A DNA stretch of 64,000 bases. Origin: Globodera rostochiensis. Taxonomy: Eukaryota; Nematoda; Chromadorea; Rhabditida; Heteroderidae. The position numbers and the translations under genes are program-made. The notes beneath the pieces are model-generated. The model saw only the letters and a list, made by a program, of their open reading frames with translations. It did no database searches and was not told where the DNA came from. The DNA lies in assembly GCA_018350325.1 (NCBI GenBank), contig JAEVLN010000020.1:1271796-1335795 (forward strand), given 5' to 3'. This document shows, piece after piece, positions 1 through 64,000 of this stretch (position 1 is its first letter; every line of letters begins with the position of its first letter).

Positions 1-1645
1 ATGCCGAATGGACAGCTGAGCAGCACAAAAGCGTCAACGTCGATGCCAAAGTTGGACAACTTCGCCTCGTTCAGCTCAAATAAATTTTATCAAAAAAATC
101 AATCAATTAGGCGCGTATCCAGATAATTTTTTTGCGGGACTAGGTAATTAAAAATTCTTTAGGGGGAGGGTGGTTTTTTGATTTAGAATATTCAAGCAAT
201 TTTTCTTATTTCTGTGTTTTACCCAAGACCAAAGCCGTTAACGATATTTGTTAAGAAAACTTGTCAAAGTTTGAACAAAATCTCCTCCTCTTTCTCGCAA
301 ATCGTACTAGTTCATACGTCGTTGATTTAGGTTTCTTTGCAAAAATTGCACAAAAAGTGAAAGTTTGCGGATCACCTTGCCGATGTACATGACATATAGC
401 CTTTTGCCGTCCCTCACGCACAGGTTGCGCACGCGTGCCACCGCCTCACGGCACCCGCGCAACGCCACAGCCCCGATCACCAGGCCCACAGTGCGAGCGT
501 CGCGTAGTCGCTCGATTAGATACAGCCGCCTCAATAACATCCGATGGGCAGAAGTCCTGAAAAGCTGCAGTTCATCATGATCAGGTCAGCGGACAAAAAA
601 TTTTAAAAAAAGCGCACTCAGAAGTATGAAATTTGCGTGTTTCCGGGCAGTAGACGACTGTCTGAATGTCTAAATTACAAAAAGTTACAAAACACCTGTC
701 CCTTCACTTTTCCAATATGCCGAATTGTCATCTGCGCGATGGGCAACAACGGGTTGTCGGGTGAGCCAACAAAAATCAGAAAACGCCGCCGCTTCTTTAC
801 CAAACCGTCGGCATCAAACCCACTCGGCACCTGGCGGCCGAGCAGTTCAGTTGCATTAGCATCCGACGGATTCGAAGGCGATTTTTGCATTGGCACTTTG
901 AAGTTATGCACTTGGACGGAAGGTGAAAGTGCGGAAGCGATAGAATGCTCAAGAGAATCTGAAAAGGAATCGAACTTTTAAAGAAGTAACCATTTATTCT
1001 GATCATAAACCCTGAACGTGTGTGTAGCCGGCCTCGCAAATGAGCACCGCCTCATCCCAATGCTGATCGATAACAATTTGATTGAAAATTTCAGCTCTGA
1101 ACTGCTCGACAAATGTGTCCAACTCAAACGGACGCCTGAAATCAAATAAAATGATTATTTTTAAATGTCTTCACCTGCCAAAAATGTACAGCGCAGGCAT
1201 GCGACTGCCGCACTCGCTTAGGCACGCGTCTCCAAAATGGACGATGGAATCACATGCGATATGCTCAGCCGCAATTTCGTCAAGACAGCAGCTGAAGACA
1301 CAATTCATGTATAAAGTCCCCCACCCCCCACTCTGTGTTAAGACGCCATCCCAAAACTGTTGAAAGACCATTTTCATAGGCACCCATTTAAATATAGGAA
1401 AGAAAATGTGCCCACCTTCGATAGGAGGTGTCGGCTAACACGTACAACTTCCTCTCTTCCTCATTGCTGTTGTCATTGTTCATCGCCAGCTTCCGCTCCA
1501 CCGCTGCCACAAGTTGAAACGCAAATTCGAGCAGTTCATCGGGCAGTTGCAATGCAGTCCTGCGAAAGTTGTTTGCCAAAATCCACGAGCAGAGGCGCTC
1601 GACCTCAAAAAATGCAGCCAAATCGGAAATGTCGGAAAAAGCCAT
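1..1645 (-). CDS. dph-2: Diphthamide biosynthesis protein 2 (DPH2), 3' end outside window
   Basis: Dph2 pairs with Dph1 in the radical Fe-S enzyme that makes the first C-C bond of diphthamide on elongation factor 2, in the cytosol. The protein starts MAFSDISDLAAFFEVE at 1645. It carries the Dph1/Dph2 blocks TALQLPDELL, ADTSY and, across intron 1, SCCLDEIAAEH, then HFGDACLS, FLIFVGSPDNPLLPIA, LLRRLYLIERLRDA and KLSNFGIDVDAFVLLSCP. Cysteines lie at the expected SCC and SCP places. Exons read as 1416-1645, 1175-1291, 1011-1135, 696-958, 376-564 and <1-74. Phases agree throughout, but the exon-4 end could be 708 instead of 696. The last intron would end in GAG, an unusual acceptor. The C-terminal third lies left of the window. 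Family identity is secure; exon edges are inferred. Confidence 0.9.
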
Positions 1646-2207
1646 GGAAACAAATGCAGAAAATGCTTATAAACCTTCAATAATCGAAAGACAAATCTTG
1701 GAGAGATAAAACGATTCAGCTATATTAAAACCGAATATTTACAAGTTAAGTAATATTACAAAAGAAAGCTAATCAAAAAAATTCGTCAACCGCCCAAAAC
1801 ACTCACTTTAAATTTCCCACTTTATGCATTTGTTAATGGTTTTATATGCGTATTAAGATTTCAACATCGTTATTTGCTTGTTGAGAAAGGATACCAGTTC
1901 TTCCGAACCGCAAACTCGAATATTTTTTACATTCACATGAATTTTATTTTTTTCAAAAAATGGGAAGGGACCAGCTTTCTTTTAACGTTATTTAGAGATT
2001 TGACAAATTGTTTCCAAAGATTTATTTTTCAACGACAAAGAGAAATGCACATATACATACCCAATCAACTCAATCCCTTTCGGAATTTAGGTATACAATA
2101 TTTAGGACAGCGTTTAAATAGATGGGAAAACACGAAGGAACAAATAACCTAGAACTGTTTGGGATATTAAATATTGTCTCCATTCCAACTACTTTCTTTC
2201 TTCTCCC
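1646..2207. other. Intergenic interval, AT-rich
   Basis: This lies between the stop of the arginine kinase gene and the start of dph-2, both on the minus strand. It is AT-rich with short T and A runs. I see no conserved reading frame, RNA gene or repeat. It should hold the arginine kinase 3' UTR and the dph-2 promoter. Confidence 0.6.
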
Positions 2208-4061
2208 CTAGGCTTTCTTCTCGAGCTCGATCAGATGCTTCACTCCGTCATACATCTGTTTCACAGCTGAAATGGATAGACTTTTTATTAATTGTCGATA
2301 ACTGCAACAAAATTACCTTCGAACTCCGTAAGCCCGAGACGAGCCTTGTTACTGATGTCATAGACGCCGCCAGCGCTTAAAAACGATTTTTTTTTCGATC
2401 AAATCCAAAACCAGATTACCTCTCGGAGTGCTCCCCATGAATACCGCGAATCTGCAGTTTCAATCCCTCACAAATCGTCTTGAAGTCGGGCTTAGCACTG
2501 ATTTTGGGCAGTCGAACGTGCACGCTTGCACGAACAGTCGTTCCCAGGTTGGAAGGACAAAAGGTCAACCAGCCCAGACGGTCGTCGCGCGAAAACGGCA
2601 CCTGTCTCTCGATGCCCTTGACACCTTTGATGAGACGCGCGAGCACTTGTTCAACATTGCCGCCGTTTTGCATCGAAATGATGCGAAGGTGCTTAAATGA
2701 TATAAAATGAGTAACATTCAAAAACGAAAGAAAAACTCACATCCTCCTCATTTACCCAAACGAGGAATGTTTTTTTGGCGTTGTGGAAAATGCCGCGCCC
2801 AGTGGGCCAATGACGGCACGCGTTTGCCTCCTGGAGAAAGCGATCGCCCTCCTTGAAAAGAAAGTGGTCGGCAATCAACTGAATAAAAACATTAACATCC
2901 ATTCTAAACGGCATTCGGAAAACTGACCTGGTTCTGGACTTCCTTGGTCATTCCTTAAAATTTTATTTTAAGTCAAATTCCGAAAATGGTATTTAAAAAT
3001 TAATAGAAACTATATGTTTAAAATATTCTATATACATACTATAAGTTAGATTCATACACTAACAATCAAAACGCAAGTTCACCTTCAAGTTGATAGTAAG
3101 TCCCGCCAATCTCCGGGTCGTCCTCCAAATTCTCGAGTGCCATCTGCACCTTCTGTTGCATAATCAGGTAGTCGTCACGCATCAGTAACGGGTTGAAGGG
3201 ATAGCCGCGCAATGAACGACCGCAGCGGATCCTACAAAATGTGTATTCGTGGTGTATTAAAAAATTGGCATTTGCATCATTCCGTAAATTTACGATCATT
3301 AAAATAGTTAAAGAAATAGCGTAAATTTCCGAATCAAATTAGTCCGGATAACCTCGTAGAAATGATGTATTTGCCTTCCGGATCCAAATCTTTCAGCTCG
3401 GAAAGTCGATTCTCGCCAAAATCTGTGGGTGGATGTTTGGCCTTAGGCCCAAAACCGCCGTGGTACTCGTTGATGACCGGATCAAACAACGGTGCAAACA
3501 GTTTGTACGATTCGGCGTCGGCGGCGTACACTCCAACACCAGAGTCAAGATTCTTGACACCTGTCCAAATTAAGGGTTTTTATGACATCTCCTCGTCCCT
3601 CAAAATTCAATGTGACATGTTAAAATCGGAGCTTTGAAAAAAACGAGCTCGATTCTTACAGTTCAACAACCTCCTTTTATTGAACAAACGTATAAAAATA
3701 AACCTGATCGGATGACGTCGTACAGCGTGGCACCCAATTTGGTCTTCTTGAACTTCAGCTTGTCTTTCACCTCGGCCGTGAAGTGCTTCTTCAGAAGGGA
3801 ATTACAATCTTTTGCCTCCTGAAGGCTCTTGTACGCCTCTTCAATGCGCTTCACTGTGTAGCCGTCCGCTTCGTCTTGTTGCATGTAGGACATGGCCAAC
3901 TCACGAGACTAGGAAAATATTCGGGAATCCATGAACCATCGGGAGGCTTCACTTACCGAAGCCCAGAATCTCGTATATCCAAAGTAGCCCACTCCAGCCG
4001 CGCCCAAGCCTATTGCAATATAGGGACCTTTGTTGGTGATAAATTTGCTGATTGACGACAT
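2208..4061 (-). CDS. Arginine kinase with N-terminal hydrophobic leader
   Basis: ATP:guanido phosphotransferase; buffers ATP by moving phosphate between ATP and arginine. Nine exons: 3957-4061, 3704-3908, 3353-3560, 3083-3231, 2928-2953, 2741-2878, 2420-2691, 2317-2375 and 2208-2266. They sum to 1221 nt, a 406-residue protein. Family signatures are intact: specificity loop [16 protein letters not shown], nucleotide-binding [20 protein letters not shown], the Glu-bearing VNEED, and the reactive Cys in [15 protein letters not shown]. The usual enzyme is about 355 residues. The extra ~45 are N-terminal and include a Gly/Ala-rich hydrophobic stretch (residues ~12-28, [14 protein letters not shown]) after a basic start, suggesting a mitochondrial signal or membrane anchor. 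Exon 5 is only 26 nt. Three introns end in AAG rather than CAG. Identity is certain; targeting is inferred. Confidence 0.95.
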
Positions 4062-4300
4062 ATTTTGAAGTGATTTCTTATGCTTTTTTTTTTTGCTAAA
4101 ATGGTTCAATGTTGAGAGAAATCAGTATTACGGACAAATGTCGTGTGCGTTTCTTTTCAATTATTTTAAATGGCTGCACTCGAAGAACTTCGCAATTTCA
4201 CTTTGTTGTTGCCGCAGCCTAAAAATTATACTATTCGATTTCTCTCTCGAGAAGAATCGAATGATATATAAAACGTGCCAAACCTTCAGGTGCCTTGAAT

Positions 4301-4560
4301 TCAAGGGCGGAACAGGAATTTTTTTCGGGGGGGGGGGCCGATTCAAAAAGTCTTCTTAGGGGTGTATTTTTTGCTTTTTTGAGAATTGACCAATCGCTTA
4401 GCTTTTGCGTTTGTAAGCTTCTTCTCATTGTAAGCTTTCGATTGGTTAGATTTGAAAGAAGTTATAACGAAAAACCTTCTGAAAAGGGGAACGAATCGCC
4501 GGGAACGAATCGTCCTCCCCCCCCCCCCCCCCCCCCCCCCCCCGGCTCCGCCCTTGATTG
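4301..4560. mobile_element. Possible MITE-like element with short inverted ends
   Basis: The left edge reads TTCAAGGGCGGAAC. The right edge, read on the opposite strand, gives TCAAGGGCGGAGCC. The two ends are thus inverted copies of about 11-12 bases, about 255 bp apart, and each sits next to a G/C homopolymer. No transposase is encoded. A non-autonomous element is one reading; chance or a folded repeat is another. No target-site duplication is obvious. Confidence 0.25.
4517..4543. repeat. Poly-C tract, 27 bases
   Basis: An uninterrupted run of 27 cytosines, the longest homopolymer I noticed here. On the minus strand it is a G tract able to form quadruplex structure. It is the extreme case of a pattern of G/C homopolymers in almost every spacer of the window. 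Confidence 0.95.
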
Positions 4561-5284
4561 AAGTTTATTATTTTCCCAAGTTTGTTTGGCGCCAGCGTGC
4601 GATTTTGAGTTTTTTAAATTTTTGAAAAAATTAAAAATTGATGTTTTGTTGCAATAATGTGATTTTTTGACGCTCGCGCTTTGAGATGAAGCTTTTTTAG
4701 GAACGGGAAGGGCCGGCGGTGCCGCCGATATGTCAAGAACAAATCTCACAAAAATTTATTTTTAACAACATTATGCCAAATTAAAATTGTTAAGCATTTT
4801 TTAAAATGTTTTGATTCATTTTAAAAAAACCCATAAAAAGTCCGCTAACAAATAAGTTCCTGAAAAGCCACAAAAAGCATCAAAGAAGCATTTAAATCGG
4901 TTTTCAAAAAACCTCAAAAAGATGCTAAAGCAAACAAATATCCGAGCCCTGCTTATGAGCCATTTGTTCTCCCTCACAAATGCTTTAGGATAGGTCTTCT
5001 TGACCTTGACAGCTGCGATGAAATCTTTTGCTTATTTTCTTTAATTTAAAAAGAAGAATGCGAAAAGCAAACAAAAGATAACGGCGTATCTGGAATTTTT
5101 TAGCCGTTGTTTTGGTTCAGGTTTTTTCCAGTTGGATGATATATGTACTTTTTAAATTTGCCGGTCATTTGTTTTTGTAATTTTGAGTCAATTTGGTGAT
5201 AATCTGACCAGCTTGAATAATATTTAGTTCGCATTTTCTACTCGTATTTGTGGTGTTCATCCAAAGCGGCTTGCAAATTCTAAC

Positions 5285-6613
5285 ATGGTCAGTTTGATTA
5301 TAAACATTGGTAAAACTCTTTGTTAATAATTATTTGACATTTTCGAATTCGGGTTCAAATTGATTTTTTTTATTTAGTTAAAAGATACTCAAGATTGTTT
5401 ATAACTGTTTTTACCCCTTCAGCCTTTTTTAAACTTTAATCCTTTTAAGGCTCGCAATGCCGAAAAGGCGATGACTGCTTTGGCCCGATGGCGTCGAATG
5501 AAGGAACAGGAGGAGAAGGGGCCAATTGCAAAACGGCCAAACGACGTGCGCGAGTGCAAAAAGTTAGGTGATGCCGAACGATTCCGTCGCGAATTGATCC
5601 ATGACATTTCAAAGAAAATCACACAAATTCAGGTTCCGACATAAATAATTATTTGATATCTCTCTTCCCGTACATAAATTCTATGATTCAGAATCCGGGA
5701 CTCGGCGAGTTCAAGATCAGAGATCTGAACGACGAAATAAATCGATTTCTGAGGATCAAAGTGGCATGGGAGGGTCGAATCAAGGAGCTTGGCGGTGCTG
5801 ATCACCGGTAAAAATTACCTTTTTAAAACCAAATGATTCCAAAGCAAACAATAAGAGACTAGTTATTGGTTTTAATAAACAATAAATTTTAAGTAAACGT
5901 TATTTGGTTGAGAGAATGTGTTGATTTAATTAGACTTAAAATTTAATTGCTCCGTTTGCAGGCGAATAGCGCCGCGTGAGTTAGACCGCGACGGGCGAGA
6001 AGTGAGCAGCAACCGTGGCTACAAATACTTCGGCGCCGCCAAGGACCTGCCCGGGGTGCGCGAGCTGTTCCAACAAGCGGCGGAGGAAGAGGGCGCGACG
6101 CCACGACGTTCGCGCGCCGACTTGATGCAACATGTGGACGCCGATTACTACGGGTACATGGACGATGACGACGGGTTGTTGATCCCATTGGAGAAGGCGG
6201 AGGAGCAGGTGGCCATTGCGAAAATCAACGCGGTATTATAAAACTTTTCTTCTGCATTTTTTCAAATCAAATTGATGAATGAAGTTTTTTCTTTTTGTTG
6301 CTCAAGGCGCCAAAATTCAAACATTTAAGGAATGGGTAAAACGTGGACCTGAGATGAACCGTGAGAAGGAGCTGATTGAGGACATTTACCGTGTCCAAGC
6401 GGTTTGGATTAGTTTTTTTGTTTTTTGGTTTTAGAATGCAATTACTAGGATTCGGATGATGAGGAGCCCATCCCGATCAAAGAGTCCGTGGTGATCGGCG
6501 AGGACGGAAAAGAAATGATAATCAAGCATGTGATGGTCCCATCGCAGTCTGAAATTGAAGAAATGATTGTCGAGCGGAAGAAGCAATATTTGTTGGAGAA
6601 ATTTGCGGATTGA
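5285..6613 (+). CDS. isy-1: Pre-mRNA splicing factor ISY1 homologue
   Basis: ISY1 is a nuclear spliceosome component of the Prp19/NTC complex, acting around first-step catalysis. The protein begins [20 protein letters not shown], the hallmark N-terminus. [68 protein letters not shown] and a C-terminal [20 protein letters not shown] follow. Exons: 5285-5287 (ATG only), 5450-5632, 5692-5807, 5962-6232, 6330-6401 and 6449-6613. They total 810 nt, 269 residues; human ISY1 is 285. The start is the ATG directly before a GTCAGT donor, because the conserved protein needs Met immediately before ARNAEK. Two introns end in AAG. The gene lies 222 bp upstream of alpha-adaptin on the same strand. Identity is secure; the one-codon first exon is inferred. 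Confidence 0.93.
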
Positions 6614-6835
6614 ATTTGACCCATTCATATTTGTTTTGTTTTCTGATCATTTTAAACCTTAAATTTATATTGAATTTTTGAGCCTCGTTTAGCCTTTTCA
6701 ATAATTACTACTCATCACTTTTATGTGCGCATTCGTCATCATTTTTGCTTTAATATTGCATGAAATTACGATATTAACCTCAACTAGGTTTGCCATAATT
6801 TTGCTACAAGAATTGACTTCCGAAAAGCAAATCTG
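6614..6835 (+). other. Short spacer between isy-1 and apa-2
   Basis: Only 222 bp separate the ISY1 stop from the alpha-adaptin ATG. It is AT-rich and has a pyrimidine-A-G acceptor-like site (TTGCTACAAG) just upstream of the second ATG. Nematode operons have spacers of this order, so trans-splicing of the downstream mRNA is possible. No polyadenylation signal is clear enough to decide. Confidence 0.35.
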
Positions 6836-9800
6836 ATGCCTGCCGTAAAAGGTATTTTATTTATAATCAATGTTTTTGTTTGAAATGGGAAATTACACTG
6901 ACGGGCTAATGGATTGACGACGGATATTTGCTGTACACTTTTAGGGGATGGGATGCGCGGTTTGGCCGTTTTTATCAGCGACATTCGCAATTGCAAGAGC
7001 AAAGAAGCTGAGCTGAAGCGCATCAACAAGGAGTTAGCCAACATTCGATCCAAGTTCAAAGGTCATAAAGTTTTTTAGATGTTACGAGTTTTAGAATTTC
7101 AAAAAAATTTGTATAACTTTATTTTCTAAGGCGACAAAACCTTGGACGGTTATCAGAAGAAAAAGTACGTGTGCAAATTGCTGTTCATATTTCTGCTGGG
7201 CCACGACATCGATTTTGGCCACATGGAGGCGGTCAATTTGCTGTCCTCCAACAAATACACCGAGAAACAAATTGTGAATATGTCAATATTTTTATTTTTC
7301 TTGTACAAAAACTTCTCCGTCATGGCGTTGCATATTTAGTAATAAAAAATAGTCACAAAAGGCTAATTTAAAAGACGTATTTCGTTTAAAATTAATGTTT
7401 CCGCCTTCAGGGCTACTTGTTCATTTCCGTGCTGATCAACCTGAACTCGGACCTGATGAAGCTGATCATCCAATCAATCAAGAACGACTTGCAGTCCCGC
7501 AATCCCGTCCACGTGAACTTGGCACTCCAATGCATCGCCAATATCGGCTGCCGCGACATGTGCGAGGCGTTTGCTCATGACCTGCCAAAGCTACTTACAT
7601 CTGGGTAAAAAGGGGGCTTGAATCACATTTTGGGTTAAAATTAATGGACCGAGTTCAAGAAACAGTTTTCTCTCAAAAGACATTTTCCATAATTTTTAGG
7701 GATACGATGGATTTTGTGAAGCAAAGTGCGGCACTGTGTCTGCTGAAGCTGTTCCGTACGTCCAACGACGTGATCCCTCCAAGCGAATATTCCATTCGCA
7801 TTGTGCATCTTTTGAACGACTCGCATTTGGTTGGGCGAAAGGGTCGAAAACGAAACGATATAATGTTGTGTAAAAGAACTTTTGATTTTATTTTTTAGTT
7901 TTCGGCAATTTTTAACAACATGCAGAAAAGAGAGTTTTTTTTAAATTTGAGACTTTTTGGTTGGGCGGTATTTTTTGTTGGGTATTGGGGGAACATAAAA
8001 ATCGTTTCCTTCAGGGTGTTGTGACATCGGCCGCTTCATTAATCGACGCACTTTCAAAAAAATGGCCAGAAGATTACAAAGGTTGCGTGTCGTTGGCCAT
8101 CTCCAGGCTGAGCAGGGTCTTTTTCATTTATTTACATTTTAATATTTTCTTAAATGTTCAATTTTTAGATTGTCACATCCACCTATACTGATCTTCAGGT
8201 GCACAATTGAATTTTGATTTAAAAAAATGTCTTGATAGTGTTGGTACCGCCAAAAGGATTTTTCCGGGAAAATTCGTTTAAAGATTTCAAGGGGACTAGT
8301 TGTGTATAGTCCCGGACGATATTTAGGATTACACCTACTACTTCGTGTCCGCCCCGTGGCTGTGCGTCAAGTTGCTGCACTTGTTGCAGAACTATCCGCC
8401 GCCGGAGGACCCTGGAAACCGGGCGCGACTGCTGGAATGTTTGGAGGGCATTCTGAACAAGGCACAGGACGCGCCGAAGTCCAAGAAGGTGCAGCACGCG
8501 AACGCGAAGAACGCTGTTCTGTTCGAGGCAATTGCGCTGATTATCCACTACGACAGCGAGCCTGGCTTACTGGTTCGCGCGTGCAACCAACTCGGCACGT
8601 TCCTCTCACACCGAGAAACGAATTTGAGGTTTGTTATCAGAATGAGTTCTTAAAATTTGTTCCTTTTGTAGGTATTTAGCGCTGGAGTCGATGTGTTTGT
8701 TGGCCACCTCCGAGTTTTCGCACGACGCGGTCAAAAAGCATCAGGAGACCATCATTAACTCGTTGAAGAACGAGAAGGACGTCAGTGTCCGACAACGGGC
8801 CATCGTGAGTAGCCATTTATTGCAAAATATGCATCATTTAAAACCCGGAATTTTTTAGGACTTGTTGTACGCAATGTGTGATCGTTCGAATGCAGAGAAC
8901 ATTGTGGCGGAGATGCTCATCTACCTGGAGACAGCGGATTATGCCATCCGAGAGGAGATGGTGCTCAAGGTGGCCATCCTTGCGGAGAAGTACGCCTCCG
9001 ACTACACCTGGTACGTGGACGTCATCCTGAAATTGATCCGCATGGCGGGCGACTACGTGTCGGATGAGGTCTGGTACCGGGTGATACAGGTTAGTTAGCC
9101 AGTGGCAGTGCTGTGAATAAAGTCTCTACAATGCATTATCACAGATTGTCGTCAACCGGGAGGACGTGCAGGGCTATGCCGCCAAAACGGTGTTCGAAGC
9201 GCTTCAGCAGCCAACCTGTCACGAAAACATGGTCAAAGTGGGCGGCTACATCCTCGGCGAGTTCGGCAACCTCATTGCTGGAGATCCACGATCCAGGCAA
9301 AAATCTTATTTTGATTATGGAGCTTTCCATCGAATTATCACAAATTGATTTGTGTTTATATTTTTTTCGTTCCTACTTTTTGCAGTCCGATGATCCAATT
9401 CGACATTCTACACAGCAAATATCACCTGTGCAGCATCACCACCCGCTGCATTCTGCTGACTACCTATGTGAAGTTCTGCAACCTATTCCCTGAGATAAAG
9501 CCGCACATCCAGGTAATAGGGTTTTTTCTATTTGACAATCATTTCACACGGTTTTACGATTCATTTTTTTTAAAAAATACATATGAAATCAATTTGCATT
9601 GGTTTAGTTTCTTTATTTTTGGTATATTTGTTTATTTTTAATCTTCTTTGGCGAAAAGTGTTTTTGTTTGCAATTGGTGGGATCTTTGCACTTCTAGGAG
9701 GTTGTGCTGCGGGCTGATCATAACCTGAAGAATCCGGACGCCGAGTTGCAGCAGCGAGCGGTGGAATATCTACAGCTGAGCAAGGTGGCGTCACCGGACG

Positions 9801-11859
9801 TGTTGGCCACGGTGAGAAAGGGCATTCATTATTTGTTTATATCGCAAAGTTCAATCTTCTATTTATGAACATTTAGATTTTGGAAGAGATGCCCCAGTTT
9901 ACGGAGAAGGAGAGCAGTCTGTTGGCCAAACTGAAGAAGTCCAAGCCCCAAACTGAGGAGACAGACAGCCAACAAATCGAGAAAAAGCATCGGCCCTCTG
10001 CCGTAATGTCGGCTGCGCAAAACCCATTGACGGTTGGTTGGAATCAGATTTAATTGGATAAAGCAAATCAAACGTTCACTAAATCTTGGATTACCAAGAT
10101 GTCGTTGATCACAACATTTTGTTTTAAACTAAGATTACTGTTGTTTTAAAGGGTTCTTCGACAACAGCGGTGGAGACTGCGGTGGCAGCTACTAAACTTG
10201 TGGACCTTAGCGGCGATGGCCAACAGCTGCAGGCGGCAACTTCAATGGCCAACGGCGGGGAGGCGACGAACGCGCTCAGTCAGCTGAACGATATTTTTGG
10301 CATTATCCAACCGCCAAAAACGAACGGATTTGTCACTTCGTTCGGCGGCGACGCCACCACCGGTGGCGGCGGCGGCATGGCCGACGTGGCGGACATTGGG
10401 GGGCCGATTTGGAACAAAAATGACTACACAAAGTGGGTGCTCATTTTAAGATTGACATTAAATATTGTTTTTAAGGTTTGTTCTGAAGTCCAGCGGTTTG
10501 CTTTACGAAGACGAGATCATACAAATTGGGTGCAAAATGGAGACGCGCGCCAATCTGGCACGGCTGGGCATGTTCTACGGGAATAAAACCAATTTCAAAT
10601 TTGGTGCATTCCAAACCTCGGTCACGTGCCCCGGGGCGCTTTCTGATCAACTTCTTTGCCAGGTGGCTCCAAAGACATTATTACTTAACCTTTACCTGAT
10701 CGCTAAAACGGGGGAGGAAACAAAAATTCCGCCATCGCCAGCCAATCTCTAAAAAGGCCTTAGAAAAACCCGGCTTATCGGATTTGTTTATTTTCCCATT
10801 AGGCAAAGGCTGTTGACCCGGAGATTGAGGCTGGCGCTCAAGTACAACAGCTGATCAATGTTGTCTGTCTTCAATTCTTCACCAGCCCGCCGATAATTAA
10901 CGTTTCCTTCACATTTACGTGGGAATTGTTTATGAAATAGAGAATAACCATTTCCCGTCTGTCTGATCATGACGCAAGTGCGGGTCATGATTGATTGATT
11001 TTGAATTATGATCAATCATTAAGGATTGGTTTGATCCAAAAGTCTATTCGGAAAGAGGTTTGGCGGTTCCGAACCATAAAACCGGGATTTTTTTGGTTCG
11101 GATAACCGAAAATTCCCAGGAATCGCCAACCCTAACTCAGAACAATACGAAACTGTCGGGGATGATAAAGGGTTTATAATTTTCAAACATTTATTTTTAA
11201 TATTGTAATTTCAGTGCCAGGGATGGCTTGTCACAGCAATTTTCGCGCAATTTTTACCTGCCCGTTTTTGTCAGCAAATTTTTTGAGCCCTCCGATATGG
11301 CGTCAGAACAATTCTTCGCCCGTTGGAAACAGCTGAGCTTGTAACGGGAAATTTTAGGGACAACGAAAATACGAAATTTGTTTTCTTAGGGCTTCGCAGG
11401 AGTGTCAGAAAATTTTCGCGACAATTAACCCAATTGACACTGATCAAATTCGGGCTTCGGTGCAGTTTTGTTTAAAAAATAATTGTCCAATAATTCTTAC
11501 AAATTAAATAAAAAACAATTTAATAACTACTTTATTTTAAATGCTTAAACGTTAATATTATTTAATTTTAAAAAATTTAGCTCACCAATTTGGGCGCTCA
11601 AATTCTGCCAAATGTCGACCCGAACCCGGAAAATTTTGTTTGTGCTGGCATTTTGCACACGCAAACTGCCCAAATTGGCTGTTTGATCCGACTGGAGCCG
11701 AACAAACAGGCAAAAGTTGGTGTCCATATTTTCTGCACTTTATCTTTTAATTCAAAAATATATTTTTTATTTTATCCGCAGATGTTCCGCTTGACCATTC
11801 GGAGCAGCCGGGACGGTGTTGCGGCAATGCTTTGTGATCTGATGGCCGGCAATTTCTGA
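6836..11859 (+). CDS. apa-2: AP-2 complex subunit alpha (alpha-adaptin)
   Basis: Large subunit of the AP-2 clathrin adaptor, binding PtdIns(4,5)P2, cargo and accessory proteins at the plasma membrane. The protein opens [20 protein letters not shown]; the trunk is close to vertebrate AP2A ([23 protein letters not shown]-type HEAT repeats, [30 protein letters not shown]). A Gly/Ala/Thr-rich hinge (~residues 640-730) precedes the appendage ending [21 protein letters not shown] assign 21 exons: 6836-6851, 6945-7061, 7131-7273, 7411-7604, 7700-7829, 8015-8116, 8169-8198, 8327-8628, 8672-8804, 8859-9089, 9145-9296, 9386-9512, 9698-9811, 9877-10032, 10152-10432, 10476-10662, 10803-10918, 11215-11340, 11390-11459, 11581-11715, 11782-11859. 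Total 2940 nt, 979 residues. Exon 7 is 30 nt. The intron after 9296 starts with GC. Confidence 0.96.
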
Positions 11860-13040
11860 GAAAATTCTCAAAACCAAAAAAAAAGAGTTTTTATTTACAT
11901 TTTCCCAATACACATATTACAATATAATAGTAGCAATTCTGTGTTGTGTTTTATACTTCCATTCCTATCATTCAATCAATCAATTGTATCGCTGAAATCT
12001 CACCCGAATTCATTCATAAATTTGTAGCCCGGGGCGTGCGTGTCCAAAGGTTTTGCTTGAGCGATTATTCCGTTTTTGTTAATTCCTTTTAATTTTTGTC
12101 ATTTTTAATAGGAATATTCTACAAAATGTGCTTCGTTTCTCGGCAATTAGATATGTGCAAAATGAGGAATCTATTTGCTGACCTTTAAATAGCTCTGGCT
12201 GGACCTGTTCCTCCCCTTAGCCGCCGTTCATTTGCATATTTATGTCAAATTGAATTTGTCAAAAAATATATGCCATTTTAATTCTTTTGTTAAAAGTCTG
12301 CTGATTTATAATTATATTCTTTTCAATATTTCCCAGCAACTAAATTTGTGTTTTGTAGCCCTTTAATAAGATATTTAATGATAAAATGAAAGCATTGGTC
12401 CATAAGTTTGAATCTTTTTTTTGTTAGAACATTTTTCTGTTTAGTAATCGAATGGCACATTTTGTTCGGAATATTTTTTTTGTCCCTTCAAAGAAGCGGA
12501 AATTGCCCCGAAGGGCGATTAAATGAAAAATTTGGCACAAAATGGTGTGAAATTGCGGGTTTTTGTGCCTCGCCGGGGGATTGGGCGGATTTCACCCCTT
12601 TAGGGCATGGATTCGGATGTTCTCTCGCGTGGGGACATTTTGGTTGGCCCATCATTTTTGGTTTTGGGGGAATTGAGGTCCCTTCTCTTTCCAATAACAG
12701 AGAGTGTTGCCAAAATTGGAATTGTTTTTTAAAAGCAAACGATTCGAATAGAATTGTTTTTTGGGCTTTCGAATGCTCTTAATAAATTTGTGGTTTATAA
12801 TGCCAAAAATGGGGGGGGGGGGTTTGCAGTTTATGGCCCTAGCTTTTTGCTTTTTCTGAGAGCTTAACGGTGGGTAGCCTGCTGAAATTCGATTTATTCA
12901 GATTCTAATCCAAATTCTGTAATATTTTTGGAAGAATGGTTTGTTTGGGGGTTTCGGCAGAGTTTAAATACCCCCCCCCCCTTTTTCATTACCATCCGCC
13001 GCTCCCCCACGCCGTTGGCCCCCCAGGCGCCGCCAATTCA
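11860..13040. other. Intergenic interval
   Basis: This separates alpha-adaptin from the arrestin-domain gene, both on the plus strand. It is AT-rich with a G run at about 12811-12820 and a C run at about 12970-12980. An open frame at 12936 runs into the arrestin start, but residues before MSAQLRQLTIELEE do not resemble the family. No other gene is visible. Confidence 0.55.
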
Positions 13041-16000
13041 ATGAGCGCCCAACTTCGCCAGCTGACCATCGAATTGGAGGAGGGCGACGTGTGCTTTGCG
13101 CCCGGCGATGTGATGTCAGTGCCATTTGTTTGTTTTGGCATTTGCCAATGTTTGGATGGTCCTAAACCGTCTAAAATGAACGATCTGATGATTATTCGTT
13201 TTGGATTTCCCGCGGGAACAGAAAATTTAACTTTTAGTGTTCATTGGGGTTGGGTCGTGGGACGGGCGCGATTCCCCACGTATTTTCAGCGACCCGACGA
13301 AATGTGGCCGGAATTTTCGCTTTTTCCCGTCCCCGCCAAATTAATGGCCCTTTTTTCCCGCTGGGCTCAATTTAAACATTTCATTTGGGCCGCTGTTAAA
13401 AGTGAAATGCCATTCCTAAGTCTTTGGATCAGTTTGGCAATGACCAACCAGAAATGATAGGACTTGATTTAAAAGTCGTTTTAATCCCCCCCTTTCTTGC
13501 CTTTGGTCATTGTGCCTATTGCACTCATTTGCCAGTTCTGGTTATATCGTCATCGGAGTGTCGCAACCGGCCAACGGAGCGCCACCGCCATACGGTGCCG
13601 ACGATGGCATGGCGGAACAGAACCAACTGGAGATGATCGAGCTCAAGTTGCGCATGCATGGCACGGCCAAAGTGAAGGGAAGACATAAGGTGGGAATTAA
13701 AATACTCGGATTAAATTTTAAATTTTTTGAATTAAAAGCATTTTAAGGGCAATCCGGCCAAGGAGTTGACGGACGTGGCGTTGGACCTGCTGGGGGTTGG
13801 AGAGCTGAGGCAATGTCCGGACGCGCGACAGATCCAGCCGGGCAGTGAAAAGCTGGTCAAATTTGAGGTTGGGCGGTACTTTTACAAATTTCTTTTGTTT
13901 GAATTAAACCTCGAGAATTTTTTACAATTTTCAAGAAAATCGAGTTGACCTAACAAATTGGTAATTTTCAAATTTTTCTGATTTTTTTAAGCTTCAACTT
14001 CCAGCCGCGGGTCTGTGCACTTCGTTGGAGAGCAAAAGCGCCTCCGTTCTATACACATTGCGGGTGGCACTCGTCTACAGAAATTTTGGTGAAAACATTC
14101 GCATATTTTAAAATCGACGAAAAAACCAAAAATATTATTAGAAAAAAAAGTCAATTTAAACACCGAAAACCGTGCCAACAGCCGGTCTATAATTTTAGAA
14201 ATCAGATTGGCATAATTTTTATATTCTAAAATTCAAAAGACAACGAAATTCGACGCGTAAACGCCGTCCGCGGCTTCACCGTTGTGGAGCGTTTCGATCT
14301 TGCGCTGTTGCCGGACAGTTATTTTGAACCGACGGCACACCATCTAGTCAAAAAGTGCCGAATTTAGTGCGCGAATTTGGCACTAAATAATACTTTCTCC
14401 ACAGATTCGGCCTTTTCTCCTGCACCGGCGGACAACTACGGTAAACAACTGCAGGGAAGGGGAGGGAGTACGGTAGAAGGGAATTGCAGTACGGTAACAG
14501 CGGCGGGAGGGGAGGAAGTAGCAGTACGGTAACAACGGCGGGAGGGGAGGAAGTACTGTAGAAGGGGGTTGCAGTACGGTAGAGGGAGTACGGTAGAAGG
14601 GGATTGCAGCTGCAGGGCAAAAGGATTGTCTGAATTTTGAAATGCAGGCTCAACTTCTCCATCTGTCGATCGGCTTTTGTCTGCGGCGAAAACATTATTA
14701 TTGAGGGTAAGAATATAAATTATTTAAAAATGTACAAATTCAGGGCGCCTGGAGAACAGAACGGACAGACGTGTGGACAAAGTGGCCGCCGTCCTGCAGC
14801 AAGTTGTGGTCGTCCACGGCAGCTCGAAGGTGCCGGAGGGGGGCGGGGGGAACTATTCGAGAGTCTCGAGACTTTCTAAGACGGACGATCTCAATCTTCT
14901 GGACGTTTCTGACATTCACGAGGACAACTTGGCACTGTTTGTGGACCAGGGCACCACCCTGAAAATCGGTGGCAGCGTTCTTAACATTTAATTTACGCCA
15001 ATTTGTCTTTTGAAGATCGCTATTTTGCGCTTCCACCGCTCCCGCCAAGGTGCCGCAATTTTAATAATGCTTATTACTTAACGATGACAACGGTTAAACG
15101 CCTAAGGGCGGCGGCGACATAAAGAGCCAAGACACCCCCCCCCCAGCAGTCCCCGTTTGCTGGGTGAACTGATCATTGCCCCGAGGCGTGTGGGTTCAAT
15201 TCCCGCCCGGTCATTTTGTTTTACATTACAAAACTACCGTACTCACCAATTTCCGCCCCTTGCTTAAGTACGGTAGCACTGGACGGCACTGAACCGTCGG
15301 CGCTCGATGAAAATACGGCAGCGGCGGCAAAAATGGACAACAAACTCCACCACCATTACCTGCAACAGCACCGGCGTTCCTTCAGCGGGAGCCGCCGGAT
15401 GAGTTTTGGCGGAACTTTGCCCGCAGGCAAAAATTTCAAATTATTCTTTTTTAATTTCTCAAATTTTACTGGGGGTTCAAGAGATCGGGGGATTCGAATA
15501 TATTTAGTATTTTATCACTGTTTTCGGAACGAACTCGAATTGGGGCATCTGATAATTTAATAAATGGAAATTCTTGTCCCTATTAGCGCCGGGGGGGCTG
15601 CAGCATCACTTCCTCCGTGTGTTTTACCAGTTGAGCTTACGCGTGAAAACCGGAGGTACGGTAGAAGTACGATATTGTAAAGCTTATATTTATTTAAAAA
15701 ATTGTCTAAAATACAAAATAAAATAATGATTTAATTTGTTGTCCCAAAAGGTGTGGAGGTGATGGAGATCAACGTGCCCATTGTGATCGGCAGTTTGCCG
15801 CAGCGTACAGCCAACGGGGTAAGGGACCAAAATTGGAAAGTTTGTTGAGTTGGTTAGTTTTGTCTATTGTTGGCCAACATAATCCCGGGCAATTTGAGTG
15901 AGAAGAATTGGCCACCTTTTTCCAATATTTTGTTCCAATTGATTGGGACTTTAATCCACCAAATCCTCCCTCGGCACTCAGTTGGCCCGTTCCGCAACCT

Positions 16001-17119
16001 TTGATGTTGCACTGTCGAAGCCGCCCCGCTCGGCACTCAAAGCGCCTCCGGCGCCATTGCCACCCACGACCTGCGTGCCGCACAATACGTTCGCGCGTGC
16101 GGCACACGAAGTGGCTGTCCCGCCAGCAGTGTTTCGCGTCGGCGAAGAGGTTGGCAGGCCGCAGGCGCTGTTCATGCAGAGTCGCAAGGACGCGTGCGCC
16201 AAGTTGGGCGCGCCCAGCGAGATGTATCTGTGCAGCAAATCGCAGGTAAAAGCCGGTCAAATTTTGATTCAAACAGTAATTAACCAAATTGGTCCGATTT
16301 AAGAACCTATTTCTTAGTCTTTCTCGATCAGTCCATTTTTTGATGCATTAAAAATAGAAAATTCAAAATTGTGAAGCTTTAAAAATAATTTTGATTAGCT
16401 GACCTTCACAAACAAATACCCTTTCTACGTGAACATGCCGACGTCGTCCAAACAGAGCAGAAAAGTGTCGTTGTTGGCCAACGCAATTCGAACCGAAAAT
16501 TCGTTCATCGCCGCACTTCGCAAGGAGCAAAGTTTGGGTCAGAAAATTTAAAATCATTAAAAAAGATTTTAATTTTAAATTGTTTTAATTTTGTTTAGTG
16601 TCCGAATGGAAGAAGCGAAAGGACGCGGAGGAGAAGACGCGCAAAATGTCGACGAGCGTCCAGGTCCGTCCAATGTACAAAAACAATTTAATTATTTTGT
16701 ATAAAAATGATTTTTAATTTTTAGGGTTGGAGTTTGATCATTCAAAATTCCCCTAACAATTGCAGAAGGAAAAGCGCGAAATGGCGCCAAATTCGGCTTC
16801 ATCCCATCCATCGGATGCAAATTTGAATGGCGCACCAACAATCGATCTTCGGGGTTCTGTATCGACGGATACAGTACTCTTGCAACAACCAACACAGACT
16901 ACAGAACCCAATGCCAGTCCACCGCCTACAGTAACCACCGTCATGCCAACACTTACAATAGCCGATTTCAAACCGCTGACCACTACGGTAGGATGGACAT
17001 CGAAATTGGCGCCCGCTGCTGCTCAGTTACCGCCCGTGGAAACGACGGCAGCGTCAAATTTGAGGCGCGGTGACAGCCTTGGCGATTTGAGTGGACAAAC
17101 TGTGGGCCGAATACTGTAG
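13041..17119 (+). CDS. Arrestin-domain-containing protein
   Basis: Alpha-arrestin (ARRDC/TXNIP-like) proteins are membrane-trafficking adaptors that link cargo to ubiquitin ligases. The N-domain is visible as CFAPGDV|ISGYIVIGVSQP, IELKLRMHGTAKVKGRHK and a typical beta-strand pair near KFELQLPAAGL. The C-domain follows at VKKFGLFSCTGGQLRLNFSI, AFVCGENIIIEG, VDKVAAVLQQVVVVHG, FYQLSLRVKTGG and EVMEINVPIVIGSLP. Exons: 13041-13114, 13536-13689, 13748-13867, 13992-14088, 14240-14354, 14405-14440, 14648-14706, 14744-14968, 15277-15426, 15587-15655, 15751-15818, 15982-16245, 16399-16537, 16599-16663 and 16766-17119. They sum to 1989 nt, 662 residues, longer than usual because of a ~50-residue insertion (15277-15426) and a ~250-residue Ser/Thr/Pro-rich tail. 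I saw no PPxY motif. The intron after 15426 uses a GC donor. The insertion exon is the least certain part. Confidence 0.85.
14441..14647 (+). repeat. Degenerate intronic minisatellite with TACGGTA cores
   Basis: The intron after arrestin exon 6 is filled with imperfect repeats. The words GTACGGTAGAAGG and GTACGGTAACA alternate with a purine-rich GGCGGGAGGGGAGGAAGTA block that occurs twice. The same TACGGTA word recurs elsewhere in introns and spacers of the window. Confidence 0.7.
15083..15215 (+). pseudogene. tRNA-like remnant (type II, Leu/Ser-like) in an intron
   Basis: Inside the arrestin intron, GTGGGTTCAATTCCCGC forms a classical T-arm (5-bp stem, 7-base loop starting TTC), followed by CCGGTCA as an acceptor-like 3' strand. 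About 110 bases upstream is TGACAACGGTTAAACGCC, like a damaged acceptor plus D-arm. A C run interrupts the middle and no clear anticodon stem forms. A tRNA-derived SINE or dead tRNA is more likely than a working gene. Confidence 0.25.
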
Positions 17120-17793
17120 CATGCTTTTGCCAACATTCATACTGTAGACTTTGTTCGGTACTCCGAATGACCCGCGGGCACAGTCCGATCACTTTAATTA
17201 AATGTTTTATATAAATACGTAAAATGATTTTTTATGTTCAAAAAGTGATGAAAATGGACGGCGGCAAGCTTTTTTAAATAAAGGAAAAGCCCAGTGCTTA
17301 TGCCCCAAAGAAAGTCAATTTCAGAAGCCACGAAATTAGCATGGCGCCCAGCAGCTTAACTGAAAGTGTCCCCTCCGGGGGGGGCATTTGGGCTCTTTTG
17401 TTCCCTTCCGCTTACGGCTAACAATATTAGAACAGCAAAACGATCAGCTTTATTGAACAAATATTTTTTGAACACGAATAGGTACAACAAATTAAATGCA
17501 AATACAAATTCAAATGGGAATGATTTTAATGGCTTTCAGGGGGCTAACGGACAAAATGGAGTTGGGATGTTATCATCATTCAGTACCACATTTGAAGTCC
17601 CAACAAAGTTTTCGAAAGTTACAATAACTAATTTAGGAAATTCGATGTTTCGATTAGTTTAGAGCTAATTAAGTGTTCAAATTTGGGGCACTGAAAGCGG
17701 GAGGATAGATAAACTGTTGCTGTAGTCAAAGAAAATGGGGGCTTCTCTCGGCTCGTCAACAATTTTTATGTTCCACCGATTCGACAATTTCTC
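17120..17793. other. Intergenic interval between convergent genes
   Basis: This holds the 3' ends of the arrestin gene (plus) and the prominin gene (minus). A 98-codon open frame at 17366-17662, rich in Asn, has no recognisable similarity and no supporting neighbours, so I do not call it a gene. A G run near 17380 is the only repeat. Confidence 0.5.
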
Positions 17794-20700
17794 TCAGCGC
17801 CGTTGCGTGGTGCCACCGCTGACCAAGCTCATGCTGTAGGCGGGCGGATGGTTCAGTTCCTGGTAGCCATAGTTGGAGGTGGCGTACGGTGAGGTGATCT
17901 GTTGTGCGTACTGCTTGGCCCCGTTGTGGTTGTGTTGCTGGGATGGCAACAGATGGTACTGTTGCTGCTGGTGGGAGCCGACCATTCCGTAAATGTCGGT
18001 GGCGAACGCGTCATGTCTTGGCGACGTGTCCCCGGTGTGCATGGAACTAAATGGAATGGAAATGAGACATTTCTGACCCTATAAATGCCATCAACGGGCA
18101 GAATTTCACAGAAACTGGGGCTGACTATTTGACGTAGGAATGCGTGTGGTGGTACAGCGGGTTCAGTGCGGTGGCCAACACAATGATCGGAAGCAGAAGA
18201 GCCAGGCCGACGGCCATTGCTATCCACAGGGAATTCTGTGTGAAATTTCTTTACTCTAAATCCCCCCGGGGGAGAATCGAAAGGAAAACGTCAGAAATTG
18301 TACCCCAAAAGTGTTGCTTTTAATTCCTTCTTTTGATTCTGATGAAAAGCCTTTCCCTACCAATGGGTCCAACGCGTAGTCGCAGAGCGCGACGCGTACA
18401 TTGCTCGCAATGGAGGCCAGCGGGGCACAGCTCGACACTTCGGTGGTCATCTTCAGAATAAAAATTTAAACAAAAACGTCAAATTCTCGAGAGATTTCGT
18501 CCAATTAACCCTATTTTATGATGCTTTTGCATGCTTTTGAGCACAAATTAAAAACAAAATCATTCCATTCTGAGAACCAAAAACTTTTTGTCCCGCCCTT
18601 TTTGTGCCAGAATTGACGTGCCGAATGATTGACGTGCCGTTCGTAGATGCGCACGCGTTCGAGCAGTTCGTCCGCCACCTCGCCGGCCACCGCTTGCAGC
18701 TGCGCGCGCAATTTGTCCTTCGAGCTCAGCTCGGTCTCCGCGTGCTGCAAATTCTCCAAAAGAAGGGAGGCGTTGAAGCGCAACGCGTGCACCTGCAGAA
18801 AAATTAGATTAATACAATTGTTATTTCTTATAAAAACAAATTAAAATGGTGAAAAATAATCTCCAAACAATTTCCCACCTCACGCTGCAGCTGCTCCAAC
18901 TGACCACACGTTTGTTCGAGCTGTGCACGCACTTGGACCTAATCGCATTTGAAGTTTTTTGTTTAGAGAAAAGCTGATCGGGCAATAAACACTGATTCAG
19001 TGAATATCCGGGGGTTTATTCAGTCCTTATCTGGCTCATGCTGGACCCAAAGGACCCAAACATGGACCAGACATGATTAAGATGTCTTTGGTTTATATAA
19101 AGTAATGCGGCAGGAATTTCTGGCACTTGCCGTGTCAGGCCGAAGCTCCTCCAAGAAGTGCATCACGGCGTCAAGTTCGGCATGGTTTGGGGCGGAAGTG
19201 CCCGAGGAATTGTCGCTGGCGCCAGCATCGCCGGCCTCAACCTCTCCGGATTGGGACAAATGGCGAAGCTCCGCGATGACGCCCTCCAGCGCGAAATGCT
19301 TGTGTTGGGTGCAAAACTGAAAAGTTTTTGATTTCAAATTTCTAAATCCATCAGTTTCAGCCTAAAAAACTGCTCGTCTCACCTGCTCCACGCCGGAGGC
19401 GTTCCACTCGGGCACCCGCACTTGCCCGAGGCGTTGCAGTGCCTGACGCATCGGCGCACTGAAGAAGTGCCATTGGCGTGCACTCAGACGCGGGTCGTCC
19501 GACACCATGCCGTGGGAAAGCGCTTCGTCGATGAGCTGATGGGAGGAGAGATTGTCCAGGATGGACCTCTGCTGAAAGAATTTGTGAACTTTTATCCCTG
19601 CTTTGTATGCTCTAACAACTAACCAGGTACTGATAGTCGTCCTGGAGGCCTTCTCGCCCGACCAGCTTGAACTTCTTGTCCAGCCCAAACATGGTGTACA
19701 GCGTTCGCTGCTGGGCGCACTCGCGAATAAAATCGGCCGGACGCCGCTGATCCGTGAACAGTTGACCAAGCGAGAAGTGATCAATGCCGCCGGACGCCGA
19801 CTGGCGAGTCGAGCTGGACGACGGTCGGTCCAGGCCGTACAAACGGACCAGACGATCGAGTAGCTAATGGCAGAACAAATTTTAGGTTGGAAGCCGACTT
19901 TTGGAATATTTTAATTGTCTACCGTAAGGAAGTCCGGCCGTTGCAGGGGCTCCTCCAACGGACGGCACACCAAATGGGAGGCATTGGCACCAAAAAGCAT
20001 GGCAACAGCAGCAATAAGTCCGAACACACTCATCAAAGCCAGAGAAAGCCAGATAGAGCTGAAAAGCATTCAAGCTTTTGAAGCAGTTCATGCCAGAATT
20101 GTTTTTAACGATTGATCCGGCTGCTTGATGGATCATTCAAATGATCTGACCAAATTGTATCGATCAGATCACACGGCAATCATTCGATTATTTAAATCCC
20201 TCAGATTAAAAGACAAAATTTTGATCTGATCAGTGCACTCACCAGGAGAAAAAGGAGGCGCCGGTGGAGCGCACGCAGCAGTCGTCGTCGAACTCGTTGG
20301 GCCGTCGTCCGCAACAGCCGTAGCACAGCCCAAGCAGCAGTGCCAGTGCCAGAAAGGCGAACAAACCGGACACCTTAATCGACGGCACTTACAATCAGTG
20401 CCATTTTAACCAACCACGAGGGCGCCGATCCAGCTGAAATTAGAGAGTTTAATTTTAATGGCATATTGGCCAAGTCAACTTGGCACTTTTTGTTGCCGAG
20501 TTGGGTTAGGACTTTATGTGCAAAAATATCAACATTTACCCGAAATGCACCGCGTGGCGGAAGTGTTCCCTCTGCAGCATTATCGGGTCCATAATGTGTT
20601 CGTCTAGAAAGCGCAAGTCCACGCCCTTGATCGTGGTTGCAAGTTGATCCTGCAGCGCGTGCAGCGTGCGGTCCAACGCGTGCAGGCGATCGTTTGCGTC

Positions 20701-22465
20701 TGATCGGGGAAAGGGGAGACTGAACTGATCCATTCTGAGTTCCTTCTGATCACTCATTTGTCAACCAAAATTTCTATTTGCTCACCGCCTCTGCGCGAGT
20801 CGACCACCTGCTGAACGCCCCGCTGCAGCAGCAACATTCCTTCGGTTGCCGGCGCAAATTTTGCCTCAAGGTCCATTTGTTCAATGTCGCGCAATGCCGG
20901 CGGCACTTCCTCGGGCAACAATTCCGACTAAACGGACAAAAGAAAATTAAAATTCCATATTTTGCCACGACCACTTCGCGCACGCGCTCCACACTCTCCC
21001 AGTCGGCCGCCTTGTCCTCCTCCTCCGCCTCGGCCAGTTCCAACACGGGCGCGAGCGCCTGCCTCGCCTGATGGCACAACGCTACGCGAGCGCCATCCTG
21101 AAAGCGTACGCGCGCGTAAATTAAAATTTATGGAACGCTTAATGCAACTTCTTTAAATTTAAATGTTTGGCGTGCTGCCCACCTTTGATGTCCGTTCGCA
21201 TTCGCGCAATCCGTCGCGTGCTTGTCGCAAGCGCAGCAGGCGCGTCTGCAGTGCATGCCGCGCGTCCAACACTCGCGGAAGTTCGCGGCTCAGTTCGTCG
21301 AAATGCTTTCGCATCGGTCCCGCATCTGCAAAGTCAGGATAATATTTAATTTCCCCTCTATCTTTTGTTAATCGCCCCCGGCGTACTGTTCGTTTTAGTG
21401 ATCATTTCGTCGATCAGATCGGTGCCGGTCACTCGTTTCAGTCGCCCAACCACCGCCTCGCCGGCTACGTCCAGCGCCCGATTCAGCGAGCCATTCAGCA
21501 CATAAAAATCGTCTCGAAGCAATTTTCGAATTCGCTGTAATTTATAAAATTTTATAAATTTAAATTTATATTTAATTTTTTTTTCACGACTTCAACTGTC
21601 TCGCTGCGGTAGATGAACACGTCGCTGGCACAGTAATGAAGGCGGGTGGGCAACTCGTCCAGTCCGTGTTGGGCGTACTGGGTGTTGATCAACAAAATCG
21701 CGGCACAGAATCTGAAAGCAATAATCCAAGTGTTTAATGCCATGCCTTTTCCCACTGGCACTCACATGTTTGCCACAACGAGAAGTCCGAGCAGTGCGTT
21801 CAGCACCAGACGACGCGCACCGTCGAAGCGGCGATCAGAGAGAAGCGCCTTCTCCGAGCGCTGTCCTCTACAACAGCAGCAGGACACGCAGCGGTAGGCC
21901 AAGTAGAGCAGCGTGAAAAGGGGCGGCACCGCGACGAGGAGAAGGGCACCGATCAACCACCAAAGTTCAAAGTCCACCCACTGATCACCGGGGGGGGGGC
22001 ACATTTTCATTATTAATTTTTAAAGAAATTAATTCATAACAAATAAATGCCAATGCCCACCTGATCCCTTCGCTCCACAAATGATTGCTTCCAGGCATCC
22101 ACGTTGCCGAGCAAAGCGTCATCCGAAAGAAGTTCTGAGAAAGGTTCAAAATTACCAACAAAAAAACAGAAAAGACGCGTTCGGTTCGGACTTTGGTGCG
22201 GAAATGTGCGCGACAGCGTGCGGATGAGAGCGTTCTGCGCGCGTTGTAACGTGCGCATGGCCGGGTCCGGTTGGTTTGCCTGCTCCGCAAACAAACCGCA
22301 GCGATAGGGCTCCGACGCGCGGAAGGGCTCAAAACGCAATAACGGCACACTTTCGGAAGAGGAGGGCACATTTCGTCCCGGATGCGCAGTTTCCGTGACG
22401 GAAGCGGCAACCAGAATGGCCAACAAAATAGCCACCGGAAACGCTGTGGGGGACGGCACTGGCAT
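17794..22465 (-). CDS. Prominin-like five-transmembrane protein
   Basis: Prominins (CD133 family) are cholesterol-binding pentaspan glycoproteins of plasma-membrane protrusions. A signal peptide (FPVAILLAILVAASVTETAH) opens at 22465. TM1 (WLIGALLLVAVPPLFTLL) leads to a Cys-rich RCVSCCCCRG loop; TM2 is NALLGLLVVANIFCAAILLI. A long helical loop, TM3 (GLFAFLALALLLGLCYG), GCCGRRPNE and TM4 with MLFGANASHLVCRP match the family. A second helical loop, EVSSCAPLASI...LCDYALDPL, TM5 (IAMAVGLALLLPIIVLATAL) and a Gln/His-rich tail follow. Nineteen exons: 22061-22465, 21766-21980, 21588-21711, 21387-21534, 21183-21325, 20972-21097, 20786-20927, 20540-20699, 20415-20433, 20243-20373, 19923-20058, 19624-19863, 19383-19571, 19131-19316, 18879-18938, 18634-18792, 18361-18450, 18134-18235, 17794-18072. 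Total 3054 nt, 1017 residues. The intron below 19131 starts GCAAGT; exon 9 is 19 nt. Confidence 0.88.
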
Positions 22466-25400
22466 TTTCCCTAATTATTAGCAAATCATTTTGATGAACA
22501 CTCTGAAAATTTTATATTATTAAATTAAAATGTTATATTTTTATAAGATTGAAATAAAAGATACATAAGAATTTGATTATAACTCGAATTGAATGATTAG
22601 TTAGTTTCAAGTCCAAGCAGTCCAAATGTCCCCCCCCCCCCGTCCTTTGAGGTGGACAATCATCAAATCACATCAATCCATTCGCCGATCGATGAGTGTC
22701 CGTCCGTCCCCCGCCCTTCGCCCCTTCGGCGAAATTCACAAAAAGCAAACATTCGATACGGGGGAGGGGAGGGGGGGGGGGATGATGGATGGATTGGACG
22801 ACGAAGAGATAAGGTGGGGGGGGTGGGGGGGGATCGGTGAGTTGTCGCCGGGGGGGGGGGGGAATCATTGGTCGTGGAATTTAATGAGCAGAAATGGGGG
22901 AAAGAGAGGCGACGATGGGAGCAAAACTCGTCATCGAATGGAAGTGATTTTAAAAACAATTCAACAAAAAATGCTTTTTCCATTTTAAAATTGACGAAGT
23001 TTATAACTTTCCTTTCATAAAAGCTTTTCTGAGTGAATATGCCTTAAGGGGAGAGGCGGTGGTTACTGCGCAACCCTTCCTTCCCCTGAGGGCATAACTC
23101 ATTTGTCAGTAACGACGTCATGGCAGTAAAGGCAAATTGGATTAATTCAGCGATGTGTTTGGATGTTTTGGTCATCGACAAGTCCGGGCCGAAATTGTTC
23201 CACGGAACAGAAAATATTTGATGGAAAATTCTGAAGACATTTTCTTCGATTTGATTTGTTTAATTTATTTAAGATCAAGCCGGTGAAAACAGTCAAATAC
23301 CGGACCACCCAAGTAAAAAGAGGGGGCGGGGGGATTTTTTGAATTTTAAAGAATCAAAATTTTATTTGAATTGTCAGCCGCACAACACACCGATGCCCCC
23401 CGGCGTCCATTCGTCCGCCCTTCGGGGGATGGACGGAATGAATAAAAGTAATTAGCATCTTTGGGGAGGGGCGGACGGACGCATTTGCATAATCCAAATT
23501 AAAGTTTGGCTGTTTCTGTTCACAAAATGTCAGCAATAGACGAACATAATTATAATCGCCTGAGGCGAAATTACGAAAATTCTGGCGTCGGGTCGCCTGC
23601 CCGCCGGGCATTTTGCATAAATCTTTTAAATATAACATTAAAACTATAATCTATTAGGGATGTTCGAGAATCTCGTTTCTCGAGTGGAGAAATTTCTCGG
23701 TTTTTGGATCTCGGTCTCGATTCTCGGCAAATTTCAAGTTTCAAACATCCCTTAATATACAATTAAAATGGGCAATTAAAGGGATATGCCATTCATTTGG
23801 CGCATTGATTTTTCCTACCCCAAAAGCCTCAATTTGGCACATTATGCAAATTGACCCTTTGGGGGTCAATTTCATACTTTCCCCGGGCAAAGGGACTTTG
23901 GGTAAATGAGAAGAATTGGGCACCAAAAACGGTCAAAATGTAAAATCGAAAATATTTCCATAAATAAATATGAAAATGCAACAAATTGCACAAAAAAAAT
24001 GTCACAAATTTACACGGAATATGCCGGGAATGCATAAAATGCCTTCTAAAATTCGGTCACCCTCAAATGCGTCGTTGGAATGGAAATCGTCTCCTTAAGA
24101 CCCAATTTACCCCGCGGGGAGGAAAGAATGGAATGCCCATCGATTTCCTCTCCCCCCCCCCAACCCCCCGCTTTTAATTTGCTTGGGGGGATGGCTTTTG
24201 GCGATGCCTTCCGGGGTGTTAGGTATAAATAGCCTGCGGCGTTGACAAAAATCAAAAATTGAGAACCAAAATTATGAGAAAAAGGTGCTGATTTGTGATT
24301 TGAGGTGAGCATTTTTACATAAATACGAATAAATTCGGTTGGTTAAGATTTGACTTTTTTGGGCCACGGAGTCTCTGCGCTCTCATCGGAATTTTGATCG
24401 GCGGTTGGCTGGGGAATTTAGTGAACGCCGGGGGGGGGGGGATGGATTGGACGGACGCGACCGATCAGAGCGCCTCCGATCGGTGCTTTTTATGCGAGAA
24501 ACAATGATTTTTGGATTAAAAACATCACAAAATCGCTTTTTTTCTTCCAATTTAAAAAAAAGGAGGATGGAATTTTTCAATTAAATATTTTAACATTAAA
24601 AACACTATATTTTGTCTTTAAAAATGAAAAGCCAATTATTTTTAATTGTACTTAAATAAACTTTTAACAATTATAACATTTTTTTCATTTTAAGTTGCCG
24701 TTTTAAATAATAGAGAATGTATGTCTTTTATGTTTATGCAACTAAAAAGATTATTTTGGGGAGTGGAAGAACACATTAACGCCCGAAACATCCAAAAGAG
24801 CCTCCAAATTATCCCCCCAGGGGACGGAATGGACCCTTTAGCCTTCTAATCCATAAATCTTTGTCGGACATCCAATCGATCGGTCTTTCAATCTTCAGGA
24901 AGGGTTTTGGATGAAATGGGGCGGCGGGTCGACACCAAAAGGCGCCATTTCTTTTTTAGGTTTGGTTGAATTCTTAATAATTGAGGATTTTGTCTTTCTT
25001 AATTCGATTAAAAGCGCTAAAATCAGCGGACGTAAATCCTCTAATCCCCGATTTGAGCATCCCCGATCATTGATTTGGTCGGGGTTCCACCCCCGTCTCC
25101 ATTAAACTCTCTGAACACAATGCGATCACTGACAAACGATGTGATCGAAAACGAAGAAAGGCATTCTGGATGGATGGACGTGCCTTTTTGGGCCAATTGG
25201 CATTCTGTGCCGTGTAACAATTGGCAACGCTTAAATGGGAAGTGAATGGACGAATTGTGGCAAGAAATGTGCGGGGGAGGGAGGGGAGACCGTCGCGACC
25301 TTCAGGGGGCGAGGGGGGGGGGAGCCTCGACGGATGACGGCGGATGAAATTGGATAGAACAAATAGCAGCACAATCTTCAGACTTTATGCTTTTCAACAA

Positions 25401-27979
25401 TTCAAAAAACATACAGAAAGTAGCAAATGAAAAAAGATTGATTGACCTAAAAGGGTTTGGAATAATAGCAACGTTTTTTAAATTTAAATTCAAAAAGAAA
25501 AGAAAAGCTTAGGGGACGGACGAAGAAAATGGCAGAAGAATGTCCGGATGGAAGCAAAGATTCGTTCCCCCCCCCCCCCCGGCAGAACGACAAACATCCA
25601 GCCATCCATCAGCACATCCCTCCCGGCGTTGTTGTTGAAGTGAGTGATCAATTGCTTTGTGTAAAGTGTATTATTGGGGGGGGGGATGAATTGGATTTGG
25701 GGATAAGAAAAGCCAGCCCCCGAGGGGACGGGGGGGGGGGGTGCTCGGATGGACTCTTCCCGGCAAAAAACAAAAAAGCAGGACTGTCGGTTGGCCGGTC
25801 TGTCCACTTGAAGTTGGGTGATCGGAGGAGCGGTGAATGGGGGGGGGGGAGGACAGAAAAGACAACTCAAGCTCGGGGGGGGGGGGGTGTTCGAGAGTCT
25901 TGAATGTTATATTTCCTTCAACTTTGGATGGAAAAACTTAATTCTGTGCTTAAAAATGTGCCACCTTTTTGTCACCCTCCGAGCGCATTCTTTTCATCTC
26001 CAAACAATCGCCGGAGGGAATGATCAAAAAATAGTGATTCATTCGCCCCCACAAATTCAATGAAAAGCGTTCACTGTTTTGTGCCCAATGAATTTCTTTT
26101 GACGGGTGCAAAAAATGGGACGCCGTGAGAATAAATTATGAAATTCCGATGTAAAAATGACACGGGAAAGGAATTGTATTGGCGGGAAGCGAAATGTTTA
26201 CATTTTGTAGGGGCAAAATGAAGAAAAGTGATCGGCACAGCGAATATATTTTTGCATTTTCGAAAATTAGCACTAAAAATGAGGCCATAACCTTGCGAAG
26301 TCTCGACAGCTTCCAGTCTTGACTTGACTTGATTTTGACCCAATTTCTGTATTCAATTTCAATTTAAAAGGTCTAATCACACTGACTGATCAGAGTCTAA
26401 TACCACAAAAAAATAAAATTGATGTAATAAGCTGAGAAAGAGAAATGGAAATGCTCAAAAAGCGGACGGATTGTGTAAAGAAATACGGAAGAACGTTTTG
26501 AAGTGGAAGAACGGCGGGGGGGGGGGGGGCGTCCTTTCATTGCTGCTGAAGGGACTGACGGGCGAATGGATCATCGACGGGCGGGCGGGCGGGCGGACGG
26601 ACAAATTTCTTCACCAAAATCGCCCGGAAAAAGGGAGCGACGGGGAGAGCTTTTTTGGGGAGGTCAGACCCAAAATTCGGCTGCAAAGACCTAAATTTGA
26701 TGACACTGTCCTCGCCCCCCCGGCAAATGACACAATTTGTCCGACGCCAAAAACTGATCGGAAGAAACAATTTTTGGTGATAGCTGATCAGTTGCGGTAA
26801 TCGTCAAAATGGGGGGGAGGGCGCAAAATAAATGTCAATAAATTTCTTAAGGATGATAAATGTCTGATCACTCAGTCAGTCATTATCCATTCCAATCCAT
26901 CCATGTCCAAATCAGCAACTCCTGATCAAAGCACCAATTTTGCCTTAGGGCATTGTTTTTCCTAACAATTGCCTCGGGCAAAACGCTTTCGGCGGGTCTT
27001 AGAACATTTTATTATTCCAATGATCATTTGCATTTGTTCCAATAAATCATCGGAGTCCCCCCCCCCCCTCCCCTCTCATTAAAAATCCCCCAATTTTTTT
27101 CAGTTTTTTTCTTTCACCCCTTATTAATAACCCTGGGGGGGGGGGCTTTTAAGGGCTGTCGAAAGTTCCGTCTTCATCAACAGCAACCGAACAAAACACA
27201 ACCGGTTTGTCGACGTCTCCGCAAAAATAATCAGATTACATCGGCGAAAAATCGATTAGAGCTGAAAGCGCGGGCAGAGAAATCCCTGCGGGACTTCACA
27301 GACCCAAATAATTATCGCCAAAGCCCCCCAAAACACTCTTCGATCAGTCAGCTCACTCCCGACACTCGTCGGTGATCATCTTATTCATATGTTTATGCTT
27401 ATGCCCCCGATCATTTCATGCTTATCCCCCCCCCTCCGATCATCTTATGCTTATCCCCCCCCCGATCATCTTATGCTTATCCCCCCCGATCATCTTATGC
27501 TTATCCCCCCCCCCCGATCATCTTATGCTTATGTTTATGCTTATCCCCCCCCCCCCCCGATCATTTCATGCTTATCCCCCTCCCCCGATCATCTTATGCT
27601 ATCCCCCCCCCTGATCATTTCATGCTTATCCCCCCCCTCTCCGATCATCTTATGCTTATGCCCCCCCCCTGATCATTTCATGCTTATCCCCCCCCCCCAA
27701 ATCATCCGTGGCCGGAAAGGCCGTCCAACCAATTAACTTCCCTAACAAATAAGGTCCATTCCATTCCCTTCTCTTATTCACTTATATCAGCACACTTTCG
27801 TCGATAAAATCTTGAACAGTTTCACAATTATAAAAAATGTTTCCAAGTCAAAATCGAAAAAAAAAGTTTTGTCACATTAATTAGAAACCTAAAATCCTTT
27901 TTACACACAATTAAAATAAAAAGTCTGCAAATAAAAATTCGCAAATTCGTTAGTTAATTAATAATTGCCCTTAAAGAAA
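22466..27979. other. Gene-poor region rich in G/C homopolymers
   Basis: A 5.5-kb interval between the divergent prominin and thioredoxin genes. It has many runs of 8-15 G on the plus strand (around 22630, 22770, 22850, 24430, 25730, 25875, 26516), switching to C runs from 27058 on. GGACGGACG-type words and TGATCA palindromes are scattered. Long open frames here are low-complexity Pro/Gly/Arg products of the homopolymers, not genes. A TATAAATAG-like motif at about 24222-24230, followed by a donor-like GAGGTGAGC near 24300, could mark an unseen promoter and first exon. Confidence 0.6.
27372..27706 (+). repeat. Tandem repeat with GATCATCTTATGCTTAT cores and C runs
   Basis: About eleven copies of a 25-35-bp unit consisting of GATCATCTTATGCTTAT or GATCATTTCATGCTTAT followed by 6-13 cytosines. 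The C run varies most between copies, so units expand by slippage as well as duplication. Open frames across it encode only Pro/Leu/Ser repeats. Confidence 0.9.
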
Positions 27980-29341
27980 ATGTGCCGTCGTTTATTATTA
28001 CTTTTATTTTTATTGTTTTGCCTGCAATTTTCGTCAATTTTGGCACGTGCCGACGATGAGGACGCCGCTGAAGCGGAGAAAACCAATAAAATTGAGCCGG
28101 AAGGGCCGAATAATGAGGCCGAAACGGATGCGTTCAAAGATCCTTCGGGCGGTAAGTTTCTTTATTTTGTTTTTAAATTTTAAAGAATGCCAAAACTTTT
28201 TTAAATTTGGCAGGATTCGGCACGGACATCGATTGGGTGCCGTGGCCTCAGGCCGTCTCGGTGGCACTCGACTTAAATCGGCCAATCTTTCTGCTCGTCC
28301 ACAAGTCGTGGTGCGGCGCGTGCCAAGGTGCGAAAGTTTTATTTTGTTAAAAAGTATATTTTATTTTTTAATTTAATTCTTTTTTAATTTTTAACAAATT
28401 TTGATTTATTAAATCGCAAATTTGTTTAGCGCTCAAAAAGAGTTTTGCCACCTCGTCAAAACGGAAAGAGCTGTTGGAGTTGAGCAACAAATTCGTCATG
28501 TCCAACACGGACGACGAGGACGAGCCGGAGGATGAGGAATATGCGCCCGACGGACGCTATATTCCCAGACTGTTCATTTTGGGTGGGTCGAACAGATCAG
28601 ACCAATCGATTGATTGATTGAGTGATCAATAAAATCAAAATCAATTTTTAGACAAATATGGCAAACGTTATCCGGTGGACAACAAGAAAAACTTCCCGAG
28701 TAACATTGCCTACTTCCCGCAGGGTAAGAGAAGCAATGGCCAAGAACCGATCAAAAAACCCCCTAAACTTAAAGTTCCGGACGTGATCAGAGCGATGAAA
28801 ATGGGCCTGGAACTCTTTGAGAAAGAGCAAAGCGGTGAGAAAACGGAGGAGGGAGAGAGTGATCAGAAGACAGAGAAAAAGAAGACGGGGGCAGAGAGTG
28901 CAGAAAAGGTTTGTGCTTTGAACGCACTGATCAAAAAATGTTCTGTTGGCATCCCCTCCCCCTCTATGGGACATAATCAATTGAAAGGCCGTAACATTCT
29001 CCGTTTTCCAGAAAAGTGCCAAATCTGGGGGGAAGACAAAGGACGCTGTGCCAAAAGCGGACGAAGACGTCGGCAAGGGCGGATGTCCGCACGCGGCCGG
29101 CAAAGCCGCCGCTAAGGCAAAGAAAGAAGAGGAGGAGGCAAAGAAGCAGAAGAAAGGAGCAGAAAAGAAGAAGGAGGAGGAAAAGAAGCAGAAAGCTGAA
29201 AAGAAGAACAAGGAAAAGAAGGAGGGCACAGAAAAAAATAACAAGGAAAAGAAGGAGTCAGCAGAGAAAAAGACGGACACAAAGAAAGCAGAACAACAGA
29301 AAAAGAAAAAGGGAGGAGAGAAAGGAAAAGAAGAACTTTAA
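27980..29341 (+). CDS. ERp18/TXNDC12-like thioredoxin protein with Lys/Glu-rich tail
   Basis: ER-lumen thiol-disulfide oxidoreductase of the TXNDC12/AGR group. A signal peptide (LLLLFLLFCLQFSSILARA) follows the ATG at 27980. The thioredoxin core is HKSWCGACQALKKSF (CGAC active site as in human ERp18), NKFVMSNTDDEDEPEDEE, PDGRYIPRLFILDKYGKRYP. Exons: 27980-28151, 28214-28327, 28440-28582, 28652-28918 and 29012-29341, total 1026 nt, 341 residues. Human TXNDC12 is 172 residues. The excess is a ~150-residue C-terminal extension of alternating Lys and Glu. The protein still ends KEEL, a KDEL-type ER-retrieval signal like the family's EDEL. This suggests the tail was inserted before the retrieval signal. 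The GTAAGA inside exon 4 near 28723 could be an alternative donor. Confidence 0.9.
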
Positions 29342-29490
29342 AGGTCTTACTAATTGTTTTACATTTGTTTAATAAATACAAATTTAATATTAATTTATAT
29401 CGGGGATTTATTGCCGTGCCGTTTCTCTTTCTCTCGTCGTCTCGCCATTCTCTCTGATCACCTATTCCGCCGTTCTCTCGTCGTCTGTCC

Positions 29491-32400
29491 TCAAATGCTT
29501 CCTTTGTTGCTGAACCGTGTCCCCAAAGTTCGGCCAAGGTTTAGCAAAACGATTGAATGGGACGCTTCTCGGGTTGGCTGTTGCGCGATGGAAATGGATT
29601 GATTGGACAGACGTCGGATGGCCTCCACGGCACTCAGCAAGCCGCCCTGACAAATCAATTCAAAAATGTAAAATTCCAATAGCAAAATTGAATCAATTTT
29701 TAAAGACTTTAAAGTCCAATTTCTGATCATTTTGACCTCCGATCGGACTTTTCGGCCAGGCCAGAAGCCCTCTTCCTCGCCGGATGAGGAGGACGATGGG
29801 GAGGAGGAGGGAGTGGCTGACTCGTGCCATCCCTCCGACGAGTCATTCGGCGGGTTCACGCGCATCATAAACTCGCAAAGTCTGTCAAGGGAAGTCAATG
29901 AGTCGACTGATTCCCTTCCGACGTACTGCTCGAAGTCGCGTGACTGCATTTGCAGGGACGAGCGCACAAAATTGCCATTGGCCCTTCTTCCGCCTGCAGT
30001 GGAAGAAGTGCCGGTGCGCGATTGGGGCCGACGTTTCATTGGACGGCGAAATCTGTGGGGGTCGGTGGGTATAAAAGCATAAAAAGTTACGATTTGATTT
30101 GATTTGATCTGCTTCCTCTGGATAATTTGAAAATGATCAGTCAGCAAAGACCATTTATTTAGTGATCAGTCAAAATATTCTGATGATCAGTGAAGGTAAC
30201 TGTACGTTTTGTACAGGTACGGTAGCACCTGGCCAACGGAAGGCCGGCAAACGCGCACAGCCGCATTGTCCACGTCATGCCCAGCGGGTTGTCAAAATAT
30301 TTGCGCTTGCGGCGCCTTATTCTGGAGCGTACGTATACGCACGTAAACAATTCAATGTACGAGGCGCGCATTCGCTCGTTGAAGTACGCGTAGATTACTG
30401 TGGCATTGAAATCGATTGATTACTGTATTTAATTAATTAATTAATTAATTAATGTATCGTATTTTATTTGTTCTAATTTAAATATATTACCCGGATTGCA
30501 AGCGTGGTTAAGCAGCCAAATCTAAATGTTCTTTTTTGTGCCAAAAGCCTTTTTTTGGCCTTTTCCGATCTGACCAAATGCAAAGCGATCAGCGACGGGT
30601 TGACAAGTCGAAAGTGCCGGTGGAGGAACGGTTTAGCGAATTGCAGGGCCGACGAGGCGGCACAGAACAGAGAGGGGTACAAAAACTGAGGCAAATAAAT
30701 TCGTATTTATTATTGAAATTGTAAATTAACTTTTTTAAATAAAATTCTTTTTATTTGTTTTATTATTTAACTTGGAATTAAATGAAAAAGGCCGTGCCAA
30801 TGCCAACCTGGAAGGTCAGTCTGGCCTGCTTTCGGAATCGGTTGGCCGAGTCTAAGCCGAGTTTGTTGGACAATATTTTCTTGCGAACCACAAAAATTTT
30901 ATGGAGGACCTTAAATATTTTTCATTAAAAATTTGAGCTAAAAAACTGACCAAACTCGAACAAATCCATTGAAGAGAAACGCTGAAGCCGAGGATGGCCA
31001 GCGAAGTGTAAGTCAGAAGAGCTTTAAACATTTAAAATTGCGTCAATCTTTGATCTGATTGATCTGACGCTATTCGCCACTTTGGACTGATCAGACAATT
31101 ATTCCGAAATGCCCTTTTTGCCTTATCTGATCAGCTAAATGGATCAGATCTTGGCCCGACATTGGCAAGAATATTCAAAAACTGCAGGTGAACGGACTGA
31201 CCTTCGCGTCGGGTGCCTTCCTCTCGCATGCCGACCGTCCAAAGCGCGGGCAGAATTGCCACCACGGGGGCAGGGAAAGTGCCGAGAAATGCTAAATTTT
31301 AAAAAATTTTGAATTTTACCCCCCTCCCCTTTCATTGATTGACCCAATGCCAAGCCGAAGGCCCAACTCAGCGCGGATACAACCAGCGCCACCCAAACTT
31401 GGTTGAACTGCTTGGCCCGCGTGCCGTAGAAGCGTATGGCCACACATTTGAAAAAATAAATCATTTTTCAAAATTCTTTTTTTTTCACCAAAGCAAATGC
31501 CTGTTAATACCGATTGATGCCAAGATACGCATAGGAAAGCACTCCGGCACTCCATGAAGCAATTTCGCCGAAGGCAATGCCAAAGTTCAGGAAGCCCGGA
31601 AAGAGTTCAACAAATTCGTTGCCATCCCGTCCAGCATTATTATTCGGAATTCGCCTTTCGGCTTCCCGAAGTGTCGAAGTTGACGGATTCTGCTTTCCGA
31701 AATCTGGATTATTCCGTCGAGTATCCGAATCTAAATGTTATTTCTTCTGTTTAGGTCAGAACAATGTCCCAGGAATTTTCTAATCCTGATCAGTTAAGAA
31801 CGATGATTCTGATCAATTCGGAATGAGTGCCGTCCGTCTTAATTACGGTCCGATCAATCTCTAATCTGGCGGAACCTCTATTTAAATATTTTAGAGTATT
31901 TTAACGATGCTTATCATTGAAACATTGAAGTGTACGGTAGTTTGGCGGCTATTTTCTTACGGTAGTCCGGGTGATACAACAAATGTTGTCGATCGTATTC
32001 CGATCGGGGGATTGCCCCAAAACTTCCGCCTCCGACATTCCATCCGACGGCAGCAACTTCGGCATTCCCCGAGGCATTGTTTGCCAAAAATGGCGCCGTC
32101 GGCGACATTATCAGTGCGCAACCGCACGCGAGCCCCGCAACAATAAGCATGGCACAATCGGCAAGTGCGACCTGGTAAGCATTTTAATTTGGGTAATTAG
32201 TTTTAATTCTTTTTGATTCGATAGAATTATTGGATTGTTCTTACATTGGCCATTATAGTGTAGGCAGAGAGACGATAAACCTGAAAATGAAAGCAAATTA
32301 TGTTAACCGCGACTTTTGACATCCGATCATTATTGATCGATCATTCTGTTGATCGTGATCGTATCTGATCAGTGATATGTTTTTACTCGTTTTGAAGCGA

Positions 32401-32509
32401 TCATCACACAAGTGGCCACATTTAGAACCAAGCCGATCAGTCCAATGCCGATGTACAGACAGCCGACGGCGACCGATTGGCCCGTAGGGCTTTGCTTCTC
32501 AGTCCACAT
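29491..32509 (-). CDS. Seven-transmembrane serpentine receptor-like protein
   Basis: Probable nematode chemoreceptor-type GPCR of the plasma membrane. The start MWTEKQSPTGQ at 32509 is followed by TM1 (GCLYIGIGLIGLVLNVATCV), TM2 (YTIMANVALADCAMLIVAGL, split by an intron) and TM3 ending in SYAYLGINR. An L/xNR ending of TM3 is typical of Srx/Srt-type serpentine receptors. Further helices: VWVALVVSALSWAFGLALG, FPAPVVAILPALWTVG, SLAILGFSVSLQWIC, and a terminal NATVIYAYFNERMR segment. Well-fitting exons: 32387-32509, 32245-32280, 31961-32171, 31511-31703, 29737-30052 and 29491-29646. Junctions between 30053 and 31510 were not all resolved. A ~150-residue Ser/Arg-rich cytoplasmic tail is unusual for chemoreceptors. 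Subfamily is uncertain, and two genes joined by mistake remain possible. Confidence 0.65.
30427..30453. repeat. AATT microsatellite
   Basis: About six tandem AATT units in a probable intron of the receptor gene. It is a simple-sequence repeat with no coding role. Confidence 0.9.
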
Positions 32510-34023
32510 AGTCCCAAAAATGTGATTTTATTTAATAAATCGGGATTTTTATTGCATTTGGAATCAAATTAATATTCAAAATTAAATTCAGAATTTCAAA
32601 ATGAACAAAATTTCAATTCTTGCCGGTTATCCAAATCAGACTAAAGGTATCTATTCAATTTTTATTTGGACTTTACAGAATGATCGCTCCGACTAATTTT
32701 GTCTGCGACATATTTCTGATTGTTTTATGCCCCGAGGACACAAATTGACAACAAATTATGATTGGCACACACAGACAGCCGTCATTGGCACGGCACAGGA
32801 AGTGTAAGGGGACACAATTGAGTTTTGCCGACTAACGAACCTTCGCGGCAGCGAAAACCCTTCGGGCGACGACGAGTAACGCGGGGCACAAAATTTATGT
32901 TCTGCACAATTCAGTACCCGCCTCATAAACAGAGCCCGTTTTATTGACGCAAAATGGAAAAGCAAATGAAGCTTCTTAGTCAATTTAAAAATCTTTTTTT
33001 AACATTTAAAAGTTTTGGCACTTTTCAGTATTCGTAACTATTCATTCGTAACTTCTCGAACTTCCGGCATTCTTTTAAAAATGAAACCAATCCGGGGGGT
33101 CCGTTTGTTTTGGACTCAATTGGGCCGTTCCGAGTTAGGCGAAGAGGACATTTCAATTCATCCGTTGCGGAAGAGCGAATGAATACCCTCTCAATGGACC
33201 CCCCCCCCCTCCTCCGGAAAGGCATTGATTGTGCCGAGAATGCCTTCCGACTTTCCAAAAATGGCTGAAGGGTTGAATGAATTTGAGGGTTGACGAGAAC
33301 GGCACAGCCCGAGGGGATGGGTTCGATGGACGGCACAGCCCGAGGGGATGGGTTCGATGGACGGCACAGCCCGAGGGGATGGGTTCGATGGACGGCACAG
33401 CCCGAGGGGATGGGTTCGATGGACGGCACAGCCCGAGGGGATGGTAAATTATATTTTAAAAAATGCAATTATTATAAAATGTCCAATTTTTCATTGTCAT
33501 ATTAACTCAATAAAATACCGTAAAATACACGCAACAAATTGTGACAATAAGGCAAATATGCAAATTACCTTCTAATTGGATTTTAGTTTTGACAGCAAAG
33601 AGAAATAATAATCCCCCGGGGGGATTTGCGGGAATGAATGTGACTTTGTGAGCAATTAACTGTTGCAAAATCGATTCTACAACTTTAAAATCATTTGACA
33701 TTAAGTCTAGACTGATGCGCATTGTCTCCTATAAGATGGTTATGGGAAGTACGAAGGGTTCGTCTCCTTCCGTTCCGGATCCGTCTTCGCCTTCACGCGC
33801 CTCAATCCTGGCATGCAATGCCCGTCGGGCCACCTCCCTGAGGGCGTGGTCGTCCCCGGCACGCGTTCGTCGCGCAGTTGCCTCCAGAACCGATGCAATC
33901 GGAGGATAACGCCGAAAATGAAAATGATTAATTAAATATTGCATAATCAATGTGAAGCAAGAAAATATTGAATCAAAGAAAAAGGAGCAGTTGATCAGCC
34001 ATGGCTTTACAGCAATGCTCAGA
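32510..34023. other. Intergenic interval
   Basis: This lies between the receptor start and the FGF stop. It holds a 31-bp minisatellite, a C run near 33200 and AT-rich sequence. A 73-codon minus-strand frame at 33729-33950 (Arg/Ala/Glu-rich, with IASVLEATARRTRAGDDHAL) looks mildly protein-like. It could be an alternative last exon of the FGF gene, but no good acceptor precedes it. Confidence 0.5.
33299..33444 (+). repeat. 31-bp minisatellite, five copies
   Basis: Near-identical 31-bp units containing ACGGCACAGCCCGAGGGG and GATGGGTTCGATGG. The period is not a multiple of three, so the open frames through it cycle through all frames and are not a protein repeat. Confidence 0.92.
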
Positions 34024-35347
34024 TTAAACTTCGTTATCAGACAATTTTGAACTTGATGCCCAGCAGAGGAAGGAGTTCATGCCGTACCTTGGCCACTGGT
34101 GCAGCATCCGACGACGGCTGATCAGTTTGGTGAATTGAAAACAACGCCCCGATTCGTACGAAAGACGCGCGGTGTGAGTTAGTGGACGGCCGGCGCGCGA
34201 GAATCCGATCGGACGCGTGGCGCTAATCGATGTGTAGCCGGAGGGAGTCAAATCTTCGCGCAGCCAACACAACGGGTCCCTAATCGTGCGCGAGTTGCGC
34301 TTAAAAATTCTATATTTAAGTCGAATTCTTATTTTAATTTAAAATGAATTCTCGAAAAAAGGCAATGCCTTGCGCGCTGTCAGTCCCCGCCGTCGACCCA
34401 AACAGAGCAGGCGCCCGCTGTGCACGTGCGCAAGACGAATCAGTCCCCGTGCGCCGCGCTCGCCCGCCACAAGTTCGGGCGAAAAGAGTGCTGAACGAAT
34501 TGGGAAACGATGGTTCGTCTCCAATTGGGAAACTGAGTCTTGGCTTTTTCAAAACATTGGCATTGTTCTCGCATTTTGAGTCTCGACCATCCCTTTAGGG
34601 ATGGGCAGAATTTTGTTTTCAGTTTTTGGCCTTTTTCCGTTCCCGTTAAAATTTAGCATTGTTCACTTTGGCACTCCTCGTCCGCCTCGTCCGTGCCGCC
34701 CCTTGCGTCCACCTTCCCGTCGTCGGTACGAATCCGTACAAATGCCCTGGAACACTGGCTGAACAGTTGCCAGGTGATTATGTCAGTGCCAATGCCGGTA
34801 GAGTTCATCTCCAAACTGTGCTTAAATTGATTCATGTCACTCTCCTGATGTTGCTTCTTTGGCTGTTTGAGATCTTCAAGCAGTTCGGCGACCAGTCGCG
34901 CTGTCCGATTGTCACCCGCCGCATTTTGCCTGCGGCGTTTTTTCACACGATGAGAGTGCCGATGGGAACGGCGGTGAAAAGTTTGTGCCATGGCATTTTG
35001 TTTTATGCTGCTGAGTGAAAGCTTTTTTTGCTTTATGAAGGGTTTTGTTTCACCTTATTTTCTCGACTGGAATTTGTGCGCCGACATTGGTTACCGTAGC
35101 GTAGACGACAAATTGGATACTGTAGGTGGAGGGAGACGGTGCCGGCGACGGCAGAGGCCTGCTGAGTCTGGGCGGCATTTTCAGTCCGGGCCCGGCAACT
35201 TCGTGCACAATCCGTGTCAGAAACAGCAGAACCAAAAGAATTGGAAGCGGCACTCTGCTGATGGTAGGAGTACACTAAACACCGTACCAGTAGGACGAAG
35301 ATCACTTACCGTAATCGGGAAATTGCCTGAAGCTGAACATTGGACAT
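34024..35347 (-). CDS. Fibroblast growth factor-like ligand (FGF8/17/18 or EGL-17 type)
   Basis: Secreted beta-trefoil ligand for an FGF receptor tyrosine kinase. The signal peptide spans intron 1: MSNVQLQAISRLR|RVPLPILL, then VLLFLTRIVHEVAG. Trefoil blocks align with FGF8/17/18: WQLFSQCSRAFVRI, DDGKVDARGG, CQISQLETN (matching the family VETDTFG), SGRLLCLGRRRGLTARK (family ICMNKKGKLIAK), DPLCWLREDLTPSGYT (family DCVFTEIVLENNYT) and FSRAGRPLTHTARL (family FTRKGRPRKGSKTR). Exons: 35310-35347, 35054-35257, 34667-35010, 34369-34532 and 34024-34299. Total 1026 nt, 341 residues. The intron below 34369 would start with GC (AAG|GCATTG); phase and family alignment both demand it. A basic region (HRRSHRHSHRVKKRRRQ) precedes the trefoil and may bind heparan sulfate. 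EGL-17-type is the best guess; LET-756-type is less likely. Confidence 0.8.
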
Positions 35348-36750
35348 TGCCTCGGGCGCATTTGTTTATACGGCGTTAAGCATTGGCATTCTGTTGGTCA
35401 AAAAGCTTTTGAATTTGGAAGTATTTGAAAATTTTTGTAAAAATTATTTGCATTAAATTTCCAATTTCCGCAGCATTTTAAAATTAAATCAAAATTTGTG
35501 GCAGACGCCTCACAAAATTAGCAACAAATTCTGGGGCAGGCGGTGCAATTTCGTTGCCGATTTGCATTTGAATTGGAAGACAACAACAAACAGATGGTTT
35601 GGCTTGCCCCCCCCCCGGGGGTTTTCTCTGCCTACAAAAAGCGACCCGCGCCCTCCCTCCCTCTGACAGCCCCCCAGGGGTTCCGGAATCCGTCGTCATC
35701 ATCATCAATTGCCCTGACTCATAACGGTTTCTGCCCTCTCAGCCCCCCCCCCCCCGATGAGGGCAATTCCTCGGGGACGGACGGACGATTCGTTGCTCGC
35801 CTCGCACATCTTCCGCCCCCCCGCGCCGATGCAAAGGATTATATAAATGAATAAATTGTTGTTTTGGGGGGTGGAAGAGGATGAGGATGAAGATGATGAT
35901 GAATGAATGGATGGATGAATGGATGAATGCAATTAATGAGACGGAACATGACGAGGGGGGGGGACGAATTGGGGGGGGGGGGGGGGGGTTGAACGTGCGG
36001 ACGGGGGAGGGGGGTGGTTACGAACTGTGCGCAGGAATTTGTTATTATTTCCCTTGGGGCATTATCGCCTTTGTCCTGTGCAATTGCCAGAATTTGCCAA
36101 ATTAGCCATTTGTTCACTTTTGGTCACTACATTCTGTACATAATTCTACACCTCTGCAATATTTTGCCTAAAATTTAGCTTCTGGCAAAAGGTTCGACAA
36201 AAAATCGAATTTCGCGGATTTGACGAGATTTGAAACTCAGTATGGTCGGGAGCGGGGGGGGGGGGGGGTCAAGATTTCAACGAAAATTCATTCATTAAAT
36301 TCTGAGCCGATTCAAGTTTTGCATTTCCAAATTCCGAATAAAAAATTTGCATTTTTGCACAATTTTCCGAATTACCATAATTTCCTAGCCCAAAAAACAG
36401 CAAAAAGCCATTTATGCCCTGAGGGAATGCCCAAAAGTTTGCGTATAGCGGAAATGGGCATAATTACTCTTAATTAGAATGTGCCAAAATTTCTCTGCAC
36501 GTGCCACCCGTTGCATGCCAATGCCACAGTCCTTCCCATTTATTCAATTCGCATAAATTTATTTTGGCAATGGCATTATTCTGCAGTTGGGCAGTTTACA
36601 TAGCTTTTATATTAAACATTAGAGTTTTGTGGCAACTCCATTAAGTCAATAGAATAAATGGCATTTTTGGTTTTAAACCAAATATAAAAAAATTTCCTAG
36701 AAGACATTTGTGTTTAACTCGCACACTCTGAGGGACTTTCCATTCAAAAA
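35348..36750. other. Intergenic interval with homopolymers
   Basis: This spacer lies between the divergent FGF and neuropeptide genes and should hold both promoters. It contains C runs near 35608 and 35744, G runs near 35957, 35971-35988 and 36254-36267, and a short GGATGAATGGATGAAT repeat near 35908. No gene is visible. Confidence 0.6.
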
Positions 36751-37183
36751 ATGTCCTCCTCCTCTACACTCCCTGTACTGCTCCAACTTGTCGTCGTCAT
36801 ATTCATCTTCAACCCATCAGAAGCGTATTCTGCGGGAAGATTGCATTTGCTTGACAGCTACCCGGACTCGGCGGTTCGTATAATCAAAACTCAAAAACCG
36901 TACACTTTGAAAGAACTTTCAGCGGTTTTTCATCCCAAATGCTCTGCTCGCGGACCAACTGCTCGCCTCCGGTCCGGTCAGCTCCTTTCGCCCCGCGTTG
37001 TTCGACCGATCGCCGATCCCCGCCAAACGCTACTTCGATTCGTTGGCCGGCCAATCGTTGGGCAAGCGAACGGCGCCGCCGGCGGCAAGTGAAGAGGAAA
37101 TGCCCCGAGGCGACGATGCACGCGTCAACTCGCGACGCGCGATGCGCCTGGACGCTTTGCGGCCCGGCTGGCAAATGTGGTGA
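36751..37183 (+). CDS. nlp-3: NLP-3-like neuropeptide precursor
   Basis: Secreted precursor cut at dibasic sites to release amidated neuropeptides. The start MSSSSTLPVLLQLVVVIFIF is a signal peptide ending near PSEAYS. Exon 2 contains AKR-YFDSLAGQSLG-KR. The Gly before KR is the amide donor, and from memory YFDSLAGQSLG is one of the peptides of the C. elegans NLP-3 precursor. FRPALFDRSPIPAKR lies upstream and ends in a processing site, but the PFLDS-type peptides of C. elegans NLP-3 are not evident. Exons 36751-36873 and 36923-37183 give 384 nt, 127 residues. The 49-nt intron (GTTCGT...TTTCAG) is needed because the signal and peptide frames differ. The precursor ends with an acidic spacer and RPGWQMW. 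Confidence 0.85.
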
Positions 37184-37513
37184 GAGAATGGGGAGACAGA
37201 GAAAGAGAACGAATCGGAAACAAACAGAGAACAAGAGGAATTGTTTGTGATCAAATAAACACCTACGATTTTAATGTTGGTTTTCGGCACCAAAAATGTC
37301 GAAATAAACGTAAAAGAAGAAAAAACATTTATCAATTTTAACAACGCAAAAAAAAACACTAATTTGTAAGATTCTAATCCTCAATTTGGAGCAGAACATC
37401 AGATTAGATGAGTTGTTATGGTCTAGTCCAACATTTTGGAGCAGATCATTTAGGTGCAACTGGGCTCGATCAATTAACAAAAAGTCTTTTGGTTTGTGTC
37501 TTGGGCACACCGA
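37184..37513. other. Short spacer between convergent genes
   Basis: AT-rich interval between the neuropeptide stop (plus) and the potassium-channel stop (minus), so it holds two overlapping or abutting 3' UTRs. Nothing else is evident. Confidence 0.6.
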
Positions 37514-39302
37514 TCACTGATCAGCATCATCTCCGATGTTGGACGGTGAATGTTGCTCCTCGTCATCCTCTCGAATTGTCTGTCCGACAACGCTTCTTCT
37601 TCCTCCGCCAAATGGCGTCGTCGTCAGCAACAAATTCGTCGACGAATCCGTCGCATACGAACAGTCGCCGAATTCAAACTGCACATTCCGTTGTTGTTGC
37701 AGCTGTTAGTGACGAAAATAAAATATTTGAAAACGCAAAAATAAGAAACAAAATAATTCAAAAATGCATGAAAAACGAAATTCTGCGTGCGCACCCCTGG
37801 ATGATGCTGGTGCTGCTCGAACTCGTCGTCCTCTCCCTCTTCCTCCTCGTCGTGTTCCTCGTTGAGCCGAGCGCCGCTGACCGCCCGTTCAATTTGGCCA
37901 CAAATTCCGTTGGCAAATGCAAATTCGTGCGGGGCCAACCAACGTTCGATGGCCCTGTGAAAAATTCTATTGGAAATTTTCTGTCAGTTCAAATTTTGGA
38001 TTTTATTTAGCCGTTGCGTTTCCGCTTGCCGAATAGTTAAAAAACCGTTGCAATGAGCTGAAAATGAGGCCGGAGACGGCGAGCAGTACAATTGAAAAAG
38101 GGATGAGAAGAAAAAGGGAAAAGTGCCGGAGGGAGTGGCCCGAAATTGTGCCGAAAGCAAGTAAAACCGTAAACAGAGAGTCCAGAAACGAGTTCTAAAG
38201 TTTGAAATTCATGGAAATTCAATTTATTTTTGAAAAATGGAGGCAAAATTCATTCGATGCCTACGCATTCCATTAAAATTTAGCCAAAAGAACAAATAAA
38301 TTTAAATAATTTCTCTTTTAATGGCATAAATTCACCTCATTTTCGTGTTCCTCGTCCTCAACCAGTACAATGTCAACGATAATGGCAGCAATCAGAACGA
38401 TGCCGCTGAACACCGCCAAAAGGCCAAAAGTTGACGACTTTCTGAAATTGCGTGGGGTTTAATTTACGATGAATTCGACTCGAAATTTGCGTCGATTAGC
38501 GCATTAAGCGCCTTCACACAATGGCCAATGTGAATGAGTGTCAAAGGGATGCCGAAAAGAATAAAAATGGCGGAGAACAATTTGGTGGCGGGCCCAAGCC
38601 GTGGCGGAACCGTTTCTGTCAGCACTCCGCCGCCTGGGGAGGGGAAAAGCGGAAAAGTTATTTAAGGCTTAGATTTTTATTTTAAATTTCTATCAATTCC
38701 AAATAAAAATTACACAAAATCCTTATTGTTAAAATATTAATATGATTAAAATAATTAAATTTTTTATAAACTATTGCATTTTTTAAAAACATTTGCCCAT
38801 TGTGGTGATGGCCATAAACGTTGTGCGCATTGCGTCAGGAAATGTCCACGGGTTTGACGATGACGGAGAGCTGATGGCGGCACATGTGCCGTCAATGTCC
38901 GATTCGGATGCCAACAGCCGTTCGTACGCGTCCAATTTGGCATTGGCCACCAGCGACCAGTCGGACTCTGTTTTAGTGCCAAAAATAAATGGAAAGAATG
39001 CCATTGGGTTACTTTTTGATTCTTTTCATCATTATCGTCTTCCCAGCTACCGTACCCGATCTGGCGGCCACTGACTCGGCCCATAATGTGCTGATCAGCT
39101 CGCGCCGCTCGAAGTCCATGCGACGACTGCGCTGCAAAGCCTGCGGCTGCTTGCCATCGTGCGCCGTTCGTTTGGCCCACTCGAACTGGCCGAGCAGAGA
39201 CAGAACCAAGGAGCTGAACACCAGGTGGGCAAGCAGTAGCAGAAGAGAGAAGACGGCACGGCGGAAAGCCAACTCGAAGCTGGAATCCAACTTCAGAGGC
39301 AT
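37514..39302 (-). CDS. Two-pore-domain (K2P/TWK) potassium channel-like protein with atypical pores
   Basis: K2P layout is clear: TM1 (AVFSLLLLLAHLVFSSLVL), a cap helix (FERRELISTLWAES), pore helix 1 (WTFPDAMRTTFMAITTMG), TM2 (LFSAIFILFGIPLTLIHIG), TM3 (FGLLAVFSGIVLIAAIIV), pore-2 region (FLDSLFTVLLAFGTISGHS), TM4 (SLFLLIPFSIVLLAVSGLIF), acidic tail. Exons: 39056-39302, 38797-38967, 38518-38633, 38336-38437, 38046-38194, 37795-37954 and 37514-37702. Total 1134 nt, 377 residues. Pore 1 reads TTMG then GG (GC donor at 38797) or KCGG (GT donor at 38791) instead of TTIGYG. Pore 2 reads GTISGHS instead of TIGFGD. A normal K+ filter is therefore not visible in either loop. It may be a non-conducting or regulatory relative, or an exon may be misplaced. 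Confidence 0.7.
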
Positions 39303-39997
39303 TTTATGCAGCCAATTCCATAGGTTTCTGATTGGGATGACCTTGATCTTATCGGTTGATCAGACCATAGTCAAATCAATTGTGCCCTATTTACGTCAGG
39401 GGATGACAAAACGGGCAAACCAGGGTCATAAAATACTCTTCTTCTGCTAGTGTCTCGTACAAAATCATAGATTAAGTCCGATCATCAGAGATCGTTCCCG
39501 TGATCCAAACCTGATCAAATCAGACAATAAATGATTGCAACCATTTTGTTATTGGGTTGGTGTTAAATTGCCAGTCGTTGGCGGGCGATTGGACAAGTGC
39601 CCTTGGGGCATAATTTGGCGGAAGGCCTGAGGGGATCTTTCATGAGGTGCTTTATCGATCGAACGATAGGGGGAGAGACTGCGGGAGGAGAAGAGACGGC
39701 ATGAGAAACAAGAAGAAAAGGGAATAGCGAACAAATGGGACTGGGTGATGCTTATTTTGTTAGTGCTCGTCGGGATCAGATCATGGTCGATCTTATGAAG
39801 TATTGAGCATAATTTATCAGACGGGTTGGGGGTCAAACAAAAACATCGATTTAAACAAATCGGCGGAACACGCATTATAGTCGATGATACAATAAATAGG
39901 ACATACATATCAAAACAAGCGCATAATGTCACGAGATTTGCTTGGAATTGGCACACCCTCAGCCACCGGAACACCCAAGCCGATCGAACGCCGCTAT
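39303..39997. other. Intergenic interval with TGATCA-type words
   Basis: AT-rich spacer between two minus-strand genes, containing clusters of GATCAGA and CTGATCA words at about 39350-39530. Apparent frames in 39549-39990 continue out of the coiled-coil gene's 3' exon and have no support of their own. Confidence 0.55.
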
Positions 39998-42615
39998 TCA
40001 TTTCTTCTGATCGGCTTGCTTTGCCTGCTTCTTCACGTCCTTTCCCTTCCTGCCGGCCTGAGACCCTCCGACCACGGAGCTGCAGCGCGACTTGGCAAAA
40101 GACCTGAATTTTAATTAAAAATAAGAAATTCAATTTATGCATTTTTGCTGACATTGTGTCAAAGATTTGGTTCAGCTCCGTCCGACTGTGCTCCACCAAA
40201 GTCTTCTTCAATTCCGCGCTAAGAATCTTAAAAATAATGGTGTGTTAAAGCTCGAGAATTGTGGCACCCGATATGTATTTAAAGCGATATTCGGAAGCCA
40301 TCCTAAATATACAAAATGCTTCTTCTCCTCACATTTTCTTTGGACGACGATGAAATGCGCTCGAGTTCGTCCTGCAACACTTTGATGGACTGAAGTTGCG
40401 CCTCAATTTGCTGTCGCAATTCGACCACCGTGGCCAATTCGCCGTCCAGCTTTGCCTTGGTCGTTTCATAAAGATCACTCAGCTCGGCACACTTCTCACA
40501 CGGCTTCAACTCAAGCTCCTGAAGTTAAATTTTTAATTTATTCTTAAATAAATGTAAAAAGGCCTGAATTTTGAGCAGAAGCCGGTCGTTCTCGGCCCCT
40601 TTTTGAGCGATCAATTCCTCCAGCCTGGCAACGTGTCCTTTCAACGCCTCCTTCGCAGTGCGTTCGTTGTCCAAGCTCATCTTCAACTCCGCAATTTCAT
40701 CCGTCTTCAACGCACATTTTGTGGTGAGCGGTGTTTGTGGCGTTTGGACTTCCTGATAATTTCATAAATCCAATAAAAGGCATACAAAAGTCCAACCTCC
40801 AAAGCATTGCCGGGCAATTGCTGTTCCTGCTTTGACTCGTTCCGAGTAGACGTGCTCACTGTTGAATTGAAGCTGACAGCCGCCTGGCTTTGATCATACA
40901 AAATTGAACGCCAATTCTTTTCCGCGTCTAAATTCATAAGCATGGCTATATTAGCGGCGTACAGTTATGGAAAAATATTCTTAAGTTATTTTCGACCCAA
41001 ATTGAATGGCATTGGAGCTCCGAGGGTGTAATAATACCTTTCACTTCAGTGAGAATGATCTGTGCCTCCCCGACAGAATTGTCCATGTCCAACTTCATCG
41101 CCTCGATTTTGCCGACAATGTCCTCGCCCAACTCCTCAGCGGTCACTCCGAACGTTTTGAGAAGGTTTTGGAAGAATTCGGCAGTTCCGCGCAACTTGTC
41201 GAACATCCGAACACACGCCTCAACAAGATTTGAGGTCCGATTCGCCAGGTTGGCAGCCGCCATTGAGCCAACAGTCAAATTGTGTTCTGTTTCCGCCATT
41301 GAAAACTTAAAATTAGAAAAAACATTAAACTAAAAATTATAAAAATTGTCGCCTCCATTTGAAGCGCAATTTCCTTAGAGAGCCCAGCAAACGACGGCAT
41401 CGACGACAGAGTGATGGAGTCCTGGACCGCCAAATGTTTCATGCAGGCTTCAAGGTCCTTGTCGCCCAGTGAGAGGTTGGAACGAAGCTGTTCATTCCCG
41501 GTACGAATCTCGGCCAGACGCTTATCAATCTAAAAAAAAGTAATATAATGTTTATTTTTTAATATTTCCAAACCGAAGACTATCATAGAAGTTCAAAAAA
41601 TCAATATGAGAAATTAAAATCTCAAAAAACGTGCATTCCCTTAAAAACAAACGGACCACTTTCTTGTAGAGCGAGGAAAACGCGGCGAATTTCTCGGAGT
41701 TATTGGAGTTGATGCCATGCGCTGACAGAAAGGCGAAAATCTCGTTTTGAAGTCTCGTCGAGTCGTGCTGGTTTTTGTCCAACGTCTCCAGAATCATCAG
41801 CAAATTCGTTGCGATCTGATCAGCATCATTGACATCGAAGTCGCACATCGACTCGCCCACCACCTCATCATTTTCCGGCACTCCCATGTTCTGAGCCGTA
41901 CCCGCCGACAGAACGCCAGCAAAAATTTGAGCCTGGGAAAAAATATTTAAAAAACCTCCACATACACAGCAACTGAAAAAAATCAAACTTTTGGTGTGGC
42001 CAATTGGCTGCCAAACTCCTCTTGGTGCATACGCCACACTCTGGACTTCTCATCTTGGATCATCTCGCGCAACTAAAAGGTGAAAACATCAATGAAAGCA
42101 TAATTTAATTTACAAAAATGCAATAAATCTGAAGTTACCTTTCCGTTCTCTTCCTCCATTTCCATGGCCTGGTCTCGTAACTGTTCGATTTGCTTGTCTC
42201 GCTTGTCAATCTGTTCGATGGTGGCCTTCTCGAACTTGTCGTACTTCTTAGACATCTCAACGAAGTCATTCCGCCAGCGCTCGCACTGCTCCTTCGCCAA
42301 AAGCAATTCCTTGTCCAATTTGACCATCTAAAAAGTTGAGAATTTTTGAAGAATCTCGTGCGTTCAAGGCACAAACCTCCGCTGTGCAGTCTTTGCCCTG
42401 CGCGTTCCTGAGTCTGGGCTGTGAACTGGCGAGCTCAGCGTTTTCGCTTTCCAAAACGCGCACTTGGCGTTTCAGGCGCTCAATTTGATTCTCCTTCTCA
42501 GCCAACGCGAAAGTCGAGTGACCTAAAAGAACAGATTAACATAGCAATACCAAAGAATGTCACCGGTGGTGTCGAACAAACTTAACGCAGCTTCTGTATT
42601 TGTGGAAGATTCCAT
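39998..42615 (-). CDS. Coiled-coil protein of unknown function
   Basis: I do not recognise the family. Twelve exons fit: 42564-42615, 42377-42522, 42139-42327, 41989-42072, 41660-41932, 41353-41529, 41038-41305, 40797-40945, 40564-40752, 40333-40518, 40153-40226 and 39998-40103. They total 1893 nt, 630 residues. Heptad-rich segments lie near residues 20-65 (ENQIERLKRQVRVLESENAE), 70-140 (LLLAKEQCERWRNDFVEMSK) and 480-590 (LEELIAQKGAENDRLLLKIQ). An acidic, non-coiled middle (ESMCDFDVNDADQIATNLLM) and a Lys-rich C-terminus (GRKGKDVKKQAKQADQKK) complete it. Two introns would use GC donors (below 41353 and 40564). A structural, centrosomal or motor-associated protein would fit; nothing in the sequence decides. 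Confidence 0.75.
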
Positions 42616-43066
42616 TTTCAATTTTTAATATTGTTTAGCTGTCTTAAAAAATCAGTTTTATAAGAAGGCATTACAAGAAACTAGTTTATCTCGAGAATGA
42701 ACACTAACACTAAATTTCCTTGTTCAAAAAAGGGAGGGAGGGGAGGGGAGGGGGGGGGGGGGGGGAGACCATCTAAATAATTACCAAATGCTGAAATAAA
42801 TGAGAAAGAAATTGTAAATAAGAGTTCAGAAATTATTAAAGCCACTCGAAAGATGCACTAATACTTTTGCTTTTGGTGACCTTTTTTGAATTTAGTTTTT
42901 ACCGCTATTTTAAGTATTTTTGTTGTTCTGTCCTTTTGCTATTTTGTTAAAATGTTCTTAATATTTCAAAACTTCGCGTTATTTTTGTTTAAAAATTTGT
43001 ACACTAATTCCCAACTTTATTTGTTTGACGCAACTCGCACCAAACTTAAGGCTTTAAAGCTATTCT
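42616..43066. other. Spacer between divergent genes with G tract
   Basis: This should contain the promoters of the coiled-coil gene and of the FAM21 homologue. A purine stretch ending in 16 consecutive G (42750-42765) is the main feature. The remainder is AT-rich. Confidence 0.6.
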
Positions 43067-46000
43067 ATGAGTGGGTCGAGTTCAAACACAGAAAAAAAGG
43101 ACAAATTCACTGAATTCTCGGAGCATGCTCACCATTGGACGCTGAAACAGGACAATGAGGTTTTTATTTTAAATCGTTATTTTTACAGAGATTTTTTCAC
43201 TTTTAAGTTAAAAAATGCCCTCCAAAACACCGTTTCGGGAATGTTCGACTCCATTCAACACTTTGAGAGAGTTGGGGCTGCTTTGGAGTCGGAGATGGAC
43301 TTATTTGAGACTCGGTTTGAAAACATTCGCAATCGGATTGGATGTTTGAAGATGGAACGACTTGTGAAGGAGGTTTTTTTAACATTTTTGTCGACCTAGA
43401 ATAGATCAAAAGATTTTTCCAAGAGTTGAGTGAAATTTCAGAAAAAGAAACCTGAGAAATTCCAAGTTTTTCTCTTTTTTTGTACCTTAAATCTCTCGGG
43501 GCTTGAATCACAAAATTTTGCTTTACATCCGGGCGAGGATCATTTGACTCAATTTGTTGCGACATTTGCAATTAAACTAAAAATACGGTACTCATTTATA
43601 ATACTGCGAGTTTTAAGCAAGTTGACGACATTTCTTTTGACTTGCTGTGCGGTCGAAGGCACAAAACGATGTACAGGGAACAACCGCCAAATGTTCGTTT
43701 AAGTTTTGAAACATTTCTTTTACCAATTTTATTTTGATGAATTTCAATTGCCAAAGATTACGATCAAGACGAAATTGTTTTTTGACTTTGCTTGGATTGA
43801 ACGTCCGTGAGGCTTTACATATTCACACAGATCAGTCGCGAGGAGTTCGAGCGACGGACCATCAACACAATTTCAAACGCCATCCATCGAGGTTTCGAGC
43901 TGTTCAACGCAGTTCAGGACGATCATCCGCAGCGGAACCTTCAGAGCAGTAGTGGACTTGACCCCTCCGACCCATCCTCCTCATCTTCATTGGGAATGCC
44001 GCCAAGCAAATCGATGGACGGTGCTAACGTTAGGGGTGGCGTGAAAAAATTGGCGATGAACACCTTTGAGTTGGGCGAACTGCCGCCAATTATTGGCACT
44101 CCGGAGTTTTATGCGGCACTGAGAAGGGCCAACGAGGCGAAGACGGAAAGTGCAACAGCAAAGGCGGTGAAGGAGCTGAGGTGGGCGAAAACATTCAAAT
44201 ATTTTGGAAACCAATCCCAAGAACAGTGTCCCGCTGGAAATGGGTTTTTTCGGTTAGCAAAAAACACCGATAAAAAGTATAAATTCACTTTAACATTACA
44301 ATGAATCCCATGCGGTAATGGTGTGGCACATTTCTAATTCAACTTGTCCCCTTTTCCCTCCAACAGTAACTTTGTTATTTTATGAAAATGGAGTTAATTA
44401 AAGTTTTGAACGATATTTTGACTACCGAAATTATGAAGAACGCCATTTTTAATATGAAAAATCTGGAATTAAGTGCAGATTGAATTTTTCTGTAGCAGCA
44501 TGTCCCCTCCAACAACAATGACCACCACCAAATTGGAGGAGGAGGACATCGCCTCCATCTCTTCCGGACGATCTGCGCCCCCGCAAGACCCCGTCGTTGT
44601 TGTTGCTGAGCTATCGCCGACGGCGGCAACGATAAGCACCGGTGGAGGAGGAAATGCGGGTCACTCGCTTAGGACAGCGCTGATGGAAGAGATCGTGGAA
44701 CGGGCACAGAGAAAGGACGACAGCACGAAGACAGAGGAAGAGGAAAAGAAGCAAAGGATTGGTGTGACACAGCGGGTTAGAGAAGAGAAGCTGAGAACAG
44801 AGGAGGAAAAGCGCAAAAAAATGCCAAGAGCGGAAGAGAAGCAGGGCACAGAGCAGCGAAGACATGTGGATGAGAGTGGAGAGAAGCAGAAGGGGTTGAG
44901 AATTAGAAATGCAGAACAGAGGCAAAGAACAGAAGGAGAGAGAGAAAGAATTGGAGGAGAAACGGAAGAACACCAGAAATCGTCGGAGGGACAGCAGAAG
45001 GTCGAGAGAATAGAAGCTAATTTGTTTAATTTAAAACATTTCTTCCTTTTGTTCTAAAGGGCTTCCAAATTCAAAAACCCGTGGGCGGTAATCCATCAGC
45101 AACGGCGAATGGGACACCAAAGCGAATGGGGGGGCGCCACGTTAAGAAGAGTTTGTTCAGCAGCAGCAGTGAGGACGGGGACAACGATGAGGAGGAGGTC
45201 GGTTTTAATTTAATCACTTTTAGTCTGACAAATATTTATTATTATTAAAGATATATTTTAGCTTTTCAAAAATTCTACCAAATCGTTGCGGCCCGTAGTG
45301 GGACGACACATTCAACGACAAACATTGGCCAATGATTCATCTTCGAGTCCTTCAACAAACGTAGGGTTTTTTGTCGATTTTCAAAATTGCACAATTTTAA
45401 CCAGCCCATAAAAATCGATTTAATATTGTTCTCTCCACGTTTTTTGTTCCATCCCGATGGCTCGTCCATTTATTTCACGCTCGTCCAATATTTGTTTGCG
45501 GATTATTTTTCAGAAATGGAATTTTTATGGGATGGAAATCTATCCAAAAATTATCCTACGCAAAAAACCATCGAAAATTTGTTCAATTTTCCTTCACTCT
45601 ACTCTAAAAACCTGAAAGGAAGAATTGTGCTCCAACCAAATGAAAATTATAAAAATATTAATTTTCTTTCTTATTCAGCTTTTCATTCCATTGTAATTTT
45701 AAGAAAAATTTAACGTCTCAACAAAAAACCAGGACCAAAAAGTCGTGCATTTTTTTGTGAATTGATAGCGATGATATTCTATACCAAAAATAAAATGGAG
45801 AAGGTATTGTTGCACTTGGTTTAAAAGGCATATAGAGAAAAGATATAATACTGGCAAAGGTTCCTTGTCCTTGGGGAGAGGCGGTGATCAGATCATTGAT
45901 CAGGAATTTTTGAGGGGGCGGATGGATTTGCTGTCATTTTTTGTGAGACGGACGTGTTGGATGACTTAATCCAGCCATTCATCCGTCCGTCCGTTAGTCG

Positions 46001-47902
46001 TTTTGCCATTGTTTCCGCGCCACGTTTAGCCCCCCCCCCCCCTCTCTTTTTGCTTCTCGACTTTCTTCGTTGGCCAGCAGTCCGTCCCTCCCCCCCCCCC
46101 CAAAAAACATATTATTGTTATCACTATATTTCCATTTCTTCAGCGTCTTTGGTTCACAGCTGTGCTCTTTGAGATGGAGCCGTGCTCTTCCTCGACTTTA
46201 GTGCTTCTATCATTCGTATAGGTGGGGGGGGGGAGTACTCCCGTCAATCAATCTTGATTTTCAGTCGAAAGCCAAATGCTTTCACAAAACCAGGGGGTTA
46301 TCTTTCTGTCCTTGAAACTAGCGGGCATATCTGACCGGCATTTATTTGCATATGAAACAAACAAAAGATGTTTTATTTTATACATACAATAAATTTGGCG
46401 GTTTTTGGATTCTCAACTTTCAATCTTTTGTCGCTTAATTCATCATCACCGCCTTCGACGACATGTCTAAGCCCGTTTTCAAACCCTTTGACGTGGCCTT
46501 CTCCAATCGGCTCGCAGCCGCCATTCAGAATGGGCCGGTCGCGTTCAGATCGGTCCCTCATTTTTATTCTTTTGTTGCTTAACGAATGGATCCCTTTTTT
46601 TGGATGCAAAATAGTTGAAATAATAATTTGCCCGTATATAATTAAAATATGGGCAACGTCTGTACATCAAGCACTTCATTGCATTCTTGAAAATTTTGTC
46701 TTATAGGGAATTATTTTTGATAAAACTAATGAAACTCCCCCCATTCAGGATCGTTCTCTGTCTCAGAGGCCGCTTTCCGCTCACCCGATTAGCCCTTCCG
46801 GCGATGGACAACTACCGCCGGCACGACCGGTGCGCAAGACGGAATCGGCTGTCATATCCAGCAACGAAGAGCTGGGTCCGGCCAGCGTGAAGAACAGGAT
46901 TGCCCAAATTGGCGCTCAAATTCCGTTGGGTCAACGCGCGGATGGTGGACGACGGGAGGAGGGCCACCGACACGGTGACGGGGGCGGTCAAATATCGGAG
47001 CCCACTCCGGCAATAACGAAGACAATTGTACCTCTCCCGACCGAAGCGCTCAAAGTGAGTTCAAACTGTTTTACCATCTGCAACACTAATTTGGAATGCT
47101 AGAAAGCATTTGGGAAAAATCGTCATCAGCGGGGGTTGCACGGGTTCTCATTTCTCCGTTAAGACGCGTGTCAAGGGTCCTTCAGCCCGCCGGGCACCGT
47201 CCCAGCGCATTGTCGGCGGCCGGCCACCAGCGCCTTCGTCCTCTTCCGTTGTTGAACCAACCGAAGCAGTAACAGAGGCATCAAGTGCTCGACTTACGCC
47301 AAAACCCGCATTAAAAAAAGGGCTGGAATCACCACAACAACGGCAGAAAAATGAAGAAGAGAAAGAATCGCCGTCCTCCAGAACTGCGAATTTGTGGGCG
47401 GACGACAGTATGAAGAGGGCTCTGGAACGGATGTCGAAGGATTATGTCGATGAGGAGGCTGATCATCAACAGACGTCCAGGATTAAACCACCTCCGGTGC
47501 CCGCTACAAAGGCTCAGGGGCCAAAGACAGCAGCAAAGGCCGTGCCGCCACCGGTCAAGCCGAAGAAGACGCGGTCGTCCATCTTTTCCTCGTCGAGCAG
47601 CGACGACGATTTAGGCTTTGCTAAAGTGATGGGCTCGACACCGCTTCCGGGCACAAAAGAAGTGCCAAAGGCGACGGCCGTGCCGTCAAACCAACAACAG
47701 AACAAACAGCAGCAGCCTCCGTTCAGCTACAAAAAGACGACTAGTGAGCAGTGTTTTATTGTAATTATCGAAAAATCCGTTATCTTTTACTTATTACCCT
47801 CAGGCATTAAAAACATTTTAATTGAGCAAAATCGGTGTTTTTATTTCAGCATCTGTAAAAGCGCGCAAAGGTCTCTTCGATGACTCTGAGTCGGATTTTT
47901 GA
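43067..47902 (+). CDS. WASH complex subunit 2 (FAM21) homologue
   Basis: FAM21 is the long flexible subunit of the WASH complex, linking retromer and other partners to endosomal actin nucleation. N-terminal helical blocks resemble the family (FSEHAHHWTLKQDNE, LKNALQNTVSGMFDSIQHFE, ISREEFERRTINTISNAIHR), then LGELPPIIGTPEFYAAL (family LPYLIGSKLFM). The rest is acidic and disordered with LF-type motifs (KSLFSSSSEDGDNDEEELF, KGLFDDSESDF at the end) and TRVKGPSARRAPSQR, like the FAM21 basic motif. Exons: 43067-43159, 43208-43372, 43831-44180, 44496-45000, 45060-45197, 45262-45360, 46749-47054, 47164-47743 and 47850-47902. Total 2289 nt, 762 residues, shorter than the ~1,300 of human FAM21. The 1.4-kb intron after 45360 and the interval 43373-43830 could hide further exons. 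Confidence 0.78.
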
Positions 47903-50900
47903 GGAATTCCGCTGATTTTATGCCTTTTCGGGTCCTTTCTATGCGAGATAATATGCGATAGAGTAATAAATGTTTACACATACTTATGCAATTGAAAACA
48001 CTTCTTTATTATAAACTTTAAATTGTGTTGTATTTTAAATTGTTATTTGGTTTTTGTTTTGGGTTGGTTAGTGATGAATTTAACCACGACGCGACAAAGA
48101 TGTAATTGATAATAAATGGCCAAAATTAATTACTCATTAGGTGCATTTTGGGGGTTAATAATATTTCATTTTGTCATAAAGTGTGTGGAACGGTTTCTGT
48201 CTGTTTCCATTGATGGGAGAATAATCAATTGGGGAAGTTGTGCAAAATTCGGCTGATTGTTTCCCGGAAAATATATTCCCTTCGTATTTCTAATGGATCG
48301 TTGAGAGTTTTATTTACATACCTTTGAACTTGTGCTTAAAAGTCTAAGCTTTAACATTTACGCTTCCATAGAATCCCTCTCCGAGTCCAAAACCGGTTCT
48401 CCGCGTGTCCCGGGGGCGGGACGCCTCCCCCCCCCCCCCCCTCCGTTTCGTACAAATTTCTCCCCCCCCCCCCCCCCTCCCCCCCCCCCCTCCCCACGGC
48501 CGCTCAGTGCACACAAAGAAAGAAAAAAAGAGCAATGAGATGGATAGAAAGAAAAGGGAGTGAAGGGAGGGCAATAAATAAAATTGGGCCCAACAAAGAA
48601 TGCGTTTTTGTGGTGCAGGCTTTGGAATGTGCTCGCCCCATCCCATTGACGCCGCAGGGGCCAAAGATCGCTTTCAGAGAGAGCGGGCGATGTGCCCCCA
48701 CTAACAACCAAATCATTTTCTGCAGCAGAACGACACATTTTCCGGGGATTCTAAGGGACTCCTAAGGACTTTGTTTCTTTATAATCTTTAGGACTTTGGG
48801 TTAAGAGTCATTTTCTGATTATTCAATCCAAAAAACGAATTTTGAGTTGACGACTTTTCTAGAACTGCTTCACGCCTCGGGCATAATTTGTCATCGTCCA
48901 CAAAGAACACCTTTGCTTTCATTTTCGCCCCTTTCCCATTCCCAACCCGCCCCCGCAAAAGCAGAACAAAGGTCGTTTTGTCTGGCCCATCTCCTCAGGG
49001 GCGGCTGGTACGGCTGCCGCCACAAAAAACGCCGTCGCACCCCCCCCCCCCCCCGGGGGAGGGGAAGACGGACGGATTCGACCCCCGAGGGGAAAAGGTA
49101 CATCCGTCCTCCGTCCGTCGTCATCACCGATCCTCGTCCAATCCCTCCCCCCTCCCGACCGTCCATCATTCCAATCGGACTTTATTTTTGTAAACGATCA
49201 AATCCATGCAAAACGGAATTTGCATTTGCGTGGGCGAAGAGACTGTGCAACAAATTAGCTTCTTTTTGCATTTGAGAAGGTTTTTGCCTGAAATTTGTTA
49301 TTATTATTATTTTAAGATTAAATAATAAAACAAACCCCGCGAATTGTGTTGAAGAAATTCCAAAGTTTATATATTTACCGATTTATTCACTCTCCACTGA
49401 CTTTTGGCCTTTTCTTGTCGTCTTTTTTGGCTAAATGTCTTTGAATTTTAGTCCATTCGTCGTCGGTCAATCGTACTAAATAAATACGCGCGCGCATTTT
49501 ATATTTTGTACATAATATTTGTTTTCTTTCCCACCACCACCAGCAGCAGACAAAATGTCGTCGTATCGCAACATTCGTCAAAGTACACAATTGGCGCCGC
49601 GGAGTAAACAGAAAATATGAGAAAAAACACACACTTTCCCTGCGGGGGCGGCGCGGCGGCCCCCGCACGGCGGCGGGGCGGACGGGGGGGCGGGGATCCC
49701 CGCTTTCCCCCCCCCCGTTGCCCCCGTTGTACGGAATGGCACTGCCGCCGTCGCCGTATATAAATAAATGGGCGCGGATGGGAGGCAAATTTATTTATTT
49801 ATTTATGGCTGGCTGTGCGCGATATAATGCGCGGCAGCTGCACAATAAGCGCCGCGACGGCAGCGGTTCAGCTGCTTTTATGTCCCCTGAAGGGATTTGA
49901 TTTGGTGGCGGTTTTGGGACTTTCTTACAAAAATTTACGCGTTTCACTCAATCCATGCGATAATATTCTCTAATAATCTCCGATTCGATTTTGAATTGGC
50001 TGCCAAAGTCAGCTCAGATCATTCTGTTCACCATCCAACCCACCATTTGGCCACTTCACTGTTCAGTTCGATCACATTGATTTTATAGCCAAATAGGTAA
50101 CCATTCGTTTCCCCCGGGGGGGGGGCGTAATCATTCCCCTAAATCTCAATGGCCTTGGGCATCGCGTGGCAATCGATCAAAACTTGCAAATTTCTCCATT
50201 TTTGATTTTTGGACCAACCAACCAACAAGTGTTCAAGTTTTTTTTTTGCAAAATTTTAATCTATCAAACGTCAAAAAATGTTGTTAAAAAAGCATTATTT
50301 ATTTCGGTACAGTATAAATTTATCGTTGTATTACTCATTTTCAGCCCAGCGGTAAATTACCGAAATCCGGTAATTACTGATTTGGGTAATTACCGATTTT
50401 ACTTTTATCGATAATTACCGAAAATTCATTTGCCGCCCCCCAACTCTATTAATAACTAATAGCTAAGTTAAGTTTATGGTAACTAACCCATTTGGGACTG
50501 CGTCAGTCCTTTTACAAATCTTTCTTTATATTTATTTGTCAATCAGTCCCGACAATTTTTTTGGTCCCGGTCTCGGAATGTAGAAAATTTGTTGCCGGTT
50601 TTTGGATTGGAATTTGATGACGGTTCCCACAAATGTCGAAAATTATTAAATATTCGTCAAAATTTGTTCTTTTCTTGCCCCGCCTTAATGGAGCAATTTT
50701 TACTCCCAACCAATTTTCCGACCTTCGTCGCGAAAGTGTTGCGGACGGACGGGCGGACGAAAGCGTTTTTTACTCTCAACGCAAAAAGCCACCTTTAATC
50801 CGCCACATCCCCTCGGGGGAGGGTGAAGATTGGATGATGTTCTTTGATCCTACGCCCCAGGGGTTGGTGAATTCACCCAATCTGGGTCGGATTAAACAGA

Positions 50901-52067
50901 GAGAATTGGAAGATGGATGAGGCGCAGAGGGATGTTTGGTGGAGCTCTGCTGGACGCTTTCGCCTTCGCACCCACCCGCCCAATTTCTTCTTCCCTCATT
51001 CTCTCGAAATGAATGGTTTGTTTGGCTTGGACAACAATTTACCTAATTATGTTCACAATCCAATTAGTGTATTCTTTTTGTCGGGTTTGATCTTTCCAAG
51101 TCCCCCCCCCCTCCCCCAAACCGGCGAGGGTGAAAGAATAATCTTTTGCTTTGTCTTTTCTGATCAGATCATTGGGGGGGGGGGGTCACGGACAGATCAT
51201 TTTGACGTTGTTTCTTTTCTCTTTTCTTTCTCCTATTCCAACGCACTGCCGTCGTCAACCAGCAGTTTTTTAGTGATCATGCGGGTTCTCGTTCTCATGA
51301 AATGAAATCTCCCGACGACCATCCCCGGAGGCGCACTTTACTCTTGCTTCTCTGTCTGGTACTCTCTCACTCTCTGCCTCCTCTCTCTAAACTGAATCTT
51401 TTCTGCTCGTCTGGACTCACCGCGTTCATTTCACTCTTCGCCCCCCCCCCCCGTCAATGTTTTTGCCCCATCCCCCAAAAAATAGCTGCCGCGGCTGTCA
51501 TCGTCACACATCAGCTGATCCATCCCGGCCGCGGCCGCTTATTTGAGAGACGGCGTATCCCTTCACCCGCAAACAGAAAAGTTGCGAAACTCCCCCATAA
51601 ATATACATAATAATGTCCATGCATAAGCAGTCAAATATTTTTGCTAACCAAAATTGAAGTCCCATTAATTTCTGCTCCAAACTCTCGGGAAATGCTTCTC
51701 GAGCAGTGTTTTCATATCCAAAAAAATAATTTGTTTTCTGATTTGACATGGAACCTAAAGGTCTAAACATCGTATGAAAAAGGAAGTTAGGTTTTTTTTA
51801 AATTTCCAACCTCCAAACAATTCTCAGTCAGATTAACACTTTCGTCGGCCGGGGGGGTAGGGAAAGATTAAAAAAGAATTCTCAAGGTCAAATTACAGTA
51901 TCCTTTTTTTTCAAAAAGTGCACTTCCTTTTGTGCATTTAATCACAGGAGAGACAGAGACCATTTTATTTAAGCGATCGCCGGGCAATTCGAATTTCATT
52001 TTTTTTTAAATTTCATTTCTTCTCTCTTGTTTTTGCTTAACTTTGCTTCTCTCCCAATCGCACACAC
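47903..52067. other. Gene-poor region with homopolymers and scattered TATA-like sites
   Basis: About 4 kb with C runs at 48427-48500, 49041-49054, 49709-49716, 51104-51112 and 51442-51452, plus G runs near 50120 and 51174. CGTATATAAATAAATGG at about 49754-49770 is TATA-like. Apart from one possible small gene on the minus strand at 49387-49500, no conserved coding sequence is visible. Long Pro/Arg/Ser frames are artefacts of base composition. Confidence 0.55.
49387..49478 (-). CDS. Possible last exon of a small unrecognised gene
   Basis: A minus-strand frame RLTDDEWTKIQRHLAKKDDK, then a Lys-rich end and TGA, follows a good acceptor (TATTTATTTAG). The composition is protein-like and unlike the surrounding homopolymer frames. 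An upstream MLRYDDILSAA, with a donor within the GGTGGTGGT stretch near 49530, could join in phase to give a ~40-residue basic protein. I know no family for it. A chance frame remains possible. Confidence 0.3.
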
Positions 52068-55000
52068 GGGAGGGGCCCTAGGACGGGACTGGCCGGGAGG
52101 GGCCCTAGGACGGGACTGGCTGGGAGGGGCCCTAGGACGGGACTGGCCGGGAGGGGCCCTAGGACGGGACTGGCTGGGAGGGGCCCTAGGACGGGACTGG
52201 CCGGGAGGGGCCTTAGGACGGGACTGGCCGGGAGGGGCCCTAGGACGGGACTGGCCGGGAGGGGCTCTAGGACGGGACTGGCCGGGAGGGGCTCTAGGAC
52301 GGGACTGGCCGGGAGGGGCTCTAGGACGGGACTGGCCGGGAGGGGCTCTAGGACGGGACTGGCCTGGAGGGGCCCTAGGACGGGACTGGCCGGGAGGGGC
52401 CCTAGGACGGGACTGGCCGGGAGTGGCCCTAGGACGGGACTGGCCGGGAGGGGCCCTAGGACGGGACTGGCCGGGAGGGGCTCTAGGACGGGACTGGCCG
52501 GGAGGGGCTCTAGGACGGGACTGGCCGGGAGGGGCTCTAGGACGGGACTGGCCGGGAGGGGCTCTAGGACGGGACTGGCCGGGAGGGGCCCTAGGACGGG
52601 ACTGGCCGGGAGGGGCCCTAGGACGGGACTGGCCGGGAGGGGCCCTAGGACGGGACTGGCCGGGAGGGGCTCTAGGACGGGACTGGCCGGGAGGGGCCCT
52701 AAGACGGGACTGGCCGGGAGGGCCCTAGGACGGGACTGGCCGGGAGGGGCTCTAGGACGGGACTGGCCGGGAGGGGCCCTAGGACGGGACTGGCCGGGAG
52801 GGGCCCTAGGACGGGACTGGCCGGGAGGGGCCCTAGGACTAACCAGGACGGGAGGGGCCCTAGGACGGGACTGGCTGGGAGGGGCCCTAGGACGGGACTG
52901 GCCGGGAGGGGCCCTAGGACGGGACTGGCCGGGAGGGGCCCTAGGACTAACCAGGACGGGAGGGGCCCTAGGACGGGACTGGCCGGGAGGGGCCCTAGGA
53001 CGGGACTGGCCGGGAGGGGCCCTAGGACGGGACTGGCCGGGAGGGGCCCTAGGACGGGACTGGCCGGGAGGGGCCCTAGGACGGGACTGGCCGGGAGGGG
53101 CTCTAGGACGGGACTGGCCGGGAGGGGCCCTAAGACGGGACTGGCCGGGAGGGCCCTAGGACGGGACTGGCCGGGAGGGGCCTTAGGACGGGACTGGCCG
53201 GGAGGGGCCCTAGGACGGGACTGGCCGGGAGGGGCCCTAGGACGGGACTGGCCGGGAGGGGCCCTAGGACGGGACTGGCCGGGAGGGGCTCTAGGACGGG
53301 ACTGGCCGGGAGGGGCTCTAGGACGGGACTGGCCGGGAGGGGCTCTAGGACGGGACTGGCCGGGAGGGGCCCTAGGACGGGACTGGCCGGGAGGGGCCCT
53401 AGGACGGGACTGGCCGGGAGGGGCCCTAGGACGGGACTGGCCGGGAGGGGCCCTAGGACGGGACTGGCCGGGAGGGGCTCTAGGACGGGACTGGCCGGGA
53501 GGGGCTCTAGGACGGGACTGGCCGGGAGGGGCTCTAGGACGGGACTGGCCGGGAGGGGCTCTAGGACGGGACTGGCCGGGAGGGGCCCTAGGACGGGACT
53601 GGCCGGGAGGGGCCCTAGGACGGGACTGGCCGGGAGGGGCCCTAGGACGGGACTGGCCGGGAGGGGCTCTAGGACGGGACTGGCCGGGAGGGGCCCTAAG
53701 ACGGGACTGGCCGGGAGGGCCCTAGGACGGGACTGGCCGGGAGGGGCTCTAGGACGGGACTGGCCGGGAGGGGCCCTAGGACGGGACTGGCCGGGAGGGG
53801 CCCTAGGACGGGACTGGCCGGGAGGGGCCCTAGGACTAACCAGGACGGGAGGGGCCCTAGGACGGGACTGGCTGGGAGGGGCCCTAGGACGGGACTGGCC
53901 GGGAGGGGCCCTAGGACGGGACTGGCCGGGAGGGGCCCTAGGACTAACCAGGACGGGAGGGGCCCTAGGACGGGACTGGCCGGGAGGGGCCCTAGGACGG
54001 GACTGGCCGGGAGGGGCCCTAGGACTAACCAGGACGGGAGGGGCCCTAGGACGGGACTGGCCGGGAGGGGCCCTAGGACGGGACTGGCCGGGAGGGGCCC
54101 TAGGACGGGACTGGCCGGGAGGGGCCCTAGGACGGGACTGGCCGGGAGGGGCCCTAGGACGGGACTGGCCGGGAGGGGCTCTAGGACGGGACTGGCCGGG
54201 AGGGGCTCTAGGACGGGACTGGCCGGGAGGGGCCCTAGGACGGGACTGGCCGGGAGGGGCCCTAGGACGGGACTGGCCGGGAGGGGCCCTAGGACGGGAC
54301 TGGCCGGGAGGGGCCCTAGGACGGGACTGGCCGGGAGGGGCCCTAGGACGGGACTGGCCGGGAGGGGCCCTAAGACGGGACTGGCCGGGAGGGCCCTAGG
54401 ACGGGACTGGCCGGGAGGGGCTCTAGGACGGGACTGGCCGGGAGGGGCCCTAGGACGGGACTGGCCGGGAGGGGCCCTAGGACTGGCCAGGACGGGAGGG
54501 GCCCTAGGACGGGACTGGCCGGGAGGGGCTCTAGGACGGGACTGGCCGGGAGGGGCCCTAGGACTGGCCAGGACGGGAGGGGCCCTAGGACGGGACTGGC
54601 CGGGAGGGGCCCTAGGACTGGCCAGGACGGGAGGGGCCCTAGGACGGGACTGGCCGGGAGGGGCCCTAGGACGGGACTGGCCGGGAGGGGCCCTAGGACT
54701 GGCCAGGACGGGAGGGGCCCTAGGACGGGACTGGCCGGGAGGGGCTCTAGGACGGGACTGGCCGGGAGGGGCCCTAGGACGGGACTGGCCGGGAGGGGCC
54801 CTAGGACGGGACTGGCCGGGAGGGGCCCTAAGACGGGACTGGCCGGGAGGGCCCTAGGACGGGACTGGCCGGGAGGGGCTCTAGGACGGGACTGGCCGGG
54901 AGGGGCCCTAGGACGGGACTGGCCGGGAGGGGCCCTAGGACGGGACTGGCCGGGAGGGGCTCTAGGACGGGACTGGCCGGGAGGGGCCCTAAGACGGGAC

Positions 55001-55133
55001 TGGCCGGGAGGGCCCTAGGACGGGACTGGCCGGGAGGGGCTCTAGGACGGGACTGGCCGGGAGGGGCCCTAGGACTGGCCAGGACGGGAGGGGCCCTAGG
55101 ACGGGACTGGCCGGGAGGGGACCTAGGACTGGC
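52068..55133 (+). repeat. 27-bp GC-rich minisatellite array, about 113 units, with higher-order repeats
   Basis: The unit contains GGGGCCCTAGGACGGGAC followed by TGGCCGGGA, 27 bp. Variants include CTCTAGG for CCCTAGG, CTAAGACG for CTAGGACG, a unit lacking one G (GGGAGGGCCCTAGG), and hybrids such as AGGACTAACCAGGACGGG and AGGACTGGCCAGGACGGG. The same ordered set of variants recurs 997 bp later: the CTAAG variant at 52701/53698, the AGGACTAACC variant at 52838/53835, and GGCTGGG at 52873/53870. Segments of about 37 units have therefore been duplicated. Because 27 is divisible by three, a 233-codon frame (GGALGRDWP repeated) runs through the start. It has no start context or homologue I recognise. 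Confidence 0.97.
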
Positions 55134-57719
55134 TACCGGACGGCGGCATATAACTCATGCATTTTCGGGGGGTATTTGCCATCTCTCCTCCTTTCTTTCA
55201 CCTCATTTCTTTTCGTTCTTTTCTTTCTGTTTGTGTGTCTGCTCAACGCTATTTCGCCTGTCCACCATCTCTGCCGTTCTCTAGTGTATTTTACCTCCAA
55301 AAAACATTCTTTCGTCCGTCCGCCCATTTCATTCACTTTTCTGCTCCCTAATGAAAGCCCTCCAATGTGTGCTGTGCGCCTTGCCAGTTTCCTCTTTCCT
55401 TCGCAATTCGTCAAATTTTGGCCTTAACCCATTGGGTCGGTCGTCTGCTGCTTAAGGAAATGCCAAGAAATGAGTGAATGTGCCGTGCCAATCCCCTGCA
55501 GGCTTACCAGCTTATCAGAAACTAATGCACCTTCTAAGATCTACGAATTCTTTATTACCTCCTTCCTGCTCATTGCCATCGTCCTAATCATCCGTTAATC
55601 ATCCTCCCCCCTCAAAAAGCACATTTTGTCCACAACCACGCATAAACATCCATCCGTCCCCTCGGGGGTCGTCTGTGTGTTTGAGTGTGGGACACGAATG
55701 TTGCATTATTCGCATCGGGTTGCTTTGCGATTAGCACGGTCTTCCCCACCTTTTCGCCTTTCTTCTCTAAACACTAAACATTATTCCGTTTTTTGGCCGT
55801 TTTGGCCTTGAAAATGCGGGCGAAGATCGTCCCGTTTCTTTCTCAAATCGCCCGCCCCCGGGGGGATGGACGTTGTTCAATTTATCCGTCCGTTGGTCCC
55901 TTCCCAAATTGATTCATTTATCTGCCACCGAAAGAGCGATTTGGTCCCGAACTTTGAGAGGAGATAAGCTGTGGAAGTCGAAGCTGCGTAACTCATTTCA
56001 ACACCAACGAAATCAAACAATTGGCACTATTCTAAAGAGAAGCGAAAAGGCAAAGCGATCAGACAAACCGAAAAAGCGTTCCGGAAAAGTTACTGCTTTC
56101 TGCTGCTTATTCGTACAGCTTTGGCCTTTACTCACTGATGAAAGGGCATTTGCTTATCAGTTCGTTGTTCTCTTCTCGCATTTGTAACGTAACGTCTTAT
56201 GCAATTAGCTTGGGTATGAAGTGCCCCCCCGGCGTTTATTTTATTCTTTCCCTTTTAATGGGCGGGGGCTCTCTGAAAAGGGACCCGCGAATAATCACAC
56301 AAACATAAAAGAACAAATTGATTAGCAATCGATAATGCTACAAAAAAATGAATGAATGAATTGCACAGCGTAAAGGGAGAAACCGGCTTCACTTTCAACC
56401 GATTCAATTCATTTCTGGCCAATCTTTATTTTACAGGGGCCAATGATAATTTTACTATTTTTGGGCGAAATTCGACAAAAGGTCCGGTAAGCAAACATCG
56501 GACAGGACAAAGCTGCAGAATGAGTAATTTAATACGGGTTTCGATCTCAAAATTAAGCAGCAGCAGAATGTGAAAAAAGCAGCATCAAAAAGCGAAACGA
56601 CGACAAAAGGTCCGGACAAAACGACGAAATGTCCGGTAGTGAGGAAAAGGACAAAATGACCGGTCGCACAAATCGGACAAAATATCCGAAAAACATTAGC
56701 AAATTACTGCATAAAGACATTCCATGCTCGTTCCGCAGCTGGCAAGTGGTTTTGTCCCTTTTTTGCTTACCGAAATCGAATACCCTGAATTTAATACAAT
56801 TTAAAAAGTTAATCGTTCTGACATTTTCAAAAACCGTTTAAATGCAAAAGCTTTATTTGGCTCTTAACGATTAGAGCTCGGAATTTTGAAAAAGCCGGGC
56901 CGTTACGGCACTTCAAAGATCGCTGGCTGGCGCCCAGTTGAACGACTCCGTTCAGAAGATAACTTTTAATGTTTTTAGTCTCACAAAGGCACAAATCCGT
57001 TGAGGAGGCCATAACTGAGAGTCGATTTAGTAATTACTAAATTCATAATTTTAAATCGTTTCATTTTTTGCAGATTTTAGAAGACGAAATTCCGCACACT
57101 CCCACAAACCGACGCCTTTTTAAATAATGGAAAAATTCCTTCAAAACCTTTAAAAAGTAAAAAGAAATTTGACCACAAATTAATCCCTCCCAATTCTTTG
57201 GCATCGAAATTCGCGTCAAATACTTCGGCCAGCGACCATTTTTCTTACTGGTATGAATCACTCCAAACGATAAAATCCTTCCGACCATAAATTTTCGCTC
57301 ACAAAGTTTTTGAAGTTGTCTTTATTTTGTTTGTTTGCTGCACATTTTTGGTTTAATCACCAAACGATGACTCACTCACTCACTTTACATCCCCCCAAGG
57401 GAAAAACGATGACTCAGCTTTTTCCAGAAAATGGGGCGGTCAAAAATCATTAAAATCCTTCGATTTGCCCAATACATATAAACTTTTCGCTCTTTAATAT
57501 TTCCATTTCAGCCCAGCGTAACAAATGATGGCACGCATTGGAGTAATGATTGGTCATCAAATTCCCTAAACTGCCAATGTGTCAGGTGGCGCCATTTGTC
57601 GTGGGTTTATTTTGAACTTTTTTGGATTGTCCGCGAAGTGCCAAATTAGCGGAAATGAGAATTTAAGTAACAAATTAGCAGTTAATTTGGTCCCCTTCAT
57701 CTCTTTACAAATCTATGAT

Positions 57720-57861
57720 TTTTATTTTCTCTCTCTCACTCTCTCTTTCTCTAAATCTGTTTTCTCTCTCTTTCTCTAAAGCTATTCTCTCCTCTCTCTT
57801 TCTCACACTCTCATTCTCTATATCTCCTTCTCCTTCTCTCTCTCTCTCTCTCTCTCTCTCT
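57720..57861 (+). repeat. CT-rich microsatellite
   Basis: Pyrimidine-rich simple sequence dominated by CTCTCT and CTTTCT. The last 25 bases (57837-57861) are an almost pure CT repeat. Confidence 0.92.
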
Positions 57862-58312
57862 AATTCTTGTTCGTGATCCGATTTAAAATTTAATCTGTTT
57901 GAACTTTCTAATGCGAATTAATAGCGATATGTATTTGAGTCTCTCTAGGTTTGTTGGACTTTCCTTACACCCAATGGCCCCTATTTCTTATGCCCACTGC
58001 TCTGGTTCCGCATTCCTTGGATTTTTTAAAAATTCCGAAATTTGGGGGGGGGGGGATTATTCCGCTTCCTCGTCTTCTCGCGTTTTTCTCGAGATGGTCC
58101 CCCAATAGTCCGTCCACCGCAGGCCCTCGGGGGCTTCCCATCCCGAGGGTCCTTTCCCCCGAGCATAACACTCAACTACCCCCCCCCCCCTCTCCCACCC
58201 GCGGAGCGGTGCCGGTCCGTCCCTGTCGCGCTCGCGGCGGTCATCGCCCAGAATTTATGTATTGGTTTGGAGCGCAGAGAAAGGGAAAACATAAAAGTTG
58301 ATGGATTGTTGA

Positions 58313-58355
58313 AGAGAGAGAAAGGAGAGAGAGAGAGAGAGAGTGTGAGAGAGAC
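58313..58355 (+). repeat. GA microsatellite
   Basis: Purine-rich GAGA repeat (58328-58342 nearly pure), about 450 bp beyond the CT tract and of opposite strand composition. The two could pair in a transcript, but no element boundary is visible. Confidence 0.85.
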
Positions 58356-61300
58356 AACACATTAGAGAAGAGAAGGTTTTGGATGAGAAAAAGCAGTAAA
58401 GAAGCAGGACAGTAAACGAAAGAGGGGAAGCGTACATTATTAGTGAGCCCCTCCGGGGATAGTGTGGACTCTCGCTTCCCTCCATCTCTAACACAGCTGC
58501 CCTCACAACATTCTGTGTGCACTCACCGTCTTTCGTTTCTCTCTTTCCCTCTCAACACTCTACACTCTCTCTCCGTGTTTTTGTTATTTTCTGTTTTCTC
58601 TTATTTTCGAGAACCGATTCAACCCCACCCCCCCCCCACCCCCCAACCTAACGACACAAACAATTTCGAAAGCCATGAGCCAATTTGGCTTCTGGCTAAT
58701 TTACGACATCCTCCAGAATGAATACGGCGGATTGAATGATGGAAACACTGGAAAAGCTTTTAGAACATAGATCCGGAATGCTAATCCTTCTGATGACATG
58801 CATTGTGTTGCGAAAATCTCTCTCTTTTACAACTCAACTCAACTGGATCATCGGCGGATGATCGCCATTCTTCCGGCCCCCCAAATCTGGATGTCAAATG
58901 TACCTTCCCTCCCTTTATGCCCACCCGCGAAAGTCCCCCCCCCCCCAGGGCACAATCAGCTGATTCTTCCCTTCCTAAAACCACCAATTCGTACGCTCGC
59001 CTTGCCGCTGCTGTCACATCACATCAGTCGCACTCATTGCTCGCTCTGTCCACGGCAAAAATCTTTCATCATCATCATTCTGTGTGTACGCCTTTCTTTT
59101 CCACCCCCCCCCCCCCCCGAGGCAGGCGCATGACCATCCCCGCTTTCCCGTCACCGCATTCTCGACTCTCTTTGACCTGTCCCCGCTTCCCCGTCCTTCC
59201 CCGCGCCCGTTGCCCTCCACCAACCACTTCTTCGCAGCATTTATATTCTCTGTCATGTCAGTAGTTCCACTCTCGGCCCCTCTGTTGCCCAAATGAGAGG
59301 GGGGGGGGACCTTGTTTTTCAGCCGCAAAGGCGGGCTGGCATAATTCCAGCACCTTCTCCACTCTTTTAAGCGTGTTGATGATGCGTTCGTGTATATTTC
59401 TAATCCCGAAATTTGTCCCATGCTCGAGAATGGCGCTTCTCCTCGAAAAGTTTTTGCTTCAAATAGATGGCTCATTTCTCTGTCAAATGGCGGGCAATTC
59501 TTTGTTATCTTTAAAATTGCAATGCAAATTTCAAAAGCACAATGACGTCAATGTCAACGCTCCAATTTGCCCACAACTTTAGCGTCACCAAAGACCAAAG
59601 TTGGCCCATTTCATAAGAAACGACCCCCGAGCGGCGGTTGAGCTCTCTCTTCTTCATTCTCTTTGTCATGTCAATTTGTCCCCAAATTAAGGCCCATTTT
59701 CTTTCATTTGATTTTTTTGGCCCCCAATAAATCAGGCAAAATTCGACCTCCACCAAATTCTTCCCATCCATTTCGTCGTGTTTCCCAAGTGGCACTGGGC
59801 GGCACCCGAGGCGATTTGGCGGGTTTGGGGGGGGGGAGGGAGTGGGGGAGGGCGAGGAGCACTGGCTGGATGATGCGATGACCTTCCCCCGGAGGCCTTT
59901 TCGTCAATGTGATTGGGTTTTTGGCGGTCCAAACGCGCAAAATGTGTTGTCGTCGGCCGGCGCGCCGTTTGGGCGATTGCCAACGCCCAACGGTTTCTCC
60001 ATCCATATAAATGCTCCCCATCCCAAACACAAATTTCGTCACATCCCTCGAGGGGAAGTTTCGTTGGTTTAGTCACTCTCCTCACAACATTACAATGGAC
60101 CGGTCACAAACCGTGTTTCCATATATGCGATCATTGTCATTCATAATCTACTGCATTCATTATTCCAATGATCGGCTCAGATCACAACAAAGCATCAGAC
60201 CAACTTATAATCGGACAATGTCACAGGATTAAGCCCCCCCCCCCTCTGAACCCCCCCCCCCCTCTCCGCCTCTCCTCCGACCCTACCATACAGTGCATTT
60301 GGGATTTGAATTATGTTTAGCACCATCGACCTTCTCTTAAATTATCAAACTGCCAAAATCTTGAAAATCAATTTGTTCAGAAAAACCAAAACTCATTCCA
60401 CCAATGTCCTCCGTCCCACCCCACCCACTCTCCATGATGATGATCTTTACACTAAATCAGGGGGAGAAAGAATATTCTTCTCTACTTCTTCGATGGATGT
60501 TGTGTAATGACGCCTTTAGACAGACCCACCCGTATTGGGTTGTCCCATGATTAATGGAGGAATTGCCCCCACCCCGGAGGGGGGGGGGGGGGGGGGAACA
60601 TGAGGGATTTGCATTCTTTTGCCTACGGCCATTCTTTTCTTTTTCAAGCACCCCCTAGCGATCTAAGCACATAAATTGGCTTTTCTCCGGACGGACCAGT
60701 GACAACGAAGACCAACACAAGCAGCAGCTACATAGACCCACCCGTTTCTTGTTCTCCCCGTCCTCCGCTCTTCGCTTCCAATTTCAATTCCCCCGTTTCC
60801 TTTTTTCGTCCCCCCCCCCCCGTCTCTCCTTATTCCTCCTCTCCCTCTCCCCCACTCATTTCCCCCCCCCCCATCCCTCCCCATTCAAACACACACAACA
60901 TCATCTTGGATGAGTGTCGTTCTCGTCCGAGACACGCCGACCCACCCGCACCGGGCGGGCGTTGGCTCTGAGCCAAGCACGGGAGCGGACGAATGAATAA
61001 ATGGTGGACATTGTCCTTCCCCCTTCCCCTGCGGGCTCGTTTTCCCCGTCCAATACTCATTTGCTGCTGCTAGCCATTGCCCACCCACCCACCCCCTCAC
61101 TGCATCCCCGGAGGGGTCGGTGCCTGTCCGCGCCGGCCTCCGCATTGCCCTGGCGGCCTTCCCCTCCGCCCCATCTCATTCTCACATCCACCACACACAC
61201 AGCAGCTGAAAGAGTGAGTATGGGACTACTGAGTGCACTTTGTGCTGAGTGAGTGAGTGGTCGAGCCAACAGCACAAAAAAGACTATACACAACACATCC

Positions 61301-62396
61301 CCCGAGGCACATTCAAATGATGAAATCCTCTCTCCCGAGTTTTTAGAGGGTGCAGGTTGCTTGCCCATTTCCCATGTTTCGAAATTTACTTTATTTCATT
61401 TCGGGCTCTGTTTTCTTGAAGACTTCCCCTTTTCTGAGCATTCTAATGCGTTTTCGAGTGGAAATGTTGTGAAGGGGGGGGGGGGAATTGGGGGGGGGGC
61501 TCGTTGACCTTAATCGCGGCGATCCGTCGGACATTTTCTCCCCCACCATCACTCGCCTCTTTTTACAGTTTTTCATTGTCGCAACGGTGTAAGCTGGTGC
61601 CCGTCTCTTCTCCTCTCTTTACCCCTCCAAAAATCCTCCGATTAAATTTTTGTGAAGAAAAAAATGATCGCTTCAAATCAAGAAATATTTTTTGGTTCGA
61701 TTTACTTTTATGCCCCTTAAAATACAAAAAAAAATGCCATAATCTTCCCTTGAGGGGATGGATGCTTTTTTCCAACTCATTTTTACTTCCAACGAATGTA
61801 ACTCTGACCTAATTGAGCATTTTTTGTTGGTGACCTCACCGGGGAAAGACCAGACAATAATTTGGGCGGGCTTCCCCCGCCGTTGGCTTGGCTTGGGTTT
61901 GCCATCCCCTCCCCCCCCCCGATGGACTTTCACTCTTCTCCCCGTCAGTCTGTGGGGGGGGGGGAGGATCCATCCCCCCCCCCCTCACCTTATGGCGGTG
62001 CCCTCCGTTGGGGTGGTCATTCGTCCATTTCCTTTGGTCGCGTCGTTTAGCAATTTTTTCCATCGGAGCAAAGAATTTTTCACAAAATATTCGTTCGTTT
62101 AGGTGTTTTGCCTAATACATTAAGATTTAAATAATCTAAGAATGGCATTCCATTCCATTGAATTGCAAAGGCTTTATCATTCCTTTCTCTTACCGTCAAC
62201 AAATTTTGATTTATTTACTTGTTCTTTCTCGCTCTTCTGTCTGATCAATTTTCTTCTCACTATTGGTTACTCTTTATCTCCTGATCATCTCCCCGTCTGA
62301 TCTACATATACGTCTGGCCTGTCTTTCTCTCTCACAGTGTCTTCTGTTGCTCTCTCTGATCGCTCTGATCTATGCCGGCGGCACTCGGCGCCACTC

Positions 62397-62504
62397 CCCG
62401 TCCGGTCAACCCGTAGATCCGAACTAGTCTCTCGAGTCCTCGCCTCCTGAGGCACGGACCCCATTTGGGCAGACTGGCTCGGCGTTTCGGGTGGATCGTG
62501 CGGG
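62397..62504 (+). ncRNA. mir-100: miR-100 precursor hairpin
   Basis: The 5' arm holds AACCCGTAGATCCGAACT from 62408, matching the first 18 bases of the widely conserved miR-100; only the 3' end (AGTCT) differs. The seed ACCCGTA is intact. The opposite arm (62471-62492, AGACTGGCTCGGCGTTTCGG...) pairs back along most of its length, with a few mismatches typical of animal microRNA duplexes. The base is extended by CCCGTCCGGTC against GGATCGTGCGGG. The loop is about 40 bases. C. elegans has the diverged miR-51 family instead. The hairpin lies about 520 bp upstream of let-7 on the same strand, as in the ancestral bilaterian cluster. Mature ends are estimated. Confidence 0.9.
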
Positions 62505-62916
62505 AGTACCGACAGCGGATGGCCCACCGCAAACGACGACAACATTTCGACCATATTTATTCAAATTGCTACACTATTATTCCCCGAGGGGCACTATTAT
62601 TCCCTAAAAATCAAAATGCCAACCCCAAAATATTTAATATTTACTAAAGTGTCAGATTGCCGACAAAGCTCTTTTCAAAAGAAAACAATTTTGGTCTGCC
62701 GAATAAAATAATGATTAGGAAAAAGCAATTTTGATCTGTCGAGAATTTAGAAAATTTGGTTTTATTAAAGCGAAAAATGAAAAGCAATTTTGGGTTGCAT
62801 TTATTGAGAATTTGATGGGCGGGAACCGATTCGTTCTAGCTAGCAAGAAAAGGTTCATTTTCTGCGTCTTTGTGGAAATCTTGGTAACTACGGCACACCA
62901 ACGTATCTGCACCACC

Positions 62917-63010
62917 GGGTTCCGTCAAGCTGAGGTAGTAGGTTGTATAGTTCTGGAACGGTATCTGTTGGAGGAAACTAAGCAGCCTGCTCACTCGCCA
63001 GACGGAACCC
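62917..63010 (+). ncRNA. let-7: let-7 microRNA precursor hairpin
   Basis: The sequence at 62931-62952 is identical to the 22-base mature let-7 conserved from worms to humans; it begins TGAGGTAGTAGG and ends TATAGTT. The 3' arm (about 62976-62997, AACTAAGCAGCCTGCTCACT) pairs with it using wobbles and small bulges. The stem is closed by a perfect 10-bp helix: GGGTTCCGTC (62917-62926) against GACGGAACCC (63001-63010). The terminal loop is about 23 bases. let-7 represses lin-41 and other timing genes at the larval-to-adult switch. It is likely co-transcribed with the miR-100 hairpin upstream. Confidence 0.98.
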
Positions 63011-63161
63011 ATCGCGGACCCAGCGGCACGGCAATCTCCGATCCAAACATCGAGCGTCATCGCCTCTGATCAGCAGCAGTCTCTCTTCTCGGTCGCAGAA
63101 CATTAGGGGACCAAATTCAATTAAAAAAACATTCGAAATTTTAAACTGATAGGATAAAAGA

Positions 63162-63452
63162 ATGGCACTTCGCGGACAAAAAATAAATTATAGTAAAGAA
63201 TTTGTCTCCACATTTAATGCCGATTGTTTTAGAAAAGTTTTTGAGTTTGATAGTAAGGCATTCCCGACACCGACTAAACAGCAGATCGAGCTTCGTTCCA
63301 TCTACACCTTCGTTTCTTCCGCCGATGACTTAGGGGCGCAGAGGAAAAGCCGCGTGTTCGAGGAAATAATAAACATTTTATACGCTGTATTTATGCGCGT
63401 TACATTACTGTATTATATATGTGTTGCACATCGCTTAAAACATCTGCTTTGA
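63162..63452 (+). CDS. Unrecognised 96-codon open frame
   Basis: The frame starts MALRGQKINYSKEF 150 bp after the let-7 hairpin and ends in a hydrophobic stretch (ILYAVFMRVTLLYYICVA). The first two th­irds look protein-like in composition, but I see no family motif or flanking exon. It may be chance, part of the primary microRNA transcript, or a small gene. Confidence 0.2.
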   Translation: MALRGQKINYSKEFVSTFNADCFRKVFEFDSKAFPTPTKQQIELRSIYTFVSSADDLGAQRKSRVFEEIINILYAVFMRVTLLYYICVAHRLKHLL

Positions 63453-63727
63453 TACTACGGTAGCCCGAATCACACTATATTATTTTTGTCAGAAACCAGG
63501 GTTGCGATGAGTGAATGTGTAGAGAAACCAAGCGAATACCAAAATGACCCGTAGAGTCGGGTTTATCAGGTGTACTTAACCACAATTTTGATCACCAAGG
63601 AAACTTTTTGAGTTCTCGGTTTCCATCATTGCAACCCGGTTTTGTTGAGCGGGATAAGAAGTCACCGATCACCATCCCAAAATGCAGACATCTCTCCCCC
63701 CATCCACAGAGCAAATAGCACTAATTA
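63453..63727. other. Spacer before the aconitase 3' end
   Basis: AT-rich interval containing a TACGGTAG word at 63458 and the 3' UTR of the minus-strand aconitase gene. Nothing else is seen. Confidence 0.5.
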
Positions 63728-64000
63728 TCATTTGTTGCTGGCCGCCTTCAACTGCTTCATACGGTTGAGTGCCGAACCGGCCTTGAACCACTCAATTTGA
63801 CCTTCGTTCAGCGTATGCTGCAGCTCAACTTCGTCCGCACTGCCATCTTTGTGCTGAAATTTTGATTTTAACTTTTTTATTCACAAGAATTTTTTGGTTA
63901 AATGTCTTTTTGAAATTGTTAACCACCTTCAAAACGCATTTGACCGGCTTCCCGGGCGCGAGTCCGCCAAGGCCGAGCAGCGACACACGGTCGTCCGGAC
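63728..64000 (-). CDS. aco-2: Mitochondrial aconitase (ACO2), 3' end only
   Basis: Aconitate hydratase of the citric acid cycle, a [4Fe-4S] enzyme of the mitochondrial matrix. The visible C-terminus reads [20 protein letters not shown], then across an intron [20 protein letters not shown] and [20 protein letters not shown] before the stop. This matches ACO2 (human ends [20 protein letters not shown]), not the cytosolic IRP1 form. Exons visible: 63927 to beyond 64000, and 63728-63853. The intron is a standard GT-AG. The catalytic domains and cluster-binding cysteines lie to the right, outside the window. Confidence 0.93.

Follow-up and report, generated by a model that had tools for sequence, protein, structure and literature searches.

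A linked miR-100 and let-7 hairpin pair in the cyst nematode Globodera rostochiensis

Introduction

Does a stretch of Globodera rostochiensis DNA in which the letters of miR-100 and let-7 lie close together on one strand hold a copy of the ancestral animal miR-100/let-7 cluster, and has the linkage been kept since that ancestor? Many animals share an identical mature let-7. A third member, miR-125/lin-4, completes the cluster in flies and humans (PMC3353893). A first-pass annotation of the window (the whole 64,000-nucleotide stretch analysed here, C13:1271796-1335795) had read let-7 over 22 bases and miR-100 over its first 18, each in a foldable hairpin, 523 bp apart and co-oriented, and had concluded that this nematode genome keeps the old linkage.

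Results

Mature sequences and copy number

Direct reading of the window gave the mature miR-100 letters AACCCGTAGATCCGAACTAGTCT and the mature let-7 letters TGAGGTAGTAGGTTGTATAGTT at the following positions.

62408..62430, + strand: predicted mature miR-100, on the 5' arm, identical over 23 nt to Meloidogyne incognita miR-100b
62931..62952, + strand: predicted mature let-7, on the 5' arm, identical over 22 nt to M. incognita and Bursaphelenchus xylophilus let-7

The let-7 letters show 0/22 mismatches against both of those species (PMC4524723, PMC2953492), and the seed of the let-7 family, GAGGTAG, is present. For miR-100, which carries the miR-99/100 family seed ACCCGTA, the 18-base identity first reported extends to 23 of 23 bases when compared with M. 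incognita miR-100b (0 mismatches; letters from PMC4524723), while B. xylophilus miR-100 is the same at 21/23 (2 mismatches; letters from PMC2953492). The final bases, beyond those 18, are Meloidogyne's too, and appear as no peculiarity of this genome. The coordinates confirm the spacing and orientation claimed, with the two mature starts 523 bp apart on the + strand, well inside the ~2 kb on one strand that we took to mark a cluster.

Across the whole genome (92,606,168 bases, or 92.6 Mb, in 80 contigs), a let-7 20-mer matched once at up to 2 mismatches (0 matches for its reversed control), and a miR-100 18-mer had one exact match. At up to 3 mismatches the miR-100 18-mer gave 17 matches and the reversed control 28; since the control outnumbers the query, the 16 looser matches are noise and only the exact one counts, and additional miR-100 paralogues among these loci were rejected. 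One of them (L005, 2 mismatches) had a moderate fold (z -2.91, 19/22 paired), but L004, carrying the identical word, folded poorly (13/22 paired) and the control exceeded the pattern, so L005 was not counted as a paralogue. Among the loci folded, the 13 on the minus strand (7 miR-100-like, 6 lin-4-like) were folded in match orientation and without z-scores. With uniform bases, 0.0027 exact matches to an 18-mer and 1e-5 to a 22-mer are expected by chance, and for a co-oriented 22-mer/23-mer pair less than 1 kb apart the expectation is about 3e-16.

Predicted hairpins

Both mature sequences lie in predicted hairpins, as had been claimed, and the comparison with shuffled sequence does not refute either.

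62400..62500, + strand: miR-100 precursor hairpin, -47.1 kcal/mol (z -3.25), equalled or beaten by 1 of 200 shuffles; no RF00104 match
62474..62495, + strand: predicted miR-100 star, on the 3' arm; placed solely by 2-nt overhangs in the modelled fold
62915..63010, + strand: let-7 precursor hairpin, -50.7 kcal/mol (z -7.19), equalled or beaten by 0 of 200 shuffles; RF00027 match below cut-off
62978..62999, + strand: predicted let-7 star, on the 3' arm; placed solely by 2-nt overhangs in the modelled fold

Wider cuts gave z -3.05 for miR-100 (62385-62505, 3/200 shuffles equally good) and z -4.57 for let-7 (62890-63020, 0/200). Of the first 22 bases of the mature sequence, the predicted folds pair 19 in miR-100 and 18 in let-7; of the 16 bases below the mature start they pair 10 and 12, respectively, and the first mature base is unpaired in both. 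The miR-100 arms are separated by 44 nt, a long stretch that is itself folded. Neither predicted star is followed by a CNNC motif at 16-20 bases.

A blind fold scan with 95-nt windows over 7 kb, in which 162 windows at or below an energy of -25 were scored against 40 shuffles each, ranked the let-7 hairpin 4th; the miR-100 hairpin was absent among the 14 windows listed, and no third microRNA was accepted among them. The let-7 hairpin aside, the listed windows were aconitase-gene sequence, C/G runs and, at ~60.9 kb, a GC-rich stretch. Folding thus supports both loci but alone would not single them out; sequence identity does. The C and G runs at 61906-61985 pair with one another in strong predicted folds, and are probably simple sequence rather than a microRNA.

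Rfam profile searches

At Rfam gathering scores no match was obtained anywhere in the window. In a permissive search the let-7 profile RF00027 aligned in full (84 model positions) to 62925-63002 at 42.0 bits (E 7.6e-7), short of its 53.5-bit gathering cut-off, and had no other match at E<=0.001 genome-wide (57/4945 candidates scored). The let-7 family assignment is kept despite this score, the cut-off being a curators' threshold and not a biological feature. The mir-10 profile RF00104 gave 0 matches (59/7398 candidates scored), and matched in no genome searched, controls included; the assignment of miR-100 rests on its exact mature sequence together with the hairpin and the linkage. As a control, mir-1 was recovered (RF00103, 65.4 bits at C5:881431-881506), which indicates that the profile search works for one microRNA family in this genome. 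Matches to snoR29 and ceN65 fell under the cut-off and were taken as chance. It is of practical relevance to annotation that the gathering cut-offs miss both microRNA genes in this window.

Searches for miR-125/lin-4

The first-pass annotation had invoked an ancestral cluster of three genes, with miR-125 as the third; a cluster of three was not recovered here, as sequence-word, RF00052 and fold searches detected no miR-125/lin-4. None was accepted in the window or in the next 19.9 kb. Genome-wide, a lin-4 18-mer at up to 3 mismatches gave 11 matches (8 for its reversed control) and an exact lin-4 11-mer gave 6 (9 for the control); these matches were folded and none was accepted. RF00052 had 0 matches among the 69/1411 candidates scored, and the control search with this profile matched one bacterium, Thermus composti. 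The locus L029 (C45:314848-314865) has a stable fold (z -4.13, 15/21 paired), but 3 of its 18 bases differ from lin-4, two of them within the first three, and it was not accepted; neither was L024, which pairs at 16/22 but also differs at 3/18 bases. The word at L029 recurs at L022 (C2:1577046-1577063) and is possibly a repeat.

A third member is in any case not required of a nematode cluster, because that of Brugia is reported without mir-125, which was not identified there (PMC3282659). For M. incognita, lin-4 is listed (PMC5398497). We do not claim that miR-125/lin-4 is absent from Globodera; the result is non-detection within the limits of these searches. That cyst nematodes have retained a single-copy miR-100/let-7 pair, with miR-125/lin-4 moved out of the cluster or lost from the genome, strikes us as a rather unlikely but specific proposal. 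If true, it would make Globodera suited to studying the role of this minimal pair in the timing of development, cyst arrest being one example.

Discussion

Relation to known clusters

Linkage of let-7 and miR-100 is already in print for nematodes, plant parasites included, and the Globodera copy is another case; the claim that the linkage is kept here holds, but not as a novelty. The closest counterpart is the M. incognita cluster (PMC4524723), which likewise lies on one strand and has the same let-7 over 22 nt and the same miR-100b over 23 nt, and from which both microRNAs are detected by RT-PCR. It differs in its spacing (about 350 bp, compared with 523 bp between mature starts here) and in that M. 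incognita has three miR-100 paralogues, compared with one exact copy here; the portions of that source available to us do not state which paralogue is clustered or in what order. In Brugia, too, let-7 and miR-100 are linked in a nematode cluster reported without mir-125 (PMC3282659), although this is a clade III animal parasite with four mir-100 paralogues (PMC4524723).

The Drosophila let-7-Complex also holds miR-100 and let-7 together, with a name order of miR-100, let-7, but it includes miR-125 and has been demonstrated to be transcribed as one unit (PMC9247461), whereas near the Globodera pair no miR-125 was detected and a common transcript is putative. In C. elegans, homologous families interact in developmental timing but are not clustered. 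The first-pass annotation had given the diverged C. elegans relatives of miR-100 as miR-51-58; the divergence stands, but the range is mir-51 to mir-56 (PMC3353893). In the tables of PMC2486268, miR-58 is grouped with bantam and miR-57 with miR-10, miR-57 having a looser likeness to human miR-99a/100.

No statement of let-7/miR-100 linkage in Globodera was found in the parts of the literature available to us, which include PMC12461141 and PMC13195034, and a Heterodera glycines microRNA paper comparing Globodera (named in PMC12461141) may contain one; in excerpts of PMC11983496, PMC4428239, PMC4842261, PMC5709059 and PMC11366395, no further linkage of the two was found. What is added here is that the pair, with mature letters identical to those of M. 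incognita, is now placed in a cyst nematode. The two species together suggest that the pair was already linked in the common ancestor of cyst nematodes and M. incognita. The general view of microRNA cluster evolution is unchanged.

A proposed mode of action

It is highly probable, in our assessment, that the locus is the Globodera copy of the ancestral animal miR-100/let-7 cluster, and that one transcript yields two microRNAs that repress their targets; retention of the linkage from the ancestor is the best reading of its arrangement. One primary transcript, running left to right, would carry both hairpins, and Drosha and Dicer would process each of them, the 5' arm yielding a product of 22-23 nt. 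The miR-100 and let-7 products would be taken up by Argonaute, let-7 then repressing late developmental-timing genes and miR-100 acting on its own or on overlapping targets.

We infer the single transcript, the processing, the expression and the targets from relatives. These steps draw their support from expression in M. incognita and in B. xylophilus, where miR-100 and let-7 are both strongly sequenced (PMC2953492), from the Drosophila transcript and from C. elegans genetics, in which loss of mir-52 suppresses the timing defects of let-7-family mutants (PMC3353893). Against this reading, loss of the mir-51 family does not suppress let-7(n2853) itself (PMC3353893), and levels in M. incognita need not go together: reads number 2,870,101 for miR-100b and 223 for let-7, with let-7 higher by RT-PCR than by sequencing (PMC4524723). 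Read numbers so far apart mean that equal output from the pair is not to be expected.

For candidate targets, lin-41 was sought via NHL repeats, which gave 14 matches. For the NHL gene on contig C56, Drosophila Thin was a stronger match (E 3.9e-50) than TRIM71 (4.1e-38), and no match was obtained for the NHL piece on contig C4. Target sites were scanned in six loci, without defined 3' UTRs, and comprised four 6-mer let-7 sites and no 7-mer site for let-7 or miR-100.

Alternative explanations

The same arrangement could be produced by two working neighbour microRNA genes with separate promoters, whose linkage persists passively or through regulation that they share. The 523 bp have room for a second promoter, and the wide gap between miR-100b and let-7 reads in M. 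incognita, which has several miR-100 paralogues, would be in keeping with separate control. The shared strand and short spacing seen here argue for a common transcript instead, as do the single transcript of Drosophila and the ~350 bp of M. incognita, and we consider separate promoters unlikely. Further points against the preferred reading are the sub-cut-off RF00027 score, the RF00104 miss, the failure of the blind scan to list miR-100, the 44-nt gap between its arms and the lack of a CNNC motif.

Rfam scores that are absent or under the cut-off would also be seen if the hairpins were decayed remnants that keep their letters but yield no microRNA. Yet 45/45 mature bases agree with M. incognita while the remainder has drifted, a pattern that points to selection, and both hairpins fold well, leaving decay very improbable. 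As mature let-7 is common to many animals, a chance match or contaminating DNA from another animal might be entertained; the locus, however, lies inside a contig of 1,487,865 bases beside a cyst-nematode aconitase gene, the 3' end of its miR-100 is that of M. incognita, and the chance expectation is negligible. This explanation we judge to be vanishingly improbable, and the retained ancestral cluster is preferred. As far as its letters go, the locus is real, well identified and ordinary.

Genomic surroundings

The cluster had been placed in a gene desert, which describes its left side but not its right. To the left, no Pfam domain was found at 47001-62000 in six frames. To the right lies the end of a protein-coding gene.

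63728..64000, - strand: 3' end of a mitochondrial aconitase gene, from a gene model, Pfam PF00330 and PF00694, and homologues; not part of the cluster

This gene has 14 exons on the - strand, with its start codon at 67593 (window numbering, past the window end). It is convergent with the cluster and stops at 63728-63730, leaving 729 bp (~0.73 kb) between the stop codon and the predicted let-7 star. Among named entries, it is best matched by one from Heterodera schachtii (93% identity) and by a UniRef entry of G. rostochiensis, and these homologues bear out the nematode host that had been read from the sequence. The UniRef protein is identical except that it is without 13 + 15 residues of the 775-residue protein here, probably through a gene-model error in that entry. 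Such agreement points to G. rostochiensis, or to a species very close to it, as the source.

Upstream of the cluster, a pyrimidine-rich stretch at 62324-62337, noted by eye, has CACAG at its end, lies 71 bases ahead of mature miR-100, and is a possible splice or trans-splice acceptor of the putative primary transcript. Farther left, a 27-bp minisatellite at 52067-55129 (113.7 copies, 94% match) contains open reading frames of up to 421 aa and with no Pfam domain, which are probably not genes; it is open on both strands because its 27-bp unit is a multiple of three. Within the aconitase gene, 12/13 introns are GT-AG and 1/13 is GC-AG, the latter at position 3248 of C13:1333000-1342999.
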